The notes under the pieces are model-generated. The model saw nothing but the letters and a program-made list of their open reading frames with translations. It had not been told where the DNA came from and did not search any database. Made by a program: the position numbers and the translations under genes. From Cyanobacterium sp. Dongsha4 (GTDB lineage Bacteria > Cyanobacteriota > Cyanobacteriia > Cyanobacteriales > Cyanobacteriaceae), in NCBI RefSeq assembly GCF_036345015.1, contig NZ_CP084098.1, positions 3,547,326 to 3,611,325 of the forward strand: DNA of 64,000 nt. The letters are read 5' to 3'. Positions 1-64,000 of the stretch are shown piece after piece. Position 1 is the stretch's first letter. Every line of letters begins with the position of its first letter.

Positions 1-86
1 AAACTTTGTAATTCTGTCGCTAAATCCTTGATTCTAACATTTAAAATGCCCAAATCATTTCTTAATTGTTTAATTGATCTAGTCAT
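1..86 (-). CDS. N-terminal end of an unknown protein, cut by the window edge
   Basis: An open frame begins with ATG at 86 on the minus strand and runs off the left edge (28 codons visible, starting MTRSIKQLRNDLGIL). The visible part looks helical and charged. It lies downstream of tsf in the same direction, 174 bp away, so it may have its own promoter. The family is not recognisable from this short piece. Confidence 0.4.
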   Translation of the reverse strand, partial: MTRSIKQLRNDLGILNVRIKDLATELQS

Positions 87-260
87 TATTTTATTTACAA
101 TCTATTTCAATTAGGAGTTACGAATTAAGAGAAAGCAATTAACAATTAGTAATTAGCAATTGAAGAATTAGTTTTCCCCTAACACCCTAATCCCCCAATT
201 CCCTAACATCCTAAAACTCTAACTTCCATTCATTACTCATTACTTATTACTCATTAATCA
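87..260. repeat. intergenic low-complexity repeat, C-rich version
   Basis: This gap holds runs such as ccctaacaccctaatccccc and actcattacttattactc. They are the reverse-strand form of the ggtgttagggtattaggg phrases found in many other gaps of this window (around 10440, 11880, 18190, 20210 and 63160). No gene or convincing terminator is visible. Confidence 0.5.
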
Positions 261-920
261 TTACTTCATACCAGCTTGGGCGGCAACTTCCTCAGCAAAA
301 TTAGTTTCTTCTTTCTCAATGCCCTCACCTAAGATAAAGCGTTGAAAACGACGCACTTGGATGTTTTCACCAATTTTTGCAATTTGTTGGGTGATTAACT
401 CCTCTACGGTAATACCTTGATCTCTGATATAAGGTTGAGAAAGCAAACACATTTCACCTAAACGCTTGTTAATTCTACCGTCAACAATTTTTTCACGGAT
501 ATTTTCAGGCTTACTTGCTAAGTCTTCCCTACCCATTTCAATTTCTTTTTCCTTAGTAACGACATCTTGAGGAATGTCACTAATTTTAATGTATTCAACA
601 TTAGGACAAGCCGCAATTTGCATCGCAATGTTTTTAGCTAAGGCTTGGAAATCTTCACGACGGGCAACGAAGTCGGTTTCACAGTTAACTTCTACCAAAA
701 CGCCTATTCTACCACCAGTGTGAATGTAGCTTTCTACAATACCTTCGGCGGCAACTCTACCAGATTTTTTCTCCGCAGAAGTAATACCTTTTTGGCGTAA
801 CCATTCCATGGCTTTAGCCATATCACCATCATTTTCTGCAAGGGCTTTTTTACAATCCATCATCCCTGCATTAGTCTTATCTCTTAATTCTTTTACCAGT
901 TTTGCGCTTATTTCTGCCAT
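261..920 (-). CDS. tsf: elongation factor Ts
   Basis: EF-Ts is the guanine nucleotide exchange factor that reloads EF-Tu in translation. The 219-residue protein has the N-terminal UBA-like helical region ([16 protein letters not shown] at about 12-27) and the core TDFVAR motif near residue 82, both diagnostic. It is the short cyanobacterial/chloroplast-type form, not the roughly 280-residue enterobacterial form. It follows rpsB in the same direction, the classical rpsB-tsf order. The gap of about 190 bp contains a strong hairpin (1017-1033) that could attenuate read-through. Confidence 0.97.
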
Positions 921-1016
921 AGTACTTTTTTGTATAAAAATTTAATAACTGACCATCAATAATAATGACATGATTTGCCCCAGATGAAAATTAGGAAAAT
1001 CATTACTAGATGACTG

Positions 1017-1033
1017 GGTGGGCATTGCCCACC
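1017..1033. terminator. palindromic hairpin between rpsB and tsf
   Basis: The perfect palindrome GGTGGGCATTGCCCACC forms a 7-bp stem with a 3-nt loop. The identical 17-mer occurs after groEL (7818-7834), where a T run follows, and a G-U variant lies at 8375-8391. Here no T run follows in either direction. It is more likely an attenuator, RNA-processing site or dispersed repeat than a strong terminator. Confidence 0.55.
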
Positions 1034-1114
1034 ATTATTGGAGAAGATTGATAACTTTTCAGAAAAAAATAGTTGAGGATAATTTAGAAGTGTACTCAGA
1101 CTATTATATTATAA

Positions 1115-1933
1115 CTACTCTTCTTCGCCTTCAGAGTCGCTATCGTCTTCATAATCTTCATCGTCGTAATCTTCGTCATCATCGTAATCGTATTCAGCTT
1201 CCGCAGACACAGATTCCATAAACTCATCTAATTTACCTTCTGCGGCGGCTTTGCCGTAACGCCCTTCATAAATCGCATCAGCTAATTTCCCGATAATTAA
1301 TTTGATGGAGCGAATAGCATCATCGTTAGCAGGAATAGGATAATCTACCAATTCGGGATTACAGTTTGTATCCAACATGGAGATAACGCTTAAACCTAAT
1401 TTTTCGCACTCTTTAACGGCATTATGCTCTCTGCGAATGTCGATAATTACTACAATATCCGGCACTCGACGCATATCTTTAATACCGCCAAGGTATCTTT
1501 GTAACTTAGTTAATTCACGACGAAGAACAGAGGCTTCTTTTTTAGGGCGTAAATTAATTGCACCGCTTTCTTCTAATTCTTCTAATTCTTTTAAACGTCC
1601 AACACGGGATTTAATAGTTTCCCAGTTAGTTAGCATACCACCTAACCAACGCTGATTGATATAAAAAGCTCCACAACGGGCGGCTTCTTGAGCGATGATT
1701 CCTGCGGCTTGACGTTTTGTACCTACGAACAAAACTTTTTTACCGTTTTCAGCGGCTTTTTTGAGATAAGCGTAAGCCTCTTCTAATAATTGTGCGGTTT
1801 GCACTAAATCAATAATATGTACCCCATTTCTAGCAGTGTAGATGTAGGGTGACATTTTTGGATTCCAACGGCGGGTTTGATGCCCAAAGTGGACACCTGA
1901 GTCTAAAAGCTCTTTTAAGCTGACTACAGACAT
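1115..1933 (-). CDS. rpsB: 30S ribosomal protein S2
   Basis: Ribosomal protein S2 of the small subunit. The N-terminus ([20 protein letters not shown]) is the family signature, and the motifs [17 protein letters not shown] and PDIVVIID follow in order. The protein is 272 residues. The last 30 or so are almost all D/E/Y/S (from about 243), an acidic tail beyond the conserved S2 fold that some cyanobacterial homologues carry. It heads the rpsB-tsf unit. Confidence 0.97.
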
Positions 1934-2403
1934 TATTTTCTCCTTTTTTCGGGTTAATCCTCCATCTAAGGTTGTTTAATTTCTTTAGCTAGAAACACCC
2001 GATGCCTTAGATGTGCGAATTTTGACAACTTTTCTAGTATATCATTGTCTTTTTTTTTTTTCCAGATTTACCCCTTGTTTTATTTTCTTGATGGAAGTTA
2101 AGATCTTTTTTAGGTCATCTCATTTAACGATTAGTTATGGGAAAAATTTACGATGTAATAACCAATTAGATTAATATAAGCATCGAAGATGCGACACTAC
2201 TGTATTCTTTGCGAAATCCAAAACACCACCCTGTAATAGCAACATCCGTAACACTGTCAATCTTAAAATCAAGATCAATAGATAAATGTAGTTATTCTGT
2301 CCACAAAAAAATACCATAAATAAAAATTTGACTTGCATAATTGTCGTTTTTTAACTGGATGTATTAATTAAGAAACCTAATTTTTTTAGATTAAGAGCAT
2401 ATA
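1934..2403. other. 470-bp intergenic region between divergent rpsB and the DUF1822 operon
   Basis: This AT-rich stretch must hold the rpsB promoter (minus strand) and the promoter of the 2404 gene (plus strand). A TATAAT-like string overlaps the start of the 2404 gene (gcatataatga). A run of T at 2050-2060 lies in the rpsB leader. I see no RNA gene, repeat or small coding frame that I can support. Confidence 0.4.
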
Positions 2404-2691
2404 ATGAAGGATAATCGAAAGCAAATACACATAGGAGACGCTGTCAAAGTTAAAGGAAAACTTTATCTAGTCTGGGATATAAAAGGAAATCATATTTTTG
2501 GTCGTCAATTTACATTTACAAAAACGGGACGTTTCCAACATTATCAAGACCGTATCTTTTCCGTTAATATTTGTCAATTAGCCAATCAAAAAGAAAAGCA
2601 AATTATCAATGAACAAAGAAAACAAGCAAGTATCCAACAAAAATCCTATTCTCCGATTAGTGATAACTATACTCGTCATTTAATTCGTTGA
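2404..2691 (+). CDS. small basic hypothetical protein upstream of a sigma-like gene
   Basis: The 95-residue protein starts MKDNRKQIHIGDAVKVKGKL. The first 60 residues look like a small beta-barrel (GDAVKVKG, YLVWDIKGNHIFGRQF), of the kind seen in SH3/KOW-type modules. The tail is Lys/Gln-rich and helical. I do not recognise the family. It lies 22 bp upstream of the sigma-like gene in the same direction and is probably cotranscribed with it and the DUF1822 gene. Confidence 0.6.
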   Translation: MKDNRKQIHIGDAVKVKGKLYLVWDIKGNHIFGRQFTFTKTGRFQHYQDRIFSVNICQLANQKEKQIINEQRKQASIQQKSYSPISDNYTRHLIR

Positions 2692-2713
2692 AAAAATATG
2701 GATAACTTTAACT

Positions 2714-4147
2714 ATGAAAATAACAAGAAATAGTATTGTTGATAAATTTTCTACCTTTGTCTTTTTTCCTGATGAGAATAATAATTTTTTTTGTTGGCAA
2801 ACAGATTTATTATTAAAACGAAATATAGAAACAAGTATTACTGAGAAGCAAAAGCAATCTTGTGAGAAGATAGCCCGTTCTTTTTTATCTTCTATTTTAA
2901 ATAAACATGATAAAATCAAACAAAATCACCTTTCTGCTTACCTACAAGAAACTTGTTTATGGAGTGCGAGAATAATTTACGAGCGTCTATGCCTAACATT
3001 AAAATTACTCACTTTAGAAGAGTGTTTTTCATCAGGGAATCTCGCATTAATTCAACCAGAAAAATTACTGAAAAATTATCAAGTTAAATATAGAACTAAA
3101 ATCACAACTTATGCTCAAACAAGATTAAACACCATTATTAAAGATACTATTTATCGTAATCGCCAATGGAAATTATTAAGTGATTGGGGTTTATTGACAA
3201 AAATAGGAATCAAACGAGCAGAAAGTATATTAACAATTCAAGGAGGCTTAAAAGATAACAAATTGCAAGAATATCTTTTAGCTTGGCAATGTTATCTTGA
3301 TAATTATCAAACTTGTGGCATAAGAAAACATAAAGTATTATCAGAGCCAAATTCGACACATTTACAGTTAATGGTTCAACAATACAATTTACAAATTAAA
3401 CAACTTAATCAAACACCAATTACTCCCGATGAATTAAAACAAAAACTAAAATTTTGTATTGAAATGGCAAGATTAGCCACAAATCCAATTACTGTTATGT
3501 ATGAAGAAAATGACCACTCTCTAATAGAAGAAAATTCTAATAATTATATTGATGATTTAGCAATAGAAAAAGAAAGTCAAGAAATTAAAAGTATAATCAT
3601 TAATAGTTTTCAAAACCAAGACAGTGTTAATCAAGCAATTTTATATTTCATTTTTAGTTTAAATTTAACTCAAGGGGAAATTATTACAATAATCAATCAA
3701 ACTCATCCTGATTTTATCAAACAACAATATCAGTTATCTCGTAAAATTAATAGTATAAAAAAATCAATTATTGATGAAATTATAAAAATAAAAAATCTTC
3801 CTCAAAATCAAACATCGGCTAAGGAAATTAAACCACTTATCTCTCTTTTAGATGTTTGTATTCAAGAGTATATAGAAGATGAAATTTTTATATTAATTGA
3901 AAAATGTTATCAAAATCTTAATTCGGAACAGCAAAAATATTTAAAACAAGAATACTTTAAAGAAATAAACAATAGTAGTAAAGAGAAAAACTCTTTTAAA
4001 GGTAACAATCAAAATTTGGTTGATAATATTAGAGAAAAACTAGCAAACAAGTTAAATATTTTTATTCCTCAAATCTCTATTATTAATAGTAGTATTAACA
4101 TCCAAATTCAAAAATTTTATGAAAAATATTTTAATCAAATTAAATAA
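2714..4147 (+). CDS. sigma-70-like regulatory protein of the cyanobacterial DUF1822-linked type
   Basis: The 477-residue protein has a segment at about 78-165 (YLQETCLWSARII ... RTKITTYAQTRLNTIIKD) resembling sigma-70 region 2-like helices. It matches, from memory, a cyanobacterial group annotated as 'sigma-70 family RNA polymerase sigma factor' that is regularly followed by a DUF1822 gene. A second helical part near 290-360 could be a region-4-like HTH (LNLTQGEIITIINQTHP). It is very AT-rich and Asn/Ile-rich. It probably acts in transcription, but promoter recognition is unproven. Only 2 bp separate it from the DUF1822 gene. Confidence 0.6.
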   Translation: MKITRNSIVDKFSTFVFFPDENNNFFCWQTDLLLKRNIETSITEKQKQSCEKIARSFLSSILNKHDKIKQNHLSAYLQETCLWSARIIYERLCLTLKLLTLEECFSSGNLALIQPEKLLKNYQVKYRTKITTYAQTRLNTIIKDTIYRNRQWKLLSDWGLLTKIGIKRAESILTIQGGLKDNKLQEYLLAWQCYLDNYQTCGIRKHKVLSEPNSTHLQLMVQQYNLQIKQLNQTPITPDELKQKLKFCIEMARLATNPITVMYEENDHSLIEENSNNYIDDLAIEKESQEIKSIIINSFQNQDSVNQAILYFIFSLNLTQGEIITIINQTHPDFIKQQYQLSRKINSIKKSIIDEIIKIKNLPQNQTSAKEIKPLISLLDVCIQEYIEDEIFILIEKCYQNLNSEQQKYLKQEYFKEINNSSKEKNSFKGNNQNLVDNIREKLANKLNIFIPQISIINSSINIQIQKFYEKYFNQIK

Positions 4148-4149
4148 AT

Positions 4150-5535
4150 ATGAGTATGAATATGATAAATTTTGTTTCAGATTGCTACACTAATGAGCTA
4201 AAAATTACCTTAGATGAAAATATTAAACGTCAAACATGGCAGGAGGTTAAAAATTTAAGTGCCGAAATTAATCGTCATTGTGGTTATATTAATCTTCTTT
4301 GTCGTAAATATTTTATTCAATGGCTAAATTTAGTTTGCGGTATTAACATCACAGAGAGAAATGACATAGTTGATTATCTTAGTATTTGGGAATTTATCAA
4401 TGGTAATGCTATTGATGTGAAGAATAGTCGCTTAGTTTTAATTCCCACAGAAACCCAAGATAAAGTTAGTATTTCTATTCCTCAAGAATGGCTAAAAATT
4501 CCTGAATGGGTTGGTAGTTATTGTGTCATAGTGGGAGTGAACTTAGAGGAAAATTATTTAGATTTTTGGGGTTATATTAACTACGATAATTTACAAAAAA
4601 ATGGGGAAATAGATAATTTAAACCATACTGTTAATTTACCCTATGAATATTTGGAAAATGACTTAAATTCAATGGCTCTGGAATATGAATATGGTTGGGA
4701 AAATATCCCTCAAGTTTCTCCATTAAAATGTTTATCACCTCAAATGCAACAAAATTTAATTACAGAGTTGGAAAATAGTTTATTTCCACGTCTTAGTATT
4801 GATTTTAGTGATTGGTTGAGTTTAATTAGCATTGCCGATGCTCGTTATCAATTATATTCCCGTCGTCAAAGTGTAAATTTAGGTGATTTATTAAAAAATA
4901 AAACAGAGAATATTTTGAGAAAAAGATGGCAAAGTTTACAAGATTTTATCAAAGATAATTTTGAGACTGATTTCAATTTAAAAATGTCTCCTGCTTTTCG
5001 CTCTATTTCACCCCAAGAGGCTTTAAATATCTTAGTCAAAAATGATAATTATGGACAAATATTAGAAATTTTAAACACCATTCCTAATTGGCAAATTGCA
5101 GAAGATTTACAACGGGAATTTATCGAAATTTTAGTTCATCTAATGAATAATGATAATGACGGGGAAATTCTTTGGAGTAGTGCTTTTGCTTTAGAGTCTT
5201 TACAAGCAAATCATCCTTTATGCCCTAAAGGATACGGAAAGTTAATTGATTTCAATGAAGAAAAGAAAAATTATGGTTTATTAATCAATATTTTACCCAG
5301 AAATTATGGGCAAGTTAGTATTTTTGTGAGAGTTTCTGTTTTAAGTAATGAGGATAGTTTACCAGAAGGTTTATCACTGAAAATATTAGATGAAAATGAA
5401 GATCTTTTTCAAGCAATTATTAGCGAAAAGGGGGATAATGTTATTCAGTACAAATTTTGGGCAGATGAAGGAGAAACCTTTAAAATTCAAGTAAGTTTCA
5501 ACGATGATTATGTAGAAGATACATTCAAGGTATAA
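4150..5535 (+). CDS. DUF1822 family protein
   Basis: The 461-residue protein has the DUF1822 features: an N-terminal half listing a local residence/stress-type region (LSAEINRHCGYINLLCRKYF, LVLIPTETQDKVSI) and the phrase IPQEWLKIPEWVGSYCVIVG. A C-terminal part carries a beta-sandwich-like end (GLLINILPRNYGQVSIFVRV). DUF1822 is a cyanobacterial family of unknown function, usually next to a sigma-like gene as here. It may be the antagonist or effector of that protein (inference). ATG codons at 4150, 4156 and 4162 are all possible starts. Confidence 0.7.
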   Translation: MSMNMINFVSDCYTNELKITLDENIKRQTWQEVKNLSAEINRHCGYINLLCRKYFIQWLNLVCGINITERNDIVDYLSIWEFINGNAIDVKNSRLVLIPTETQDKVSISIPQEWLKIPEWVGSYCVIVGVNLEENYLDFWGYINYDNLQKNGEIDNLNHTVNLPYEYLENDLNSMALEYEYGWENIPQVSPLKCLSPQMQQNLITELENSLFPRLSIDFSDWLSLISIADARYQLYSRRQSVNLGDLLKNKTENILRKRWQSLQDFIKDNFETDFNLKMSPAFRSISPQEALNILVKNDNYGQILEILNTIPNWQIAEDLQREFIEILVHLMNNDNDGEILWSSAFALESLQANHPLCPKGYGKLIDFNEEKKNYGLLINILPRNYGQVSIFVRVSVLSNEDSLPEGLSLKILDENEDLFQAIISEKGDNVIQYKFWADEGETFKIQVSFNDDYVEDTFKV

Positions 5536-5551
5536 GTGTCATTAAAAATAC

Positions 5552-5567
5552 GTTCGGAAACCCGTAC
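5552..5567 (+). promoter_or_regulatory. K-box upstream of groES
   Basis: The sequence GTTCGGAAACCCGTAC fits the cyanobacterial K-box consensus GTTCGG-NNAN-CCNNAC exactly. K-boxes are described upstream of groESL1 operons and proposed as light/heat control elements acting together with CIRCE. It sits 12 bp upstream of the proposed -35 (5579). Confidence 0.75.
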
Positions 5568-5578
5568 AAAACAACCTA

Positions 5579-5607
5579 TTGCTATCTCTCATAAATTTCG
5601 GTTAAAT
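5579..5607 (+). promoter_or_regulatory. proposed groESL promoter
   Basis: A -35-like TTGCTA (5579-5584) and a -10-like TTAAAT (5602-5607) are separated by exactly 17 bp. The -10 overlaps the first base of the CIRCE element, so repressor binding would block initiation. Confidence 0.55.
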
Positions 5608-5633
5608 TAGCACTCGTAAGGTGAGAGCGCTAA
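5607..5633 (+). promoter_or_regulatory. CIRCE element (HrcA operator)
   Basis: TTAGCACTC and GAGCGCTAA flank a 9-bp spacer, giving the inverted repeat TTAGCACTC-N9-GAGTGCTAA with one change (T to C in the right arm). HrcA bound here represses groESL at normal temperature. It lies 57 bp upstream of the groES start. Confidence 0.92.
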
Positions 5634-5690
5634 AAACTAAGCTCTGACCCTCAAAATAATTAATCTTTGAGAAATTGGAGTAAACAATCT

Positions 5691-6002
5691 ATGGCAGCTA
5701 TTTCCATCAATGTATCTACCGTCAAGCCTTTAGGCGATCGCGTTTTTGTTAAAGTAAGTGAAGCAGAAGAAAAAACTGCTGGTGGTATCTACTTACCCGA
5801 CAACGCCAAAGAAAAACCCCAAGTAGGTGAAGTTGTTACCGTGGGTGAAGGTAAAGTAAATGATAAAGGTGAACGTACTCCTGTGGAAGTTAAAGTAGGC
5901 GATAAAGTACTTTACTCCAAATATGCAGGTACTGACATCAAACTCGGTGGCGATGACTATGTTTTACTCTCCGAAAAAGACATTCTCGCTGTAGTTTCAT
6001 AG
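5691..6002 (+). CDS. groES: co-chaperonin GroES
   Basis: The 10-kDa lid of the GroEL chaperonin. The start is set at ATG 5691 ([20 protein letters not shown]), giving the usual 103 residues. An upstream TTG at 5667 would add eight residues unlike the family. Family marks are KPLGDRV, the mobile loop ([12 protein letters not shown]) and [14 protein letters not shown]. It is followed after 163 bp by groEL, and CIRCE and K-box elements lie upstream, so this is the groESL1-type operon. Confidence 0.97.
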
Positions 6003-6153
6003 TAAAGATCAAAGGGCAGAGGGCAAGGGGCAAAGGACAACTTTCCCGTCAAAGTCTCATTTTGTCTAATGCTTAAATAGATTGGGTTAAGGTACGCAAC
6101 CCACAAAACATTACAACGTACCAAAAATTATTACAAATTATACAGTAAATTAA

Positions 6154-7791
<1,638 letters not shown>

Positions 7792-7817
7792 AATCTAACT
7801 TAAATAAATAACTGTAG

Positions 7818-7840
7818 GGTGGGCATTGCCCACCTTTTTT
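7818..7840 (+). terminator. rho-independent terminator of groESL
   Basis: The hairpin GGTGGGC-ATT-GCCCACC (7818-7834) is followed directly by TTTTTT, 27 bp after the groEL stop. The same 17-mer lies between rpsB and tsf. Confidence 0.85.
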
Positions 7841-7856
7841 ATTATTCTGAAATAAG

Positions 7857-8159
7857 TTGATGTTTGAAATATTAACACCACTAGGCTTTACCGTCAGGAC
7901 ATCTGAAAGTTATTGGCAACGGCTAATTATTAAACATCCTGACATAGGAGATAAACTGGATTTAGTACAACTAGCTCTAATTAATCCAGATCAAATTCAT
8001 CGTAGTAGCCATGATAAAACAGTATTCTTATTTTATGTCATGAGAAAAGAAAAACGTTGGGTTGAAGCGGTGGCTAAACGTTTAAATGGAGATGGATTCT
8101 TAATTACAGCTTATCAAACCGATGGGATTAAAGAAGGTGAGTTACTATGGCACAAGTAA
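7857..8159 (+). CDS. small nuclease-fold protein, probable toxin partner of DUF2283
   Basis: The 100-residue protein is reminiscent of the DUF4258/PBECR-type BECR-fold families. It has a helix-rich start, then DQIHRSSHDKTVFLFY, an aromatic RWVEAVAKRLNGDG strand pair and the ending FLITAYQTDGIKEGELLW. Phage and toxin members of the fold have a similar DxIxxS...YRY...ITAY pattern. Its stop overlaps the start of the DUF2283 gene by 13 bp. A toxin role is inferred from fold and pairing; no catalytic set is certain. Confidence 0.55.
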   Translation: MMFEILTPLGFTVRTSESYWQRLIIKHPDIGDKLDLVQLALINPDQIHRSSHDKTVFLFYVMRKEKRWVEAVAKRLNGDGFLITAYQTDGIKEGELLWHK

Positions 8160-8362
8160 AGATTTTTTATGAACCAGATACACAATTATTAACAGTATTT
8201 TGGCAGTCACCGAGAAAAGAACAAATTAGCACTGAATTGGGGGAAGGAGTTATTTTAATTAAAGACTCAAAAACTAATGAGCCTATTGGTGTGGAAATTT
8301 TGTCTTATCAACCCCAAGATAGTCATTTTAATGGGGTAAGTGTTGAATTAAGTAAAGTTTAG
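8147..8362 (+). CDS. DUF2283 family protein, probable antitoxin
   Basis: The 71-residue protein has the DUF2283 pattern: IFYEPDTQLLTVFW at the start, a central strand GEGVILIKD, then EPIGVEILS. DUF2283 proteins are small and commonly paired with DUF4258-type genes. It overlaps the upstream gene by 13 bp in another frame, implying translational coupling. A hairpin terminator follows at 8375. Confidence 0.65.
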   Translation: MAQVKIFYEPDTQLLTVFWQSPRKEQISTELGEGVILIKDSKTNEPIGVEILSYQPQDSHFNGVSVELSKV

Positions 8363-8374
8363 AAACTTTTATCG

Positions 8375-8398
8375 GGTGGGCATTGCTTACCTTTTTTT
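8375..8398 (+). terminator. terminator after the DUF2283 gene
   Basis: GGTGGGC-ATT-GCTTACC pairs with two G-U pairs and is followed by seven T residues. It is a variant of the 7818 and 1017 hairpins. Confidence 0.7.
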
Positions 8399-8442
8399 AT
8401 GCTTAAAATGAAGTTAGATCATGATTAATTACTACCAGAGAG

Positions 8443-9081
8443 ATGAGCTTAATTATTTATTTTTTGAGGCACGGAGAAACCACTGCCAGTACGAAAGGGG
8501 GTTATTGTGGTGTTTTGGATTTAGATTTAACTCCAGAAGGCTATCTTATGGCGGAAGACTTTGCTAAAGCCTATAAAAGCATTCGTTGGCAGGGTATTTT
8601 TTCCAGTCCCCTCACAAGGACGATCGCAACTGCTACTCCTTTGGCTAAAACTATCGGTATGGGAATTCAACAACGGGATGGATTAAGGGAAATTGCTTAC
8701 GGTAATTGGGAGGGAAAAACCCCAGATGAGGTTAATCAACTTTACCATGATGAATACGTGCGTTGGTTAGCAGATCCGGGTTGGAATGCACCTACAGGCG
8801 GTGAAAAAGGAATTGATATTGCTCGTCGTAGTAATGAAGTCTTAGAAGAAATTGAACGTAATTACCCCACTGGTAATGTGTTAATTGTTTCTCATAAAGC
8901 TACTATTAGGATTATGTTATGCTCTCTTTTGGGAATTGATATTGGACGTTATCGCGATCGCATCTCGATGCCTGTAGCTTCTGTGACAACGGTGACTTTA
9001 ACGGATCGAGGTCCTCGTTTAGATACTTTGTGCGATCGCACCCATTTACGTCCAGAATTACACGCTAGAAAAGGAACTTAA
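8443..9081 (+). CDS. histidine phosphatase family protein (phosphoglycerate-mutase fold)
   Basis: The 212-residue protein carries the catalytic RHGETTAS motif (His near residue 10), a second Arg region (FSSPLTRTIATA) and the late VSHKATIR motif with the second catalytic His. The superfamily hydrolyses phosphate esters through a phospho-His intermediate. The acid E in the loop REIAYGNWEGKTPDE fits a phosphatase of the CobC/GpmB type better than a true glycolytic mutase. The substrate is unknown. It stands alone. Confidence 0.88.
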   Translation: MSLIIYFLRHGETTASTKGGYCGVLDLDLTPEGYLMAEDFAKAYKSIRWQGIFSSPLTRTIATATPLAKTIGMGIQQRDGLREIAYGNWEGKTPDEVNQLYHDEYVRWLADPGWNAPTGGEKGIDIARRSNEVLEEIERNYPTGNVLIVSHKATIRIMLCSLLGIDIGRYRDRISMPVASVTTVTLTDRGPRLDTLCDRTHLRPELHARKGT

Positions 9082-9233
9082 TCAGAGTTGAGAGTTTGAG
9101 CTTAGGAGATTTAAGAAGATAGGTTTTTGACTATAGTACAGTTTATTAAACGAATGGAGTGAAGTGAACTGAATATCAAAAACTAAATCTAGCATTACAA
9201 TAAAAGAAAAATAACTTTTATCATAGGTCGATT

Positions 9234-10415
9234 ATGGCTTATAAACCTTTAACTTTATCAACTCCTAAACCTGTTTTGTCATGGGCAGGTCATGATTTAG
9301 CTAGTCAAGAAATGCAAATGGCGAAAAATGTGGCTTCTTTACCTTTTGTTTTCAAGCACGTTGCATTAATGCCTGATGTACATTTAGGAAAAGGGGCCTT
9401 AGTGGGTTCGGTTATTGCCACGAAAGATGCGATTATACCTGCGGCAGTGGGAGTTGATATTGGTTGTGGAATGTGTGCAATAAAAACACCTTTTCAGGCA
9501 AATCAACTGGAAGGAAAATTAAAAAAAATTCGTCAGGAAATAGAAGCGATTATTCCCGTAGGTTTTAATGAAAATAAGGAAGTAGAAACAAAAGTAACTA
9601 ATTGGCAAGGATGGAGAAAATTTAGCGATTTACATTCAGGGGTGCAAAGATTAGAAACTAAAGCCCTTAAACAAATGGGCTCTTTAGGAGGGGGAAATCA
9701 CTTTATTGAATTATGTTTAGATACCGATGAGCAAGTATGGTTAATGTTACATTCTGGTTCTCGTCATATTGGCAATAAACTAGCAGAATGTCATATTCAT
9801 ACAGGAAAAGAATTGGCTAAATTAGCTGGTTTAAAACTTCCTGATCCTGATTTAGCTTATTTTGTGGCGAATACTCCCGAATTTGACGCTTACTGGAGAG
9901 ATTTACAATGGGCTCAAAATTATGCTCGTTTTAATCGGGATGTGATGATGAGTCGCTTTAAAGGTATTGTTGAAAAACACTTAGCAGGAGGTAAACCTTG
10001 TAAACCTTTACTAACAGTTAATTGTCATCACAACTATGCAGAAAAAGAAATTCATTTTGGTGAAGATGTTTATGTTACTCGTAAAGGTGCTGTAAGGGCT
10101 ACTCAAGAAGATTACGGTATCATACCGGGTTCAATGGGGGCAAAATCTTTTATTGTCAGAGGTAAGGGTAATCATGACAGTTTTTGTAGTTGTAGTCATG
10201 GGGCAGGAAGAAAAATGTCTCGGGCGAAAGCAAAAAAAGAATTTGATGTTGCCGATTTAATTCAACAAACTGAGGGTATTGAGTGTCGTAAGGATAGTGG
10301 GGTTATTGATGAAATTCCTAGTGCTTACAAACCCATTGAAGAAGTAATGAATCAGCAAACTGATTTAGTGGAAATCGTGGCTACCTTAAAGCAAGTCGTT
10401 TGTGTTAAAGGATAA
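9234..10415 (+). CDS. rtcB: RtcB family RNA-splicing ligase-like protein
   Basis: RtcB joins 2',3'-cyclic phosphate or 3'-phosphate RNA ends to 5'-OH ends with GTP and Mn2+. The 393-residue protein shows the metal-binding GVDIGCGM, GGGNHFIE, LHSGSRHIG, VNCHHNYAEKE, and the guanylylation-site region SHGAGRKMSR. It is the shorter bacterial form (about 390-400 residues). Bacterial members act in RNA repair. No rtcA or rtcR gene is nearby. Confidence 0.9.
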   Translation: MAYKPLTLSTPKPVLSWAGHDLASQEMQMAKNVASLPFVFKHVALMPDVHLGKGALVGSVIATKDAIIPAAVGVDIGCGMCAIKTPFQANQLEGKLKKIRQEIEAIIPVGFNENKEVETKVTNWQGWRKFSDLHSGVQRLETKALKQMGSLGGGNHFIELCLDTDEQVWLMLHSGSRHIGNKLAECHIHTGKELAKLAGLKLPDPDLAYFVANTPEFDAYWRDLQWAQNYARFNRDVMMSRFKGIVEKHLAGGKPCKPLLTVNCHHNYAEKEIHFGEDVYVTRKGAVRATQEDYGIIPGSMGAKSFIVRGKGNHDSFCSCSHGAGRKMSRAKAKKEFDVADLIQQTEGIECRKDSGVIDEIPSAYKPIEEVMNQQTDLVEIVATLKQVVCVKG

Positions 10416-10429
10416 CCAGAGTTCGAGGT

Positions 10430-10565
10430 TTGGGGTTAGTTAGGGGCTTAGGGTTTTGGGGTGGTAGGGGTTGAATATATTTAATGTCAGTTGCCCTTCT
10501 CCCCTTAAAAGGGGAGATACAGAGGGGTTTGCACTCCCCTCCTAAATAGGTGGGGTAAAGGGGGG
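10430..10565. repeat. nested C/G-rich inverted repeats downstream of rtcB
   Basis: The stretch ggggttagttaggggcttag is followed by self-complementary blocks (ccccttaaaaggggagatac, aggggtttgcactcccctcc, taggtggggtaaagggggg). Such blocks are common as dispersed repeats in cyanobacteria, and a shorter relative lies at 33180-33212 (ccccccttaataagggagg). They could end transcription of both convergent genes, rtcB and recA. Confidence 0.5.
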
Positions 10566-10592
10566 TTTGCTCTTTACCCAGAGAGTTGTCAA

Positions 10593-11669
10593 CTATTCAT
10601 CCATGTCAAAATTATCATTGTCAGAATCAGAATCATCCCCTGAGCTCCCGAAACTGACATTATTAATCTCTAATTCAGCTTTGACTTTTTGTTCAATAGC
10701 TTCGGCAATTTCGAGATTTTCTTCTAAGTATTTGACGGCATTATCTCGACCTTGAGCAATGTTATCACCTTCGTAGCTGTACCAAGCCCCTTTACGGTTA
10801 ACAATGCTAGTTTTTTCCGCTAAGTCTAACAAACAACCAACACGAGAAATACCAGAACCGAAAATAATGTCAAATTCAGCAATGCGAAAAGGTGGGGCAA
10901 CTTTATTTTTCGCAACTTTTACTTTTGCCCGAATTCCGTATTCCCCTTCGCTACCTTTTTTCAAGGTTTGAATACGACGAATATCTAAACGGACAGAAGC
11001 ATAAAATTTTAAAGCTGTACCTCCTGTGGTGACTTCTGGACTGCCATAGCTGATACCGATTTTTTGACGTAGTTGGTTTAAAAAGATTACTGTTGCTCCG
11101 GATTTACCAATATTTCCCGCAACTTTTCTTAATGCCTTACTCATCAAACGAGCTTGTAAGCCCACTTGTAAATCTCCCATTTCTCCTTCTATTTCTGCAC
11201 GAGGTACAAGAGCGGCGACGGAATCAACTACGACAATATCTACGGCAGAACTACGTACTAATTGATCGACAATTTCTAAGGCAGATTCACCGTTGTCAGG
11301 TTGAGCTACAAGTAAATTGTCAATGTCCACTCCTAAAGCGGCAGAGTAAGTAGGATCTAATGCGTGTTCTGCATCTACAAAGGCGGCGATGCCACCAGCT
11401 TTTTGAACTTCTGCGATCGCATGAAGGGCGAGGGTTGTTTTACCTGAACTTTCAGGACCATAGATTTCAATAATACGACCTTTAGGGAAACCACCACCGA
11501 GGGCGAGATCCAAGGTTAAAGCACCGCTAGAGATAGTTTCTACCTTCATTTTTGCGGCATCTCCAAGACGCATTATTGAGCCTTTGCCAAAACTACGCTC
11601 AATCTGATTGAGGACGAGGTTTAATGCTTTTTCCTTATCGGGGTTTTGAGCCATTGTACTTGTAGCCAT
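10593..11669 (-). CDS. recA: recombinase RecA
   Basis: DNA strand-exchange ATPase for recombination and repair. The 358-residue protein contains the Walker [14 protein letters not shown], the Walker B-type [14 protein letters not shown], loop L1/L2 regions and the sequence [20 protein letters not shown]. The C-terminus is a very acidic Ser/Asp tail ([14 protein letters not shown]), as in other cyanobacterial RecA proteins. It is a single gene with no recX downstream. Confidence 0.98.
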
Positions 11670-12054
11670 AGGTTTTTCTGCTGTCTAACTCTCTCAATGA
11701 TAATGTAATTTTTTTCTCTATGTGACCTTTGTTTCAGTCTAAATATTTTTGAATTTTATTTTATTTGGTACATAGGTATTGTCTCTCTATCTTAGCTTAT
11801 TTTTTCCCAAGCAAAAGATTTTTATAGTTCTTTTTTCGAGTTAGACAATTATATCATTTGAGTTATATGTCATAGTGTTGGGGTATTAGGGTGTTAGGGT
11901 ATTAGGGAGAAACGAGTAACGGGTTAGGAATTAAGAGTTAGAAATTATAGTTATTTCAATTAACTATTAACTATATTAATTATCAACTATTTACCTTTGC
12001 CCCTTGCCCTTTGACCTTTTTTCCTTGCCCTTTGCCCACTCCCTCCGTTAACTA
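11670..12054. repeat. 385-bp intergenic region with G-rich repeat phrases
   Basis: Upstream of recA the first 150 bp are AT-rich and should hold the recA promoter. At 11878-11912 there is a tandem ggtgttagggtattaggg run. From 11980 to 12045 there is a phrase tatttacctttgccccttgc, repeated in near-identical form at 20270-20300. No coding frame is convincing. Confidence 0.5.
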
Positions 12055-12082
12055 AAAAATTTTATGTCGAACAGAGGTTAAG
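12055..12082 (+). repeat. 28-bp IS-end-like repeat, copy 1, at the 3' end of the large kinase gene
   Basis: The string AAAAATTTTATGTCGAACAG and the 8 bases after it match 24 of 28 positions with 16753-16780, in the same orientation. The GTCGAAC...AGGTT core also resembles the CGAACTCAGGT end of the IS relic at 22311-22321. The two copies bracket the 12078-16529 gene, and this copy overlaps its last codons. Confidence 0.5.
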
Positions 12083-15000
12083 TTAATAATTCCCGTATTT
12101 TGAGATTTAATTCTTTTAACCGAATAGGCTTACTCAAATATAAATCTGCCCCTGCTTCTAAACATTTTTGCTCATCTCCTTTCATGGCTAGGGCAGTTAA
12201 AACAACTATTTTACTTTGATGTAAAAGGGGATTTTGACGAATGATTTTAATTAATTCTATGCCCGAAATATTTGGCATTTGAATATCTGTAATGATTAAA
12301 TCGGGATGGTGAGTGTTGAGGATATTTAAGGCTTCTTCTCCGCTATTGGCACAGAGAATAGAAAATCCGTTGGCTTCTAAATAACTGGAAGTGGTGAGCA
12401 GATTAGGGCAATTATCATCTACTAATAAAATTGATATTTGTTGATTCTTTTCTGCTTGAGGGTTTTTTGGGGGCAAATCTTTTGATTTTTGTGGGGACAT
12501 ATCTGTATTTTGTTGATCTAGCTCGTAGGGAAAATCTACCATAAAGCAACTACCAACCCCTAACTCACTTGTTAATTCTACTTTTCCGCCATGTAAGTCG
12601 AGAATCTGTTTTACTAAGACTAATCCTAAGCCTGTACCCTCAAATTGACGATTTAGTGAAGCGTCTAATTGTACAAAAGACTGAAATAGTTTGCTGATGT
12701 CTTCTTTTTTGATACCAATACCTGTATCCGTAATGGCAAAACGTAAATAGTTTTTCGTTATCTCCTGATTTTCTTCTGAAACTCGTGACACTTTAAGGCT
12801 AACTTTTCCCCCTTCTGGAGTGAATTTGACGGCGTTATTCAATAGATTAATTAAAACTTGCCCTGTACGTCTTTCATCTGCCATCAATTTATTTAGATTG
12901 TCAGGAATTTGGCTAGTAATTTTGATATTTTTTTTCAAGGCTTGTTGTCTTACGAAAGATAAACTGTAAGAGCATATTTCTTTGATACTGAGGGGTTTAA
13001 TGTCTAGTTCTAGTCGATTGGATTCGATTTTAGCAAGATCGAGAATATCATTAATTAGAGAAAGCAAATGAGAACCTGCGGTTTCAATGGTTTTTAGTGC
13101 TTTGTTTTGTCGAGGGTTGATCTCACCATATACTTGATCTTGCAAAATTTCTGTCATGCCTAAAATAGCATTAAGAGGTGTTCGCAATTCGTGACTCATA
13201 TTTGCGAGAAATTCACTTTTAGATCTATTGGCTATTTCTGCTTTTTCCATCGCTATTTGCAGTTGTTGGTTTTTTTGACATAATTCTTCTTGGGCTTTTT
13301 TCTCTTGTGTTATGTCGCTATTAATCCCTACTAGAGTAACGGGGTTTCCTTCACTATCTCTTTGTATTTGTGCGATCGCATTTATCCAACGAATTTCTCC
13401 ATCAGGGCGAAGAATACGGAACTTAGCCACAAAATCCTGTTCTTCTTTCACCACTAAAGCAAATGTATCTTCTACAAAAGAAATATCTTCATGATAAACA
13501 CAAGCAATAAAATCAGCATAAGTGAGGTAAGACTGTGCCTCATCCATGCCAAAAATTTCATACATTTGTTGATCCCATTGCAAACTTAAACTTTTAAGGT
13601 CTAACTCCCAAATGCCATACGCTCCAGCTTTTAGAGCCACACGAAGGCGATGGGTTAAATCTTTTAATTGATTTTCCGCTTTCAAACGAGCAGTAATATC
13701 TTGAGTAATACCTAAAATCCCTATTAATCGCCCTTCCAGATTTCGCAGGGGAACTTTACTGGTTTCCAAGCAAATATTGGTGTTGTTATCAAGAGAAACA
13801 TTTTGTAATTTTAATAACAGACTATCTCCAGAGCCAATCACCTTTAAGTCTTCTTCTTGAATCTTTTGAACAGTAATTTCATCCCATGGTAAATCTGCAT
13901 CTGTGTTACCAATTATAGTTTCAGGATTATCAATACCTAAAATTTTTGATGCCGTCGAATTCATTCCTCGATAAACTAACTGATTATCTTTCCAAAAAAC
14001 CCCAATGGGTAAGGTTTTTAAGATGGTTTCTAACAAGTTTCTCGACTCTTGTAGAGCTTTTTCTGTCTTAATTCTATCTGTAATATCTGCGGACATTCCA
14101 CAAATGCCGTAGATTTCTCCAGCTAAATTGCGAAGAACAAACTTATCCGATAAAAAATATCGTTTTTCACCGTTATATAAAATGGTTTCCTCAAATTGTT
14201 GAGCCTCACCAGATTCAATTAATTGTTGATCATTTAATGTAATTTCACGGGCAATATCTGGCTCGAAAATTTCTTCATTGGTTTTACCCGCAATATTTTC
14301 AGGATTCCAATTAAAAAGATCTAAAAAGGCTTGATTAGCTAAAGTATGCTTTCCTTGTAAATCTTTAACATAAATAACAGAGGGGGAAAAATTGAGGATT
14401 GCCTGTAGTTTTGCTTCACTTTCAAGGACTCTTTGTTCTATCAGTTTTCTTTTTGTAATGTCAGTAAAATGCCCAATTATTTCCAAAGGTTCACCCTTAC
14501 TATCTTGGATAACAATTAATTCGTCTGCAATCCAAACATAGTGACCATCCCTATGGCGCAAACGATATTCATGGGTCATAAAATTGGCAATAAATAACTG
14601 TTCGATATTGGCAAAAACTCTCTGCTTATCTTCTGGATGGAGTAAATCTAGCCAAAGAGCGGGATGTCGAGCAAAATCAAGGGGAGTATATCCTAAAACT
14701 TGAGAGACTCTTTCACTGATAAAAGTACATTGATAATCATCGTGAGGTTGAGTGCTATAAATAACAGTAGGACAAGAGTTTAAAAGATAATCAAAACGTT
14801 TTTTCAAGGCAATAATTTTGTGTTCTGCTTGTTTGCGTTCACTAATATCAATAATTGTGCTACGACTGCGAAAATAATTACCATTATTATCAGTGATTAT
14901 TCTAGTGTTAATTGAAACAGGCAAGATAGTACCATCTTTTGCAACCATTTCTAATTCTGAATCTTTGATATGTTTCAGCCATCCTTTTTGTAGCATTAGA

Positions 15001-16529
15001 GGAAACATACTTTCAAAAATACGGCGACTTTTTTCACTTAGAAAGGAGATAAAAGGTTTTCCTATTATTTCCTCTCGACTATAACCAAGCCATTTTAATT
15101 CTGTATCGTTAACTCGGATAAATTTTCCTTCTCGATCAAGGGAATGATAACCGCAGGGGGCATTATTATAAAGATCTTCAATCTCTGCATTGGTTCGGGC
15201 TTTTTCTGCTTCTTGTCTTTTTCTTTCTGATATATCGGTAAAATAGCCTACCACTTCCACAGGATTACCAAAATCATCCTTAATCAACACTAATTCATCT
15301 CTGACCCAAATATAATAACCATCTCGGTGACGTAGGCGATATTCTCGTTGGAGAAATCCATATTCAAATAAATCGGTAATTTCTGCAAAGACTCTTGAAG
15401 CATCTTGGGGATTAATATTTTCTTGCCAAAAATCTTTTTTTTCTAATAAATCTTCTGGAGAATAACCCAATAAATTTTCTACACCCTGACTAACATAAGT
15501 ATATTGATAATTTTCTTGAATGTGTGAACTATAAATTGTGGCAGGAGTTTTGTTTAAGATAAAGTTGAGACGTTCTTTTAGTCTTTGATTTTCTAATTCT
15601 ATTTGTTTTTTCTGGGTAATATCTTTTGATACTCCCAATAAGCCGATAATTTCACCCTGTGAATCTTTGACTACAGATAAGCGCAATTCCACATGAACAA
15701 CGTTACCATTTTTGTGGCGACAGGGCAGTTCTAGCTGATAATTTCCTTTGTCTAGTAAAAGGGGAATTATATCTTTTGTTGGTGTTTCTGAGTCATAATA
15801 AATGATACCTACTGGTTGACCTATAGCTTCTTGTTTACTGTAGCCGTAAACTTCTTCAGCTCGATGATTCCAGTCGGTGATAATACCGTTGATATTTGTT
15901 GCAATTAAGATATTATCAGTATCTCGCAGAATATTCTCTTGATATTTTTGAGATATATCGTCACTAGGATCAAAGGGTTTTTTTAAGGATATTTCAGAGG
16001 AGTGCGATCGCCTCTTTTCCATAGTTCGCTTAATTTCTGTGGCTACTTGCTCAGGGGATTGGGAAGGATCAAAAATAATTCCTCCCGCACTTTTAAGGAT
16101 TTGTAGTCCCCTTTTTCCGTCCTCAGCTTGGGATGATAGTTTGAGGGCAAAGGTGTTATTAGCTTGTTCTTGGGCGAAAGAATCGAGGAGAATATCATTA
16201 GGAAAATTAAAGGGAAGTGCGATCGTATCTTCTGCATTAAGTCTTTTTAAAACCCCCTCTTTAACTATCCATTTATCATTTTCTGGCAGTAAATAGATAT
16301 GATTTGCTTCAATTGTATGATAGCCTTTTGGCTTGATTAATTTATAATTAGTGCATTCAAAGAAAGAATCTAAATCATTAATATTACTAGGTGAACATAA
16401 AAGAGAATGATGTGGCGTAACAATTATGCAAATATTTTGAGCCGAAGATAGACTAATCAATAACTCTCTGAAATATTTTTTGGTATCTAACGAAATATCG
16501 AGAATAGCAAAAAAAAATCGCTCCATCAT
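12078..16529 (-). CDS. hybrid histidine kinase with degenerate CheB-like head and seven PAS domains
   Basis: A 1483-residue cytoplasmic sensor kinase with no membrane segment. Order: degenerate CheB-methylesterase-like region (about 1-175; NHIYLLPENDKWIVKEG and AEDGKRGLQILKSAGGIIF align with CheB blocks); seven PAS/PAC units (about 190-310, 325-440, 450-565, 575-695, 705-820, 825-945, 950-1070); HisKA with the phospho-accepting H in FLANMSHELRTPLNAILG; HATPase with TDTGIGI and GTGLGL; receiver (about 1355-1480) with phospho-Asp in LIITDIQMPNISG. CheB-CheR-PAS kinases usually keep a CheR domain, but none is present here. The ligand is unknown. The gene stands alone. Confidence 0.9.
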   Translation of the reverse strand: MMERFFFAILDISLDTKKYFRELLISLSSAQNICIIVTPHHSLLCSPSNINDLDSFFECTNYKLIKPKGYHTIEANHIYLLPENDKWIVKEGVLKRLNAEDTIALPFNFPNDILLDSFAQEQANNTFALKLSSQAEDGKRGLQILKSAGGIIFDPSQSPEQVATEIKRTMEKRRSHSSEISLKKPFDPSDDISQKYQENILRDTDNILIATNINGIITDWNHRAEEVYGYSKQEAIGQPVGIIYYDSETPTKDIIPLLLDKGNYQLELPCRHKNGNVVHVELRLSVVKDSQGEIIGLLGVSKDITQKKQIELENQRLKERLNFILNKTPATIYSSHIQENYQYTYVSQGVENLLGYSPEDLLEKKDFWQENINPQDASRVFAEITDLFEYGFLQREYRLRHRDGYYIWVRDELVLIKDDFGNPVEVVGYFTDISERKRQEAEKARTNAEIEDLYNNAPCGYHSLDREGKFIRVNDTELKWLGYSREEIIGKPFISFLSEKSRRIFESMFPLMLQKGWLKHIKDSELEMVAKDGTILPVSINTRIITDNNGNYFRSRSTIIDISERKQAEHKIIALKKRFDYLLNSCPTVIYSTQPHDDYQCTFISERVSQVLGYTPLDFARHPALWLDLLHPEDKQRVFANIEQLFIANFMTHEYRLRHRDGHYVWIADELIVIQDSKGEPLEIIGHFTDITKRKLIEQRVLESEAKLQAILNFSPSVIYVKDLQGKHTLANQAFLDLFNWNPENIAGKTNEEIFEPDIAREITLNDQQLIESGEAQQFEETILYNGEKRYFLSDKFVLRNLAGEIYGICGMSADITDRIKTEKALQESRNLLETILKTLPIGVFWKDNQLVYRGMNSTASKILGIDNPETIIGNTDADLPWDEITVQKIQEEDLKVIGSGDSLLLKLQNVSLDNNTNICLETSKVPLRNLEGRLIGILGITQDITARLKAENQLKDLTHRLRVALKAGAYGIWELDLKSLSLQWDQQMYEIFGMDEAQSYLTYADFIACVYHEDISFVEDTFALVVKEEQDFVAKFRILRPDGEIRWINAIAQIQRDSEGNPVTLVGINSDITQEKKAQEELCQKNQQLQIAMEKAEIANRSKSEFLANMSHELRTPLNAILGMTEILQDQVYGEINPRQNKALKTIETAGSHLLSLINDILDLAKIESNRLELDIKPLSIKEICSYSLSFVRQQALKKNIKITSQIPDNLNKLMADERRTGQVLINLLNNAVKFTPEGGKVSLKVSRVSEENQEITKNYLRFAITDTGIGIKKEDISKLFQSFVQLDASLNRQFEGTGLGLVLVKQILDLHGGKVELTSELGVGSCFMVDFPYELDQQNTDMSPQKSKDLPPKNPQAEKNQQISILLVDDNCPNLLTTSSYLEANGFSILCANSGEEALNILNTHHPDLIITDIQMPNISGIELIKIIRQNPLLHQSKIVVLTALAMKGDEQKCLEAGADLYLSKPIRLKELNLKIRELLT

Positions 16530-16956
16530 TACCTTTCATCTCCATGATTTTTTTGATGGATTATTATTATCTTATTTTATAGTATGTTCTTGGTTAAGGG
16601 TGGAAAATTAAAGATTTATAAATAGAATTAGCAAAATTAAGAATAAAATAGTTGCCTTAATAATTTATTCAAGTTTTTCTCAGTTAATTTAACCATTAAA
16701 ATAGTCAATATTCTTTAAACTTTGTCCTCTTTTCTCTTTCTTAGTACAACCCAAAAATTTTATCCTGAACAGAGTTTAAGATATACAGGCTTTAGTTCTG
16801 AGTCTTTTTCATGTAAGATTAACAATAAGTTGATAGTGACTATTGACTCAATTCTATCGAAATAAAAATGTTGATGTGTGGAAAAGTTGACATCATCATT
16901 GATTTAAGACAAACTTTACTTTAATTTCATAAAATCAGGAGTATATTAAGGATTAA
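16530..16956. other. 427-bp region between divergent kinase and petH genes
   Basis: This AT-rich stretch includes the second 28-bp IS-end-like repeat (16753-16780) and the petH leader. A good Shine-Dalgarno (AAGGA at 16947-16951) precedes the petH ATG. No clear NtcA site (GTA-N8-TAC) was found by eye, and no other gene. Confidence 0.4.
16753..16780 (+). repeat. 28-bp IS-end-like repeat, copy 2
   Basis: AAAAATTTTATCCTGAACAG plus 8 more bases is a direct, 24/28-identical copy of 12055-12082 about 4.7 kb away. The kinase gene lies between the two copies. Confidence 0.5.
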
Positions 16957-18165
<1,209 letters not shown>

Positions 18166-18585
18166 ATTGTAGCTCAGTCTTAATGGTTTAGATATTAGGG
18201 TATTGGGGTATTGGGGTGTTAGGTGTCAGGTTTCAGGTATTGGAGTTTTACCTGAGTTCGGAGTTCGGAGTTCGAAGTTCGGAGTTAAAAGTAATAATTA
18301 TTGACAAAAAAGCTGAATAAATTGATTTTAAATGAGTTTTTCCTAAATTTAATAATTTTTTATTCCAAAATTGGCTCGATGATAACTCTCAACCCTTTAT
18401 TTTTCGATACTTTTTTCATCGAACTCAGGTGAGTTTTAGGGGGAAATTTCTTTTTTATCTTAACTCCGAACACAAATTGATTGCCCTTTGCTCCTTGCCC
18501 TTTTGAAATCTATTGATTTGAAGCTGTAAGTACAAGATGCGAGTATAATATTGTTTGACAAGTTGTACAGTAAATATTATAGATA
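18166..18585. other. 420-bp intergenic region with repeats and a MITE
   Basis: After petH there is a G-rich phrase (ttggggtattggggtgttag, with caggtttcagg) at 18190-18240. Then comes the 181-bp MITE-like element (18250-18430), its right flank, and the purH leader. No gene is visible. Confidence 0.6.
18243..18437. mobile_element. MITE-like element with 11-bp inverted ends and 7-bp direct flanks
   Basis: ACCTGAGTTCG at 18250-18260 and its exact reverse complement CGAACTCAGGT at 18420-18430 bound a 181-bp AT-rich non-coding segment. GAGTTTT stands directly outside both ends (18243-18249 and 18431-18437), as a 7-bp target-site duplication would. Inside the left end the heptamer GAGTTCG is repeated about five times (18254-18288, last units degenerate). 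The same 11-mer lies at 22311-22321 beside a transposase relic, which suggests cross-mobilisation by that IS family. Confidence 0.65.
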
Positions 18586-20124
18586 ATGAAAGGTTTAGCC
18601 TTATTAAGTGTTTCTGATAAAAGTGGTATTGTTGAGTTAGGCAAAAAATTAGTAGAAGAGTTTGATTTTCAAATTGTCAGTAGTGGCGGGACAGCAAAAA
18701 CTTTACAATCTGCTGGAATTCCTGTAACTAAGGTGAGTGACTATACTGGAGCTCCAGAAATTTTGGGAGGAAGAGTAAAAACTTTACATCCTCGTATTCA
18801 CGGTGGTATTTTGGCTAATTTAGATTTGGAATCTCATCAGGAGGATTTAGAGGCTAATAATATTACTGCTTTTGATGTAGTGGTTGTTAATTTATATCCT
18901 TTTGAAAAAACTGTTGCTCAAGATAATTGTACTTTAGCAGATGCGATCGAACAAATCGATATAGGGGGTCCTGCTATGGTACGAGCCAGTGCAAAAAATT
19001 ATCATCATGTTACTATTTTGAGTAATCCTGCTAGTTATGATGAATACTTGCAACAGTTAAGGGATAATAATGGTAAAACTACCCTTGAGTTTAGGCAAAA
19101 AAGAGCTATGGAAGCCTTTGCCATGACTGCGGCTTATGATCAGGCAATTTGTCGCTATTTTGCCCAAGTTAACCCAGAATCAGCAAATTATTATGGTATT
19201 GGTGGAAATAAAATTGCAACCCTTCGCTATGGAGAAAATCCTCATCAAAAAGCCAGTTGGTATCAAAGTGGAAATGAAGCAACAGGATGGGCTAGTGCGC
19301 AACAATTACAGGGTAAGGAATTAAGTTATAACAATCTTGTGGATTTAGAGGCGGCGAGGAGAATTGTTTGTGAGTTTCCTTCTGATACTCCTGCGGCAGT
19401 GGTGATTAAGCATACTAACCCTTGTGGTGTAGCAACGGGTGAGACTTTGGCGACTGCTTATAATAAAGCCTATAATGCTGACTCTGTTTCTGCTTTTGGG
19501 GGAATTGTGGCTTTAAATCAACCTATTGATGCTCCCACAGCAACGGCAATGAGTAAAATCTTTTTAGAATGTATTGTTGCTCCTGATTGCACTGATGAAG
19601 CTAAGGCGATTTTAGGGAAAAAATCTAATTTGCGAGTATTACTACTATCTGATTTAAACTCTGGTAGTCAGGATAACATAAAAGCGATCGCAGGGGGTTT
19701 TCTGATACAGGAGAATGATTTAAGTATTGAATTACCTGATTCATGGCAGGTGGTGACAGAAAAACAACCCACCCAAGAAGATTTAAAAGAACTATTATTT
19801 GCTTGGAAAGTGGTTAAACACGTTAAATCAAATGCGATCGCAATTACCAAAAATTGTACTACTCTAGGAATTGGAGCGGGGCAAATGAACCGTGTAGGGT
19901 CTGTCAAAATTGCCCTAGAACAGGCTCAGAATGAAGCACAAGGGGCTTATTTAGCTAGTGATGCCTTTTTTCCCTTTGATGACTCTGTTCGCACCTGTGG
20001 TGAAGCTGGAATTAAAGCCATTATTCAGCCCGGAGGTTCTATTCGAGATGAAGATTCCATTAAAGCGGCTAATGAATTAGGTTTAGTGATGGTATTTACA
20101 GGGGTACGCCACTTTTTACATTAA
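18586..20124 (+). CDS. purH: bifunctional AICAR formyltransferase/IMP cyclohydrolase
   Basis: This enzyme performs the last two steps of IMP synthesis. The 512-residue protein starts GLALLSVSDKSGIVELGKKL and has the MGS-like IMP-cyclohydrolase domain (1-190; HPRIHGGIL, NLYPFEKT). The transformylase domain follows, with the catalytic KHTNPCG near 273 and FGGIVALN, ending IIQPGGSIRDEDSIKAAN. Length and all blocks are normal. It appears monocistronic. Confidence 0.97.
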   Translation: MKGLALLSVSDKSGIVELGKKLVEEFDFQIVSSGGTAKTLQSAGIPVTKVSDYTGAPEILGGRVKTLHPRIHGGILANLDLESHQEDLEANNITAFDVVVVNLYPFEKTVAQDNCTLADAIEQIDIGGPAMVRASAKNYHHVTILSNPASYDEYLQQLRDNNGKTTLEFRQKRAMEAFAMTAAYDQAICRYFAQVNPESANYYGIGGNKIATLRYGENPHQKASWYQSGNEATGWASAQQLQGKELSYNNLVDLEAARRIVCEFPSDTPAAVVIKHTNPCGVATGETLATAYNKAYNADSVSAFGGIVALNQPIDAPTATAMSKIFLECIVAPDCTDEAKAILGKKSNLRVLLLSDLNSGSQDNIKAIAGGFLIQENDLSIELPDSWQVVTEKQPTQEDLKELLFAWKVVKHVKSNAIAITKNCTTLGIGAGQMNRVGSVKIALEQAQNEAQGAYLASDAFFPFDDSVRTCGEAGIKAIIQPGGSIRDEDSIKAANELGLVMVFTGVRHFLH

Positions 20125-20129
20125 ACACA

Positions 20130-20300
20130 TTTTATTTGAGTTTGGAGTTAGGAAGGAGGTGTCAGGTTTCAGGTGGTAGAGGTTTAATATATTCAACCCT
20201 TACGGTGTTGGGGTATTAGGATGTTACAGAGAAACAAGTAAAGAGTTAGGAGTTATTAATTATCAACTATTTACCTTTGCCCTTTTTACTTTGCCCTTTA
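20130..20300. repeat. dispersed G-rich phrases downstream of purH
   Basis: The gap holds ggaggtgtcaggtttcaggt, ggtgttggggtattaggatg and tatttacctttgccc in sequence, the same three phrases that recur in other gaps of this window. No gene is present. Confidence 0.5.
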
Positions 20301-20311
20301 AGACTACATAC

Positions 20312-20346
20312 AAAAAAAGTACCCCCTAAAAAATTAGAAGGTACTT
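20312..20346 (-). terminator. rho-independent terminator of psbA
   Basis: On the minus strand AAGTACC pairs with GGTACTT across a 16-nt loop (20317-20346), followed by a run of T. It lies 39 bp past the psbA stop. Confidence 0.8.
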
Positions 20347-20384
20347 GCAGAAATTATGGTATTAGAGAATCAAGTTAGATGAAG

Positions 20385-21452
20385 TTATCCATTGATAATG
20401 GGAGCAGAAATGGGTTCTGCACCAGCTAAATCTAAGGGGAAGTTGTGAACATTACGTTCGTGCATTACTTCGATGCCGATATTAGCGTAATTAATCACAT
20501 CAGCCCAACTTTTAATTACATGACCATTGCTATCAAGGATAGAATGATTAAAATTGAAGCCATTAAGGTTAAAAGCAAAGCAACAAACGGCTAGGGCGGC
20601 AAACCAGATACCAATTACAGGCCAAGCACCGAGGAAAAAGTGTAAGGCTCGACTATTGTTAAAAGAAGCATATTGGAAAATCAATCTGCCAAAATAACCG
20701 TGAGCGGCAACAATATTGTAAGTTTCTTCTTCTTGACCAAATTTGTAACCACTATTTTGAGATTCAGTTTCGGTGGTTTCTCTGACTAAAGAGGAGGTAA
20801 CTAAACTTCCGTGCATAGCAGAAAATAACGCTCCTCCAAATACCCCTGCAACTCCCAACATATGGAAGGGGTGCATCAATACATTGTGTTCAGCTTGAAG
20901 CACAAACATAAAATTAAATGTGCCACTGATACCCAAAGGTAAGCCATCAGAGAAAGAGCCTTGTCCGATAGAGTAAACTAACAATACAGCAGTAGCCGCA
21001 GAAACGGGAGCGGAGTATGCCACACAAATCCAAGGACGCATTCCTAAACGGTAAGATAATTCCCACTGTCTGCCCATATAGCAGTAAATTCCAATGAGGA
21101 AGTGGAAAATAATCAACTGGTAAGGGCCACCATTATATAACCATTCATCAAGAGTTGCGGCTTCCCAAATAGGATAAAAGTGAAGTCCGATCGCATTTGA
21201 ACTAGGTACAACAGAAGCAGTAATAATATTATTACCATATAGTAATGCACCAGCAACAGGTTCACGGATACCATCAATATCCACAGGAGGAGCGGCAATA
21301 AAAGCGATGATAAAACAGGTGGTTGCAGTCAAAAGAGTAGGGATCATTAAAACTCCAAACCAACCGATATATAAGCGATTGTTGGTAGATGTGATCCACA
21401 GACAAAACTGCTCCCAAACAGATAATTGTTGGCGTTGTATGGTTGTTGTCAT
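20385..21452 (-). CDS. psbA: photosystem II protein D1, low-oxygen D1' type
   Basis: Reaction-centre subunit that binds P680, pheophytin, QB and the Mn4CaO5 cluster. The start is placed at ATG 21452 ([16 protein letters not shown]; 355 residues). A further ATG at 21512 coincides with the predicted transcription start and is rejected. Mn ligands are intact (standard numbering D170, E189, H332, E333, H337, D342, A344), as are YZ161 and H190. It carries the three D1' substitutions A80, L158 and A286 (usually G, F, T), plus S162 and L186. Isolated gene with its own promoter and terminator; processed tail [12 protein letters not shown]. Confidence 0.95.
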
Positions 21453-21518
21453 GTGCTTATGATTTCTTATTTGATTGTCTAGGTACAAATTAGATGATTT
21501 ATTTATCACCATGTTTTT

Positions 21519-21547
21519 ATATTACTAAATAGCGATATGGTTGTCAA
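21519..21547 (-). promoter_or_regulatory. psbA promoter
   Basis: Reading the minus strand, TTGACA (21547-21542) and TAATAT (21524-21519) are separated by 17 bp. Initiation would fall near 21512, giving a leader of about 60 nt before the ATG at 21452. Confidence 0.75.
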
Positions 21548-21768
21548 GTGAAGAGGGGATTTTTTTAAGAAACGTTTGTACTGTAACAAATGAAATTTAC
21601 TTAATCTGATTGATTAATCAATTTAGTTGATGTAGGTAGCTACAATTAGTTTAGAATTAGAATCATAATATTAATCTTTAATCGAATTAGTTAATGGGGA
21701 ATAATTATTTTTTGTTTGATTTGAGTTAATATTTTTATCTAACTGATAATTCCAAAAACCCTGAAAAG
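21548..21768. other. AT-rich region upstream of psbA
   Basis: Between the psbA promoter and the transposase relic there is an AT-rich stretch with a small inverted repeat (TTGATTAATCAA at 21609-21620). It may contain upstream control sites for psbA. No coding frame or repeat matching other loci is visible. Confidence 0.35.
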
Positions 21769-22287
21769 CTATGCCATAGCTGAAATCCCCAGAAAATCGG
21801 GCTTAAAATGCTCTTTAATTACATTGGGTAAGTTAGTTGTTGATTCTATTTTTCTCATTATTTGCGTCAATGATAAACGACCTAAACTAGGCATAAACTG
21901 CATTGATAACAGTATTAAATACATTATTACTTTAATTAATAATCCTATATAAATTCCCTGTTTCCTTAATTTCATCTCCGCAATTTTTAGTACCGATTTT
22001 AAAGTTTTCCAAAACTTTTCAATAATATTGTGTGCAGACCATATCCGTCATATTTCTACTCTTCTCAACGATATACTACTTAAATCCATCAATAAATAAC
22101 AACTACTATTACTTTTTTGAAAAAATAACAAATTTAACTCCCCAAAAGTCGGATTTGATAATTGTTTTCTCACACAAGGCACATCTATTACCCATTGATT
22201 TTCTTGATAATCCACTCTTTTTTTCCATTCACTTCCTTTTCCTTTAAAATCTTCTCCTTCAAATACATAACTACTTTTCCCTGCCAT
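21769..22287 (-). pseudogene. decayed IS transposase with an in-frame stop
   Basis: One continuous frame of 173 codons is interrupted by a single TGA (22050-22048). Before it: KGSEWKKRVDYQENQWV, VPCVRKQLSNPTFGEL. After it: WSAHNIIEKFWKTLKSVLKI, MKLRKQGIYIGLLIKVIMYL, a pattern typical of the C-terminal part of cyanobacterial DDE transposases (an E...FW...LK block followed by a hydrophobic segment). It is shorter than a full transposase (usually 350 or more residues), so sequence is missing as well. The 11-mer CGAACTCAGGT lies 24 bp beyond its 5' end. Confidence 0.75.
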
Positions 22288-22293
22288 AATTAG

Positions 22294-22323
22294 AAAAACT
22301 TTATTTATGCCGAACTCAGGTTG
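22294..22323 (-). repeat. IS end beside the transposase relic
   Basis: CGAACTCAGGT (22311-22321) is identical to the inverted ends of the 18250-18430 MITE, and resembles the 12055 and 16753 repeats. No matching opposite end is visible near 21700-21770, so the IS appears to have lost its other terminus. Confidence 0.55.
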
Positions 22324-22356
22324 ATAGGATTTACTTTATCTAAATTTAAAAGATTG

Positions 22357-23136
22357 TTAAATAATATAAACATCAATATCTTGATAAAATTCTTGTTGAT
22401 GTAATTCAACCTTTGATTGAGAGGAAAGCAATAATAACGCCCAAAAAACCCCGACTTTATCGGATTTTATTTCTTGTTTATGACTTTGCCAATGGCTGAT
22501 CAGTTGTTCTAATTTGATTTTATTCTCATTAACAGTAATTAGATTATCTCGAAGGAAATTATTGATTTGTTCGGCTAATTCAGTCAAGTTTTCGTTATGA
22601 GCTAAATCAGTAATTGTTTTGAGGGCTTGTTTACGGGTATAGCCTCTTTTTGTTTTATTTAAAGGCAAATTATGGTCTATGGTCTTATTTTTCCCTTGTA
22701 ATTCCTTTTCTATTGCCTGAAGTTGGGCTATGAATTCCCCCAGAGTCACTTTTCTTTTGGCAACAGGTAGAGCAGATGTTCTTCTTTTAATTTTTTTGTC
22801 TAGTTCATTAATTTGATAGCGTCTTGTTTCTAATGCTCGATTATCTTCTATTTCTGTTTCTGCAGATTCCTCGTCTTCTGGATTTAATTCACTTATTCTG
22901 GCAAGGGTTTCGGCTTTTAATAAGACTAATTTTGATGCCCATAGCATCACCTGCCCTGATTGAGATAAATCAGTTTCCTGCACCGATAGGTTGTCGCTAT
23001 TATGGATTCCTAATTCGGCTAAAAAACGGTCAATAATTTCAATTACTTTGACATCCCAGGGATCAATTTCTCCTGTTTGGGCTAATTCTATCAATTGCTC
23101 TATTGCTTCACTGGCAGGACTTTTTGTTAATACCAT
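22357..23136 (-). CDS. scpA: segregation and condensation protein A
   Basis: The kleisin subunit of the bacterial SMC condensin complex, bridging SMC heads and ScpB. The 259-residue protein begins with the ScpA signature (LIELAQTGEIDPWDVKVIEI), has the middle block QVMLWASKLVLLKAETL, an acidic linker, and the C-terminal winged-helix end (VGVFWALLLLSSQSKVELHQ, DIDVY). It is divergently placed from ppa. Confidence 0.92.
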   Translation of the reverse strand: MVLTKSPASEAIEQLIELAQTGEIDPWDVKVIEIIDRFLAELGIHNSDNLSVQETDLSQSGQVMLWASKLVLLKAETLARISELNPEDEESAETEIEDNRALETRRYQINELDKKIKRRTSALPVAKRKVTLGEFIAQLQAIEKELQGKNKTIDHNLPLNKTKRGYTRKQALKTITDLAHNENLTELAEQINNFLRDNLITVNENKIKLEQLISHWQSHKQEIKSDKVGVFWALLLLSSQSKVELHQQEFYQDIDVYII

Positions 23137-23273
23137 CGGCTTTTTCTTGGAGTTAGATTTTAGCTATTTGGGTAGTGGGGAAATTTGTTGATTCTAAATT
23201 GTTAATTCTTAATTTCGTTTTATGGTTAAATATTAACCGTATTGATTAACTATAAATAAGGACAATATTGAAA

Positions 23274-23783
23274 ATGGATTTATCTCGCATTCCTGCTCAA
23301 CCTAAACAGGGTATTATCAATGTTTTAATCGAAATCCCCGGCGGTAGCAAAAATAAATATGAATTTGATAAGGATATGAATGCTTTTATCCTAGATAGAG
23401 TTTTATTCTCCTCGGTCAAATATCCCTATGATTATGGTTTTGTACCTAACACTTTAGCAGATGATGGTGATCCTCTTGATGGTATGGTAATGATGGATGA
23501 ACCTACTTTCCCTGGTTGTGTTATTGCCGCTCGTCCTGTTTGTATGTTAGAAATGATTGATGGAGGCGATCGCGATGAGAAGATTTTATGTGTACCCGCC
23601 GAAGATCCTCGCTATGATCATGTTAAATCTTTAAAAGATATTGCCCCTCATCGTTTAGAGGAAATCGCTGAATTTTTCCGTAGCTACAAAAATTTAGAGA
23701 AAAAAGAAACTCAAATTCTTGGTTGGAAAGATATTGATCAAGTTGCACCTTTAGTGGAACAATGCGTTAAAGCATATAAATAA
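23274..23783 (+). CDS. ppa: inorganic pyrophosphatase
   Basis: Soluble family I pyrophosphatase that hydrolyses PPi from biosynthesis. The start is set at ATG 23274 ([20 protein letters not shown]), giving 169 residues; a TTG two codons upstream is not needed. The active-site motif [10 protein letters not shown] (three metal-binding Asp), YPYDYGFVP and the [14 protein letters not shown] block are intact. Confidence 0.96.
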
Positions 23784-24295
23784 ATATTAGACTTCTTGCT
23801 GAAGTTAAGAAATAAATAGGCAACAGTAAAAGAATCAACCACAACCCTATAGAAAAGGTATCAGGTATCAGGTGGCAGGTTTTAGGTTGAATTAAAACTG
23901 TTAATTTATAAGAATTGCATTGTTGGGTTGAGTAAATCAAACCCTTGTTAGTTAAAGTTTGTATTAATTATTTTATAAAAGTTTGTCATACTCATACTCT
24001 GAAGATCCATTTTTTTAGGGAAAATTCTGTTGAGAAGATACAAAAAATGATTAACCTAAGAGAAGGAGAAGACCCAAAACCCTAAAATTAATATCTTCAT
24101 TTAATTGGTTCACTCAAGAATGTTTCATGATATGATGCCACTGCTACTCAAAATAAATTCATGCCCCAAGCCTCTCAATTTGTTTTGTAACTGGATTACC
24201 CCTAATGTAACTGGAAAAAGCTATTTTAAGGCTAAGTTAGGGCATTATTATCTCTATATTTCCCCTCTCCTTTTTGATTAAAAAATAATAAATAT
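23784..24295. other. 512-bp intergenic region
   Basis: Near 23860-23890 there is a tandem ggtatcaggtatcaggtgg/caggttttaggtt phrase of the dispersed type. The rest is AT-rich. A pyrimidine-rich stretch (tatttcccctctcctttttt) just precedes the channel gene. I see no supported gene or RNA. Confidence 0.4.
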
Positions 24296-25696
24296 ATGCT
24301 TGAAGGGCTAACGAATGTCTTTACAACCCCACTATTTTATGTAAGCACAAAAGGTATTTCTTTATGGTGGATTTTACAAGTTATATTATTACTATTAATT
24401 GTTAGTTTTATTGCTAAATTTAGTAAAAAAATACTCAAAAATAAGATACTTTTAACTCTAAAGATAAGTGACGGTAATAGAGAAGCCATTTCCACATTTA
24501 TTGCTTTTGCAGTGGCAACTATGGGTTATATAATTGTTATTCAAGGAATGGGAATAAATTTAACCTCTTTAGCTGTAATAGTTGGTGGTTTAGGAGTTGG
24601 TATTGGTTTTGGTTTTCAAGATTTAACCCGTAATTTAATCAGTGGTTTTACACTATTAGGAGAAGGAAAATTAAAGGTAGGAGACTTAATCGAATTTCAA
24701 GGAAAATTAGGTTATATTCGAGAAATATCTATTCGTTGTACAGTTATTAATATGATAGATGGTTCAGAATTAATTGTACCGAATACAGAATTAACAAATA
24801 ATACTGTTATTAACTGGAATTATGATAATTGTCACGGCAGAATTGAGGTTGAAATAGGAGTTGCCTATGGTAGTGATTTATTATTAGTAACTGATGTTTT
24901 ATTGCAGTCAGCATTAACGGTAAAACAAATATTATCAAATCCTCCCCCTCAAGTTATTTTTCTTGGTTTTGGTGATAATTCTCTTAATTTTGTGCTGTGG
25001 ATATGGGTAGAAAAAATTAACCTTAAACCTTTCATAAAAAGCTCATTACTCTATATCATTGAATATAATTTTAAACAAAATAAAATTGATATTCCTTTTC
25101 CTCAAAGGGATGTGTGGTTACATAATGTTAACTCAAAAGAAAATAGAAATATTAACTTTTCTCAAGCCTCACAGAAAGATAAATCACTGAGAGAATTATT
25201 AAAGCAAATCTCCCTATTTCATGATTTTAATGATTTACAATTAATTCACTTAATAGAAATGGGTTATCAGAAATATTTACAACCAGAAGAAATATTAATT
25301 AAGCAAGGAGAATACGGTGATTTTTTCGCTCTTGTTTTACTAGGAGAAGTTGAAGCAATTTTAGAGACAAATACAACAGAAAAAACTATATTTTATTTTC
25401 GGGAAGGACAATATTTTGGAGAATTACCTTTACTTTTAAATATTCCTTATCCCACCACTATGAAGGCTAATCAAAAAACAAGATTATTGCTGATTAAAAA
25501 AGATAATTTTGATCACTTTATCAAAGAATATCCCTTTTTAGGAGAGCAAATAATTCAAGAATTAACTCAACGTCAAGATATAATTAATAGTTGTCATCAA
25601 CAATTAAAAGAGATGGGTTTACTAAAAAATAAAGATGATAAAAACCCTATACTTTCAATGATTAGACAATATTTTCAACAAGTTTTTATCGGCTAA
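24296..25696 (+). CDS. MscS-family channel with C-terminal cyclic-nucleotide-binding domain
   Basis: The 466-residue inner-membrane protein has hydrophobic segments at about 22-41 and 65-83, then the pore helix TM3 with the Gly/Ala-rich GGLGVGIGFGFQDLTRNLIS. The MscS beta domain (GKLKVGDLIEFQGKLGYI, VPNTELTNN) follows, then a cNMP-binding fold (about 315-445; EILIKQGEYGDFFALVLLGE, YFGELPLLLNIPYPTT). Such fusions (bCNG type) are gated by cyclic nucleotides more than by tension. The phosphate-binding Arg of the CNBD is not obvious: FGELPLLLNIPYPTT has Pro-Tyr where RxA-like residues usually stand. Confidence 0.88.
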   Translation: MLEGLTNVFTTPLFYVSTKGISLWWILQVILLLLIVSFIAKFSKKILKNKILLTLKISDGNREAISTFIAFAVATMGYIIVIQGMGINLTSLAVIVGGLGVGIGFGFQDLTRNLISGFTLLGEGKLKVGDLIEFQGKLGYIREISIRCTVINMIDGSELIVPNTELTNNTVINWNYDNCHGRIEVEIGVAYGSDLLLVTDVLLQSALTVKQILSNPPPQVIFLGFGDNSLNFVLWIWVEKINLKPFIKSSLLYIIEYNFKQNKIDIPFPQRDVWLHNVNSKENRNINFSQASQKDKSLRELLKQISLFHDFNDLQLIHLIEMGYQKYLQPEEILIKQGEYGDFFALVLLGEVEAILETNTTEKTIFYFREGQYFGELPLLLNIPYPTTMKANQKTRLLLIKKDNFDHFIKEYPFLGEQIIQELTQRQDIINSCHQQLKEMGLLKNKDDKNPILSMIRQYFQQVFIG

Positions 25697-25911
25697 TTAT
25701 ACTTAAATGAAGAAAATAAAATAGTAGTAGGGGATGTGTGCGAAGATAAAATAAGTACCGATGCAAAATAGATTTCGATTTTAATATTCGCAAAAATTTT
25801 CTCAAACCCCCATTACCCACTGCAATTCTTGCCAATTCCTTTCTATTTTCAAATAACGAGATTTTAGCCCTAATTTTAATTCAGGGCTTTCATAACAAAC
25901 TTTTCTATGTT

Positions 25912-27303
25912 CTAAATTCTTGCTACTCCTGCTTCCCTTGCGGCTTTCTTCACTGCCTCCGCAACCACTGTGGCAACTCTGGGATCAAATACAGAAGGTA
26001 CTATGTGTTCTTTGTTTAATTCATCCGTAGATACCAAAGATGCGATCGCACCTGCGGCTTGAAGATACATTTCGGTGGTGAGGCTAGTAGCACGACAATC
26101 CAATGCACCTCGGAAGATACCGGGGAAAGCTAAAACATTATTGATTTGATTGGGGTAATCGCTTCTACCAGTAGCAACAACGGCGGCTATATCTTTGATT
26201 AATTCGGGTTGAATTTCGGGAATGGGATTCGCCATCGCAAAGACAATGGGATCTTTTGCCATAGTTTTCACCATATCAGGGGTTAAAATATTGGGGGCGC
26301 TAACTCCGATAAACACATCCGCATCAACTAACGCATCCCCTAAAGTGCCTCCCTTTTCCACCGCTAACAATTGCTTTTCTGCATTGAGATTTTCCCGATC
26401 TTTACTGATAATACCCTTCGAGTCACAAAGTGTAATATTATAACAATGGGCTTGATTTAACAAACGGGCGATCGCAACTCCTGCCGCCCCTGCACCGTTG
26501 ATGACAACTCGAATTTTATCAATTTCTTTCCCGACTAATTTGAGGGCATTAATTAACGCCGCCATAGTTACTATAGCCGTACCATGTTGGTCATCGTGAA
26601 AAATAGGAACGTCTAATTCTTCCTGCAATCTTTTTTCGATTTCAAAACAACGAGGCGCAGCTATATCCTCTAAATTCACCCCCCCGAATACGGGAATAAT
26701 ATTTTTGACAATGGAGATAATTTCTTCCACATCCTGAGTAGCTAAACAGATGGGAAATGCGTCAATATCCGCAAAACCTTTAAATAACATCGCCTTACCT
26801 TCCATGACGGGTAAAGCCGCCTCCGCCCCTAAATTACCTAAACCTAAAACCGCACTACCATCGGTAACGATAGCGATGCTGTTACTTTTAATCGTCAAAG
26901 AAAAGACTTCTTCGGGTTTTTCCGCAATCGCCTTACAAATTCTACCAACCCCCGGAGTATAAGCCATCGCTAAATCAGAGGAGTTTTTAATCTCAATACG
27001 GTTTTCAATACGGATTTTACCCCCCTTATGCAGTTCAAAGGTGCGATCGCACACCGATAATATTGTCACTTCCTCTAAGGATTTAATCGCATTAAGGATT
27101 TTTTCAGCGTGGTCATTACTAGAAGCGTCAATCTGCAACTCTCTTTTTACCGTTTGTAAATTTCTCTCTATCAGGGTGATATTGCCTAAACTTCCCCCCA
27201 CAGATGCGATCGCCTCTGTCACTCTTGCCAATGCACCAGCACGGTTTAATAATTCTAAATGTACCGCCAAACTAAAACTAGAACTAGGAGTTAAATTTGT
27301 CAT
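25912..27303 (-). CDS. ACT-domain malic enzyme (malate dehydrogenase, decarboxylating)
   Basis: Oxidative decarboxylation of malate to pyruvate and CO2 with NAD(P)+. The 463-residue protein has an N-terminal ACT domain (about 8-80, LLNRAGALARVTEAIASVGG) and then the short bacterial malic-enzyme core (AYTPGVGRICKAI, GSAVLGLGNLGAEAALPVMEGKA in part, FHDDQHGTAIV, INGAGAAGVAIARLL). The ACT domain suggests allosteric control by a small ligand. The coenzyme cannot be decided by eye. Confidence 0.92.
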   Translation of the reverse strand: MTNLTPSSSFSLAVHLELLNRAGALARVTEAIASVGGSLGNITLIERNLQTVKRELQIDASSNDHAEKILNAIKSLEEVTILSVCDRTFELHKGGKIRIENRIEIKNSSDLAMAYTPGVGRICKAIAEKPEEVFSLTIKSNSIAIVTDGSAVLGLGNLGAEAALPVMEGKAMLFKGFADIDAFPICLATQDVEEIISIVKNIIPVFGGVNLEDIAAPRCFEIEKRLQEELDVPIFHDDQHGTAIVTMAALINALKLVGKEIDKIRVVINGAGAAGVAIARLLNQAHCYNITLCDSKGIISKDRENLNAEKQLLAVEKGGTLGDALVDADVFIGVSAPNILTPDMVKTMAKDPIVFAMANPIPEIQPELIKDIAAVVATGRSDYPNQINNVLAFPGIFRGALDCRATSLTTEMYLQAAGAIASLVSTDELNKEHIVPSVFDPRVATVVAEAVKKAAREAGVARI

Positions 27304-27657
27304 GAATTATGCTTACTCTTTATAATTTAATGAATATTTTACAGTGCCAAATTAAATGACGTGATGACGAATTAGTGTCACTGGCTATAAATCTTTTCTG
27401 CTCTTCATTGTAGCCATTTAAGACTGATTTTGCATTACTAATTTTGGTGACAAATTAATCGTCATTTATCAGATTTATAATTAATAACTTCTAACTTCTA
27501 ACTCTTAACTCCTAACACCTGAAACCTGAAACCTGAAACCTACCTTCCCAAAGTATAAGATTGATTAAATTTACAAAACTTTAACCATCAGAAGAAAATA
27601 AATCATATCTGATGAGAATAACTAGAATGAAAGTGGTTGTTCACAATTAGAAATGGA
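27304..27657. other. 354-bp region between divergent malic enzyme and zwf genes
   Basis: It contains a tandem tract at 27485-27545: taacttctaacttctaactc, then three copies of the heptamer CTGAAAC within acacctgaaacctgaaacct. This is the complement of the caggtttcaggt phrase seen elsewhere. Promoters of both genes must lie here; none is clear. Confidence 0.45.
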
Positions 27658-29187
27658 ATGCTGACATTACAAGAAAATCCTTTAAGGGTGGGGTTAAAAC
27701 AGGCAAAAACCCCAGAACCTTTAATATTAGTCATATTTGGAGCATCTGGGGATCTCACCCAACGGAAACTTGTTCCAGCCTTATATCAACTGAAAAAAGA
27801 GGGCAGACTACCAGCCGAAATGACCATAGTAGGGGTAGCAAGAAGGGAATGGAGTCACGACTATTTCCGTCAACAAATGCGCCAAGGTATAGAAGAATTT
27901 TCCGATGGCATAGGTAAAGAAGAATTATGGGAAGATTTTGCCCAAGGGCTTTACTACTGTGCGGGGAATATGGATGAGGGAGAAAGTTACCAAAAATTAA
28001 AAACTTTTCTTGGAGAATTAGACGGCAAAAGAGGTACAAGAGGAAACCGTGTTTTTTATTTAGCAGTGTCTCCCAAGTTTTTTCCTGCCGCTATCAAGCA
28101 ATTAGGTGCGGCTAAAATGTTAAGTGAGCCTTTAAAGCATCGTTTAGTCATAGAAAAACCCTTTGGAAAAGATTTAAGCAGTGCTCAGGTACTTAATCGC
28201 ATTGTCCAAAATGTTTGCAAGGAAGAGCAAGTATATCGTATTGACCATTATTTAGGAAAGGAAACGGTACAGAATTTATTAGTTTTCCGCTTTGCTAATG
28301 CTATTTTTGAACCTTTATGGAATCGTAACTATATTGACAATATTCAAATTACCGTAGCTGAAACAGTGGGGGTGGAAGAAAGGGCAGGATACTATGAAAC
28401 TGCTGGGGCATTAAGAGATATGGTGCAAAATCATCTGTTACAGCTATTTTGTTTAACAGCAATGGAAGCACCTAGTGGCATTAGTGCTGATAGTATTAGG
28501 GGCGAAAAAGTAAAAGTATTACAAGGTACTCACTTAGCTGATATTAAAAACCTAGAAAAAAGTGCTATTAGGGGACAATATACAGCAGGATGGATGAAGG
28601 GAAAACCAGTACCGGGTTATAGGGAAGAAAAAGACGTTAATCCCTTATCAACAACCCCTACTTTTGTTGCTTTAAAATTAATGGTGGATAATTGGCGTTG
28701 GCAGGGTGTGCCATTTTATTTACGCACTGGTAAGAGATTACCGAAAAAGGTTTCTGAAATTGCGATTCAATTTAAAAATGTCCCTTTAACTATTTTCCAA
28801 TCGGCCGCACAGCAAACAAACCCGAATATATTAGCTTTGAGAATTCAACCCAATGAGGGTATTTCTTTAAGGTTTGAGGCAAAAATGTTAGGGGCAGAGT
28901 TACGCACCCGCACGGTGGATATGGATTTTAGTTATGGTTCTTCTTTTGGTATGGCAACTGCTGATGCTTATCATCGTTTACTGCTTGATTGTATGTTGGG
29001 AGACCAAACTTTATTCACCCGTGCCGATGAAGTGGAGGAGGCATGGCGAGTGGTTACACCTGCTTTAACTGCTTGGGATGCTCCTGCTGATCCTAATTCT
29101 ATACCTTTTTATGAGGCAGGTACATGGCAACCAGCAGAGGCAGAATTTTTACTAAACCGTGATGGTAGAAGGTGGCGAAGACTTTAA
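27658..29187 (+). CDS. zwf: glucose-6-phosphate dehydrogenase
   Basis: First enzyme of the oxidative pentose phosphate pathway, giving NADPH in the dark. The start is chosen at ATG 27658 ([15 protein letters not shown]), matching cyanobacterial homologues, which gives 509 residues; an upstream TTG at 27637 is less likely. Motifs: [13 protein letters not shown] (NADP), RIDHYLGKE (active site), [10 protein letters not shown]. The protein needs OpcA for activity in cyanobacteria, and opcA follows 144 bp downstream. Confidence 0.97.
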
Positions 29188-29331
29188 AGAATTGAGAATT
29201 AAGAATAAACCATTGAGAAGTATGTATCAGGCTTGAAGTGTTAGGTTATCTTTCCTATCATCCCCATGCTTCTGACTCCCTAATCGTTACTTTTCTTAAC
29301 CTAATTAATCAATAATTATTACCTTAAAACT

Positions 29332-30681
29332 ATGACTACTCCTTTAGTTTCTTTACAAGCACCGAAAGATGTTAGCTTAGACTACATCGATAATGAATTA
29401 AGACAAATTTGGCAAATGTATAGTGGTAGCGGTGATGGTTTAGCGGCTACTAGGGCTTCTACTTTTAGTATTTTGGTTTATGAACCTGATGCTATTCAAC
29501 CATTACTTTCTGCTTTGGGATTTTATACCGGTCCTATTGATGGTATTGCAGGACCTCGCACTACTTCGGCAATTAAAGCGTCTCAAAAAGCCTATAATTT
29601 TGAGGTTACGGGGATTTCTTCTTCTGATCTCATGAATAGATTACAAGAGGAATTTAAGGCAAAGTCTGCGGAGGGAAAAGTTAATATCACTGAAGCTACT
29701 GCTGTTAAACAATATTCTCCTGATATGGAGGGGGCTGGTATTGCAGATGCGATCGCATCTACTAATCCTTGTCGTATCATTACTCTTATTCCCACAACGG
29801 GTGAAGATAAAGGAGTTAAAGCCCAAGTTTCCGCTTATTGCCCTGTAAACAAAAGATCAGAAAATAGTTTAATTTGTTGTGAATATATTACTATTACGGG
29901 GGTGTCTTCTGCCTTTGAACGTATTGGCGGTATGATTTCTGAATTAATGATTCCTGATTTACCAAAGTTTATCTGGTGGAAGGCTGGTATTGACGAAGAA
30001 TACTCCCTATTTCAAAGATTAACTAAAGAGTGCGATCGCATCATAGTTGACTCCAGTATATTTGCTCAACCAGAAATTGAATTACTCAAAATAGGACAAT
30101 TATTAGAAAGAGATATTCCTTTAAGTGATATTAATTGGGCAAGACTGGCATCATGGCAAGAGTTAACCGCAGAAGCATTTGATCCTCCTGAAAGACGTAG
30201 CTCTATATGGGAAGTAGATCAAGTTACGATTGATTATGAAAAAGGCAATCCCAATCAAGCCCTAATGTTTTTAGGTTGGTTAGCCAGTCGTTTAAATTGG
30301 CAACCAAAAAGTTGTGAAAGGGAAAAAGGAGATTATGACATTCATAAAGTTACTTTAACTAATCCTGAAGGAAAAATTATCAAAGCTGAATTGGCTGGTA
30401 TTCCTGTCGGGGATTGGGGGGAAATTTTAGGGGATTTAATCAGTCTCAAATTGACTTCTACTAATCTTAATGCGGATTGTTGTACTGTTTTATGTTCTGA
30501 AACTACTGGATGTATGCGCATGGAGGCAGGAGGAGGGGCTCAATCTTGTCGTGTACAACAGGTAACATCTCTAGCAGATCAAGAAACAGAAAACCTTTTA
30601 AGTAAAGAATTACAACGTTGGGGAAAAGATGCTCTTTATAGAGAAAGTATGACTTTCACCAAGCAGATTTTGGAATTATAG
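29332..30681 (+). CDS. opcA: glucose-6-phosphate dehydrogenase assembly protein OpcA
   Basis: OpcA is the allosteric activator/assembly factor of cyanobacterial G6PDH and a redox-sensing partner of Zwf. The 449-residue protein has a segment resembling a peptidoglycan-binding-like repeat (about 60-100; LLSALGFYTGPIDGIAGPRT), as in many cyanobacterial OpcA proteins. The conserved central block follows (MISELMIPDLPKFIWWKAG). Several Cys (NADCCTVLCSETTGC near 385-400) could serve in thioredoxin control (inference). It sits in the zwf-opcA unit. Confidence 0.93.
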   Translation: MTTPLVSLQAPKDVSLDYIDNELRQIWQMYSGSGDGLAATRASTFSILVYEPDAIQPLLSALGFYTGPIDGIAGPRTTSAIKASQKAYNFEVTGISSSDLMNRLQEEFKAKSAEGKVNITEATAVKQYSPDMEGAGIADAIASTNPCRIITLIPTTGEDKGVKAQVSAYCPVNKRSENSLICCEYITITGVSSAFERIGGMISELMIPDLPKFIWWKAGIDEEYSLFQRLTKECDRIIVDSSIFAQPEIELLKIGQLLERDIPLSDINWARLASWQELTAEAFDPPERRSSIWEVDQVTIDYEKGNPNQALMFLGWLASRLNWQPKSCEREKGDYDIHKVTLTNPEGKIIKAELAGIPVGDWGEILGDLISLKLTSTNLNADCCTVLCSETTGCMRMEAGGGAQSCRVQQVTSLADQETENLLSKELQRWGKDALYRESMTFTKQILEL

Positions 30682-30690
30682 AATTATAAA

Positions 30691-30715
30691 GGGGAGTTTG
30701 TTTTTGACACTCCCC
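30691..30715 (+). terminator. hairpin after opcA
   Basis: GGGGAGT (30691-30697) pairs with ACTCCCC (30709-30715), 9 bp past the opcA stop. An A run, not a T run, follows, so it may act as an RNA-stabilising hairpin. Confidence 0.5.
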
Positions 30716-30734
30716 AAAAAAACAGATTTAGATC

Positions 30735-30763
30735 TTGAAAAATCATAAAGAGGAAGTTATAAT
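30735..30763 (+). promoter_or_regulatory. promoter of tRNA(CAU)
   Basis: TTGAAA (30735-30740) and TATAAT (30758-30763) are separated by 17 bp. The tRNA begins 20 bp after the -10. Confidence 0.75.
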
Positions 30764-30782
30764 ATATAAGCGTGAGTTTTAA

Positions 30783-30856
30783 GGCTTGGTAGCTCAGTTG
30801 GTTAGAGCAGGGGACTCATAAGCCCAAGGTCGGCGGTTCAAATCCGCCCCGAGCCA
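30783..30856 (+). tRNA. tRNA with CAU anticodon (Met, or Ile2 if modified)
   Basis: A 74-nt cloverleaf: acceptor GGCTTGG/CCGAGCC (one G-U), D arm GCTC/GAGC, anticodon loop CTCATAA, T arm GGCGG-TTCAAAT-CCGCC, discriminator A, CCA not encoded. The anticodon stem has three G-C pairs flanked by G27.A43 and A31.G39 mismatches. CAU can be elongator Met or, with lysidine, Ile2; GGGGACTCATAA resembles both. The CAST-like end begins 10 bp after it. Confidence 0.9.
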
Positions 30857-30865
30857 TTCCGAAAA

Positions 30866-30990
30866 TGTCGAGTAACAGCTTATCTGTCATCGTTAACAAA
30901 TTGTTGTCATCTTAACGAATTAACTGTCGCCTTAACAAATTGCTGTCGCTGAATAATCGTTAACAAATTAAATGTCATAATTACGAATCA
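30866..30990. mobile_element. terminal repeat array of a type V-K CRISPR-associated transposon
   Basis: TGTC(A/G) starts at 30866, 30885, 30905, 30925 and 30944, a 19-20 bp period, and again at 30973. Most copies continue into TTAACAAATT or TTAACGAATT. From memory this is the architecture of the Tn7-like CAST ends that TnsB binds (TGT...GACAAATTA units), and it begins 10 bp past a tRNA, the usual homing place of V-K CASTs. A short CTTTCAATCCACTT at 31000-31013 recalls the reverse complement of the 3' end of the V-K CRISPR repeat. The opposite end was not found in the window. Confidence 0.75.
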
Positions 30991-31027
30991 GTTGCTCCTT
31001 TCAATCCACTTAAACCCATTATATACA

Positions 31028-31135
31028 ATCGCATCGAGAAGTAAACTCATCTGCAACTATCTGTTTATCGATAGCTTTAGCCTCCTCTACACTATTACTT
31101 TTGATCGCACCGAGAATTAAACTCATCTGCAACTA
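31028..31135. repeat. pair of 32-bp direct repeats beside the Cas12k fragment
   Basis: Copies at 31028-31059 and 31104-31135 (ATCGCA(T/C)CGAGAA(G/T)TAAA then CTCATCTGCAACTA) differ at 2 of 32 positions, with a 76-bp period. Read on the minus strand both can encode VADEF(N/T)SRCD, so they may be a duplicated coding scrap, not a CRISPR unit. The second copy supplies the non-homologous tail of the Cas12k fragment frame. Confidence 0.6.
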
Positions 31136-31660
31136 GGAACAAACCGCTAGAATGCCTATTCTTACCACTCTTCTTGATAGTTTGATCCTGAAGAAACTGT
31201 TGGAAATAATGTAACTGTCTGTTATCGCAATAAACCTTAAAAGTTAATTTACTTAGTCCATTAAACCGAACACAGATACGCCCTTGATTATCAAGACTCC
31301 AAACAAGATTCTCATTAGTTTCATAGCTAACAGGATAAGGTAAAGACTTACTATCGGTGAGAAGATACTTCTGCCATAACTTGGCTTCATTTTCATCTTT
31401 AGGTACATTTTGAGACGCAGTGATAAGAGTATTTAACCATTGTTGATCACTTAAATTTCTACCTTTAGGTAATCTGGCTTCAATCTGCTTTTCCAGTCTC
31501 TCTATTTGTATCTCCGTCTTGCGGTAAAGTTTGTCAAATTTATCCCTTTGTTCAGGTTGAGTAGGTATCTTTTGATTATGCTTAATCAAATAAGTGATAG
31601 CCGTTTTTTCTAAAATATCACTACTGTCACGATGCCTTTGAAATAAATACTTATGCTTTT
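31136..31660 (-). pseudogene. cas12k: internal fragment of Cas12k (CAST type V-K effector)
   Basis: About 175 residues of a roughly 640-residue protein. The minus-strand frame reads YLFQRHRDSSDILEKTAITY, then KTEIQIERLEKQIEARLPKG, then NENLVWSLDNQGRICVRFNG and FKVYCDNRQLHYFQQFL, ending at KNRHSSGLF. From memory these correspond block by block to Scytonema hofmanni Cas12k (VEIQIQRL, RMPKGRDL, ETNEDMVWS, CVHFNGLSDLTFEVYCDNRQLHWFQ, NQHSSGLF). The N-terminus, everything after SSGLF and the RuvC-like part are lost. No start codon fits the first part; a later ATG at 31589 opens 164 codons ending at 31095. Confidence 0.85.
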
Positions 31661-33175
31661 CTTCTGTTTATTATAGATGAGTGTCATAGATCTGCGTGGG
31701 GTAAATGGTCATTAGTTTTAACTCGTAATCCTTCTGCGGTGCAAATTGGTTTAACTGCTACTCCTCGCAAGTTAGAGACTACCGAAGACACTCCCGAAGT
31801 GAGGGAAGATTTACAGATTACGGCGGATAATGTCCGTTATTTTGGTGAGCCTGTTTATGAGTATGATATTGGGCAAGGTATTGAGGATGGTTATTTAGCG
31901 GTTTGTTCTATTCACCCTCGTAATATCAATTTAGATCATACTGGGATTACTATTGAGGAGATTTTGGCACGAAATCCAGTGGATAGTATTACAGGGCAAC
32001 CCGTCACTGAGGAGGAGATTCGAGAGCGTTATGAGTGTACTAGCTATGAGCGTCGCATAGAGCTTCCAGATCGAGTTTTAGTGATGTGCCAAGACTTATT
32101 CTCGGCTTTAGTACAAAGGGGCAAACCTGAGCAAAAAACTGTTATCTTCTGTGTCAGTGATAAACACGCTGATGAGGTGGCTATTACCATGAATAATATT
32201 TATGTGGATTGGTGTGGTCAAAATAACCGTCAGCCTTTGCCTGATTATGCTTTTAAATGCACTGCAAAAAGTTCTGGTAATGATTATTTACCTGATTTAA
32301 AGGAGTCTTCGAGAAGTCATTTTATCGCTACTACGGTTGATTTGTTGACGACTGGGGTGGATGTACCTCCGTTGGAAAATATCGTTTTCTTTCGTTATAT
32401 GCGATCGCCCCTCACTTTTTATCAGATGATTGGTAGGGGTACAAGGTTACATCCGCCTTCGGGTAAGTTGATGTTTCGAGTTTATGACTATACCAATGCT
32501 ACTCGTTTATTTGGGGTGGAGTTTTTGACTAAGTTATCACCCCGTAAGGATGATAAGACAGGCAATAAAGTTAAGGAGAAGGGCGGTAGTTATAATGTGG
32601 AATCTCAAAAAATTATTACTGTGGAAGGTTTTGATGTACGCATTAGTGCAGGGCAAAAGTCTATTTTAACGATGGTAAATGGTGAGACGATTCCGGTGAG
32701 TGTGGAGGAATACCGAGAAAGGTTAGGGAAACGGTTAATGGAGGAGGTGTCGAATATCGCTCTATTTCGAGAGATTTGGATTAAGCCTAATACCCGTAAT
32801 CAGTTAATGAGTATTTTACCTGATGGGGGGCGATCGCCTCTAGTGTTAAGAGCAGTATCGGAGTTGGAAGACTATGATTTGTTTGATATTCTAGGGGAAT
32901 TGGGTTATGGTATTCAGTTACGCACCCGAAAACAACGGGCAGAAGCCTTTGAGTATAAGCAAGAAAAATGGTTAGAAATGATGCCAGAAGCCACCGGAGC
33001 GACTATAAAAGCCATTACAGCTCAATTTGCTCAAAATGGTACGGAAGAGCTAGAAAACCCTAAATTATTTCAGTTACCAATGGTGAAAAAAGCAGGGGGA
33101 ATCGGTGCTTTAAAAGAGTTTGGCGATCCTAAAGAGTTATTATTAGACACTAAAATGAGGTTATTTGCGGCATGA
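31661..33175 (+). pseudogene. hsdR: 3' half of type I restriction subunit HsdR
   Basis: The frame begins inside the helicase motif II (IIDECHRSAWGKW at about 31670) and continues through GLTATPR (motif III-like). TVDLLTTGVDVPPLENIVFF and YQMIGRGTRLHP (motifs V/VI) follow, then the C-terminal domain, ending AKFGD-type sequence KEFGDPKELLLDTKMRLFAA. A complete HsdR would have an N-terminal PD-(D/E)XK nuclease and Walker A, both absent here; no ATG fits before 31739. The break is directly at the end of the Cas12k fragment, so rearrangement created the junction. Confidence 0.88.
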
Positions 33176-33215
33176 TTTGATCCCCCCTAACCCCCCTTAA
33201 TAAGGGAGGAATTTT
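33176..33215. repeat. short C/G-rich inverted repeat
   Basis: The stretch ccccccctaa-type text gatcccccctaaccccccttaataagggagg pairs with itself (CCCTT/AAGGG) 5 bp after the hsdR stop and may end transcription. It is a relative of the 10490-10565 repeats. Confidence 0.4.
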
Positions 33216-33280
33216 GTCGGATGGGCGATCGTGCTACCATTAGAACAGATGTTTTATTAATAACATAAGAGGAAAAAATT

Positions 33281-33646
33281 ATGACCAGTTTAATGTTAAA
33301 AAAAGTAATTGAAGAAGTTAATCAACTAGATTTTGATGACCAGTTAGATTTAATATTATATCTAAAAAATAAAACGGAAAAGTTTAATAAAAATACTATT
33401 ATCAATAATGATTTTATTAGTCAAAATGATGATATTCTAGGGGGTGAACTTTGCATTAAAGGTACTAGAATATCTGTCGAATCAGTATTAGAAAATTTGG
33501 CTTCTGGACAAACTAAAGAACAATTAATTGCTTCTTATCCTAGTCTTTCTTTAGATGCTATTGAAGGTGCGATCGAGTTTGCTCAATCTTTAGATAATGA
33601 TCATTATTTAAGAAAATTATTTGATTCTTTTATCCAAAAATATTAA
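33281..33646 (+). CDS. DUF433 family protein with N-terminal extension
   Basis: The 121-residue protein has a 45-residue N-terminal helical part (MLKKVIEEVNQLDFDDQLDL) and then the DUF433 domain (ILGGELCIKGTRISVESVLE, YPSLSLDAIEGAIEFAQ). DUF433 proteins are HTH antitoxins usually followed by a DUF5615 PIN-like toxin. No such toxin follows here, so it looks orphaned. It sits between hsdR and hsdS. Confidence 0.75.
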   Translation: MTSLMLKKVIEEVNQLDFDDQLDLILYLKNKTEKFNKNTIINNDFISQNDDILGGELCIKGTRISVESVLENLASGQTKEQLIASYPSLSLDAIEGAIEFAQSLDNDHYLRKLFDSFIQKY

Positions 33647-33669
33647 TAAATTAATGGAGAGTTAATTTG

Positions 33670-33768
33670 ATGAATGATGTGATTTATAAAAATATTATTA
33701 ATGAATTTAAACAATTAAATTTTAATGAACAATTAGACTTAATTACTGATTTAATTAAAAATGACTAG
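33670..33768 (+). CDS. 32-residue ORF, duplicate of the upstream protein's N-terminus
   Basis: ATG 33670 opens a short frame with sequence like YKNIINEFKQLNFNEQLDLI, clearly similar to the first 35 residues of the 33281 protein (LKKVIEEVNQLDFDDQLDLI). It overlaps the hsdS start by 8 bp (aatgactag). Probably a truncated duplicate, perhaps kept because it couples translation to hsdS. Confidence 0.5.
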   Translation: MNDVIYKNIINEFKQLNFNEQLDLITDLIKND

Positions 33769-34480
33769 AAATAAGCACAATTTGCCTGATGGTTGGCAAT
33801 GGGTTAAATTAGAATCGGCTTTAGCTTTACCCTCTGCTTATCTGCGATCGCACTTCCACAGTGAAGAGGCTAAATCTTGGAAGCAAGTTAAATTTAAAGA
33901 TATATTAACATCTATTCAAAACGGAATTTATAAAACTGCGGATTTCTATGGTAGTGGTTATCCTTTTCTGAGAATGTATAACATTCAGAATAATTCATGG
34001 CATTTAACAATGTCTGAAATAGCAAAAATAACTTTAACGAAAGATGAATTGAATAAATATTGTTTACAAGAAGGAGATCTTCTTATTAGTCGAGTTAATA
34101 GCCATGAACTTGTTGGTAAGTGTGCATATATTCAATATGATTTAAGTAATTATGTTTATGAAAATATGTTGATACGTCTAAGATTATCTCAATCTGTTAA
34201 TTCTCTTTTTATTGCACAACAGATCAATAGTTTCAATATTCGTAAACAAATTCAGTCAGTCGCAAAGAGAGCTATTGGACAATCTTCGATCAACTCTAAA
34301 GACATTGGTAACTTAATATTATTAATCCCATCATTAGAAAGACAGAGAGAGATTGCGATCGAGCTTAACGAAAAGATGAGAGAATGTGAGAAACTGAAAC
34401 AGGCATTACAAGAGCAGTTAGAGACAGTTAATCAACTACCATCCGCCTTATTAAGACGTGCCTTTAGGGGGGAATCATAA
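33761..34480 (+). CDS. hsdS: HsdS with one target-recognition domain (internal deletion)
   Basis: The specificity subunit of a type I R-M system. A normal HsdS has two TRDs and two helical spacers in about 400-450 residues, but this has 239. It begins LPDGWQWVKLES, the start of TRD1, and jumps to ALPSAYLRSHFHSEEAKSW, which resembles the central conserved region. One TRD follows (VKFKDILTSIQNGIYK) and a final coiled coil (EKMRECEKLKQALQEQLETV) with LPSALLRRAFRG. TRD1 appears deleted in frame. Half-HsdS proteins can sometimes dimerise to read a palindrome. Confidence 0.82.
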   Translation: MTRNKHNLPDGWQWVKLESALALPSAYLRSHFHSEEAKSWKQVKFKDILTSIQNGIYKTADFYGSGYPFLRMYNIQNNSWHLTMSEIAKITLTKDELNKYCLQEGDLLISRVNSHELVGKCAYIQYDLSNYVYENMLIRLRLSQSVNSLFIAQQINSFNIRKQIQSVAKRAIGQSSINSKDIGNLILLIPSLERQREIAIELNEKMRECEKLKQALQEQLETVNQLPSALLRRAFRGES

Positions 34481-34497
34481 AATTAGGAGAAATATCA

Positions 34498-34698
34498 ATG
34501 AATAAACCTTATCCCCAAGAAACATTTACTAATGCCCTCGTTACCTATACCCTTGAACTAGAGGGAAAAATCTATATCTTTGAAAATGTCCCCGCTAGAA
34601 TTTGCCAAGAAACAGGAGAGCGATTATTTAGCCCTGAAACTGTTGAGAAAATACAACAAATAATCTGGGATAATAAGCCACCGCAGAAATATATTTAA
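34498..34698 (+). CDS. YgiT-like antitoxin domain protein
   Basis: The 66-residue protein has YTLELEGKIYIFENVPARIC-type sequence and then QETGERLFSPETVEKIQQII. It matches the C-terminal half of YgiT/MqsA-type zinc-finger antitoxins, but the usual first Cys pair is missing; only one Cys is present. In cyanobacteria such genes pair with a DUF4258 or RelE-like toxin upstream; none is present. It lies 17 bp after hsdS. Confidence 0.55.
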   Translation: MNKPYPQETFTNALVTYTLELEGKIYIFENVPARICQETGERLFSPETVEKIQQIIWDNKPPQKYI

Positions 34699-34731
34699 AC
34701 ACCCGTTTATGAATTTGCTACCCCTTAAATG

Positions 34732-35103
34732 TCACAAAAGGGGAAGTAAACGCAAACGAATACGGTTCGCGTCAACTGTAACCACTGCCCCTTTCAATAA
34801 ATCATCCTGACATTGAGGCAAAATAGATAATAATAATTCACTCATCGCAACCGCCTTTAATCTTTCAATGCGAATACGAATTACTGAAGGAGAAGTAGCT
34901 TGACTAAGAGCTAATAAAGTATGAAAATCAGCATCGAGAGTGACAACAGTTCGTTTTTCTTGTTTTGCTCTTGCCAAAATTTCCTCATCTTCTGCGGTAG
35001 AATAGCCGATGTCTGCCACATGAATAGTATCAATTCCTCTCTGTGATAACATCTGAGCCGACGAACGGGGCAACCCTTGATCAAGCAATAACTTTATCTT
35101 CAT
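34732..35103 (-). CDS. DUF5615 PIN-like toxin
   Basis: The 123-residue protein shows the DUF5615 marks: KLLLDQGLPRSSAQMLSQRG at the start, HVADIGYSTAEDEEILARA, and VVTLDADFHTLLALS with the conserved Asp residues of a PIN-like nuclease. Its first bases overlap the preceding DUF433 gene by 23 bp on the same strand, as in known DUF433-DUF5615 antitoxin-toxin pairs. Confidence 0.82.
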   Translation of the reverse strand: MKIKLLLDQGLPRSSAQMLSQRGIDTIHVADIGYSTAEDEEILARAKQEKRTVVTLDADFHTLLALSQATSPSVIRIRIERLKAVAMSELLLSILPQCQDDLLKGAVVTVDANRIRLRLLPLL

Positions 35104-35323
35104 TGCCTAACTCAATAACTCGATCTTCAAAATAACTGGAAGCGAAAATTAATGCCTGTTGGATGTCTTCTTCTTGCAATTCTGGAAATTCTTGAAACAA
35201 CTCCGTGCGATCGGGATAAGTAGCTAATAACTCAATAACCCGTTTTACCGTTAAGCGTAAGTTACGGATGCAAGGTTGGCCATTCATCTGTTTAGGATTA
35301 AAAGTAACTCTATCTAGTCTCAT
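35081..35323 (-). CDS. DUF433 antitoxin
   Basis: The 80-residue protein has the DUF433 pattern (FNPKQMNGQPCIRNLRLTVK, then LLATYPDRTELFQEFPELQE, DIQQALIFASSYF). It precedes the DUF5615 toxin on the same strand with a 23-bp overlap. Together they form a complete toxin-antitoxin pair transcribed against hsdM. Confidence 0.85.
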   Translation of the reverse strand: MRLDRVTFNPKQMNGQPCIRNLRLTVKRVIELLATYPDRTELFQEFPELQEEDIQQALIFASSYFEDRVIELGNEDKVIA

Positions 35324-35493
35324 CTCGTTCAGGTAAAATAACTGATGGCTGTATTCAGTTTAACTCACATTTTTAATAAAACATTCTTGAATTTTAGTTT
35401 TATTTCAAAAAAACAGCTTTTAGTGAAATAAGAAAGAAAAAATAAACTCTTATTTCAATTTTCTGCTATACATTACTGATAATATCTTGAACT

Positions 35494-37029
35494 ATGACTA
35501 AAAATAACATCAAACAATTTAACACCCAACAAAGCCTCAACAGCTATATTAAAGGTATCTGTGACATTATGAGGCGATCGAACTGTACCAGTGCCTTACA
35601 ATACGTTCCCGAATTAACATGGTTGTTATTTTTGCGTATCCTTGATGACATCGAACAACAAGAAGCCGAAGGCATGGAAGTATTAGGCTTAGACTTTCAT
35701 TACTCCCTTAAATACCCTTATCGTTGGCAAGATTGGGCATCTCCTAACGGCACAAAACGGCTAGAGTTAACCATGAGTGGCAACTTAGGGGATTTTATGA
35801 ACTTCGTTAACGGCGGTTACGACAATGACGGTAAACCCTTTGGTTTGTTACCCACCCTCAAAACCTTAAAAGATCAACCGAAAGCCACTCCTAGACAAAA
35901 AATTATCAGCGAAGTTCTCTCCGCTACCGATAAAGTAAGAATTGATAGTGAGCGTAACTTACTAGATGTTTTGGATAAAGTCCACGAAATCCGCAACGTT
36001 GACGATACCCACATCTTCCCCATATCCCAAGTATATGAAGGATTACTGTTGAAAATGGGGGAGAAAAATAATGATGGTGGGCAATTCTTCACTCCTAGAG
36101 AAGTCATAAGGGCGATTGTCACTACCATTGATCCCCAAATAGGAGAAACCGTCTATGATCCAGCCAGTGGTACAGGAGGCTTCCTTGCTCAAACCTACGA
36201 ACATATTAGCAATCAATTAGGGGATGACATCACCGCCGAACAATTAGAGACGCTTAAACATCAAACCTTTTACGGTAGAGAAAAAGAAAACCTGATTTAT
36301 CCCATCGCCTTAGCGAACCTTATGTTACACGGTATTGATCAACCGAACCTATGGCATGGTAACACCTTAACAGGTAGTGCCGTCTATGGCGACTTGTTTA
36401 AAAATGCCCCTCAATTATTTGATGTTATCCTCACTAATCCGCCCTTTGGTGGTAAAGAACATAAAGAAGTACAGGCAAAGTTTAGTTATAAAACCAGTGC
36501 CACTCAAGTTCTTTTTTTACAACACTTAATTGACAGTCTCAATCATAACGGTAGATGCGGAGTCGTGTTAGATGAAGGGGTATTATTCCGCACCAATGAA
36601 ACCGCCTTTGTGCAAACCAAGAAGAAACTACTCAATGATTGTGATTTATGGTGTATTATCAGCCTTCCTGCGGGGACATTTGCGGCGGCTGGAGGGGGAG
36701 TTAAAGCCAATATTCTATTTTTCACCAAAGGTAAACCCACTGAGAAAATTTGGTATTATGACTTATCTGAGGTGAAAGTTACTAAACGTCAACCCCTAAC
36801 CTCTAAACACTTTGAGGAATTTTTAGAGTTACTCCCTGATAGACAAGACAGTGAGAGAAGTTGGACTGTTACCCGTGAGGAAATAGAACAGAAAAACTAT
36901 GATCTCAAAGCCGTCAATCCAAATATAAAAGTAGAGGAGGACGATCGAACCCCTGAAGAACTGATACAATTCATAGAAACTAAAAGTCAAGAAGTACAAC
37001 TTGTACTAAATAATCTAAGAAAAGGATAA
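35494..37029 (+). CDS. hsdM: type I restriction-modification methyltransferase HsdM
   Basis: N6-adenine DNA methyltransferase subunit. The 511-residue protein has the N-terminal HsdM helical domain (1-150), AdoMet motif I (VYDPASGTGGFLAQT at about 222) and the catalytic NPPFGG motif IV (near 313). It looks full length and intact, in contrast to hsdR and hsdS. Its ATG lies after a 170-bp gap from the DUF433 gene. The Mrr-like gene starts at its stop (ATAATG overlap). Confidence 0.93.
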   Translation: MTKNNIKQFNTQQSLNSYIKGICDIMRRSNCTSALQYVPELTWLLFLRILDDIEQQEAEGMEVLGLDFHYSLKYPYRWQDWASPNGTKRLELTMSGNLGDFMNFVNGGYDNDGKPFGLLPTLKTLKDQPKATPRQKIISEVLSATDKVRIDSERNLLDVLDKVHEIRNVDDTHIFPISQVYEGLLLKMGEKNNDGGQFFTPREVIRAIVTTIDPQIGETVYDPASGTGGFLAQTYEHISNQLGDDITAEQLETLKHQTFYGREKENLIYPIALANLMLHGIDQPNLWHGNTLTGSAVYGDLFKNAPQLFDVILTNPPFGGKEHKEVQAKFSYKTSATQVLFLQHLIDSLNHNGRCGVVLDEGVLFRTNETAFVQTKKKLLNDCDLWCIISLPAGTFAAAGGGVKANILFFTKGKPTEKIWYYDLSEVKVTKRQPLTSKHFEEFLELLPDRQDSERSWTVTREEIEQKNYDLKAVNPNIKVEEDDRTPEELIQFIETKSQEVQLVLNNLRKG

Positions 37030-37400
37030 TGTCAGAATCTTTACCTTCAATCCCCTCATATCAGTCTTTGATGTTGCCCATATTAACTATTGTTGCTGAC
37101 GGAAGTGAATATAAATTATCAGAAGTCAGACAAACATTAGAAAATAAATTAGGGCTTAGTAACGAACAACTAGACTTAAAGTTACCTAGTGGCAGACAGT
37201 CTGTTTTTAGTAACAGAGTGGGTTGGGCAAAGACTTACCTTAAAAAAGCAAAGTTAGTTGACTATCCTAGGTATGGACATTTACAAATAACTGAAAGAGG
37301 ACAAGAACTCTTAAAGTCTGATCCGATTTTCTATTTTTTCTCTCTGCCAATCAGCTTCTGTTGCAGATATATTCTGACTCATAAATATTCTCTAAGCTAA
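37029..37400 (+). pseudogene. Mrr-like restriction protein, N-terminal domain only
   Basis: The first 95 residues match the Mrr_N winged-helix domain (LPSIPSYQSLMLPILTIVAD, LPSGRQSVFSNRVGWAKTYL, GHLQITERGQELL). The catalytic PD-(D/E)XK domain should follow, but after about residue 97 the sequence turns into an unrelated hydrophobic tail (FYFFSLPISFCC) and stops at 123. The gene overlaps the hsdM stop by one base. It is a truncated type IV-like restriction gene; the winged helix alone might still bind DNA. Confidence 0.7.
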
Positions 37401-37428
37401 ATTATTAATTTTTAATTTCTAATAGATT

Positions 37429-37986
37429 TTAGCTTTTCCATTTGATATTACAACCAAGACTCGGTTTTTGATCAGGATTAATGGGCTTACCTACTAATAA
37501 AGATGCGATCGCATCTCGTAAATCTTTTCCTGTTACAGGTATATCTAAACTAGGACGACTATCATCTAATTGTCCTCTATATACTAACTTAAAATCGTCA
37601 TCAAATAAATAAAAATCAGGGGTACAAGCCGCTTGGTAGGCTTTTGCTACCTCTTGGGTTTCATCATAGCAAAAAGGAAAATTAAAGCCGAGTTTCTCTG
37701 CCATTTGCTTTAAATTTTCAGGGGAATCATCAGGGTAATTTTCTGCATCGTTACTACTAATTGCCACAATGCCTAAATTTTGATTACCATAGTCATGACC
37801 AATTTTGGCTAATTCTTGCTCAATGTGTTTCACAAATGGACAATGTTGACAAATAAACATCACCAACAACCCCTTGCATCCCTGAAAATCTCTCAGAGAA
37901 ATTATTTTCCCTGATACCGTATCGAGTAAACTAAAATCAGGTGCGATCGTACCTAATGGTAACATAACTGATGGTGTTCGAGCCAT
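37429..37986 (-). CDS. thioredoxin-fold/AhpC-TSA family protein
   Basis: The 185-residue protein starts at ATG 37986 (MARTPSVMLPLGTIAPDFSL); an ATG seven codons upstream is also possible. It has the redoxin fold (GKIISLRDFQGCKGLLVMFI) with a CQHC redox motif at the N-terminus of the first helix and a cis-Pro region (QAACTPDFYLFD). The type is often annotated as 'thioredoxin family protein' and probably reduces peroxides or disulphides. Located just downstream of the R-M remnants, but of ordinary chromosomal character. Confidence 0.85.
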   Translation of the reverse strand: MARTPSVMLPLGTIAPDFSLLDTVSGKIISLRDFQGCKGLLVMFICQHCPFVKHIEQELAKIGHDYGNQNLGIVAISSNDAENYPDDSPENLKQMAEKLGFNFPFCYDETQEVAKAYQAACTPDFYLFDDDFKLVYRGQLDDSRPSLDIPVTGKDLRDAIASLLVGKPINPDQKPSLGCNIKWKS

Positions 37987-38009
37987 AAAGCAATTAATAA
38001 CTAACAATT

Positions 38010-38100
38010 AACAATGAGTCGGTTTCAGGTGTCAGGTGTCAGGAGAATGAAGAATTAATTTTCTCCCCACTCCTCACTCGCCACTCCCTACTCCCCAATA
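38010..38100. repeat. dispersed repeat phrase before the sensor kinase
   Basis: gtcggtttcaggtgtcaggt followed by gtcaggag is the familiar TCAGGTTTCAGG type, then ctccccactcctcactcgcc C-rich text. Nothing coding. Confidence 0.45.
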
Positions 38101-38107
38101 TCCTATC

Positions 38108-39217
38108 ATGAAGCTACCTAAACCAAAAATGAGTCTTAATACCCGATTGCTTCTGTCTCACTTAGCGGTGATGATGGTAGGGTTGAGTACATTTGTCTGT
38201 ATCGCCAAAGTATCTTCCCCTCAATTTTTTATACTACGGCTAGAACAGTTGGAAAGAAGGGGTTTTATCACATTTAGATCCGCTAGAACCTATTTAATTG
38301 ATGGTTTCCAAACTGCTTGGAATCGTAGCACATTTTGGTCTTTTATTGTGGGTGGTGGCAGTGCTGGATTTTTGAGTTACTGTCTCAGTCGTCGTATTAT
38401 GAAGCCTTTACAGCAAATGAAGGAAATTACCCAACAGTTTGCGGCAGGGAATTTAAAGGAAAGAATGCCCGAAAGCGATATTTTAGAGTTAAATCAACTT
38501 AGTATCAGTTTTAATCGTATGGCCAGTTGCTTAGAAGATGTAGAAAGTCGGCGACGGGATTTAGTTAGTGATTTAACCCATGAGTTACGCACCCCTTTAA
38601 CAGTGGTTAGAGGATATTTGGAGGAGTTAGCAGGAGGAGAAATAGAACCTTCTCTTCAATTATATGCTAATTTAGTGAAAGAAACTAAGCGATTAGAACG
38701 TTTAACCCACGATTTACAGGAATTATCAAAAGCAGAAGCTGGTTATCTGCCTATTAATTCAAAATCTGTCAATTTACTTCCTTTATTAAAAAATTTAATT
38801 TCTCGATTTTCTGACCAATTACTAGAAGAAGGGCCTACTTTAAGCCTTGATTCCCCTGAAAGTTTGCCTTTAGTTATAGCAGATCTCGATCGCACTGAAC
38901 AAATTTTAGTTAACCTTATTGGTAATGCCATCAGACATACGGAAACAGGAGAGATAAAGATTAAGGTGGTAGAAAAAGTCTCTTATCTGTGGTTAGAAGT
39001 GATTGATACAGGTGTTGGTATTCCTCAAGAAGATTTACCCCATGTTTTTGAAAGATTTTGGAGAGGCGATCGCTCTCGTTCGAGTTATTCTGGAGGTAGT
39101 GGTATTGGTCTAGCTATTTCTAAGAAACTGGTAGAATTACAAGGAGGGAAAATAGAAGTAAAAAGTGAATTAAACAAAGGTACTATTTTCCGTTTTTCTC
39201 TACCCTTGAGTAAATAA
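38108..39217 (+). CDS. membrane sensor histidine kinase
   Basis: The 369-residue protein has a TM segment at about 11-32 (LLLSHLAVMMVGLSTFVCIA), a short periplasmic loop, a second TM near 78-95, and HAMP (RRIMKPLQQMKEITQQFAAG). HisKA follows with the phospho-His in LVSDLTHELRTPLTVVRGYL, then HATPase (VIDTGVGIPQEDLPHVFERF, GGSGIGLAIS). The stimulus is unknown. No response regulator gene is adjacent, so it is an orphan kinase. Confidence 0.92.
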   Translation: MKLPKPKMSLNTRLLLSHLAVMMVGLSTFVCIAKVSSPQFFILRLEQLERRGFITFRSARTYLIDGFQTAWNRSTFWSFIVGGGSAGFLSYCLSRRIMKPLQQMKEITQQFAAGNLKERMPESDILELNQLSISFNRMASCLEDVESRRRDLVSDLTHELRTPLTVVRGYLEELAGGEIEPSLQLYANLVKETKRLERLTHDLQELSKAEAGYLPINSKSVNLLPLLKNLISRFSDQLLEEGPTLSLDSPESLPLVIADLDRTEQILVNLIGNAIRHTETGEIKIKVVEKVSYLWLEVIDTGVGIPQEDLPHVFERFWRGDRSRSSYSGGSGIGLAISKKLVELQGGKIEVKSELNKGTIFRFSLPLSK

Positions 39218-39300
39218 ACTCAATTCGATATAAAATTTATGGGTTAGAAATAATAATAAATTTACTCTTTAATCAATTAATAATATTCTTTAAATTAATA

Positions 39301-39705
39301 ATGAATGACAAAACAAACCAAGCCCTAGCTTTACTAAAAAGTTATAGTTGCTTACAATTAAAAACCATTAAATCAGAACAAGAAAAACAAGAATTAGAAT
39401 CAAGTATAAAACTAATTGTCAATCTTTCTGATGAGCAAAATTTTGGCATTTGTGCGTCTAATTCTCTCGAAGCCTTTAATACTCTAAAAAATTATTTGAA
39501 AGCCCTAGGCTATGAAGAAAATATAGACATAGAAAAAAGCACAGAAAATAAACCCGTTTATTTAAAGTTTAGTACCGAAAGAAAATCTTATCATATTAGC
39601 GATTATTCAGGAGATTATCGAGGAGTTTTGATTACTATTTTTGCCGATTTCAATGAAGAAATTATTGGTACTTATGGGCATTTTCCCCTTAATTTATTCA
39701 ATTAA
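39301..39705 (+). CDS. DUF1824 family protein
   Basis: The 134-residue protein resembles the cyanobacterial DUF1824 family: an N-terminal helix pair, NKPVYLKFSTERKSYHI, then YSGDYRGVLITIF and the end IIGTYGHFPLNLF. The function is unknown. It stands alone between the kinase and the tautomerase gene. Confidence 0.7.
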   Translation: MNDKTNQALALLKSYSCLQLKTIKSEQEKQELESSIKLIVNLSDEQNFGICASNSLEAFNTLKNYLKALGYEENIDIEKSTENKPVYLKFSTERKSYHISDYSGDYRGVLITIFADFNEEIIGTYGHFPLNLFN

Positions 39706-39826
39706 TTAGGATTTGATGAAAAATCTGTGTCGCCGAGGGTAGGCGAGAGGTAATCATTAAATAAGTGCGTAAAGCCAGTTAATATATATTCTGATAAACC
39801 ATTACTTATAATGATCAATAATAATT

Positions 39827-40177
39827 ATGCCTTTAATCAAAGTTCAAACATCTATAGCCAATCCTGATCAAGAAAAAGTCAAAGATTTATTGAAGAATTT
39901 ATCCAGTAAATTAGCCAAACATTTAGGTAAGCCAGAATCTTATGTAATGACAATATTTGAATCTGATTTACCCATGAGTTTCGCAGGTACTTTTGACCCT
40001 GTTTGCTATTTAGAAATTAAAAGTGTTGGTACAATGAGTTCTAGTCAAACTAAGACAATGAGCGAAGATTTTTGCAACATTATAAATAATAATTTAGGTG
40101 TGTCTAAAAATCGTATATATATCGAATTTGCCGACGCAAAAGGATATTTATGGGGCTGGAATGGATCGACTTTCTAA
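39827..40177 (+). CDS. MIF-like phenylpyruvate tautomerase-related protein
   Basis: The 116-residue protein begins MPLIKVQTS with the catalytic Pro after Met. It has the conserved MIF end GYLWGWNGSTF and the central block YVMTIFESDLPMSFAGTFDP. It is a small trimeric tautomerase of the MIF/D-dopachrome family, with an unknown physiological substrate in cyanobacteria. It overlaps the convergent flavoenzyme gene by 4 bp. Confidence 0.9.
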   Translation: MPLIKVQTSIANPDQEKVKDLLKNLSSKLAKHLGKPESYVMTIFESDLPMSFAGTFDPVCYLEIKSVGTMSSSQTKTMSEDFCNIINNNLGVSKNRIYIEFADAKGYLWGWNGSTF

Positions 40178-41253
40178 GTTATCATGTCCTTGATTATTGA
40201 AGCTGTGGCGGGAGCTAGTAAAACACCATTACGATAATGTCCCGTTGCTAGGATAATATTATTATAGGGTTCTAGTTTTTCAATTATAGGTGCAGATTTC
40301 CCCTCGGGACGTGGTCTTTTCCCTGTCCATGATAACATGATGGGAGCTTGAGCTAAACTGGGACAAAATGCGATCGCATCTGAGCGTAAATTCTTTAATA
40401 ATTGGTCTTTTGCAATGACTTTCCCCTGACTATCGGGAAATTCAACGGTTGCCCCTAACCAAAACTCATGATTACCCATAGGGGCGATATGAATATCATT
40501 TCCTGTAATTACTGGATTAAAACCATCTTTACTTTGCCATTGGTCATATTTTACTAACAATGCTTGTCCTAATACTGGTTTAATTTCGATGGGTATATGC
40601 AGTGATTCTAATAGAGAAGAAGTACCTAAACCCGTTGCTATAATTACTATATCTGCAGATAAAGATTGATTTTCTAAAATAACTTCAGTATGATTTTCCG
40701 AACAGATATTCAAACCCTTAACTTTCTCTCCGAAAATACATTTAACTCCTTTCATCGATGCACCTTTAACAAGGGCTTTAGTTAAAAATGTCGGACTAAC
40801 CTGCCAATCATCAGGGGAATACACAGCCCCAACTATCGAAGAAGTGTCAATTTCTGGACAATGAAATTTTAATAAAGATTGATCCCAAATATCCAATTTA
40901 TAGCCCTGAGAAGCCCTAAATTGAGCTAATTTTCCATATCTTTGAAGTTCATCCTCTGTAAATAATAACTTGACAATACCCTGTGAATTATGGGGAATTG
41001 ATAAACCTGTGAAATTTTCCAATTCAGAAATCAAAGTTTTATATCGCTTAAGACTTAATTCCCTTAACTTCCACGCTCTCCCTTTCGTTTTAAGACTAAT
41101 AATTGCCATTAAGATTCCTAAAGCCGCCCCTGTTGCCCCCGTGCCGGGATTTTTTTCATCGATTAAGGTTATATCAAATTCAGAATTATTACTAAGCTCA
41201 TATGCGATCGCACTTCCTACAATACCACTACCGACAATAATAATTTTTTTCAT
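40174..41253 (-). CDS. FAD-dependent amine oxidoreductase (glycine-oxidase/DadA-like)
   Basis: The 359-residue protein starts at ATG 41253 (MKKIIIVGSGIVGSAIAYEL), placing the dinucleotide-binding GxGxxG at the start; an ATG ten codons upstream is less likely. DAO-type features are DEKNPGTGATGAALG, a conserved late block (TGKRPRPEGKSAPIIEKLEP) and NIILATGHYRNGVLLAPAT. It resembles ThiO glycine oxidase, which makes dehydroglycine for thiamine. No thi gene is adjacent, so the substrate stays open. Confidence 0.85.
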   Translation of the reverse strand: MKKIIIVGSGIVGSAIAYELSNNSEFDITLIDEKNPGTGATGAALGILMAIISLKTKGRAWKLRELSLKRYKTLISELENFTGLSIPHNSQGIVKLLFTEDELQRYGKLAQFRASQGYKLDIWDQSLLKFHCPEIDTSSIVGAVYSPDDWQVSPTFLTKALVKGASMKGVKCIFGEKVKGLNICSENHTEVILENQSLSADIVIIATGLGTSSLLESLHIPIEIKPVLGQALLVKYDQWQSKDGFNPVITGNDIHIAPMGNHEFWLGATVEFPDSQGKVIAKDQLLKNLRSDAIAFCPSLAQAPIMLSWTGKRPRPEGKSAPIIEKLEPYNNIILATGHYRNGVLLAPATASIIKDMIT

Positions 41254-41508
41254 TACTTTGATAATCTCATACACAATAGGCACAACTTTAATAGAGTTGT
41301 TGCGAAATAAAGGGATGAAGTTTTAATTCCAAATATTGAATAAAATTGATAATATCTTTCCCCTTCCTGATTTTATTTTATGCTACTTCTAAGTAGAAAT
41401 TCCATAATCCACACCCTGTCACCATTAATTTATCATCAAACTCCGCTTTTCTATTTCTATAAGTTGACGATACTGCATTGTATCGCTGAAACTCCTGAAA
41501 AGGCATTT

Positions 41509-41901
41509 TCACATCTGACTCTTTCCCTGGATAATTGCCGATTTTCTTCTTTGTGTTTCAATCCAATTTAATCCAGCTTCCTCTCCAGCACTAAAGATGA
41601 GCGTAGTGCCTTTTACTAAAATACCAATAGCCCCAGAAAGATCATCAACATTCTCTGCTTCTTGCTCAAAATTATGCTCTTCGGAAAGGTTCTTCGTGTT
41701 ATTAAGAATCTCAATGTAGTTGCTATATACATCTTGTTCGGCATTCGCCTTCAACTTTTTGGCGGCACAACTGCAAACAGATTTACTATTACCTATTTCT
41801 GTACAATATTCTATCACTATTGGATCTCCGCCCACCAATCCACTACAGGCAACAAGCCCCGAATGAAGAATAATTGAAAAATAAAAGCTGAGTCGTCTCA
41901 T
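41509..41901 (-). CDS. small predicted lipoprotein of unknown function
   Basis: The 130-residue protein has a short signal peptide (MRRLSFYFSIILHSG) with an LVAC lipobox at residues 16-19. A mature part has four to five Cys (YCTEIGNSKSVCSCAAKKL) and then an acidic helical region. The CSCAAKKL pattern occurs in several small bacterial secreted proteins of unknown function. The C-terminal codons (RRKSAIIQGKSQM) run into the next intergenic stretch. Confidence 0.55.
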   Translation of the reverse strand: MRRLSFYFSIILHSGLVACSGLVGGDPIVIEYCTEIGNSKSVCSCAAKKLKANAEQDVYSNYIEILNNTKNLSEEHNFEQEAENVDDLSGAIGILVKGTTLIFSAGEEAGLNWIETQRRKSAIIQGKSQM

Positions 41902-42035
41902 ATCTTATGTCCTGATTGCAATTTTATGGTTAAATTGGTGTGTTATTTTGGTTCTATTTATTTATCCAATTCAAACTGATCATTTATGCAACAATGAGCA
42001 AAAATAATTTCTCCCAATCCTTCCAAATCGATTAA

Positions 42036-42890
42036 TTAACTGTGTGTTAAATGTTTTGTCACTAAAATCAATCCTTCCACCACTTTGGCAAAAAAGTCTA
42101 AATCCAGACTAGCAATAGTGTCGCTATGTTTATGATAGTTAGGGTTTCGCAAAAACGCAGTATCGGTCAACAATAAGCCGTCATAACCACATTCCCAGAA
42201 GGGAGAATGATCACTCAAAGTTATTTCAGGAAAACTAGCCCCCCTATCAGGCACACAGAGAAACCTTGTCGGTAAATGACGACTAAAAATTTTATTCATC
42301 TCCTGTACCAGTAAGTATATTTCCTGATTAGCAACGAGGGCTAAATAATCACCTTTACTACCAAATAAATGATACATCTCAGGTTGAGGATAATTTTGAA
42401 CCTCACTGGTAAAACCTAACATTTCCAATGAAATCATTAACTTCAAAGGTTGTTTTTGCTGTTTTAACTGTCGTGCTAAAGCCTTACTTCCTCTCATGCC
42501 CCATTCTTCCTGATCAAATGCCACTAACCACAGAGAGTGATTTAAAGATTGTTGGGCAAATATTTCCGCCAGTTGAAGTAAAGCCACCACCGCCGTGCCG
42601 TTATCATCTGCTGCCGCAGTATCTGGTACACCGTCATAGTGGGCACCAATGAGAATCGGAGCTAATTGGGGACTATTGCCTTCGAGTTTAAGGATTAGGT
42701 TACAGCCTTCCATTTCCATACTAGGAAAAATATGCTTTTCAACTTTTCCACAGGCGTTTAATTTTGTTTCAATATATTCCTGTACTTTGTGATAACCCCA
42801 ATTATTCCAGACGGGATGACGGGGAATGCAAATAGCTTCTAATTCCTTCTCTAAGGTTGATAGACTAAAGTTGTAGGACATGACTTTCAT
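42036..42890 (-). CDS. M28 family metallopeptidase
   Basis: The 284-residue protein has the zinc-ligand set of M28 aminopeptidases: LIGAHYDGVPDT, AADDNGTAVVALLQLAEIF, the catalytic Glu in VAFDQEEWGMRGSKAL, and a late His in YHKHSDT. No signal peptide is seen, so it is likely cytoplasmic. It could also be glutaminyl-cyclase-like, but the EE-W-G pattern favours a peptidase. The start could be ATG 42890 or the next Met. Confidence 0.88.
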   Translation of the reverse strand: MKVMSYNFSLSTLEKELEAICIPRHPVWNNWGYHKVQEYIETKLNACGKVEKHIFPSMEMEGCNLILKLEGNSPQLAPILIGAHYDGVPDTAAADDNGTAVVALLQLAEIFAQQSLNHSLWLVAFDQEEWGMRGSKALARQLKQQKQPLKLMISLEMLGFTSEVQNYPQPEMYHLFGSKGDYLALVANQEIYLLVQEMNKIFSRHLPTRFLCVPDRGASFPEITLSDHSPFWECGYDGLLLTDTAFLRNPNYHKHSDTIASLDLDFFAKVVEGLILVTKHLTHS

Positions 42891-43051
42891 TTAGTGTTGT
42901 CATTATTTGTATCATAAAACAAAAAAATAGGACATTATATTGCAAATTGTTAAGACAAAAATATTTTTTTCCTACTACTGCATAATTTAACCAAAATAAC
43001 TGGATAAATATATAGAAACGAAAAACATAAAATTTACTGGAGAAATTAACC

Positions 43052-43654
43052 ATGACAGAACAAAATGTATCTCAAAAACCAATTATCAAACCTGCAATTA
43101 CACGGAAAGGAAATCTCGATGTTGAGAAAATTAAAGTAGGGGAGCATTTAGCAGAAATTCAATACTATAAAGTAGTTAAAGTTAACCCTAAAACCATTAA
43201 AGTTGTTAGTGATAAGGGAGTAGAATCAAATATTGATAAAGATTTAGTTTTAGAAATGTATTCAGCTAGTCAATATCAAACAGAAAAATATATTAATCGC
43301 ACAGAAATCAACAATATTTTAACGAATATAGGACAACAAATATTTACTGTTAACTTCAATAAACAAGTTAAACCAGCCGATATTAAAAATAAGCTATTAA
43401 CTGCCATTAAAGACGAAGAGGGAAATCCCCTTAGTTATGAAGATATTGAGAAAAATTTGAAGACAATTAGTAAAGATTTAAACAAGGGAGAGGAAAGAAC
43501 TTTAATTGGTTATTTATTAGAAATTAATAATGAAATGGGTAGAAGCAGTGCCATTGATTTGGAAATAGAAAGAGGTAAAAATCGCTTACGTCAAATAGAT
43601 CACCGTACCATTAATTATTTAATCTTTAAAAATACAAAATATATTGTTAAATAA
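43052..43654 (+). CDS. unknown protein with virus-like C-terminal motif, next to a kinase
   Basis: The 200-residue charged protein has an N-terminal beta-rich part (KVGEHLAEIQYYKVVKVNPK, IDKDLVLEMYSASQY), a segment TRTEINNILTNIGQQIFTVN-like in the middle, and the end RLRQIDHRTINYLIFKNTKY. The last motif reminds me of small proteins of large DNA viruses and phages (memory only). A good SD (gga gaaatt) precedes the ATG. It is 92 bp upstream of the kinase gene in the same direction and could form a unit with it. Confidence 0.55.
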   Translation: MTEQNVSQKPIIKPAITRKGNLDVEKIKVGEHLAEIQYYKVVKVNPKTIKVVSDKGVESNIDKDLVLEMYSASQYQTEKYINRTEINNILTNIGQQIFTVNFNKQVKPADIKNKLLTAIKDEEGNPLSYEDIEKNLKTISKDLNKGEERTLIGYLLEINNEMGRSSAIDLEIERGKNRLRQIDHRTINYLIFKNTKYIVK

Positions 43655-43746
43655 CTTATAAGGATCTCAAATATCTGAAGTTTTATAACAGCGAGAAAAA
43701 ATCCCTAAAAATACTAATTAAGTTAATAAAAAAACAATAGGTTAAA

Positions 43747-45564
43747 ATGAATAACTTACCAGACTTTAATCCTTTTGGTTATAAACTAATTAAACAATTA
43801 AATCATAATCTTCAAGGGGGAAGAATTACTTACCAAGCTATTGATTTAAAAACTCAGCAATCCGTTGTGATTAAACAATTTCGCTTTGCTACCACAAACA
43901 ATTGGGATAGCTATAAAGAAATTGAAAGAGAAATAGAAGTTTTAAGAGAGTTAAATCATTCTGGTATTCCTCGCTATATTAGCCAATTTGACTCCGAAGA
44001 AGGATTATGTTTAGTTCAGGAATATAAATCCGCTCAACCATTATCTAGTTTTACTACTTTAAGTTTAGAAGAAGTAACGAATATTGCTAAACAACTCCTC
44101 GACATTCTAGTTTATTTACAAGAAAGATTACCCCCTATTTTTCACCGTGATATAAAACCAGAAAATGTTTTAATGGATCAAAACAAAGAAATCTATTTAG
44201 TAGATTTTGGTTTAGCGAAAATTGGTCATCAAACAATGGCATTAAGTACGATGATGGGAGGTACTTTTGGATTTATGCCTCCTGAACAATTGCATAATCA
44301 ACAATTAACCGAAGCCTCTGATTTATACAGTGTTGGTATGACTTTAATTTGTTTAATTACTAATACTAAATCAGGAGATGTAGGCAGTTTAATGGATCTT
44401 TCAAGTAATAGGGTGATGTTTGATAAAAAGATGCCTAATGTGGGTGTTCATTTTGTCAACTGGTTAGAAAGAATGGTTGAACCTAATCCAAGTTTGCGTT
44501 ATCAAAATGCTAAAATGGCTTTGGACGCATTAGAAAAAAAATCAATTATTACTAGAGAAAATTTTAAAAAAGAAAGGTTGACTTTTACTTTTCTCTTTGT
44601 CAGTTCTATTATCATTATTACTACACAAACAGCGTTTGCTTTTATTTACACTTTTATTAGTATTTTTATAGTTATATCCTTGGTTTATATCAGGTTTATA
44701 AAATCAGTTAATTATACAGTAAAAAAACAACTTAATAGTAGAAAAAAAGAATTACAAAAAGAACGAATCAAGATAACAAAAGCTATAGAAGGTGAGAAAG
44801 ATAATGTTAGTCAAAAATTAATAGAACAACAGCAAAAACAAAGACAATTATCAAATCAAGAAGAAGATGAAATTATCCGAGTAAATAAACCTTTAGAACA
44901 AAGAATTTCTAATATAGAAAGAGAATTGAGTCAGTTACAAAATAATAAAAATCAAGAAATTAGTCAAGAGTTGAAAAGAATACAAAATGATTTTATTAAT
45001 CGTGAACTTAATCAACCTATTAATCCTGATTCGGTGGAGGGTATTGGTCAAAGATTCTTACAAAGATTGAATAATGCAGGTATTGTTCGAGTTTGTGATA
45101 TTAGTTATTATCGTGCTAGAAATATTAACGGAATAGGGGAAGTAAGGGCTTCTAATTTGGTTAATTGGCGACAACAAGTGGAAGCAAACGCCAGAAATAA
45201 TGTTCCTAGAATATTACCTTTCTATCTTCAAGAAAAAATCGATAAAAAGTATTTAGATTTGTCTAATCAATTAAGTGAAGAGAAGGTAAAATTAAGAGAA
45301 AATATTAGGATTAATCAAATTAATATTAATCGTAAATATAAACTAGAACAAGAAAGAATTTTAGATGTAATAGTAAGAATAAAAGAACAAGAAACACACT
45401 TAGAAAATAGTCTATCTATGCAAAAACAAGAAAATCAGTTGATGATGGTAAAACAAGAATTAGATCGTGTTGCTGAACAGTTGGAAGTTTATCGTCAGTG
45501 GACTTTTTCTCGTTATCTAATTAGTTTCCTTTTATTTCGTTCTGAAATTAATATCAAAAATTGA
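43747..45564 (+). CDS. serine/threonine kinase with TM, coiled-coil and helix-hairpin-helix regions
   Basis: The 605-residue protein has a kinase domain (about 10-275) with Lys in VVIKQFRFA, HRDIKPENVLMDQ, DFGLAKIG and PPEQL. Two TM segments follow (about 282-322). A coiled coil comes next (330-420), then a tandem HhH unit (about 430-475; DSVEGIGQRFLQRLNNAGIV, RNINGIGEVRASNLVNW) and a second coiled coil to the end. Kinase-HhH proteins occur in TerY-P-type stress modules, but no vWA or PP2C gene is present here. Active-site residues look intact. Confidence 0.85.
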   Translation: MNNLPDFNPFGYKLIKQLNHNLQGGRITYQAIDLKTQQSVVIKQFRFATTNNWDSYKEIEREIEVLRELNHSGIPRYISQFDSEEGLCLVQEYKSAQPLSSFTTLSLEEVTNIAKQLLDILVYLQERLPPIFHRDIKPENVLMDQNKEIYLVDFGLAKIGHQTMALSTMMGGTFGFMPPEQLHNQQLTEASDLYSVGMTLICLITNTKSGDVGSLMDLSSNRVMFDKKMPNVGVHFVNWLERMVEPNPSLRYQNAKMALDALEKKSIITRENFKKERLTFTFLFVSSIIIITTQTAFAFIYTFISIFIVISLVYIRFIKSVNYTVKKQLNSRKKELQKERIKITKAIEGEKDNVSQKLIEQQQKQRQLSNQEEDEIIRVNKPLEQRISNIERELSQLQNNKNQEISQELKRIQNDFINRELNQPINPDSVEGIGQRFLQRLNNAGIVRVCDISYYRARNINGIGEVRASNLVNWRQQVEANARNNVPRILPFYLQEKIDKKYLDLSNQLSEEKVKLRENIRINQININRKYKLEQERILDVIVRIKEQETHLENSLSMQKQENQLMMVKQELDRVAEQLEVYRQWTFSRYLISFLLFRSEINIKN

Positions 45565-45635
45565 TCTTTGACCATTTTTATTATCTTTATTTCCACTTTT
45601 AATATTCATAATTAAAGTTAGTATATTTACCTAAA

Positions 45636-45836
45636 ATGAACAAATTTATTCTTAAACCAACAGACGAAAATTTAGAACGCCTTAAAAAAGTTAAAGGAAC
45701 AACAGTTTATTGGCATACAGCCGATTTTTTCAGATATGATTCTGCGATTGAAGATGAATTATCTGTTATTTTTGATGCTTATAGCGATGTTTTTTGGGGA
45801 TGGAACACTACTGACAAAACAGAATTCTCGAATTGA
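45636..45836 (+). CDS. short hypothetical protein
   Basis: The 66-residue acidic protein (MNKFILKPTDENLERLKKVK ... FWGWNTTDKTEFSN) has no family I recognise. Its TGA overlaps the ATG of the LuxR-type HTH fragment. It could be an N-terminal remnant of another gene. Confidence 0.4.
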   Translation: MNKFILKPTDENLERLKKVKGTTVYWHTADFFRYDSAIEDELSVIFDAYSDVFWGWNTTDKTEFSN

Positions 45837-45982
45837 TGGCACAAGGAAAATCGAATCAAGAAATTGCCAAAATGCTTTACATTACTTCTGGTACGGTTAG
45901 AGTACATACTCATTTTATGATTCAAAAATTAGGAGTATGCGATCGCACTCAAGCTATTCTTTTATTTCACAATTTTTCTTAA
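45836..45982 (+). pseudogene. LuxR-type HTH fragment
   Basis: 48 codons, from MAQGKSNQEIAKMLYI to TSGTVRVHTHFMIQKLGV and DRTQAILLF, match the DNA-binding C-terminus of NarL/LuxR response regulators. The frame reads back only as QNRILEL before a TGA (45812). LLTKQ, expected just before it in a LuxR domain, lies in another frame nearby, suggesting a frameshifted and truncated regulator. Confidence 0.65.
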
Positions 45983-46047
45983 TGAATGAACCAGATTGAA
46001 ATTCATGAAAATTGATGGGCAATACCCATACCCATCCTATAAAATTT

Positions 46048-49000
46048 TTAATTAACAGCTATTCTGGCTTTTTTTTGAACAAAATCATTGATTTTCCCTT
46101 CATTTTCTCTTGATTTCGGCACTAACCACTTACCAAATTGGGCATAAAGGGCTGGTATCACCAATAAAGTTAAGGCTGTAGAAGTAAATAACCCCCCCAA
46201 AACGACGATCGCCAAAGGTTGTAGTATTTCATTACCTGCACCACTAGCCATGGCTAAAGGCAACATCCCCAAAGCCGAGGTTAAAGCCGTCATTAAAATA
46301 GCGTTTACCCTTTCTAAAGAGCCTTTATACACTACCACTTTCACAGGAATATCTTGGCTAAATTTTTGATTATAGTTATCCACCAATAGTAAGCCATTCC
46401 GTACCGCTACCCCAAAAAGGGTAATAAAACCGATTAGAGATGCGATCGAAATTACCCCTCCTGTTAACATAATGGAAACGATACCCCCCACTAAAGCTAA
46501 AGGTAGGTTTATCATAATGGCAATGGTAGCAGGTAAAGATTTCACAGAGAAAAACATGAGAATCATAATAACTACCGCCGCCAGAATACTATAAAGGAGT
46601 AAGTTATTAGTGGCATTTTGTTCCGCTTCAAATTGTCCACCATATTGGATAAAATAACCGTTAGGTAATTGGACTTTTTCTCGGATAGCCTTTTGAATAT
46701 CACCGACAACACTACCTAAATCACGCTCGGCGACGTTGGTAGAAACCACAATTAAACGAGAGACATCTTCCCGGTTAACCACATTCGCACCCATGCCATA
46801 TTCTACTTTCGCAACGGTTTGCAAGGGTATCATATCCCCTGTCGGGGTTTTAATGGGAATTGAGCCAATAGCGTCTAAGTTATTCCGAGCAGATTCGGGT
46901 AAACCTACCATAATATTAACTAATTGCTGATTTTCGGGGACTTGAGAGACAATTTGACCATTTAAAGCCGTTTCTACCACTTCCGAAATTGCCGACATGG
47001 TTAAACCATAATTAGCCGCCGCTATTCTGTCATAATTAATTTGGACTTGACGAATAGGTAATTGAGGTTCTAGTTGTAAATCCACTACTCCTTCGATGGG
47101 TGCGATCGCATCTCTGACTTGTTCACCAATTTTACGCAATTCTACCAAATCCGAGCCAAAAATTTTAACGGCGATCGCACTTCTGACTCCTGATAAGACT
47201 TCATCCATACGATGGGAGATAAAACCACCAATATTAGGGGCAACACCGGGCAACTTGAGAAATTCCTCCCGTAACTGTTGTACACTTGCTTCTCTATTTT
47301 TTAAGGCTAAATCGCTTAATTCTACGTCAACGTGAGCCATATTTACTCCCGCACCATCCGCATCCCCCGGTGCCCTTCCAGCCCTTACTTGTACCCACTC
47401 ATATAATGGATTCCCTTCTAGTGATTTAGAAAGTGCCATTCCTGCTCGATTCGTCATGTCAAGGGAAACTCCGGGGAATAACACCATAGAGTTAACCATC
47501 GATTTTTCTTGAAATTCAGGTAAAAATACCCTTCCCAAAGAAGGTGCGATCGCAATAGTTGCCACCAAAGAAGCCAAAGCAACGCTCAAAATTAATTTAG
47601 GTGCTTGGAGGGCAATATTTAATAAAGGGCGATAAAGTCTTTCCGCTAAACGGGAGATAAAAGTACCCTCTTGAGGTAGCCTTTGGTTAGCTAATAAAAT
47701 GGTACATAAAGCAGGAGAAAGAGTCATCGCCACCATCGTAGAAGCCACAATGGATAAGAGATAAGCAAAACCCATCGGGGCAAAAATACGCCCTTCTACC
47801 CCCGTTAAACTGAAAATAGGGGCAAATACCACGATAATAATTACCGTCGAAAAAATTACCGCCAATCGTACAGCAACAGAGGTATCATAAACCACTTGAA
47901 AAGGATGTTTCGGCGCACCGATAGCCTGATTTTTCCTTAACCCACGATAGCAATTTTCCATATCTACAATGGAATCATCTACCACAGATCCGATCGCAAC
48001 TACCAAACCCCCTAAAGTCATGGTATTAATCCCTAAACCAAAGGCTTTCATCAACATTAAGCCAATCAAAAGAGATAAAGGAATCGCGCTGAGGGTAATA
48101 ATTGCCGTGCGCCAATTCATCAAAAATAAAAGCATTACCACAGAAACAATAATAATCCCCTGAAGTAACGAACCACTAACATTACGAATAGCAGAATCAA
48201 TGAAATTTGCTTGGCGAAAAGTTCTAGCTATCTGCACATCCGCAGGAAAAGTGCCTTGTAAAGACTCAATTACCCTTTCTACTCCCTTCGTCACAGTGGG
48301 GGTATCCACATCAGGTTGCTTGTTAATCATCAATACCACCGCAGGTTGCCCATTAAAACTAGCATCCCCCCGTTTTAAAGCCGAAGCAGTTTTCACCTCC
48401 GCCACATCTTTCAGCAAAATGGGCTTATCCCCTTGCACTTTCACTACTGACTGCTGTAAATCTTCAATAGATTTAATCTGCCCAATACCTCTAATTAACA
48501 ATTCTTGCCCACCACCAATTAAAAAACCACCGGGGGCGTTAGAATTTGCTCCCCTTGTGGCTTGAGTCACCTCATTGAGGGAAACATTGAGAGATTTTAA
48601 TTTATCAGGATTAACTAAAACTTGCTCTTGTCTTTCATCACCACCATAAATGGTAACTTGAGAAACTCCTGCTACAGATAAAATTTGATTGCTGAGGGTA
48701 GTTTCCACTAAACGGCGTAAATCCATTAATGATGTTTGCCCTTCACCATTAACCGTAAAAGCGTATTGTAAAATAGTCCCCAATGGAGACACTAAAGGCG
48801 AAATTTCTGGGGTATGAGTGCCTTCAGGTAATTGACTTGTTACCTGTTGCAATCTTTCCGTTACCGCTTGTCTCGCTTTATAAATATCCGCATCTTGGTC
48901 AAATACAACTTGTACCATCGATAATCCCACCTTAGAGGACGATCGCACCGTAGTAACACCGGGTAAACCATTTACCGCACTTTCAATGGGTACAGTAATT

Positions 49001-49203
49001 TGAGCTTCTACTTCTTCCGGTGCAAGTCCAACAGCTTCGGTTTGAATATCTACTTGAGGAGGGGCAAACTGGGGAAAAACATCTAAGGGCATTTGAGTTA
49101 CACTAATCACCCCCCAGATAGTAACAAAAATGGCGGCGATAACGATAAACCATCTTTGGGCGATCGAATTTTTCAGTATTTGATTGAGTAATGAGTTGAG
49201 CAT
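46048..49203 (-). CDS. RND efflux permease, heavy-metal (CusA/CzcA) family
   Basis: Proton-driven inner-membrane pump of a trans-envelope efflux complex. The 1051-residue protein has the RND duplication: TM1 (12-32), periplasmic loops, TM2-6 (about 345-500), a second half with TM7 (about 540) and TM8-12 (about 870-1030). In TM4 the proton-relay Asp cluster reads IGSVVDDSIVDMENCYRG. The start QMPLDVFPQFAPPQVDIQTE is typical of the HME branch. The metal specificity cannot be read by eye. The short adaptor gene follows upstream at 49297; no TolC gene is near. Confidence 0.93.
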   Translation of the reverse strand: MLNSLLNQILKNSIAQRWFIVIAAIFVTIWGVISVTQMPLDVFPQFAPPQVDIQTEAVGLAPEEVEAQITVPIESAVNGLPGVTTVRSSSKVGLSMVQVVFDQDADIYKARQAVTERLQQVTSQLPEGTHTPEISPLVSPLGTILQYAFTVNGEGQTSLMDLRRLVETTLSNQILSVAGVSQVTIYGGDERQEQVLVNPDKLKSLNVSLNEVTQATRGANSNAPGGFLIGGGQELLIRGIGQIKSIEDLQQSVVKVQGDKPILLKDVAEVKTASALKRGDASFNGQPAVVLMINKQPDVDTPTVTKGVERVIESLQGTFPADVQIARTFRQANFIDSAIRNVSGSLLQGIIIVSVVMLLFLMNWRTAIITLSAIPLSLLIGLMLMKAFGLGINTMTLGGLVVAIGSVVDDSIVDMENCYRGLRKNQAIGAPKHPFQVVYDTSVAVRLAVIFSTVIIIVVFAPIFSLTGVEGRIFAPMGFAYLLSIVASTMVAMTLSPALCTILLANQRLPQEGTFISRLAERLYRPLLNIALQAPKLILSVALASLVATIAIAPSLGRVFLPEFQEKSMVNSMVLFPGVSLDMTNRAGMALSKSLEGNPLYEWVQVRAGRAPGDADGAGVNMAHVDVELSDLALKNREASVQQLREEFLKLPGVAPNIGGFISHRMDEVLSGVRSAIAVKIFGSDLVELRKIGEQVRDAIAPIEGVVDLQLEPQLPIRQVQINYDRIAAANYGLTMSAISEVVETALNGQIVSQVPENQQLVNIMVGLPESARNNLDAIGSIPIKTPTGDMIPLQTVAKVEYGMGANVVNREDVSRLIVVSTNVAERDLGSVVGDIQKAIREKVQLPNGYFIQYGGQFEAEQNATNNLLLYSILAAVVIMILMFFSVKSLPATIAIMINLPLALVGGIVSIMLTGGVISIASLIGFITLFGVAVRNGLLLVDNYNQKFSQDIPVKVVVYKGSLERVNAILMTALTSALGMLPLAMASGAGNEILQPLAIVVLGGLFTSTALTLLVIPALYAQFGKWLVPKSRENEGKINDFVQKKARIAVN

Positions 49204-49266
49204 TGCTAAAAAATATTAATATAGGTTCGTAGTGAGGGCTTTAGCCCTTATTTTCATGGACGTATA

Positions 49267-49282
49267 TAAGCCTTAAAAGGCT
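49267..49282. terminator. palindrome AAGCCTTAAAAGGCTT
   Basis: A 6-bp-stem palindrome sits between the adaptor and pump genes, with a nearby agggctttagccctt repeat (49229-49243). It is probably a weak attenuator or RNA-processing site within the operon. Confidence 0.35.
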
Positions 49283-49296
49283 TACCACAAACCAAT

Positions 49297-50013
49297 TTAT
49301 TCTTCGGAAGTGTAATTATATTGACTATTAGATTTTTTTTTATTTCCATCACCTGTAAAAGCAGAAATGGTAAATAAACCGATTAATCCAGCTATACCTA
49401 AGCCACCAATGGCGATTAATGTTTTAAAAATGGGAAATCCTGCGGATTTTTCGCTATTTTCTCCAGAATTCACGAGATTTCCGTCTTTATCATGACTATG
49501 GGGTATTCCCTGTTGATCAGCTTGTGCGTGGGTAGTATTATCGGTAATTATTGGCTTACTGGTAGTTGTTTCCTCAGTATTAGAAGTTGTTTCGGTGCTA
49601 TCTGCACTTTGAGTTTTACGGGATTCTGCATAAAGGGATAAACTACCCTGAGTGACTAATTTTTCCCCGATGGATAATTCTTTGGTTACTTGAATAAAAT
49701 CCCCTTCTGTTACACCAGTGGTTACTTCTACTGGTTCATAAAAATTGTCATACTGCACAAAAACTAATTGTTTACCGTCTGCATCCACTAAAGCAGTAAC
49801 GGGAATCATCACCCCTACACTATCGCCGGATGCTTGTTCAATGGGTGTGACTTCAATGCCTAATAAGCTATCGGTTTCGGGTTTTACTTCTACTTTCTCA
49901 ATGCCTCCTGTTGCCTGAAAATCATCTCCATGTCCGACATGAGCATAAGATATACTTGGAGTGCTGAAAATTAAACTAAGGCTTAAAATACTTATTAGTG
50001 ATAATGATTTCAT
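49297..50013 (-). CDS. short RND adaptor-like protein, His/Asp-rich, no hairpin
   Basis: The 238-residue protein has a signal peptide (about 1-24, ending SISYA), then HVGHGDDFQATGG, metal-ligand-like. A beta-barrel part follows (VGVMIPVTALVDADGKQLVF, YDNFYEPVEVTTGVTEGDFI, IGEKLVTQGSLSLYAESRK) that matches the membrane-proximal half of CusB/CzcB adaptors. The alpha-hairpin and lipoyl domain are missing. A Thr/Ser-rich linker with TTHAQADQQGIPHSHDKDG and a C-terminal TM (about 200-220) complete it. It is probably cotranscribed with the pump 94 bp downstream. Confidence 0.7.
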   Translation of the reverse strand: MKSLSLISILSLSLIFSTPSISYAHVGHGDDFQATGGIEKVEVKPETDSLLGIEVTPIEQASGDSVGVMIPVTALVDADGKQLVFVQYDNFYEPVEVTTGVTEGDFIQVTKELSIGEKLVTQGSLSLYAESRKTQSADSTETTSNTEETTTSKPIITDNTTHAQADQQGIPHSHDKDGNLVNSGENSEKSAGFPIFKTLIAIGGLGIAGLIGLFTISAFTGDGNKKKSNSQYNYTSEE

Positions 50014-50097
50014 GGTAACTCCTCACTTGAGTTCGATAAATTGTCTTCATAGTTTGTCACAAGTGAGATGAAATTTAGATGAAATGAGCTTTTATGA

Positions 50098-50514
50098 TCA
50101 ATTATTTCTTAAAAGAGCAATAAAACCAGCTTGTTCAAAATGTTTATCATAAGCTAGAGCCTCAGATATATCCATTTCTTTCATAATGATAAAAGAAACA
50201 CAATCAGTTAAACTCCATTGTTTATCAGGACGTTGTTTATATAATTCCAAACCATCTTGAAACTGTTGATCATTTTGGGCAACTATTATAATATTAGATT
50301 TCTGAGCAAGTTGTTCAATAAATTGAGTTGTGATTTTACGGAAATTTTCACCTCTTTTAGAAAATTCATTTAATAACTCAGCTAATACCATTTTAGTGGT
50401 GACAATAGTAACAGATTTCAATGATTGAGATAGTTTTTTCACTTGATTATGTAAATCATCATAAGGATTGAGTAAAGCAATCCAATAACCAGTGTCAGCA
50501 AATACTTTTTTCAT
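50098..50514 (-). CDS. PIN-domain (VapC-like) toxin
   Basis: The 138-residue protein has the PIN core: ADTGYWIALLNPYDD with the first Asp, VLAELLNEF with Glu, and WSLTDCVSFIIM with the third acidic residue (TD). YDKHFEQAGF ends it. These are RNases of VapBC modules. The antitoxin gene lies upstream on the same strand, 2 bp away. Confidence 0.88.
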   Translation of the reverse strand: MKKVFADTGYWIALLNPYDDLHNQVKKLSQSLKSVTIVTTKMVLAELLNEFSKRGENFRKITTQFIEQLAQKSNIIIVAQNDQQFQDGLELYKQRPDKQWSLTDCVSFIIMKEMDISEALAYDKHFEQAGFIALLRNN

Positions 50515-50516
50515 TC

Positions 50517-50798
50517 TTATATCTTGTCTGATCCAGATAAATAATGATCTAAATTCTTCGATAAATCAGTCGGTAATTTTTGCCATTCCTGATCAGGTAT
50601 TTGTTGACTAATTTTTTCGGCAATTTCCCAAATTTCTAAAGATTCATGATTGATATTTTCATTCTCTTTATTCATTGTTGATTTTTTGTTCTTATACTCT
50701 AAAAATTCAGCAAAATTCAGTAATTCTTGCTGTTTTTCTGGAGATAGTTGACGAAATTTTTTCATGATTAATTCTTCGTTTATTATGGCTTGAGTCAT
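50517..50798 (-). CDS. antitoxin of the PIN toxin (DUF2281-like)
   Basis: The 93-residue protein begins with a short DUF2281-like helix (FRQLSPEKQQELLNFAEFLE), then a charged linker, and ends PDQEWQKLPTDLSKNLDHYL. It directly precedes the PIN toxin gene in the order antitoxin-toxin. Confidence 0.75.
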   Translation of the reverse strand: MTQAIINEELIMKKFRQLSPEKQQELLNFAEFLEYKNKKSTMNKENENINHESLEIWEIAEKISQQIPDQEWQKLPTDLSKNLDHYLSGSDKI

Positions 50799-50985
50799 CC
50801 TTTTGAGCCTCCTATTTAATCCTCTAAATTTTCCTGACTATTTCTTTATTTTATCGTTCAAAGAGCAAACTCAGAGAAATCTCACCGTACTCATCTAATC
50901 TTGAAATTTTGACACTTTGTCTTTTGACATGAAAATCATTCAATGTCTATATTTTTGCTATTCTGAATTATTTGGTCAATTTTAA

Positions 50986-51288
50986 ATGAGATTAGCCTTA
51001 AAAGACAAAAAACTAATTCAAATCGGTATTGCACCCCATGACGGTATCTTTTGCATCGGTATTTCACCTCACGGCTTAATTTCCATCGGTGCGATTCCTC
51101 ATGGTGTAGTTTCGATCGGTTTAGTGCCTATGGGTGTTTTTTCCATCGGTTTAGTTTCTATGGGAATCTTTGCTTTCGGACAGATTACTATGGGGTTAAT
51201 TACTTATGGAAAACAAGATATGAGTTTGATGCGATTAAATGTTGAACAGCAGGAGTCTGCACCTCTGAATCATCATAATCACCATTAA
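50986..51288 (+). CDS. decapeptide-repeat protein with Met/His-rich tail
   Basis: The 100-residue protein consists of about seven units of ten residues of the type IGI(A/S)PHG-x-(I/V)-S, e.g. QIGIAPHDGI, CIGISPHGLI, SIGAIPHGVV, SIGLVPMGVF and SIGLVSMGIF. His gives way to Met toward the end, and the tail is HHNHH. The regular Gly spacing suggests a beta-solenoid or an amphipathic membrane-associated sheet. No signal peptide is evident. The Met/His pattern and the neighbouring metal genes suggest metal binding (inference). Confidence 0.6.
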   Translation: MRLALKDKKLIQIGIAPHDGIFCIGISPHGLISIGAIPHGVVSIGLVPMGVFSIGLVSMGIFAFGQITMGLITYGKQDMSLMRLNVEQQESAPLNHHNHH

Positions 51289-51310
51289 TTTTGTTTATTT
51301 CTCCCTCGTA

Positions 51311-52051
51311 TTATCTTTTCTGGTTTTTCAATTCTTGGGCTAAAAAATAACGATAAAGTTGAGGTAAATAAGGTGTCATGGAATTATCCTCTATTCCTCC
51401 CCCTAAACTTGTCCATACCCCGGATAATTCTTTCAATACTTCTTCTACTCGATCTTGTTTCAGTAAAGTTAATATATCAATATTCCATTGATGATGATCT
51501 TTGAGCCATTTATAAACTACTGCATCTTGATATTCTGGCTCAAAACTATAGCTAATACCATGATTACTTTTTTGGGGTGCAGGATGATATTTAGACGCTT
51601 TTTCTTGCCAAGTAAAATTTAAAAATTGATAACGACCTGCTGCTGTGCTACATTTTCCCTGATTAACTCTTGTTTTAATAGGAATACATTGGTTGGGATG
51701 TTGTTCTAAATTATGAACATGATCTCCACCATACAAAAGAAAATAAGAATTTTTATGATTCGATTCACTGGCAGAAATGGTTAGCATTAAGGCTCTAATA
51801 TAGGGATCACCTCCTGACATTGCCAGTTGTGGTAATTCCGATACCAAAGGGTAATTTATGTCTAATTTTCTCTCTTTTTGAATGATTTGAATAATCGAAA
51901 TAAATGCGATTATAAAAAATAAAGTTGATGCTATTTTAAGGGTTTTTGTAAGTTTATTTTGTTTGAGATTGTGTTTAAAATTGTTATGGGAAATAAGCAT
52001 TATTTTTAAAATGGAAATATAAAAATATGGTATTGTTTTCAACTTTAACAT
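51311..52051 (-). CDS. GH104-type lysozyme with N-terminal TM anchor
   Basis: The 246-residue protein has a TM segment (about 38-58; IASTLFFIIAFISIIQI). The muramidase block follows: DPYIRALMLTISASESNHK, LLYGGDHV, CSTAAGRYQFLNFTWQEKA. The catalytic Glu is probably the one in SASESN. Such enzymes cleave peptidoglycan glycan strands and are typical of phage endolysins, also found in cyanobacterial chromosomes. The long N-terminus could alternatively start at Met18. Confidence 0.82.
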   Translation of the reverse strand: MLKLKTIPYFYISILKIMLISHNNFKHNLKQNKLTKTLKIASTLFFIIAFISIIQIIQKERKLDINYPLVSELPQLAMSGGDPYIRALMLTISASESNHKNSYFLLYGGDHVHNLEQHPNQCIPIKTRVNQGKCSTAAGRYQFLNFTWQEKASKYHPAPQKSNHGISYSFEPEYQDAVVYKWLKDHHQWNIDILTLLKQDRVEEVLKELSGVWTSLGGGIEDNSMTPYLPQLYRYFLAQELKNQKR

Positions 52052-52082
52052 GACTAAGATGAAATTGAGATGAAATGAGCTT

Positions 52083-52511
52083 TTAGATATTAGGGGGATG
52101 TTTGCCGATAGGATACAAAATTCGACGTAAATTGACTAATCCGTCTCTATTTAAACGTAAAACTTTGACTGAAACTCTACCTTTTGCAGTGATGCCAATG
52201 ATTAAATCATAATTATTATTCCATTGAAAATGAGCTTCCCAATTATCTTTTCTAGGGTTAAATAAAGTAACTATTTGACCACTTAATTCCTCATATTCAT
52301 CTGTTTTATTATATTTATAATTATTGCAACCTTGACAAGCTAAAGCTAAATTTTCTAAAGTTGTTTTACCTCCTTTGCTAACAGGAAAAATATGTTCAAT
52401 AGAAAATCTTTGAGTAGCAAACTGCTCTTGAGATAAACAATATTCGCAACAGTTTTTAGCCCTTAATCTAACTATATTTTTCAGATCTTCTGTTAATTTA
52501 TAATTACTCAT
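52083..52511 (-). CDS. HNH endonuclease
   Basis: The 142-residue protein has the HNH motif: CEYCLSQEQFATQRFSIEHI with the first His, a zinc CxxC, and the second Cys pair in LACQGCNNYKYNKT with the NH residues. The N-terminus and the tail are of the type seen in stand-alone cyanobacterial HNH proteins. It overlaps the upstream gene by 8 bp, indicating a translationally coupled pair. Confidence 0.9.
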   Translation of the reverse strand: MSNYKLTEDLKNIVRLRAKNCCEYCLSQEQFATQRFSIEHIFPVSKGGKTTLENLALACQGCNNYKYNKTDEYEELSGQIVTLFNPRKDNWEAHFQWNNNYDLIIGITAKGRVSVKVLRLNRDGLVNLRRILYPIGKHPPNI

Positions 52512-52920
52512 TGTCAGTAGGTTTGATTTCTAATTCATCCATTAACTTTTCTAAAGAACATCCTCGTAAATTAGATAATTCTACTAAATATTTTAGGCGT
52601 TGATTTTGGTGGTTTTCTATCAATTCTGTTAATGTTAATAACTCCTCATATTCATTGTTATTTAATTCTTCTTTTTGTCTTTTTGTTATTAGTAATTGAT
52701 ACTTGTCTTGTATGTCTTTACTTAAAACTTCATTAATATTTAATAGTAATTCGGTTTCTTTATTCGATAAATGATTGGTCAATTTTTTTGCTCTAAATGC
52801 TATTATGTTTAGCATAAATTCTTCCATTTCAGTATTAGTTAATTGTTCTACTGCTTGTAGTAAATCTTCTTTTGACAGTTGAGCTTCTAATTTTATTTTT
52901 GGCATTAATTTTTTCTCCAA
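52504..52920 (-). CDS. partner of the HNH gene, unknown helical protein
   Basis: The 138-residue protein is all-helical and charged (KIKLEAQLSKEDLLQAVEQL, LSNKETELLLNINEVLS, YEELLTLTELIENHQNQRLK). It resembles small cyanobacterial proteins regularly encoded before HNH genes, perhaps a cognate antitoxin or regulator (inference). The 8-bp overlap suggests coupling. Confidence 0.55.
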   Translation of the reverse strand: MEKKLMPKIKLEAQLSKEDLLQAVEQLTNTEMEEFMLNIIAFRAKKLTNHLSNKETELLLNINEVLSKDIQDKYQLLITKRQKEELNNNEYEELLTLTELIENHQNQRLKYLVELSNLRGCSLEKLMDELEIKPTDNE

Positions 52921-53015
52921 ACTTTATTTTGATTATCATTTTATCAAGAAATTTTTGTCTTTTGACAAAAAACAGTTTAATATCAAGATCATCATTAACT
53001 TAATTACCTGAAACT

Positions 53016-53729
53016 ATGCGAATTTTATTAGTAGAAGATGAAGAAGATTTAGGATTAGCTATTAAACAAGTTTTAGTCAATGAAAAATATATTGTTGATT
53101 GGGTAACGGATGGTAAATCAGCTTGGGATTACATTCAAAATTCATGGGCAGATTATTCCGTAGCTATTTTTGATTGGCTTGTGCCTCATTTATCAGGGAT
53201 TGAGTTATGCCAAAGACTTAGACGACAAAAAAATCCTTTACCTGTACTGATGTTAACTGCTTTAGGGGATGCCCAATCCCGTGTTACTGGCTTGGATAGT
53301 GGTGCAGATGATTATTTGGTTAAGCCTTTTATTATGGATGAATTGTTAGCAAGATTGAGAGCATTACAGAGGCGATCGCCCCTTTTTTCTCCTGCTAATT
53401 TAACTGTAGGCAATTTTACCCTCGATTATGGCAATAATTCCTTAATTTATACCGTTGTTGAACCTTCCCAAATCATTCCTTTAACCGTTAAAGAGTTTCA
53501 AATTTTCGCTTATTTAATGCAGAATTGCGATCGCATCATCTCAGGAAGTAAAATCAGAGATCAACTGTGGGATTTTGACTCAGAAGCCGTAAGCAACGTT
53601 GTAGCGGCTCAAATGCGTTTACTACGGCGTAAATTAGCTAATTATGGTTGTGATTGTCCCATTGAAACCATCAAAGGTCAAGGTTATCGCTTTAATAGTT
53701 CTTGTGTCAAAATGTCAAAATATAGATAA
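53016..53729 (+). CDS. RppA/NrsR-like response regulator
   Basis: The 237-residue OmpR/PhoB-type regulator has receiver 1-120 with the phospho-Asp in SVAIFDWLVPHLSG and Lys in ADDYLVKPF, and a winged helix (about 130-228; LTVKEFQIFAYLMQ, GQGYRF). The DWLVP spelling and IELCQRLR match RppA/NrsR of Synechocystis, which controls nickel efflux and plastoquinone-redox responses. The pump genes lie a few kb away. Its kinase partner is at 54057. Confidence 0.88.
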   Translation: MRILLVEDEEDLGLAIKQVLVNEKYIVDWVTDGKSAWDYIQNSWADYSVAIFDWLVPHLSGIELCQRLRRQKNPLPVLMLTALGDAQSRVTGLDSGADDYLVKPFIMDELLARLRALQRRSPLFSPANLTVGNFTLDYGNNSLIYTVVEPSQIIPLTVKEFQIFAYLMQNCDRIISGSKIRDQLWDFDSEAVSNVVAAQMRLLRRKLANYGCDCPIETIKGQGYRFNSSCVKMSKYR

Positions 53730-53815
53730 ATGGTGGTTTAATGAAGTAGTCAAGATGAAAAAAGAGCAATGCAAAAAAAAATAAGAGAATTAAAAGACAT
53801 AGAGGAGGGTAAATA

Positions 53816-54046
53816 ATGACTTATAAATATAGTATGGTAATTCAATGGTCACAAGAAGATCAGCTTTTCTTAGTTCACTTACCTGAGTTTCCATGGCAAG
53901 AATTTCACACTCATGGAAAAACTTATGAGGAAGCAGCGAAAAATGGACAAGAAGTAATTGATAATTTAGTAGAAATGCTCATTGAGGAAAAACAACCCCT
54001 TCCTGAACCGAGAATACTTCCTGTAAAGCCTTTACAAGTGGCTTAA
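53816..54046 (+). CDS. HicB family antitoxin-like protein
   Basis: The 76-residue protein has the HicB fold: KYSMVIQWSQEDQLFLVHLP, HTHGKTYEEAAKNGQEVIDN. It contains no HTH extension. It lies inside the regulator-kinase pair. The preceding small frame (53770-53817, MQKKIRELKDIEEGK) is reminiscent of the start of HicA, so the toxin may have been lost. Confidence 0.75.
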   Translation: MTYKYSMVIQWSQEDQLFLVHLPEFPWQEFHTHGKTYEEAAKNGQEVIDNLVEMLIEEKQPLPEPRILPVKPLQVA

Positions 54047-54056
54047 TTAATATTAG

Positions 54057-55421
54057 ATGAATACCCGTCAACTATTCCGTCATAGTCGTATTCGTTTAGC
54101 CTTTTGGTATGCTTCGGTGATGGCTTTTATTCTTAGTTTACTGAGTATAGGGGTTTATCGTTCCCTCGTCGAATCTAAATGGTGGGCAATTAAACAAGAA
54201 ATGGAGTCGATCGCAGGTACGCTTCATGATAGTTTAGAACCGATGTTACCGACTTCTGGTAATCCTACTCAGGTTTTAAAGACAATTTTTCCCGAACTTT
54301 GTCTCGTAAATCAGCCCTGTAGCAATAATTCTTCCCTAATTCAACGTCACACTATTGGAATCAGCGATCGCACCACCTATTATCTACGTTTGTTTGATCA
54401 TCATCAGAATTTATTGGCTTTTTCTCCCCATCAACCCTCCCAACTGTCTTCCCGTCTCGAATCTGATAGTTGGCAAATAGTCAATCTTCCTAATGGTACT
54501 CGTTATCTGCAATTTTCTATAATGTTGCATAGTGGTAACAGCCATAATCAACCAAATCATTCTCATCCCCCTGCATCTTGGGGTTATCTACAAATTGGCA
54601 GAAATTTAAGGGTTTTTGACGGAGAAATTAAACAAATACAATTAATTCTCTTAATGGGATTTCCTATAGCTTTAACCTTAGTGGCGATTTCCAGTTGGGG
54701 GCTTTCTGGATTAGCTATGCAACCAATTTATGAATCTTATCAACAACAACAACAGTTTACCGCTAATGTGTCCCATGAATTAAAAACTCCCCTTACCAGT
54801 CTTTTAGCTACCGTAGAAGCAGTCAACCGTTTGGAAAATAGCCAAGAAAATACCCAAACTTTACTCAACACCATTGAACGACAAGGGAGAAGACTAAGCA
54901 ATTTAATTACTGACTTGCTTCTACTAACCAGTCTCGAACAAAATTCCTCTCAAAAACAGTTTCAACCCTGTTGCTTAAATGACTTAATTAACGATTTAAC
55001 GGAAGAATTTTTGGAATTAGCCGTGAGTAAAAATATTGACTTAACTAGCGATGTTTGCGATCGAGAAATTTATACCCTCGGTAACGAGTCGGAACTTTAT
55101 CGCCTAGTCGCTAACTTAATCGCCAATGCCCTTCAATATACTCCCAAGAGCGGAAAAGTTAATATTAGTTTAAATAATAACCAGAAAAAAGCTATTATCA
55201 AAGTTCAAGATACAGGAATAGGTATCTCGAATGATCAACAAACTCGTATTTTTGAACGTTTTTATCGTGTGGACAGCGATCGCAATCGTAAAACAGGAGG
55301 TACAGGATTAGGATTGGCGATCGCCTCTGCCATTGCCAAGAAACACCAAGCATCTTTAACCGTTGAAAGTTTTGTTGGAAAAGGAAGTATTTTTATTTTG
55401 AAAATTAATCTAATAAATTAG
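54057..55421 (+). CDS. RppB/NrsS-like membrane sensor kinase
   Basis: The 454-residue protein has TM1 (about 14-34), a periplasmic loop of about 160 residues with a Cys pair (LCLVNQPC) and a His-rich patch (HSGNSHNQPNHSHPPASW), and TM2 (about 195-215). HisKA follows with NVSHELKTPLTSLL, then HATPase (QDTGIGISNDQQTRIFERF, GGTGLGLAIA). The His-rich periplasmic loop fits metal sensing. Together with 53016 it forms the RppAB-type pair; HicB separates the two genes. Confidence 0.88.
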   Translation: MNTRQLFRHSRIRLAFWYASVMAFILSLLSIGVYRSLVESKWWAIKQEMESIAGTLHDSLEPMLPTSGNPTQVLKTIFPELCLVNQPCSNNSSLIQRHTIGISDRTTYYLRLFDHHQNLLAFSPHQPSQLSSRLESDSWQIVNLPNGTRYLQFSIMLHSGNSHNQPNHSHPPASWGYLQIGRNLRVFDGEIKQIQLILLMGFPIALTLVAISSWGLSGLAMQPIYESYQQQQQFTANVSHELKTPLTSLLATVEAVNRLENSQENTQTLLNTIERQGRRLSNLITDLLLLTSLEQNSSQKQFQPCCLNDLINDLTEEFLELAVSKNIDLTSDVCDREIYTLGNESELYRLVANLIANALQYTPKSGKVNISLNNNQKKAIIKVQDTGIGISNDQQTRIFERFYRVDSDRNRKTGGTGLGLAIASAIAKKHQASLTVESFVGKGSIFILKINLIN

Positions 55422-55464
55422 GCTTTAAAATAATTATGGCAATAACCTAACTTAATCATTAACA

Positions 55465-56190
55465 ATGGAAGAAAAACAAATATTACCTCATCATTTAGAA
55501 TTATGGCAAAAAACTCTTAATTGGACTCCTTCTCCTTCAATATTAGAAAAATGGCAAGAATTATATAATCACATTTTGATCAAGAATAAATACTTAAATT
55601 TAACCCGTATTACTACTGTGGAAGAATTTTGGGAAAAAAATTTATGGGACTCTTTAGCCCCAATTATTGATTATGATTTAAAGAATAAAAAAGTCGTTGA
55701 TATTGGTACTGGTGGCGGTTTTCCTGGATTACCCTGTGCGATCGCATTTCCTGAGTCTGAATTTATCTTAATGGATTCGATCGCCAAAAAAGTTAATTTT
55801 ATTGATGAAACAAAACAAATATTAAATATAGAAAATATTATTACTTTAATTAACAGAGCAGAAATAATTGGACGAGATATAAACCACAGAAACAAGTATG
55901 ATTTTGCCCTAATTAGAGCTGTTGCAGAAATATCTGTTTGCTTAGAATATACTTTACCATTATTAAAACAAGGTGGAATTGCAATTTTATATAGAGGAAA
56001 TATTGAACAACAAGAACAAGGAAAAATAGCAAAAGTTGCCTATAAATTAGGAGGAGAGTTAATCGAAATTATTAACAAAAATACTCCTATCAATAACTAT
56101 ACTCGTAATAATGTTTATATCAAAAAAATAACCAATACCCCGAAAAAATATCCTCGTGAAGTAGGAAAACCCACTAAAAACCCATTATGA
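55465..56190 (+). CDS. rsmG: 16S rRNA (guanine(527)-N7)-methyltransferase
   Basis: The 241-residue protein of the RsmG/GidB family has AdoMet motif I (KVVDIGTGGGFPGLPCAIAF), the following motif FILMDSIAKKVNFID, and the RAE-type block LINRAEIIGRD. It methylates G527 of 16S rRNA. Length is normal for cyanobacteria. It overlaps no neighbour and has an SD-poor start. Confidence 0.92.
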   Translation: MEEKQILPHHLELWQKTLNWTPSPSILEKWQELYNHILIKNKYLNLTRITTVEEFWEKNLWDSLAPIIDYDLKNKKVVDIGTGGGFPGLPCAIAFPESEFILMDSIAKKVNFIDETKQILNIENIITLINRAEIIGRDINHRNKYDFALIRAVAEISVCLEYTLPLLKQGGIAILYRGNIEQQEQGKIAKVAYKLGGELIEIINKNTPINNYTRNNVYIKKITNTPKKYPREVGKPTKNPL

Positions 56191-56322
56191 ATTAAATTTA
56201 AAGTGAAAATTGAGAATTGAGAAAGCCTTAAATGAAAACCTTAAATATTAATAACCTTCTGACAATCATTTCGTTAAACTGAATATTAAAGATACCTTAC
56301 AAACAAATAAACAATCAAAAAC

Positions 56323-57195
56323 ATGGAAGCGATTAAAATAGGCATTATTGGGGGCAGTGGTTTATATAAGATGGAAGCCCTACAAAACATCGAAGAAATA
56401 ACCATTGAAACTCCCTTTGGTAAAACTTCCGATAATCTCATTACAGGCGCACTAGATGGTGAGAAAGTGGCATTTTTACCCCGTCACGGTAGAAATCATC
56501 ATCTTTTACCCTCAGAATTGCCTTTTCAAGCTAACATTTATGCCCTTAAACAGTTAGGGGTAGAGTATATCATTTCTGCTTCTGCGGTGGGTTCACTACA
56601 AAAAGAAATTAAACCCCTAGATTTAGTTATACCAGATCAATTTATCGATCGCACCAAAAACCGTCCTGCCACTTTTTTCGGAGAAGGAATTGTTGCTCAT
56701 GTTGCTTTTGGACATCCCACCTGCTTGCAATTAGGAGAAATTTTAGCCAAAGCTATCACTAATCTGAACTTAGAAGATATTGAATTACATCAGGGAGGAA
56801 CATACATTTGTATGGAAGGCCCTGCATTTTCTACCATTGCTGAATCTCACTTGTATCGTAGTTGGGGGGCAAGTATTATTGGCATGACAAATTTAACCGA
56901 AGCAAAATTAGCCAGAGAAGCCGAAATTGCTTATGCTACCCTCGCCCTTGTCACAGACTACGACTGCTGGAATCCTGAACATGATCATGTCACCGTTGAA
57001 ACAGTTATTCAAAATCTGCATCAAAACGCTGTCAATGCCCAAAAAGTGATTAGGGAAACAGTGAAACTCATCGCAGAAAACCCCTTTGTTAGTAAAGCCC
57101 ATTCAGCCTTAAAGGATGCTATTATTACTCCCTTAAACAATGCCCCAGAAGCTACCAAGGAAAAGCTATCTTTATTGTTGAAAAAATATCTTTAA
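56323..57195 (+). CDS. mtnP: S-methyl-5'-thioadenosine phosphorylase
   Basis: Methionine salvage enzyme releasing adenine and 5-methylthioribose-1-phosphate. The 290-residue protein has [12 protein letters not shown] at the start, [20 protein letters not shown], the active-site block [17 protein letters not shown], and [20 protein letters not shown]. All are typical of the MTAP family. Other methionine-salvage genes are not adjacent. Confidence 0.93.
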
Positions 57196-57204
57196 CCGAA
57201 GTTT

Positions 57205-57310
57205 TGTACTAATCAACCTGAGTAGGGAGTCGGGATAGGAATCTTAGTTCACCTGACACCTGCTACCTGACACCTGAAACCTCCTCATTCTTAAGCCAAA
57301 AAGAGGTTAC
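57205..57310. repeat. repeat phrase downstream of mtnP
   Basis: ctgacacctgctacctgaca followed by cctgaaacctcc is the reverse-strand form of the TCAGGTTTCAGG phrase, with an aacctgagtagggagtc lead. Nothing coding. Confidence 0.45.
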
Positions 57311-57317
57311 TTATCAA

Positions 57318-57698
57318 TCATCTCCCCGGTTTACAAACATTATAATCTTCATGGGAAACTACAGCCTCTGGAGCTACAAAACTACCATAATCCCTACAAA
57401 TAAGGCGATAATTTCTTGTGACGGGAATACTGATAATGAAGCGATCGTGTCTCAGTCTTTTTCCCCTAAAATTTGTATAGCAAGTTTGATTTTGAATATG
57501 CTTTATTATCTGTCGAGCCTTTAACACTACATTTTTAGGCAACGAACTTAAATCGATAGGATCATTACAAAAAGTCTCCTGCCAAGCATTTTTTTCTCTT
57601 CTTTTCTGTTCCCTAAAAGAATGTTTTTGTTCACATCTATGACAAACTTTGCCGTAACCGCTATGACCACAGGCAAATTTTTTCTTTCTTCTCGACAT
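57318..57698 (-). CDS. zinc-binding N-terminus with RelE/ParE-like domain
   Basis: Start at ATG 57698 (MSRRKKKFACGHSGYGKVCH). The 126-residue protein has C-H/C-x2-C ligands (CGHSGYGKVCHRCEQ) and a C-terminal part NVVLKARQIIKHIQNQ, FRGKRLRHDRFIISIPVTRN, YRLICRDYG, VSHEDYN. This part has the shape of RelE-like toxins (basic, beta-sheet, terminal H-x-Y). It may belong to a cyanobacterial family of zinc-binding proteins. There is no antitoxin gene, so it may be a housekeeping RNase-like or ribosome-associated protein. Confidence 0.6.
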   Translation of the reverse strand: MSRRKKKFACGHSGYGKVCHRCEQKHSFREQKRREKNAWQETFCNDPIDLSSLPKNVVLKARQIIKHIQNQTCYTNFRGKRLRHDRFIISIPVTRNYRLICRDYGSFVAPEAVVSHEDYNVCKPGR

Positions 57699-58505
57699 GA
57701 CCTTGACCTCCAATAATTTTCAGTATGATTAAATGTGCCGAGAATCCGTTAGTTGAGCAGTTAAACTAATTTTTTTCCTAATTATTTTTTATTTTTATCA
57801 GCAAATTGTTTTGATTTCAGATGACAAAAATTATCAAGGTAGTTGACTGATACCAATTATTTCTCTATACCGTTGATAATTAGTATTTGTTCTGCAAGAT
57901 AAGTTATTTTTTATAAAGTAATTAATCATAATAAAATATACGGTATTAAATAAGATAATTAGTATTTTATGCCCTAATAATTCTGAAAATATAATCTTAT
58001 TAATTTGCAAAGGAAAAAATTTTGATAAATAATTAGTCTAAAAGCCCTTATCTAACATTGATCCCCTCACAATACTAAGGATACTCGATGGTTCTTAGAA
58101 TCAACAAACTTTATTTAATTTTATTAAGACTTTCTTTACAAAACTTAAAAATAGTCTCAATTAATGAGAAAAAAATCCCCTCAAACTAAATATTATTCCC
58201 CCAAAAAATTAACATAAATTAATGCAAATTAATATTGCTTAATATATAAGCAAACCTAGAAAATAAAATAAGTAATAATGCTTAGGATAAGTAACAAATT
58301 TTTTTTTGAAAGAGATATTAATCAAGAATAAAGGGCAAATAGAAAAGAAAATAAATCGAGAAAAAATTATTTAGAACCCCAATTTTTTTTGTTAAAATTC
58401 CCATAGCAGAGAGCAATAACATAAACTATATTGATATTACTTAAGTAATAGATTATATTTAATGGTGACTTTAGTAAAAATTAATTTAATTTAGGTGAGG
58501 AGAAG
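57699..58505. other. about 790 bp without a gene
   Basis: Strongly AT-rich with no repeats shared with other gaps. Poly-T and poly-A runs (57769-57800, 58300-58312, 58382-58390) and a good SD (gtgaggagaag at 58494-58504) before the beta-helix gene are visible. It may contain a long leader or upstream control DNA. I see no tRNA, small frame or hairpin I can support. Confidence 0.4.
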
Positions 58506-60224
58506 ATGAATCCAGAAGATTTTTCCGCTCAGGTAACATTAAACGTAACCACCACTGAGGATCAAAATGATGGTAGTGCCGCCAATGGTTTGTCATTAAG
58601 AGATGCTATTATTCAGGCAAATGCAGATCCACGACGGGAATACATCATTAACGTCCCTAATGGTACTTATAATCTAACTATTACTGAAGATGGTTCTCTT
58701 GATATTAATAGTAGTATTTCTATTATCGGTGCTAGTGCAGGTAATACAATTATTTCTGCCAGTTTTTTAGGCGATCGCATCTTTAACGTTTCAGGTACAG
58801 GAAATCTAAATATTGCCAATTTCACCCTCCAAGATGCCAATGTAGCAACAAATAGTCAGTTAGATACCAATCTTGATAATTTAGGGGTTAATCTGGATGG
58901 TGGAGCTATCAATATTCAATCGTCAGGAAAGGCGACCCTAGAAAACGTAATTATTGCTAATAATAGAATTAATGGAAAAGGTGGGGGTATTGCCAACAGT
59001 GGTTTATTAGAAATAAATGATTCTGTCATCCTACTAAATTTTTCAGTGGGTAACGGCGGAGGCATTTATAATGGCGAAGGAGGAAGGGCGATTATTAACC
59101 GCAGTAGCATTACCTTTAACTCTACCAGTAATACCATTAACCAAGAAACCCTTTTAGGAGGAGGAGGAATTTTTAATGATGTTGGTGGGGAAATGACCAT
59201 TATTAATGGTACCATTTCTAACAATACCAGTTTGATTGGTGGAGGTCTTTGGGCGCAAGGAGAAAGTACAACTATCATCAATAGTACGATCGCACGTAAT
59301 AGCGGTTCTACGGGTGCTGGTATCTTTTCAGGTAATCCCCAAGATGGAACTGCCACAGTAAATACCATCCTTCGTAATAGTATTGTTGCGGAAAATACAA
59401 ACAGTGAAGACATAAATGGTAATTTTAATCTTCAAAGTTCCTATAACTTAATTGGTACATCAGCACGAGGAACTCTGGTTAATGGTCAAAATAATAATCA
59501 GGTGGGAACAGTTACCCAACCTATAGACCCCCAATTAGGTGATTTACCAAGCGAATTTACCACCACAGACGGAGCATCGAAAATATTAGTTCACCCTCTC
59601 GAAGCAGGTAGCCCGGCTATTAATGCAGGAAATAACGCCGTTACTAGAATTAGAGATTTAAGTAACTATTTCGGTAACACAGACCAAAGAGGAGAACCTA
59701 GAATAAATGATGGTGTTGTGGATTTAGGTAGCTACGAATTTAACGAAGATTCTGGAATTAATAGCGAAACTATCACTCCAGGATTGACTAACCCCATTAT
59801 TCGTTTTCAGAATACCCAAGTACAAGGAACTTATCTTTTTGTCGGAGAAGCCGAAGCTCAAAATGTGAGAACTAATCATCCTATCTTTCGAGAAGAAGGA
59901 GAGGCATTTCGGGTCGCATTTAACCCCGAAGACGACTTAATAACCATTTATCGTTTTCAGAATCAGAACCAACCCGGAACATATCTATATGTAGGGGAAC
60001 AAGAAAGACAAAGTGTTTTACAAAACTACTCTAATACTTTTATAGAAGAAGGAATCGCATTTTATGTCTATGGTGCAGATGCCAATAAAGGAACAGATAT
60101 TTTCCGCTTACAAAATTTAGATGTCCCCGGAACTTACATTTATGTAAAAGAACAAGAAAAGAATAATATACTTGCTAATTTTGATAATTTCCGTTTAGAA
60201 GGAGTTGCTTTTGAAGTAGCTTAA
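58506..60224 (+). CDS. beta-helix (CSLREAI-type) protein with DUF5648-like repeats
   Basis: The 572-residue protein starts with no signal peptide. The first domain has the CSLREAI-like phrase GLSLRDAIIQANAD, followed by a right-handed parallel beta-helix (about 50-380) of GGG-I-N-type turns (GKGGGIANSGLLEIND, GNGGGIYN, GGGGIFND). A 'choice-of-anchor' end follows (SPAINAGNNAV, GEPRINDGVVDLGSYEF). Three DUF5648-like repeats end it (about 430-572; IIRFQNTQVQGTYLFVGEAE, FREEGEAFRVA). Probably a surface or secreted adhesin, exported by a non-Sec route. Confidence 0.85.
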   Translation: MNPEDFSAQVTLNVTTTEDQNDGSAANGLSLRDAIIQANADPRREYIINVPNGTYNLTITEDGSLDINSSISIIGASAGNTIISASFLGDRIFNVSGTGNLNIANFTLQDANVATNSQLDTNLDNLGVNLDGGAINIQSSGKATLENVIIANNRINGKGGGIANSGLLEINDSVILLNFSVGNGGGIYNGEGGRAIINRSSITFNSTSNTINQETLLGGGGIFNDVGGEMTIINGTISNNTSLIGGGLWAQGESTTIINSTIARNSGSTGAGIFSGNPQDGTATVNTILRNSIVAENTNSEDINGNFNLQSSYNLIGTSARGTLVNGQNNNQVGTVTQPIDPQLGDLPSEFTTTDGASKILVHPLEAGSPAINAGNNAVTRIRDLSNYFGNTDQRGEPRINDGVVDLGSYEFNEDSGINSETITPGLTNPIIRFQNTQVQGTYLFVGEAEAQNVRTNHPIFREEGEAFRVAFNPEDDLITIYRFQNQNQPGTYLYVGEQERQSVLQNYSNTFIEEGIAFYVYGADANKGTDIFRLQNLDVPGTYIYVKEQEKNNILANFDNFRLEGVAFEVA

Positions 60225-60281
60225 AAAATTTCATTAAACTTATAAATTCTAATTCACATCATTTAAAAAAGAGGTAAAATT

Positions 60282-63104
60282 ATGACTACCACATTTAATT
60301 TAAGCAATAGAGAAGTTTTATTTGTAACAACTACCCAAGATGAAAACGACGGTAGTTTTAGCGGCTCTGGCTTATCTTTGAGAGATGCTATCTTGATAGC
60401 AAATAGAGACAATACCAAAGAATATACTATTTACATAGTTCCAGAATTACTCAATGATATTGAGCAATTTGCTGACTCCGAACCCATTACCTTTAATTTG
60501 GATGTCAAAAATACCATTCAACCTCCTACCACTGACGAAACAACTCTTGATTTAGATACTCTTAAAGAAAGTAGAAAAACAACTGGAGATTTAGACATAG
60601 CAGGAAGAGTAAGCATAATAGGTGCAAAAATTAATCCTGATCATCCACCGAGTAGCTTAAATCCAGATAATATCAATCCACAAAACTTATTGCCTGAAGA
60701 CAGTAATCGGATTGTAATTAGTGCAGAAGGTTTAAAAAACACTTTTGAAGCCTTTTCTTCAGGAGGAGAAGATAATCCAAATCCAAATTTACCCAGTAAC
60801 TTATTCACCGTGGGAGATCGCATTTTTGAAGTTGAATCTGGTGCTAATTTAACACTGGAAAATTTGACCATTCAAGATGGATTACTTATTAATCAAACAT
60901 TAATTTCCGTAGAAGAAGGTATTATTAGTATTGGTAATATAGATACACTCCCCAATGGTGCAGGACTTTATGTCAATACTGGAGCAAGAGCAATCCTTAA
61001 CAATGTCGTTGTGGCGAATAACAAAACCGAAGGGCAAGGGGGAGGAATTTATAATGACGGGATTATTGAAATTAATAACTCTTTAATTAAAACCAATAAC
61101 TCTGAACCTGGTTTTCAAGAAATTGTTACAGAAAGATTAGATGAAAATGGAAATCCTATCCTAGATGATAACGGAGAACCTATTATCGATGTCGATATAA
61201 TTGACACTGGTTCAGGGGGGGGACTTTATAATAACGGTACAATGACCGTCAAAAATAGTTCTATTATTCGCAATTTTATCACCTCTGGAACTCCCACCGA
61301 TATAGCTGGTGCTGGTGCTGGTATTTATAATTTTACCAATGCAACTTTATTAGTTATTAATAGTACTATTGCTGAAAATGATGGTGGTTTCGATGCTGGA
61401 GGCGGAATTTATAATCAATCAAGAGCAACAGTTATCAACTCCACTATAGTTGATAATACAGGTCAAGTTGGTGGAGGTATTTTTTCTGATACAATCAACG
61501 CCAATACGACTTTAGTGAATAGTATTGTTTTAGCTAATAAGCCGAAAACTTTGATTGAAGAGGAAATAACAACTACATCTGTTTTTTTCAATCGCACGGC
61601 AAACTTTTTTGACCGTAATCGCAATCCTATTTTTAGTGATGAAAATGGAAATCCTATTAATACTAATTTACAATTTGATTTTTACAATGGAAAGGTCTTT
61701 TTTGAAAATCCAGATCCATTTGCTCAACAGAATCTACAAGATATTACAAACCAGATTAATTTAGATAATGTCGTTTTTGATGAGGAGGGTAATATTGTTT
61801 TCGTTTTTAATAACTATTTTGGCTTAGATGAAGATAACTTTTTCAATCAAAGATTTAATAGTGAAGATGATAACCTTGTTTTCAATGTCGATAATAATTT
61901 CACCTTTGCCTATCGGAAAAATTTTAACGAGAATATACCTTTAAATAGTCGTTTTGAAGAAATTACCAATGATCAAGGTGAAACAGAGAAAGTTTTAATT
62001 ATCTCCGAAGATAGCATTGTTAGCTCTAATGTGACATTTGATCAGGACGTATTTTTGATTGACACTAGCGGAAGTTTTGAATTTTCCACTTTTGATAATC
62101 GTTTAAGAGTTGATGATGACAATAAAGAGCAAGTGTTTTTTGTTTATGGAAATAATACTGCCACGGATGTTTTAAATATTAATGAGGTAAGAACATTTCA
62201 GGAAGAAGTAATAGAGACAATTCTTGTACCAGTTACTAACCCGGGTAGCCCTAATGATTTAGATGGTTTTTTTGATCGCAGTACGAGATCTAATCTAATT
62301 GGCATTAATACTGCAAATGGAATTTTAAATAATGTTAATGATAATATATTTATTGGTTTTGTCAGCAATATTGATGAAAATGGAAATCTCTTGCAAAACG
62401 GTATTTTATTCGATAACAATGACAATCCAATCTTAGTACCTTTCCAACAAAATGAAGATACAATCGCTTATATTCCTGCTGATAATAGTCCTGCCATAAA
62501 TGCAGGAAATAATAATATTATCGAATTACAACAGTTTTTCTCTCCTAATCCAATCGATCAATTAGGTAATCCTCGCATTAATAACGGTAGAGTTGATATA
62601 GGTAGTGTGGAATCTGGCTATATTGATACTCAGGGGGTGTTAACAGAAACAGACTCTTTGCTTAATACTCCTATTATTCGTTTTCAAAATCGGGATGTTG
62701 CAGGAACTTATCTTTATGCTCAAGAACAAGAAGCCCAACAGATTCGATCGCGCTATCCTAATTTTATAGAAGAAGGACAAGCATTTAAAGTTGCCACCTC
62801 TGCATCTGACGGGTTAGTTCGCATTAATCGTTTTCAAAATACAGACACCCCGGGTACTTATTTATTTGCTACCGAATCCGAAAGCGTATCCATTCGCCAA
62901 AATCATCAAAACTTCAAAGAAGAAGGAGTGGCTTTCTATGTTTACGGTGCAGATGCAGGTATCGGTGAGGATGTTTACCGTTTTCAAAGTTTGAAGCTAC
63001 CTGGTACTTATTTATTTGCATTAGAAGCAGAGAAAGACAACATTTTAGCTAATTATCGTAGTGATTTTCGTTTGGAAGGAGTCGCTTTTGAGGTAGCCAT
63101 TTAA
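60282..63104 (+). CDS. larger paralogue of the upstream beta-helix protein
   Basis: The 940-residue protein is clearly paralogous: GLSLRDAILIANRD, a beta-helix region with GQGGGIYNDGIIEINNS, GSGGGLYNNGT and GGGIYNQ, then SPAINAGNN, RINNGRVDIGSVE, and three DUF5648-like repeats at the end (IIRFQNRDVAGTYLYAQEQE, RFQNTDTPGTYLFATESES, RFQSLKLPGTYLFALEAEK). The middle (about 280-760) has a long insertion rich in D/N/F with short units such as ENGNPI and DENGNLLQ. It begins 57 bp after the 58506 gene and was probably made by tandem duplication. Confidence 0.85.
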   Translation: MTTTFNLSNREVLFVTTTQDENDGSFSGSGLSLRDAILIANRDNTKEYTIYIVPELLNDIEQFADSEPITFNLDVKNTIQPPTTDETTLDLDTLKESRKTTGDLDIAGRVSIIGAKINPDHPPSSLNPDNINPQNLLPEDSNRIVISAEGLKNTFEAFSSGGEDNPNPNLPSNLFTVGDRIFEVESGANLTLENLTIQDGLLINQTLISVEEGIISIGNIDTLPNGAGLYVNTGARAILNNVVVANNKTEGQGGGIYNDGIIEINNSLIKTNNSEPGFQEIVTERLDENGNPILDDNGEPIIDVDIIDTGSGGGLYNNGTMTVKNSSIIRNFITSGTPTDIAGAGAGIYNFTNATLLVINSTIAENDGGFDAGGGIYNQSRATVINSTIVDNTGQVGGGIFSDTINANTTLVNSIVLANKPKTLIEEEITTTSVFFNRTANFFDRNRNPIFSDENGNPINTNLQFDFYNGKVFFENPDPFAQQNLQDITNQINLDNVVFDEEGNIVFVFNNYFGLDEDNFFNQRFNSEDDNLVFNVDNNFTFAYRKNFNENIPLNSRFEEITNDQGETEKVLIISEDSIVSSNVTFDQDVFLIDTSGSFEFSTFDNRLRVDDDNKEQVFFVYGNNTATDVLNINEVRTFQEEVIETILVPVTNPGSPNDLDGFFDRSTRSNLIGINTANGILNNVNDNIFIGFVSNIDENGNLLQNGILFDNNDNPILVPFQQNEDTIAYIPADNSPAINAGNNNIIELQQFFSPNPIDQLGNPRINNGRVDIGSVESGYIDTQGVLTETDSLLNTPIIRFQNRDVAGTYLYAQEQEAQQIRSRYPNFIEEGQAFKVATSASDGLVRINRFQNTDTPGTYLFATESESVSIRQNHQNFKEEGVAFYVYGADAGIGEDVYRFQSLKLPGTYLFALEAEKDNILANYRSDFRLEGVAFEVAI

Positions 63105-63439
63105 AGTAGCTATTTAAAAACATTACATCTCAGTTCGACAGAAAAATTGTTGGGAGATTAAGGTGTTAGAGTGTTAGGGGATTAGGGTGAAACAAATTCT
63201 TAAAGTACGGAAGTCACTAATCAACTTCAGGTTTAAGAATATCGGGTAAGGTAAGGTTTCAGGTTTCAGGTGTTAGGAGATTGGGGTAGTTTACTTTTTC
63301 CTATAAGTTTGCCTTCTGCAACCCCTAACTACTTGCCTTGATGATGTCTATCTAAAAATATAGAAACTGACTACACTCTCAGTAATAAGGATTTACAAAC
63401 AACCAAGTAAACGAGTATATTGGAATTTGACTAAAGATA
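63105..63439. other. 335-bp intergenic region with repeat phrases
   Basis: Runs ggtgttagagtgttagggga (63162-63181) and taaggtttcaggtttcaggt followed by gttagg (63250-63275) are members of the dispersed family. No gene is visible. Confidence 0.45.
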
Positions 63440-63511
63440 TGGGCGATACTGGATTTGAACCAGTGGCATCCTGCTTGTAAGGCAGGCGCTCTACCGCTGA
63501 GCTAATCGCCC
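63440..63511 (-). tRNA. tRNA-Val (anticodon UAC)
   Basis: 72 nt including the discriminator A. Acceptor GGGCGAT/ATCGCCC, D arm GCTC/GAGC, anticodon stem CCTGC/GCAGG with loop CTTACAA (anticodon TAC), T arm ACTGG-TTCAAAT-CCAGT. CCA is not encoded. Confidence 0.96.
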
Positions 63512-63556
63512 TTAACTCACATTTATATATTATAGCTAGTCTTTAAAAAAAATGCA

Positions 63557-64000
63557 ATGCCTTCGGGAAAAATTCACGATCAAATTACTTGGTTTTGTTT
63601 ACCTCTTGTTATCATCCTCTTTTTTATTGTCACTAAATCCTTATTATTAACTACTTTGGGGGGTTTTGGGTTTGTCTTTAGTGGTTTGATGTTTGGTCCT
63701 GATTTGGATATTTATTCGATACAATTTCAACGTTGGCGTTTCTTTCGCTTTATTTGGCTACCCTATCAAAAAACTTTAAAGCATCGTTCTATTTTTTCTC
63801 ATGGTTTCTTATTAGGTACTCTTATTCGATTAATTTATTTGAGTTTGATATTATTCATACTAGCAATTTTAGGAGTTGCGATCGCACAGTTAATATTTGG
63901 TTTTGGATGGCATTGGCAGAAATTCATATTTAACAGTTACAGAGTGTTGAAAAATAACTATTGGCAAGAAGTATTATCATTATTTATAGGTTTAGAGTTA
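63557..64000 (+). CDS. DUF2227 family putative metal-binding protein, truncated by the window end
   Basis: Start at ATG 63557 (MPSGKIHDQITWFCLPLVII). 148 codons are visible and the frame continues past the window. Features of the family: the start P-S-G-x-x-H-D, an FGPDLDIYSIQFQRW-type acidic motif near 47-61, and HRSIFSHGFLLGTLIRLIYL, where the His residues may bind metal, with several TM segments. The function is unknown. Confidence 0.82.
   Translation, partial: MPSGKIHDQITWFCLPLVIILFFIVTKSLLLTTLGGFGFVFSGLMFGPDLDIYSIQFQRWRFFRFIWLPYQKTLKHRSIFSHGFLLGTLIRLIYLSLILFILAILGVAIAQLIFGFGWHWQKFIFNSYRVLKNNYWQEVLSLFIGLEL

Follow-up and report, generated by a model that had tools for sequence, protein, structure and literature searches.

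Type V-K CASTs, for which ShCAST and AnCAST serve as the reference, carry their left end (LE) 3′ of a tRNA gene that faces the element, with the CRISPR array reversed toward the LE. Homing relies on two features next to the end, a truncated repeat (R*) and an anchor spacer of 17 nt, and on a GTN PAM; the distance from PAM to end is 46-82 nt with one exception (PMC9938897). Attachment sites differ even among close relatives, for reasons that are unknown according to a review (PMC11406308). A CAST left end beside a tRNA gene in a cyanobacterium is thus a kind of arrangement already known. We analysed a 64-kb stretch of DNA (the window, whose coordinates are used throughout) from the genome of Cyanobacterium sp. 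Dongsha4 (G000), in which an array of TGTC boxes marks the start of a relic, the window element, at 30866 onward. Judged from sequence, this array is almost certainly the LE of a dead type V-K CAST inserted 3′ of tRNA-Met(CAT). The end of the element that adjoins the tRNA is made up as follows.

30783 to 30856, plus strand: tRNA-Met(CAT), the attachment-site gene, pointing toward the element (ARAGORN and Rfam).
30866 to 30978, plus strand: left end (LE) with six TGTC boxes, predicted TnsB sites (motif search).
30980 to 30997, minus strand: anchor (homing) spacer of 18 nt, an exact match to tRNA-Thr(CGT) and 12/17 to the adjacent tRNA-Met.
30998 to 31009, minus strand: truncated CRISPR repeat R*, GTGGATTGAAAG, in the layout described in PMC9938897.
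31021 to 31057, minus strand: CRISPR repeat with a degenerate 3′ end (from the sequence).
31097 to 31133, minus strand: CRISPR repeat that directly abuts the cas12k fragment (from the sequence).
31134 to 31667, minus strand: cas12k fragment, NF038191 positions 169-346, its 3′ part missing.

The original prediction, made from the letters of the window, placed TGTC starts at 30866, 30885, 30905, 30925, 30944 and 30973, and a re-count returned the same six. The 19-20 bp period ascribed to them describes the first four gaps (19, 20, 20 and 19 bp) and fails at the last, which is 29 bp. Likewise, the TAAC(A/G)AATT motif said to follow most of the boxes is strict at three of the six (30885, 30905 and 30925) and looser at 30866, 30944 and 30973. 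As proposed, the array lies just 3′ of the tRNA, 9 nt separating the end of tRNA-Met(CAT) at 30856 from the first box. The 64 kb contain three instances of TGTCN(3-4)TTAACRAATT, each of them in the array, against a shuffle mean of 0.01 (none of 100 shuffles reached three). When the 173 plus-strand TGTC of the window were placed at random 2000 times, seven of the placements brought six of them within 125 bp; the densest stretch elsewhere in the window holds three boxes. The locus has the V-K type of LE, with several TnsB-type boxes (recognised by sequence, and predicted as TnsB sites) 3′ of an element-facing tRNA. That the array is instead a repeat that forms part of the tRNA-Met transcript, or a product of chance, is scarcely credible: it does sit directly 3′ of the tRNA, but a congener (G001) has no array 3′ of the same tRNA, the array recurs in the Dongsha4 genome beside other tRNAs together with CAST parts, and the motif is in excess over shuffles.

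A Cas12k relic had also been predicted alongside the array, and NF038191, PDB sequence and genome-wide matches all confirm it. The open frame matches NCBIfam NF038191 at 3.7e-65 and the ShCas12k chains (PDB sequences) at 2.5e-51; in a genome-wide cas12k search the fragment spans NF038191 positions 169-346 of 629 (178 positions) with 245.7 bits, the cut-off being 150. Both CRISPR repeats in the window are of the form GTTGCAGATGAGTTTAMTTCTCGRTGCGAT and are reversed toward the LE, R* and an anchor spacer of about 17 nt lie beside the LE, and the PAM-to-LE distance, 61 nt in the Thr register and 62 nt in the Met register, falls inside 46-82 nt. R* and the anchor, the CRISPR repeats, the Cas12k fragment and sister copies that have CAST parts beside tRNAs all back the predicted CAST-type transposon end. 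The locus shares with ShCAST and AnCAST the presence of Cas12k, a multi-TGTC LE 3′ of an element-facing tRNA, LE-directed CRISPR repeats, R* with an anchor spacer, and cargo inward of cas12k. It differs from them in that cas12k is a fragment, in that its anchor fits another tRNA, and in that tracrRNA, tns genes and a right end (RE) were not found at the locus. By eye, there is no tracrRNA at its V-K position between cas12k and the array, cas12k running straight into the repeat; tnsB, tnsC and tniQ, which V-K CASTs carry beside the RE, are all absent from the locus, as is expected of a relic, and no complete CAST was seen in the genome.

Besides the window element, the Dongsha4 genome contains V-K relics at tRNA-Thr(CGT) (L016), tRNA-Thr(GGT) (L017) and tRNA-Arg(ACG) (L015). 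Sequence comparison makes L016 and L017 sisters of the window element and L015 a more distant V-K relic, which has no more than about 50 bp, at 84-86% identity, in common with any one of the window element, L016 and L017. L017 is, by the same comparison, a further copy of the window element, R-M cargo included: the two share the LE type, cas12k and the R-M genes in long common blocks that are 97-98% identical (97.6% for the cas12k block, 96.9% for hsdR and 98.1% for hsdM). Unlike the window element, L017 has an anchor that fits its own tRNA (17/17), keeps a MerR-family ORF, an 819-aa hsdR, a tnsB remnant and the RE, and has a different hsdS middle and different accessory genes. Its MerR-family ORF lies beside the start of cas12k in reverse orientation, which is the V-K layout of cvkR, and its LE starts 73 nt from the protospacer. 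L016 contains a 391-aa tnsB-like ORF, an inserted transposase-like ORF, two repeats, R*, the anchor and both ends, and has neither cas12k nor cargo. Insertion of V-K CASTs produces a 5 bp target-site duplication. The flanks of L016 (AGATA and AAATA) agree at four of five positions; those of L017 read ACTAT on both sides only if its LE has lost 3 bp, and otherwise do not match.

Domain searches of the genome found the Mu-transposase C-terminal domain at a single place, in L016 (34/61 positions), and the TniQ domain at three places, one of them upstream of L015 beside a TniB-domain (TnsC-type) ORF. A further ORF upstream of L015 is tnsB-like by eye and has no Pfam match. The other two TniQ matches, at G000:C1:3826320 and 3804324, lie away from the V-K relics in open reading frames 460 and 500 aa long, and perhaps belong to other Tn7-like elements. 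In L015, the cas12k relic appears by eye to be interrupted by an insertion sequence (approximately 13500-14500).

An empty site was sought in related genomes, as the original prediction had suggested. In G001, the one congener that the family search included, opcA and tRNA-Met are followed by different DNA that does not contain the array. A search of G001 with 30866-31660 gave no match; a positive control did not accompany this search, but a shorter query of similar type matched in G000. opcA was located in 14 genomes of the family, and in four of them, Dongsha4 included, tRNA-Met comes directly after it. No match was obtained among the plasmids searched with 30866-31660, nor among the phages searched with 31058-31106, the one array spacer. 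We encountered neither the array at unrelated sites devoid of transposon genes nor conserved tRNA-flanking DNA in strains that never had a CAST, the two outcomes that would have spoken against the predicted end.

Inward of cas12k, the window element carries type I R-M cargo in the order hsdR, hsdS, hsdM and a Mrr-domain gene.

31670 to 31678, no strand: 9-bp overlap at the junction of cas12k and mid-hsdR (alignment to L017).
31670 to 33175, plus strand: hsdR cargo, its N-terminal part missing (an 819-aa open frame in L017).
33761 to 34480, plus strand: hsdS cargo; both ends match the sister copy, and nothing between them does.
35494 to 37029, plus strand: hsdM cargo, inside a block 98% identical to L017.
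37029 to 37400, plus strand: open frame with a Mrr N-terminal domain, entering DNA like that of the G001 chromosome at about 37327.

At the junction, the window lacks about 1.84 kb present in L017, from mid-cas12k to mid-hsdR: window 31348-31678 aligns with L017 9420-9752, and window 31670-33173 with L017 11595-13098. Relative to L017 the window element also lacks everything past the Mrr gene, including the right end, and no piece of the window matches the known right ends of L016 or L017. G001 was rejected as a guide to the right flank, since the DNA 3′ of its tRNA-Met matches elsewhere in G000. Pieces of window 36900-42000 match scattered places in G001, and because matches between the two genomes are scattered, flank order is uninformative for locating insertions. 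The interval between hsdR and hsdM holds DUF433/DUF5615 genes in the window (33281-33646 and 34732-35323), whereas L017 has a gene with a PIN domain there, preceded by a small ORF (13090-13784). Read from the alignments, the differing accessory genes and hsdS middle are an exchange of cargo around a conserved R-M frame. Elsewhere in the window, 21742-22290 agrees at 97% identity with a portion of the transposase-like ORF of 391 aa that is inserted in L016 (L016 6485-7660, without a Pfam match); by this similarity it is what remains of another mobile element, close to a psbA-like gene.

The anchor of the window element does not match the tRNA beside which the element lies. Its spacer is identical to that of L016 and matches exactly the tRNA-Thr(CGT) gene at C1:1801328-1801400, the only one of the 43 tRNA genes of the genome for which it is perfect. 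Its score at the adjacent tRNA-Met is 12/17, the PAM position being occupied by TTA, and with a GTN PAM no match there exceeds 8/17. Scores of 12/17 with a GTA PAM are also reached at tRNA-Thr(TGT) and three tRNA-Ala(TGC) genes, and 13/17 with ATA at tRNA-Arg(TCT). The other relics of the genome score 17/17 (L016, GTA), 17/17 (L017, GTG) and 13/17 (L015, GTT) at their own tRNAs. No further copy of the same R*-anchor turned up, at up to two mismatches, in the 388 genomes of the order that had been drawn from a larger group, the two Dongsha4 copies being the only matches.

We surveyed how usual such a match is in 99 downstream stretches (15 loci of relatives, 80 of 128 confirmed loci and 4 from Dongsha4). 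Removal of 24 without a tRNA in the expected orientation, one without a repeat (L030) and three exact duplicates left 67 distinct non-own tRNA-adjacent loci, which include close relatives and were not thinned. In 61 of the 67 the anchor matches the neighbouring tRNA at 15-17/17 with a GTN PAM, so that this trait, absent from the window element, is usual and not defining. Of the six unmatched loci, L135 scores 14/17 at its own tRNA, and L088, L107, L114, L118 and L134 show no anchor that could be recognised; not one of the 67 has a recognised anchor directed to a tRNA that is not its neighbour. For 60 of the 61 matching loci an end was called at 51-67 nt, by a simple TGT[AC] pattern confined to 50-75 nt that mis-called L017 (54, where its LE sequence gives 73). 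Among unrelated guide-tRNA pairs, 10% score at least 12/17 with any PAM and 5 of 3444 score at least 15/17 with GTN; this null takes one guide per pair and the survey the best score over all repeats of a stretch, and the two are not strictly alike. Outside the 67, where no tRNA was called, L140 has an exact target downstream, and L097 and L026 apparently face broken tRNAs (by eye). Three loci (L023, L092 and L125) have a tRNA-directed anchor and no such target in the downstream stretch examined; these were possibly inserted through array spacers.

tRNA-Met itself is a V-K site elsewhere. A pattern of R* and a Met anchor matched in 3 of the 388 genomes, at one or two mismatches. At these loci (L178, L179 and L180, in G010, G174 and G217) a Met anchor with PAM GTT lies beside tRNA-Met, with a CAST-type end at 61-62 nt; Cas12k accompanies the end in L179, and none is present in the short stretches examined of L178 and L180. 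They have in common with the window the tRNA-Met(CAT) neighbour, the same anticodon-arm target, R* and the end at 61-62 nt, and differ in their Met-directed anchor and in ends that begin TGAACAG, TGTACAA and TGTACAG. At L139, the anchor matches another part of its tRNA-Met at 16/17. The proposal that the end and the tRNA together define the attachment site gains from Met-directed elements in three genomes, and is qualified by an anchor that fits tRNA-Thr(CGT) here.

Among the explanations for the mismatch, we lean toward a recombination between resident copies that swapped the anchor of the window element, a reading drawn from a few aligned positions. The element would have arrived at tRNA-Met by a Met-directed anchor of its own. 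Recombination or gene conversion with the co-resident copy at tRNA-Thr(CGT), L016, would then have replaced the LE interior, R* and the anchor, leaving about 19 bp of the original outermost LE and a guide that no longer agreed with its site. In the first 193 nt, the window and L016 differ at four positions; three of these are positions 7, 13 and 14, and there is none in 15-168. At three positions of the outermost 14 bp the window LE is unlike both sister copies, the window-type end under the proposed exchange being TGTCGAGTAACAGCTTATC. The excess of differences in the first 19 bp has a hypergeometric p of 0.003, for a stretch picked after the differences had been seen, and the three outermost changes could be chance decay. 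The motif of the outermost end occurs nowhere else among 203 loci, so that none of these supplies a donor of it, and the original Met anchor gave no match in the Dongsha4 genome at up to two mismatches to the one Met-anchor pattern tried. The inner limit of any exchanged tract cannot be placed because L016 has neither cas12k nor cargo. A difference in array spacers between the window and L016 carries little weight, given that array spacers differ among all three copies.

Homing to an off-target site seems unlikely. A copy anchored to tRNA-Thr(CGT) would here have entered tRNA-Met through an imperfect match, perhaps because L016 already filled the tRNA-Thr site and made it immune; a review (PMC11406308) reports for V-K systems both insertion off site and what looks like target immunity. 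The same tRNA register is used, five PAM-proximal bases match, and descent of one copy from the other accounts for the absence of differences at end positions 15-168. The window end lies 61 nt from the Thr-register protospacer, exactly as in L016, and this distance, being the same in both, does not separate off-target insertion from the exchange of anchors. Against this explanation, the PAM position is TTA and matches with a GTN PAM reach no more than 8/17 at tRNA-Met, four tRNA genes of the genome offer 12/17 with GTA and tRNA-Arg(TCT) offers 13/17 with ATA, and a score of at least 12/17 with any PAM is attained by 10% of unrelated guide-tRNA pairs. The three outermost differences are also left unexplained. 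Off-target homing had been our first choice and was dropped after the anchor was scored against the 43 tRNA genes.

We regard mobilisation in trans as more doubtful still. An element anchored to tRNA-Thr(CGT) would have been moved by the Cas12k and Met-directed guide of another element, now lost. L016 does exemplify an anchor-bearing element that persists without its own cas12k, and a Met-directed anchor does exist in the family (G010), but the three known Met-anchored ends are unlike the window end, a Met anchor was not found in G000 (one pattern), and the outermost differences again go unexplained. It is very improbable that no match between anchor and site was ever needed, insertion being untargeted or guided by a CRISPR-array spacer: L023, L092 and L125 could be cited in its favour, but the window insertion lies at the distance found for Met-anchored elements (61-62 nt), and 61 of 67 tRNA-adjacent elements match their neighbour.

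In our judgement there is an even chance that attachment-site switching left this locus as its fossil: co-resident V-K copies at different tRNAs would recombine within the repeat-rich LE and exchange R* and anchor, leaving an element at one tRNA with the homing address of a second. The next jump of an anchor-swapped element would then lead to a new tRNA, which would help to explain the different tRNA sites of closely related V-K elements. Four relics in one genome, two of them with a common anchor at different tRNAs, suggest anchor exchange between copies as a testable route. As the window element is dead, its interest is evolutionary.

Some loci carry a whole tracrRNA-like sequence fused to R* and a tRNA-directed anchor. 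These are L027 (G005), L020 (G026), L022 (G037; the same locus as L067), L028 (G003), L140 (Geminocystis sp. GBBB08) and, in the Dongsha4 genome, L015 (approximately 11960-11680). A short predicted hairpin joins the two parts, an arrangement like that of engineered single guide RNAs, and certain V-K elements may thus encode the guide for homing in the form of a natural single-guide RNA; the available text of the literature searched gave no description of a natural single-guide RNA, or of a second or fused tracrRNA, with Cas12k. L020, L022, L027 and L140 additionally possess a CRISPR array and, after cas12k, a tracrRNA-like stretch that is separate from the fused one. In L020, L022/L067 and L027 the stretch preceding the anchor aligns to this separate tracrRNA, scoring 80-110 where its shuffles score no more than 15, and the next best pre-anchor alignment among the 60 rows scored (of 65) reaches 16.
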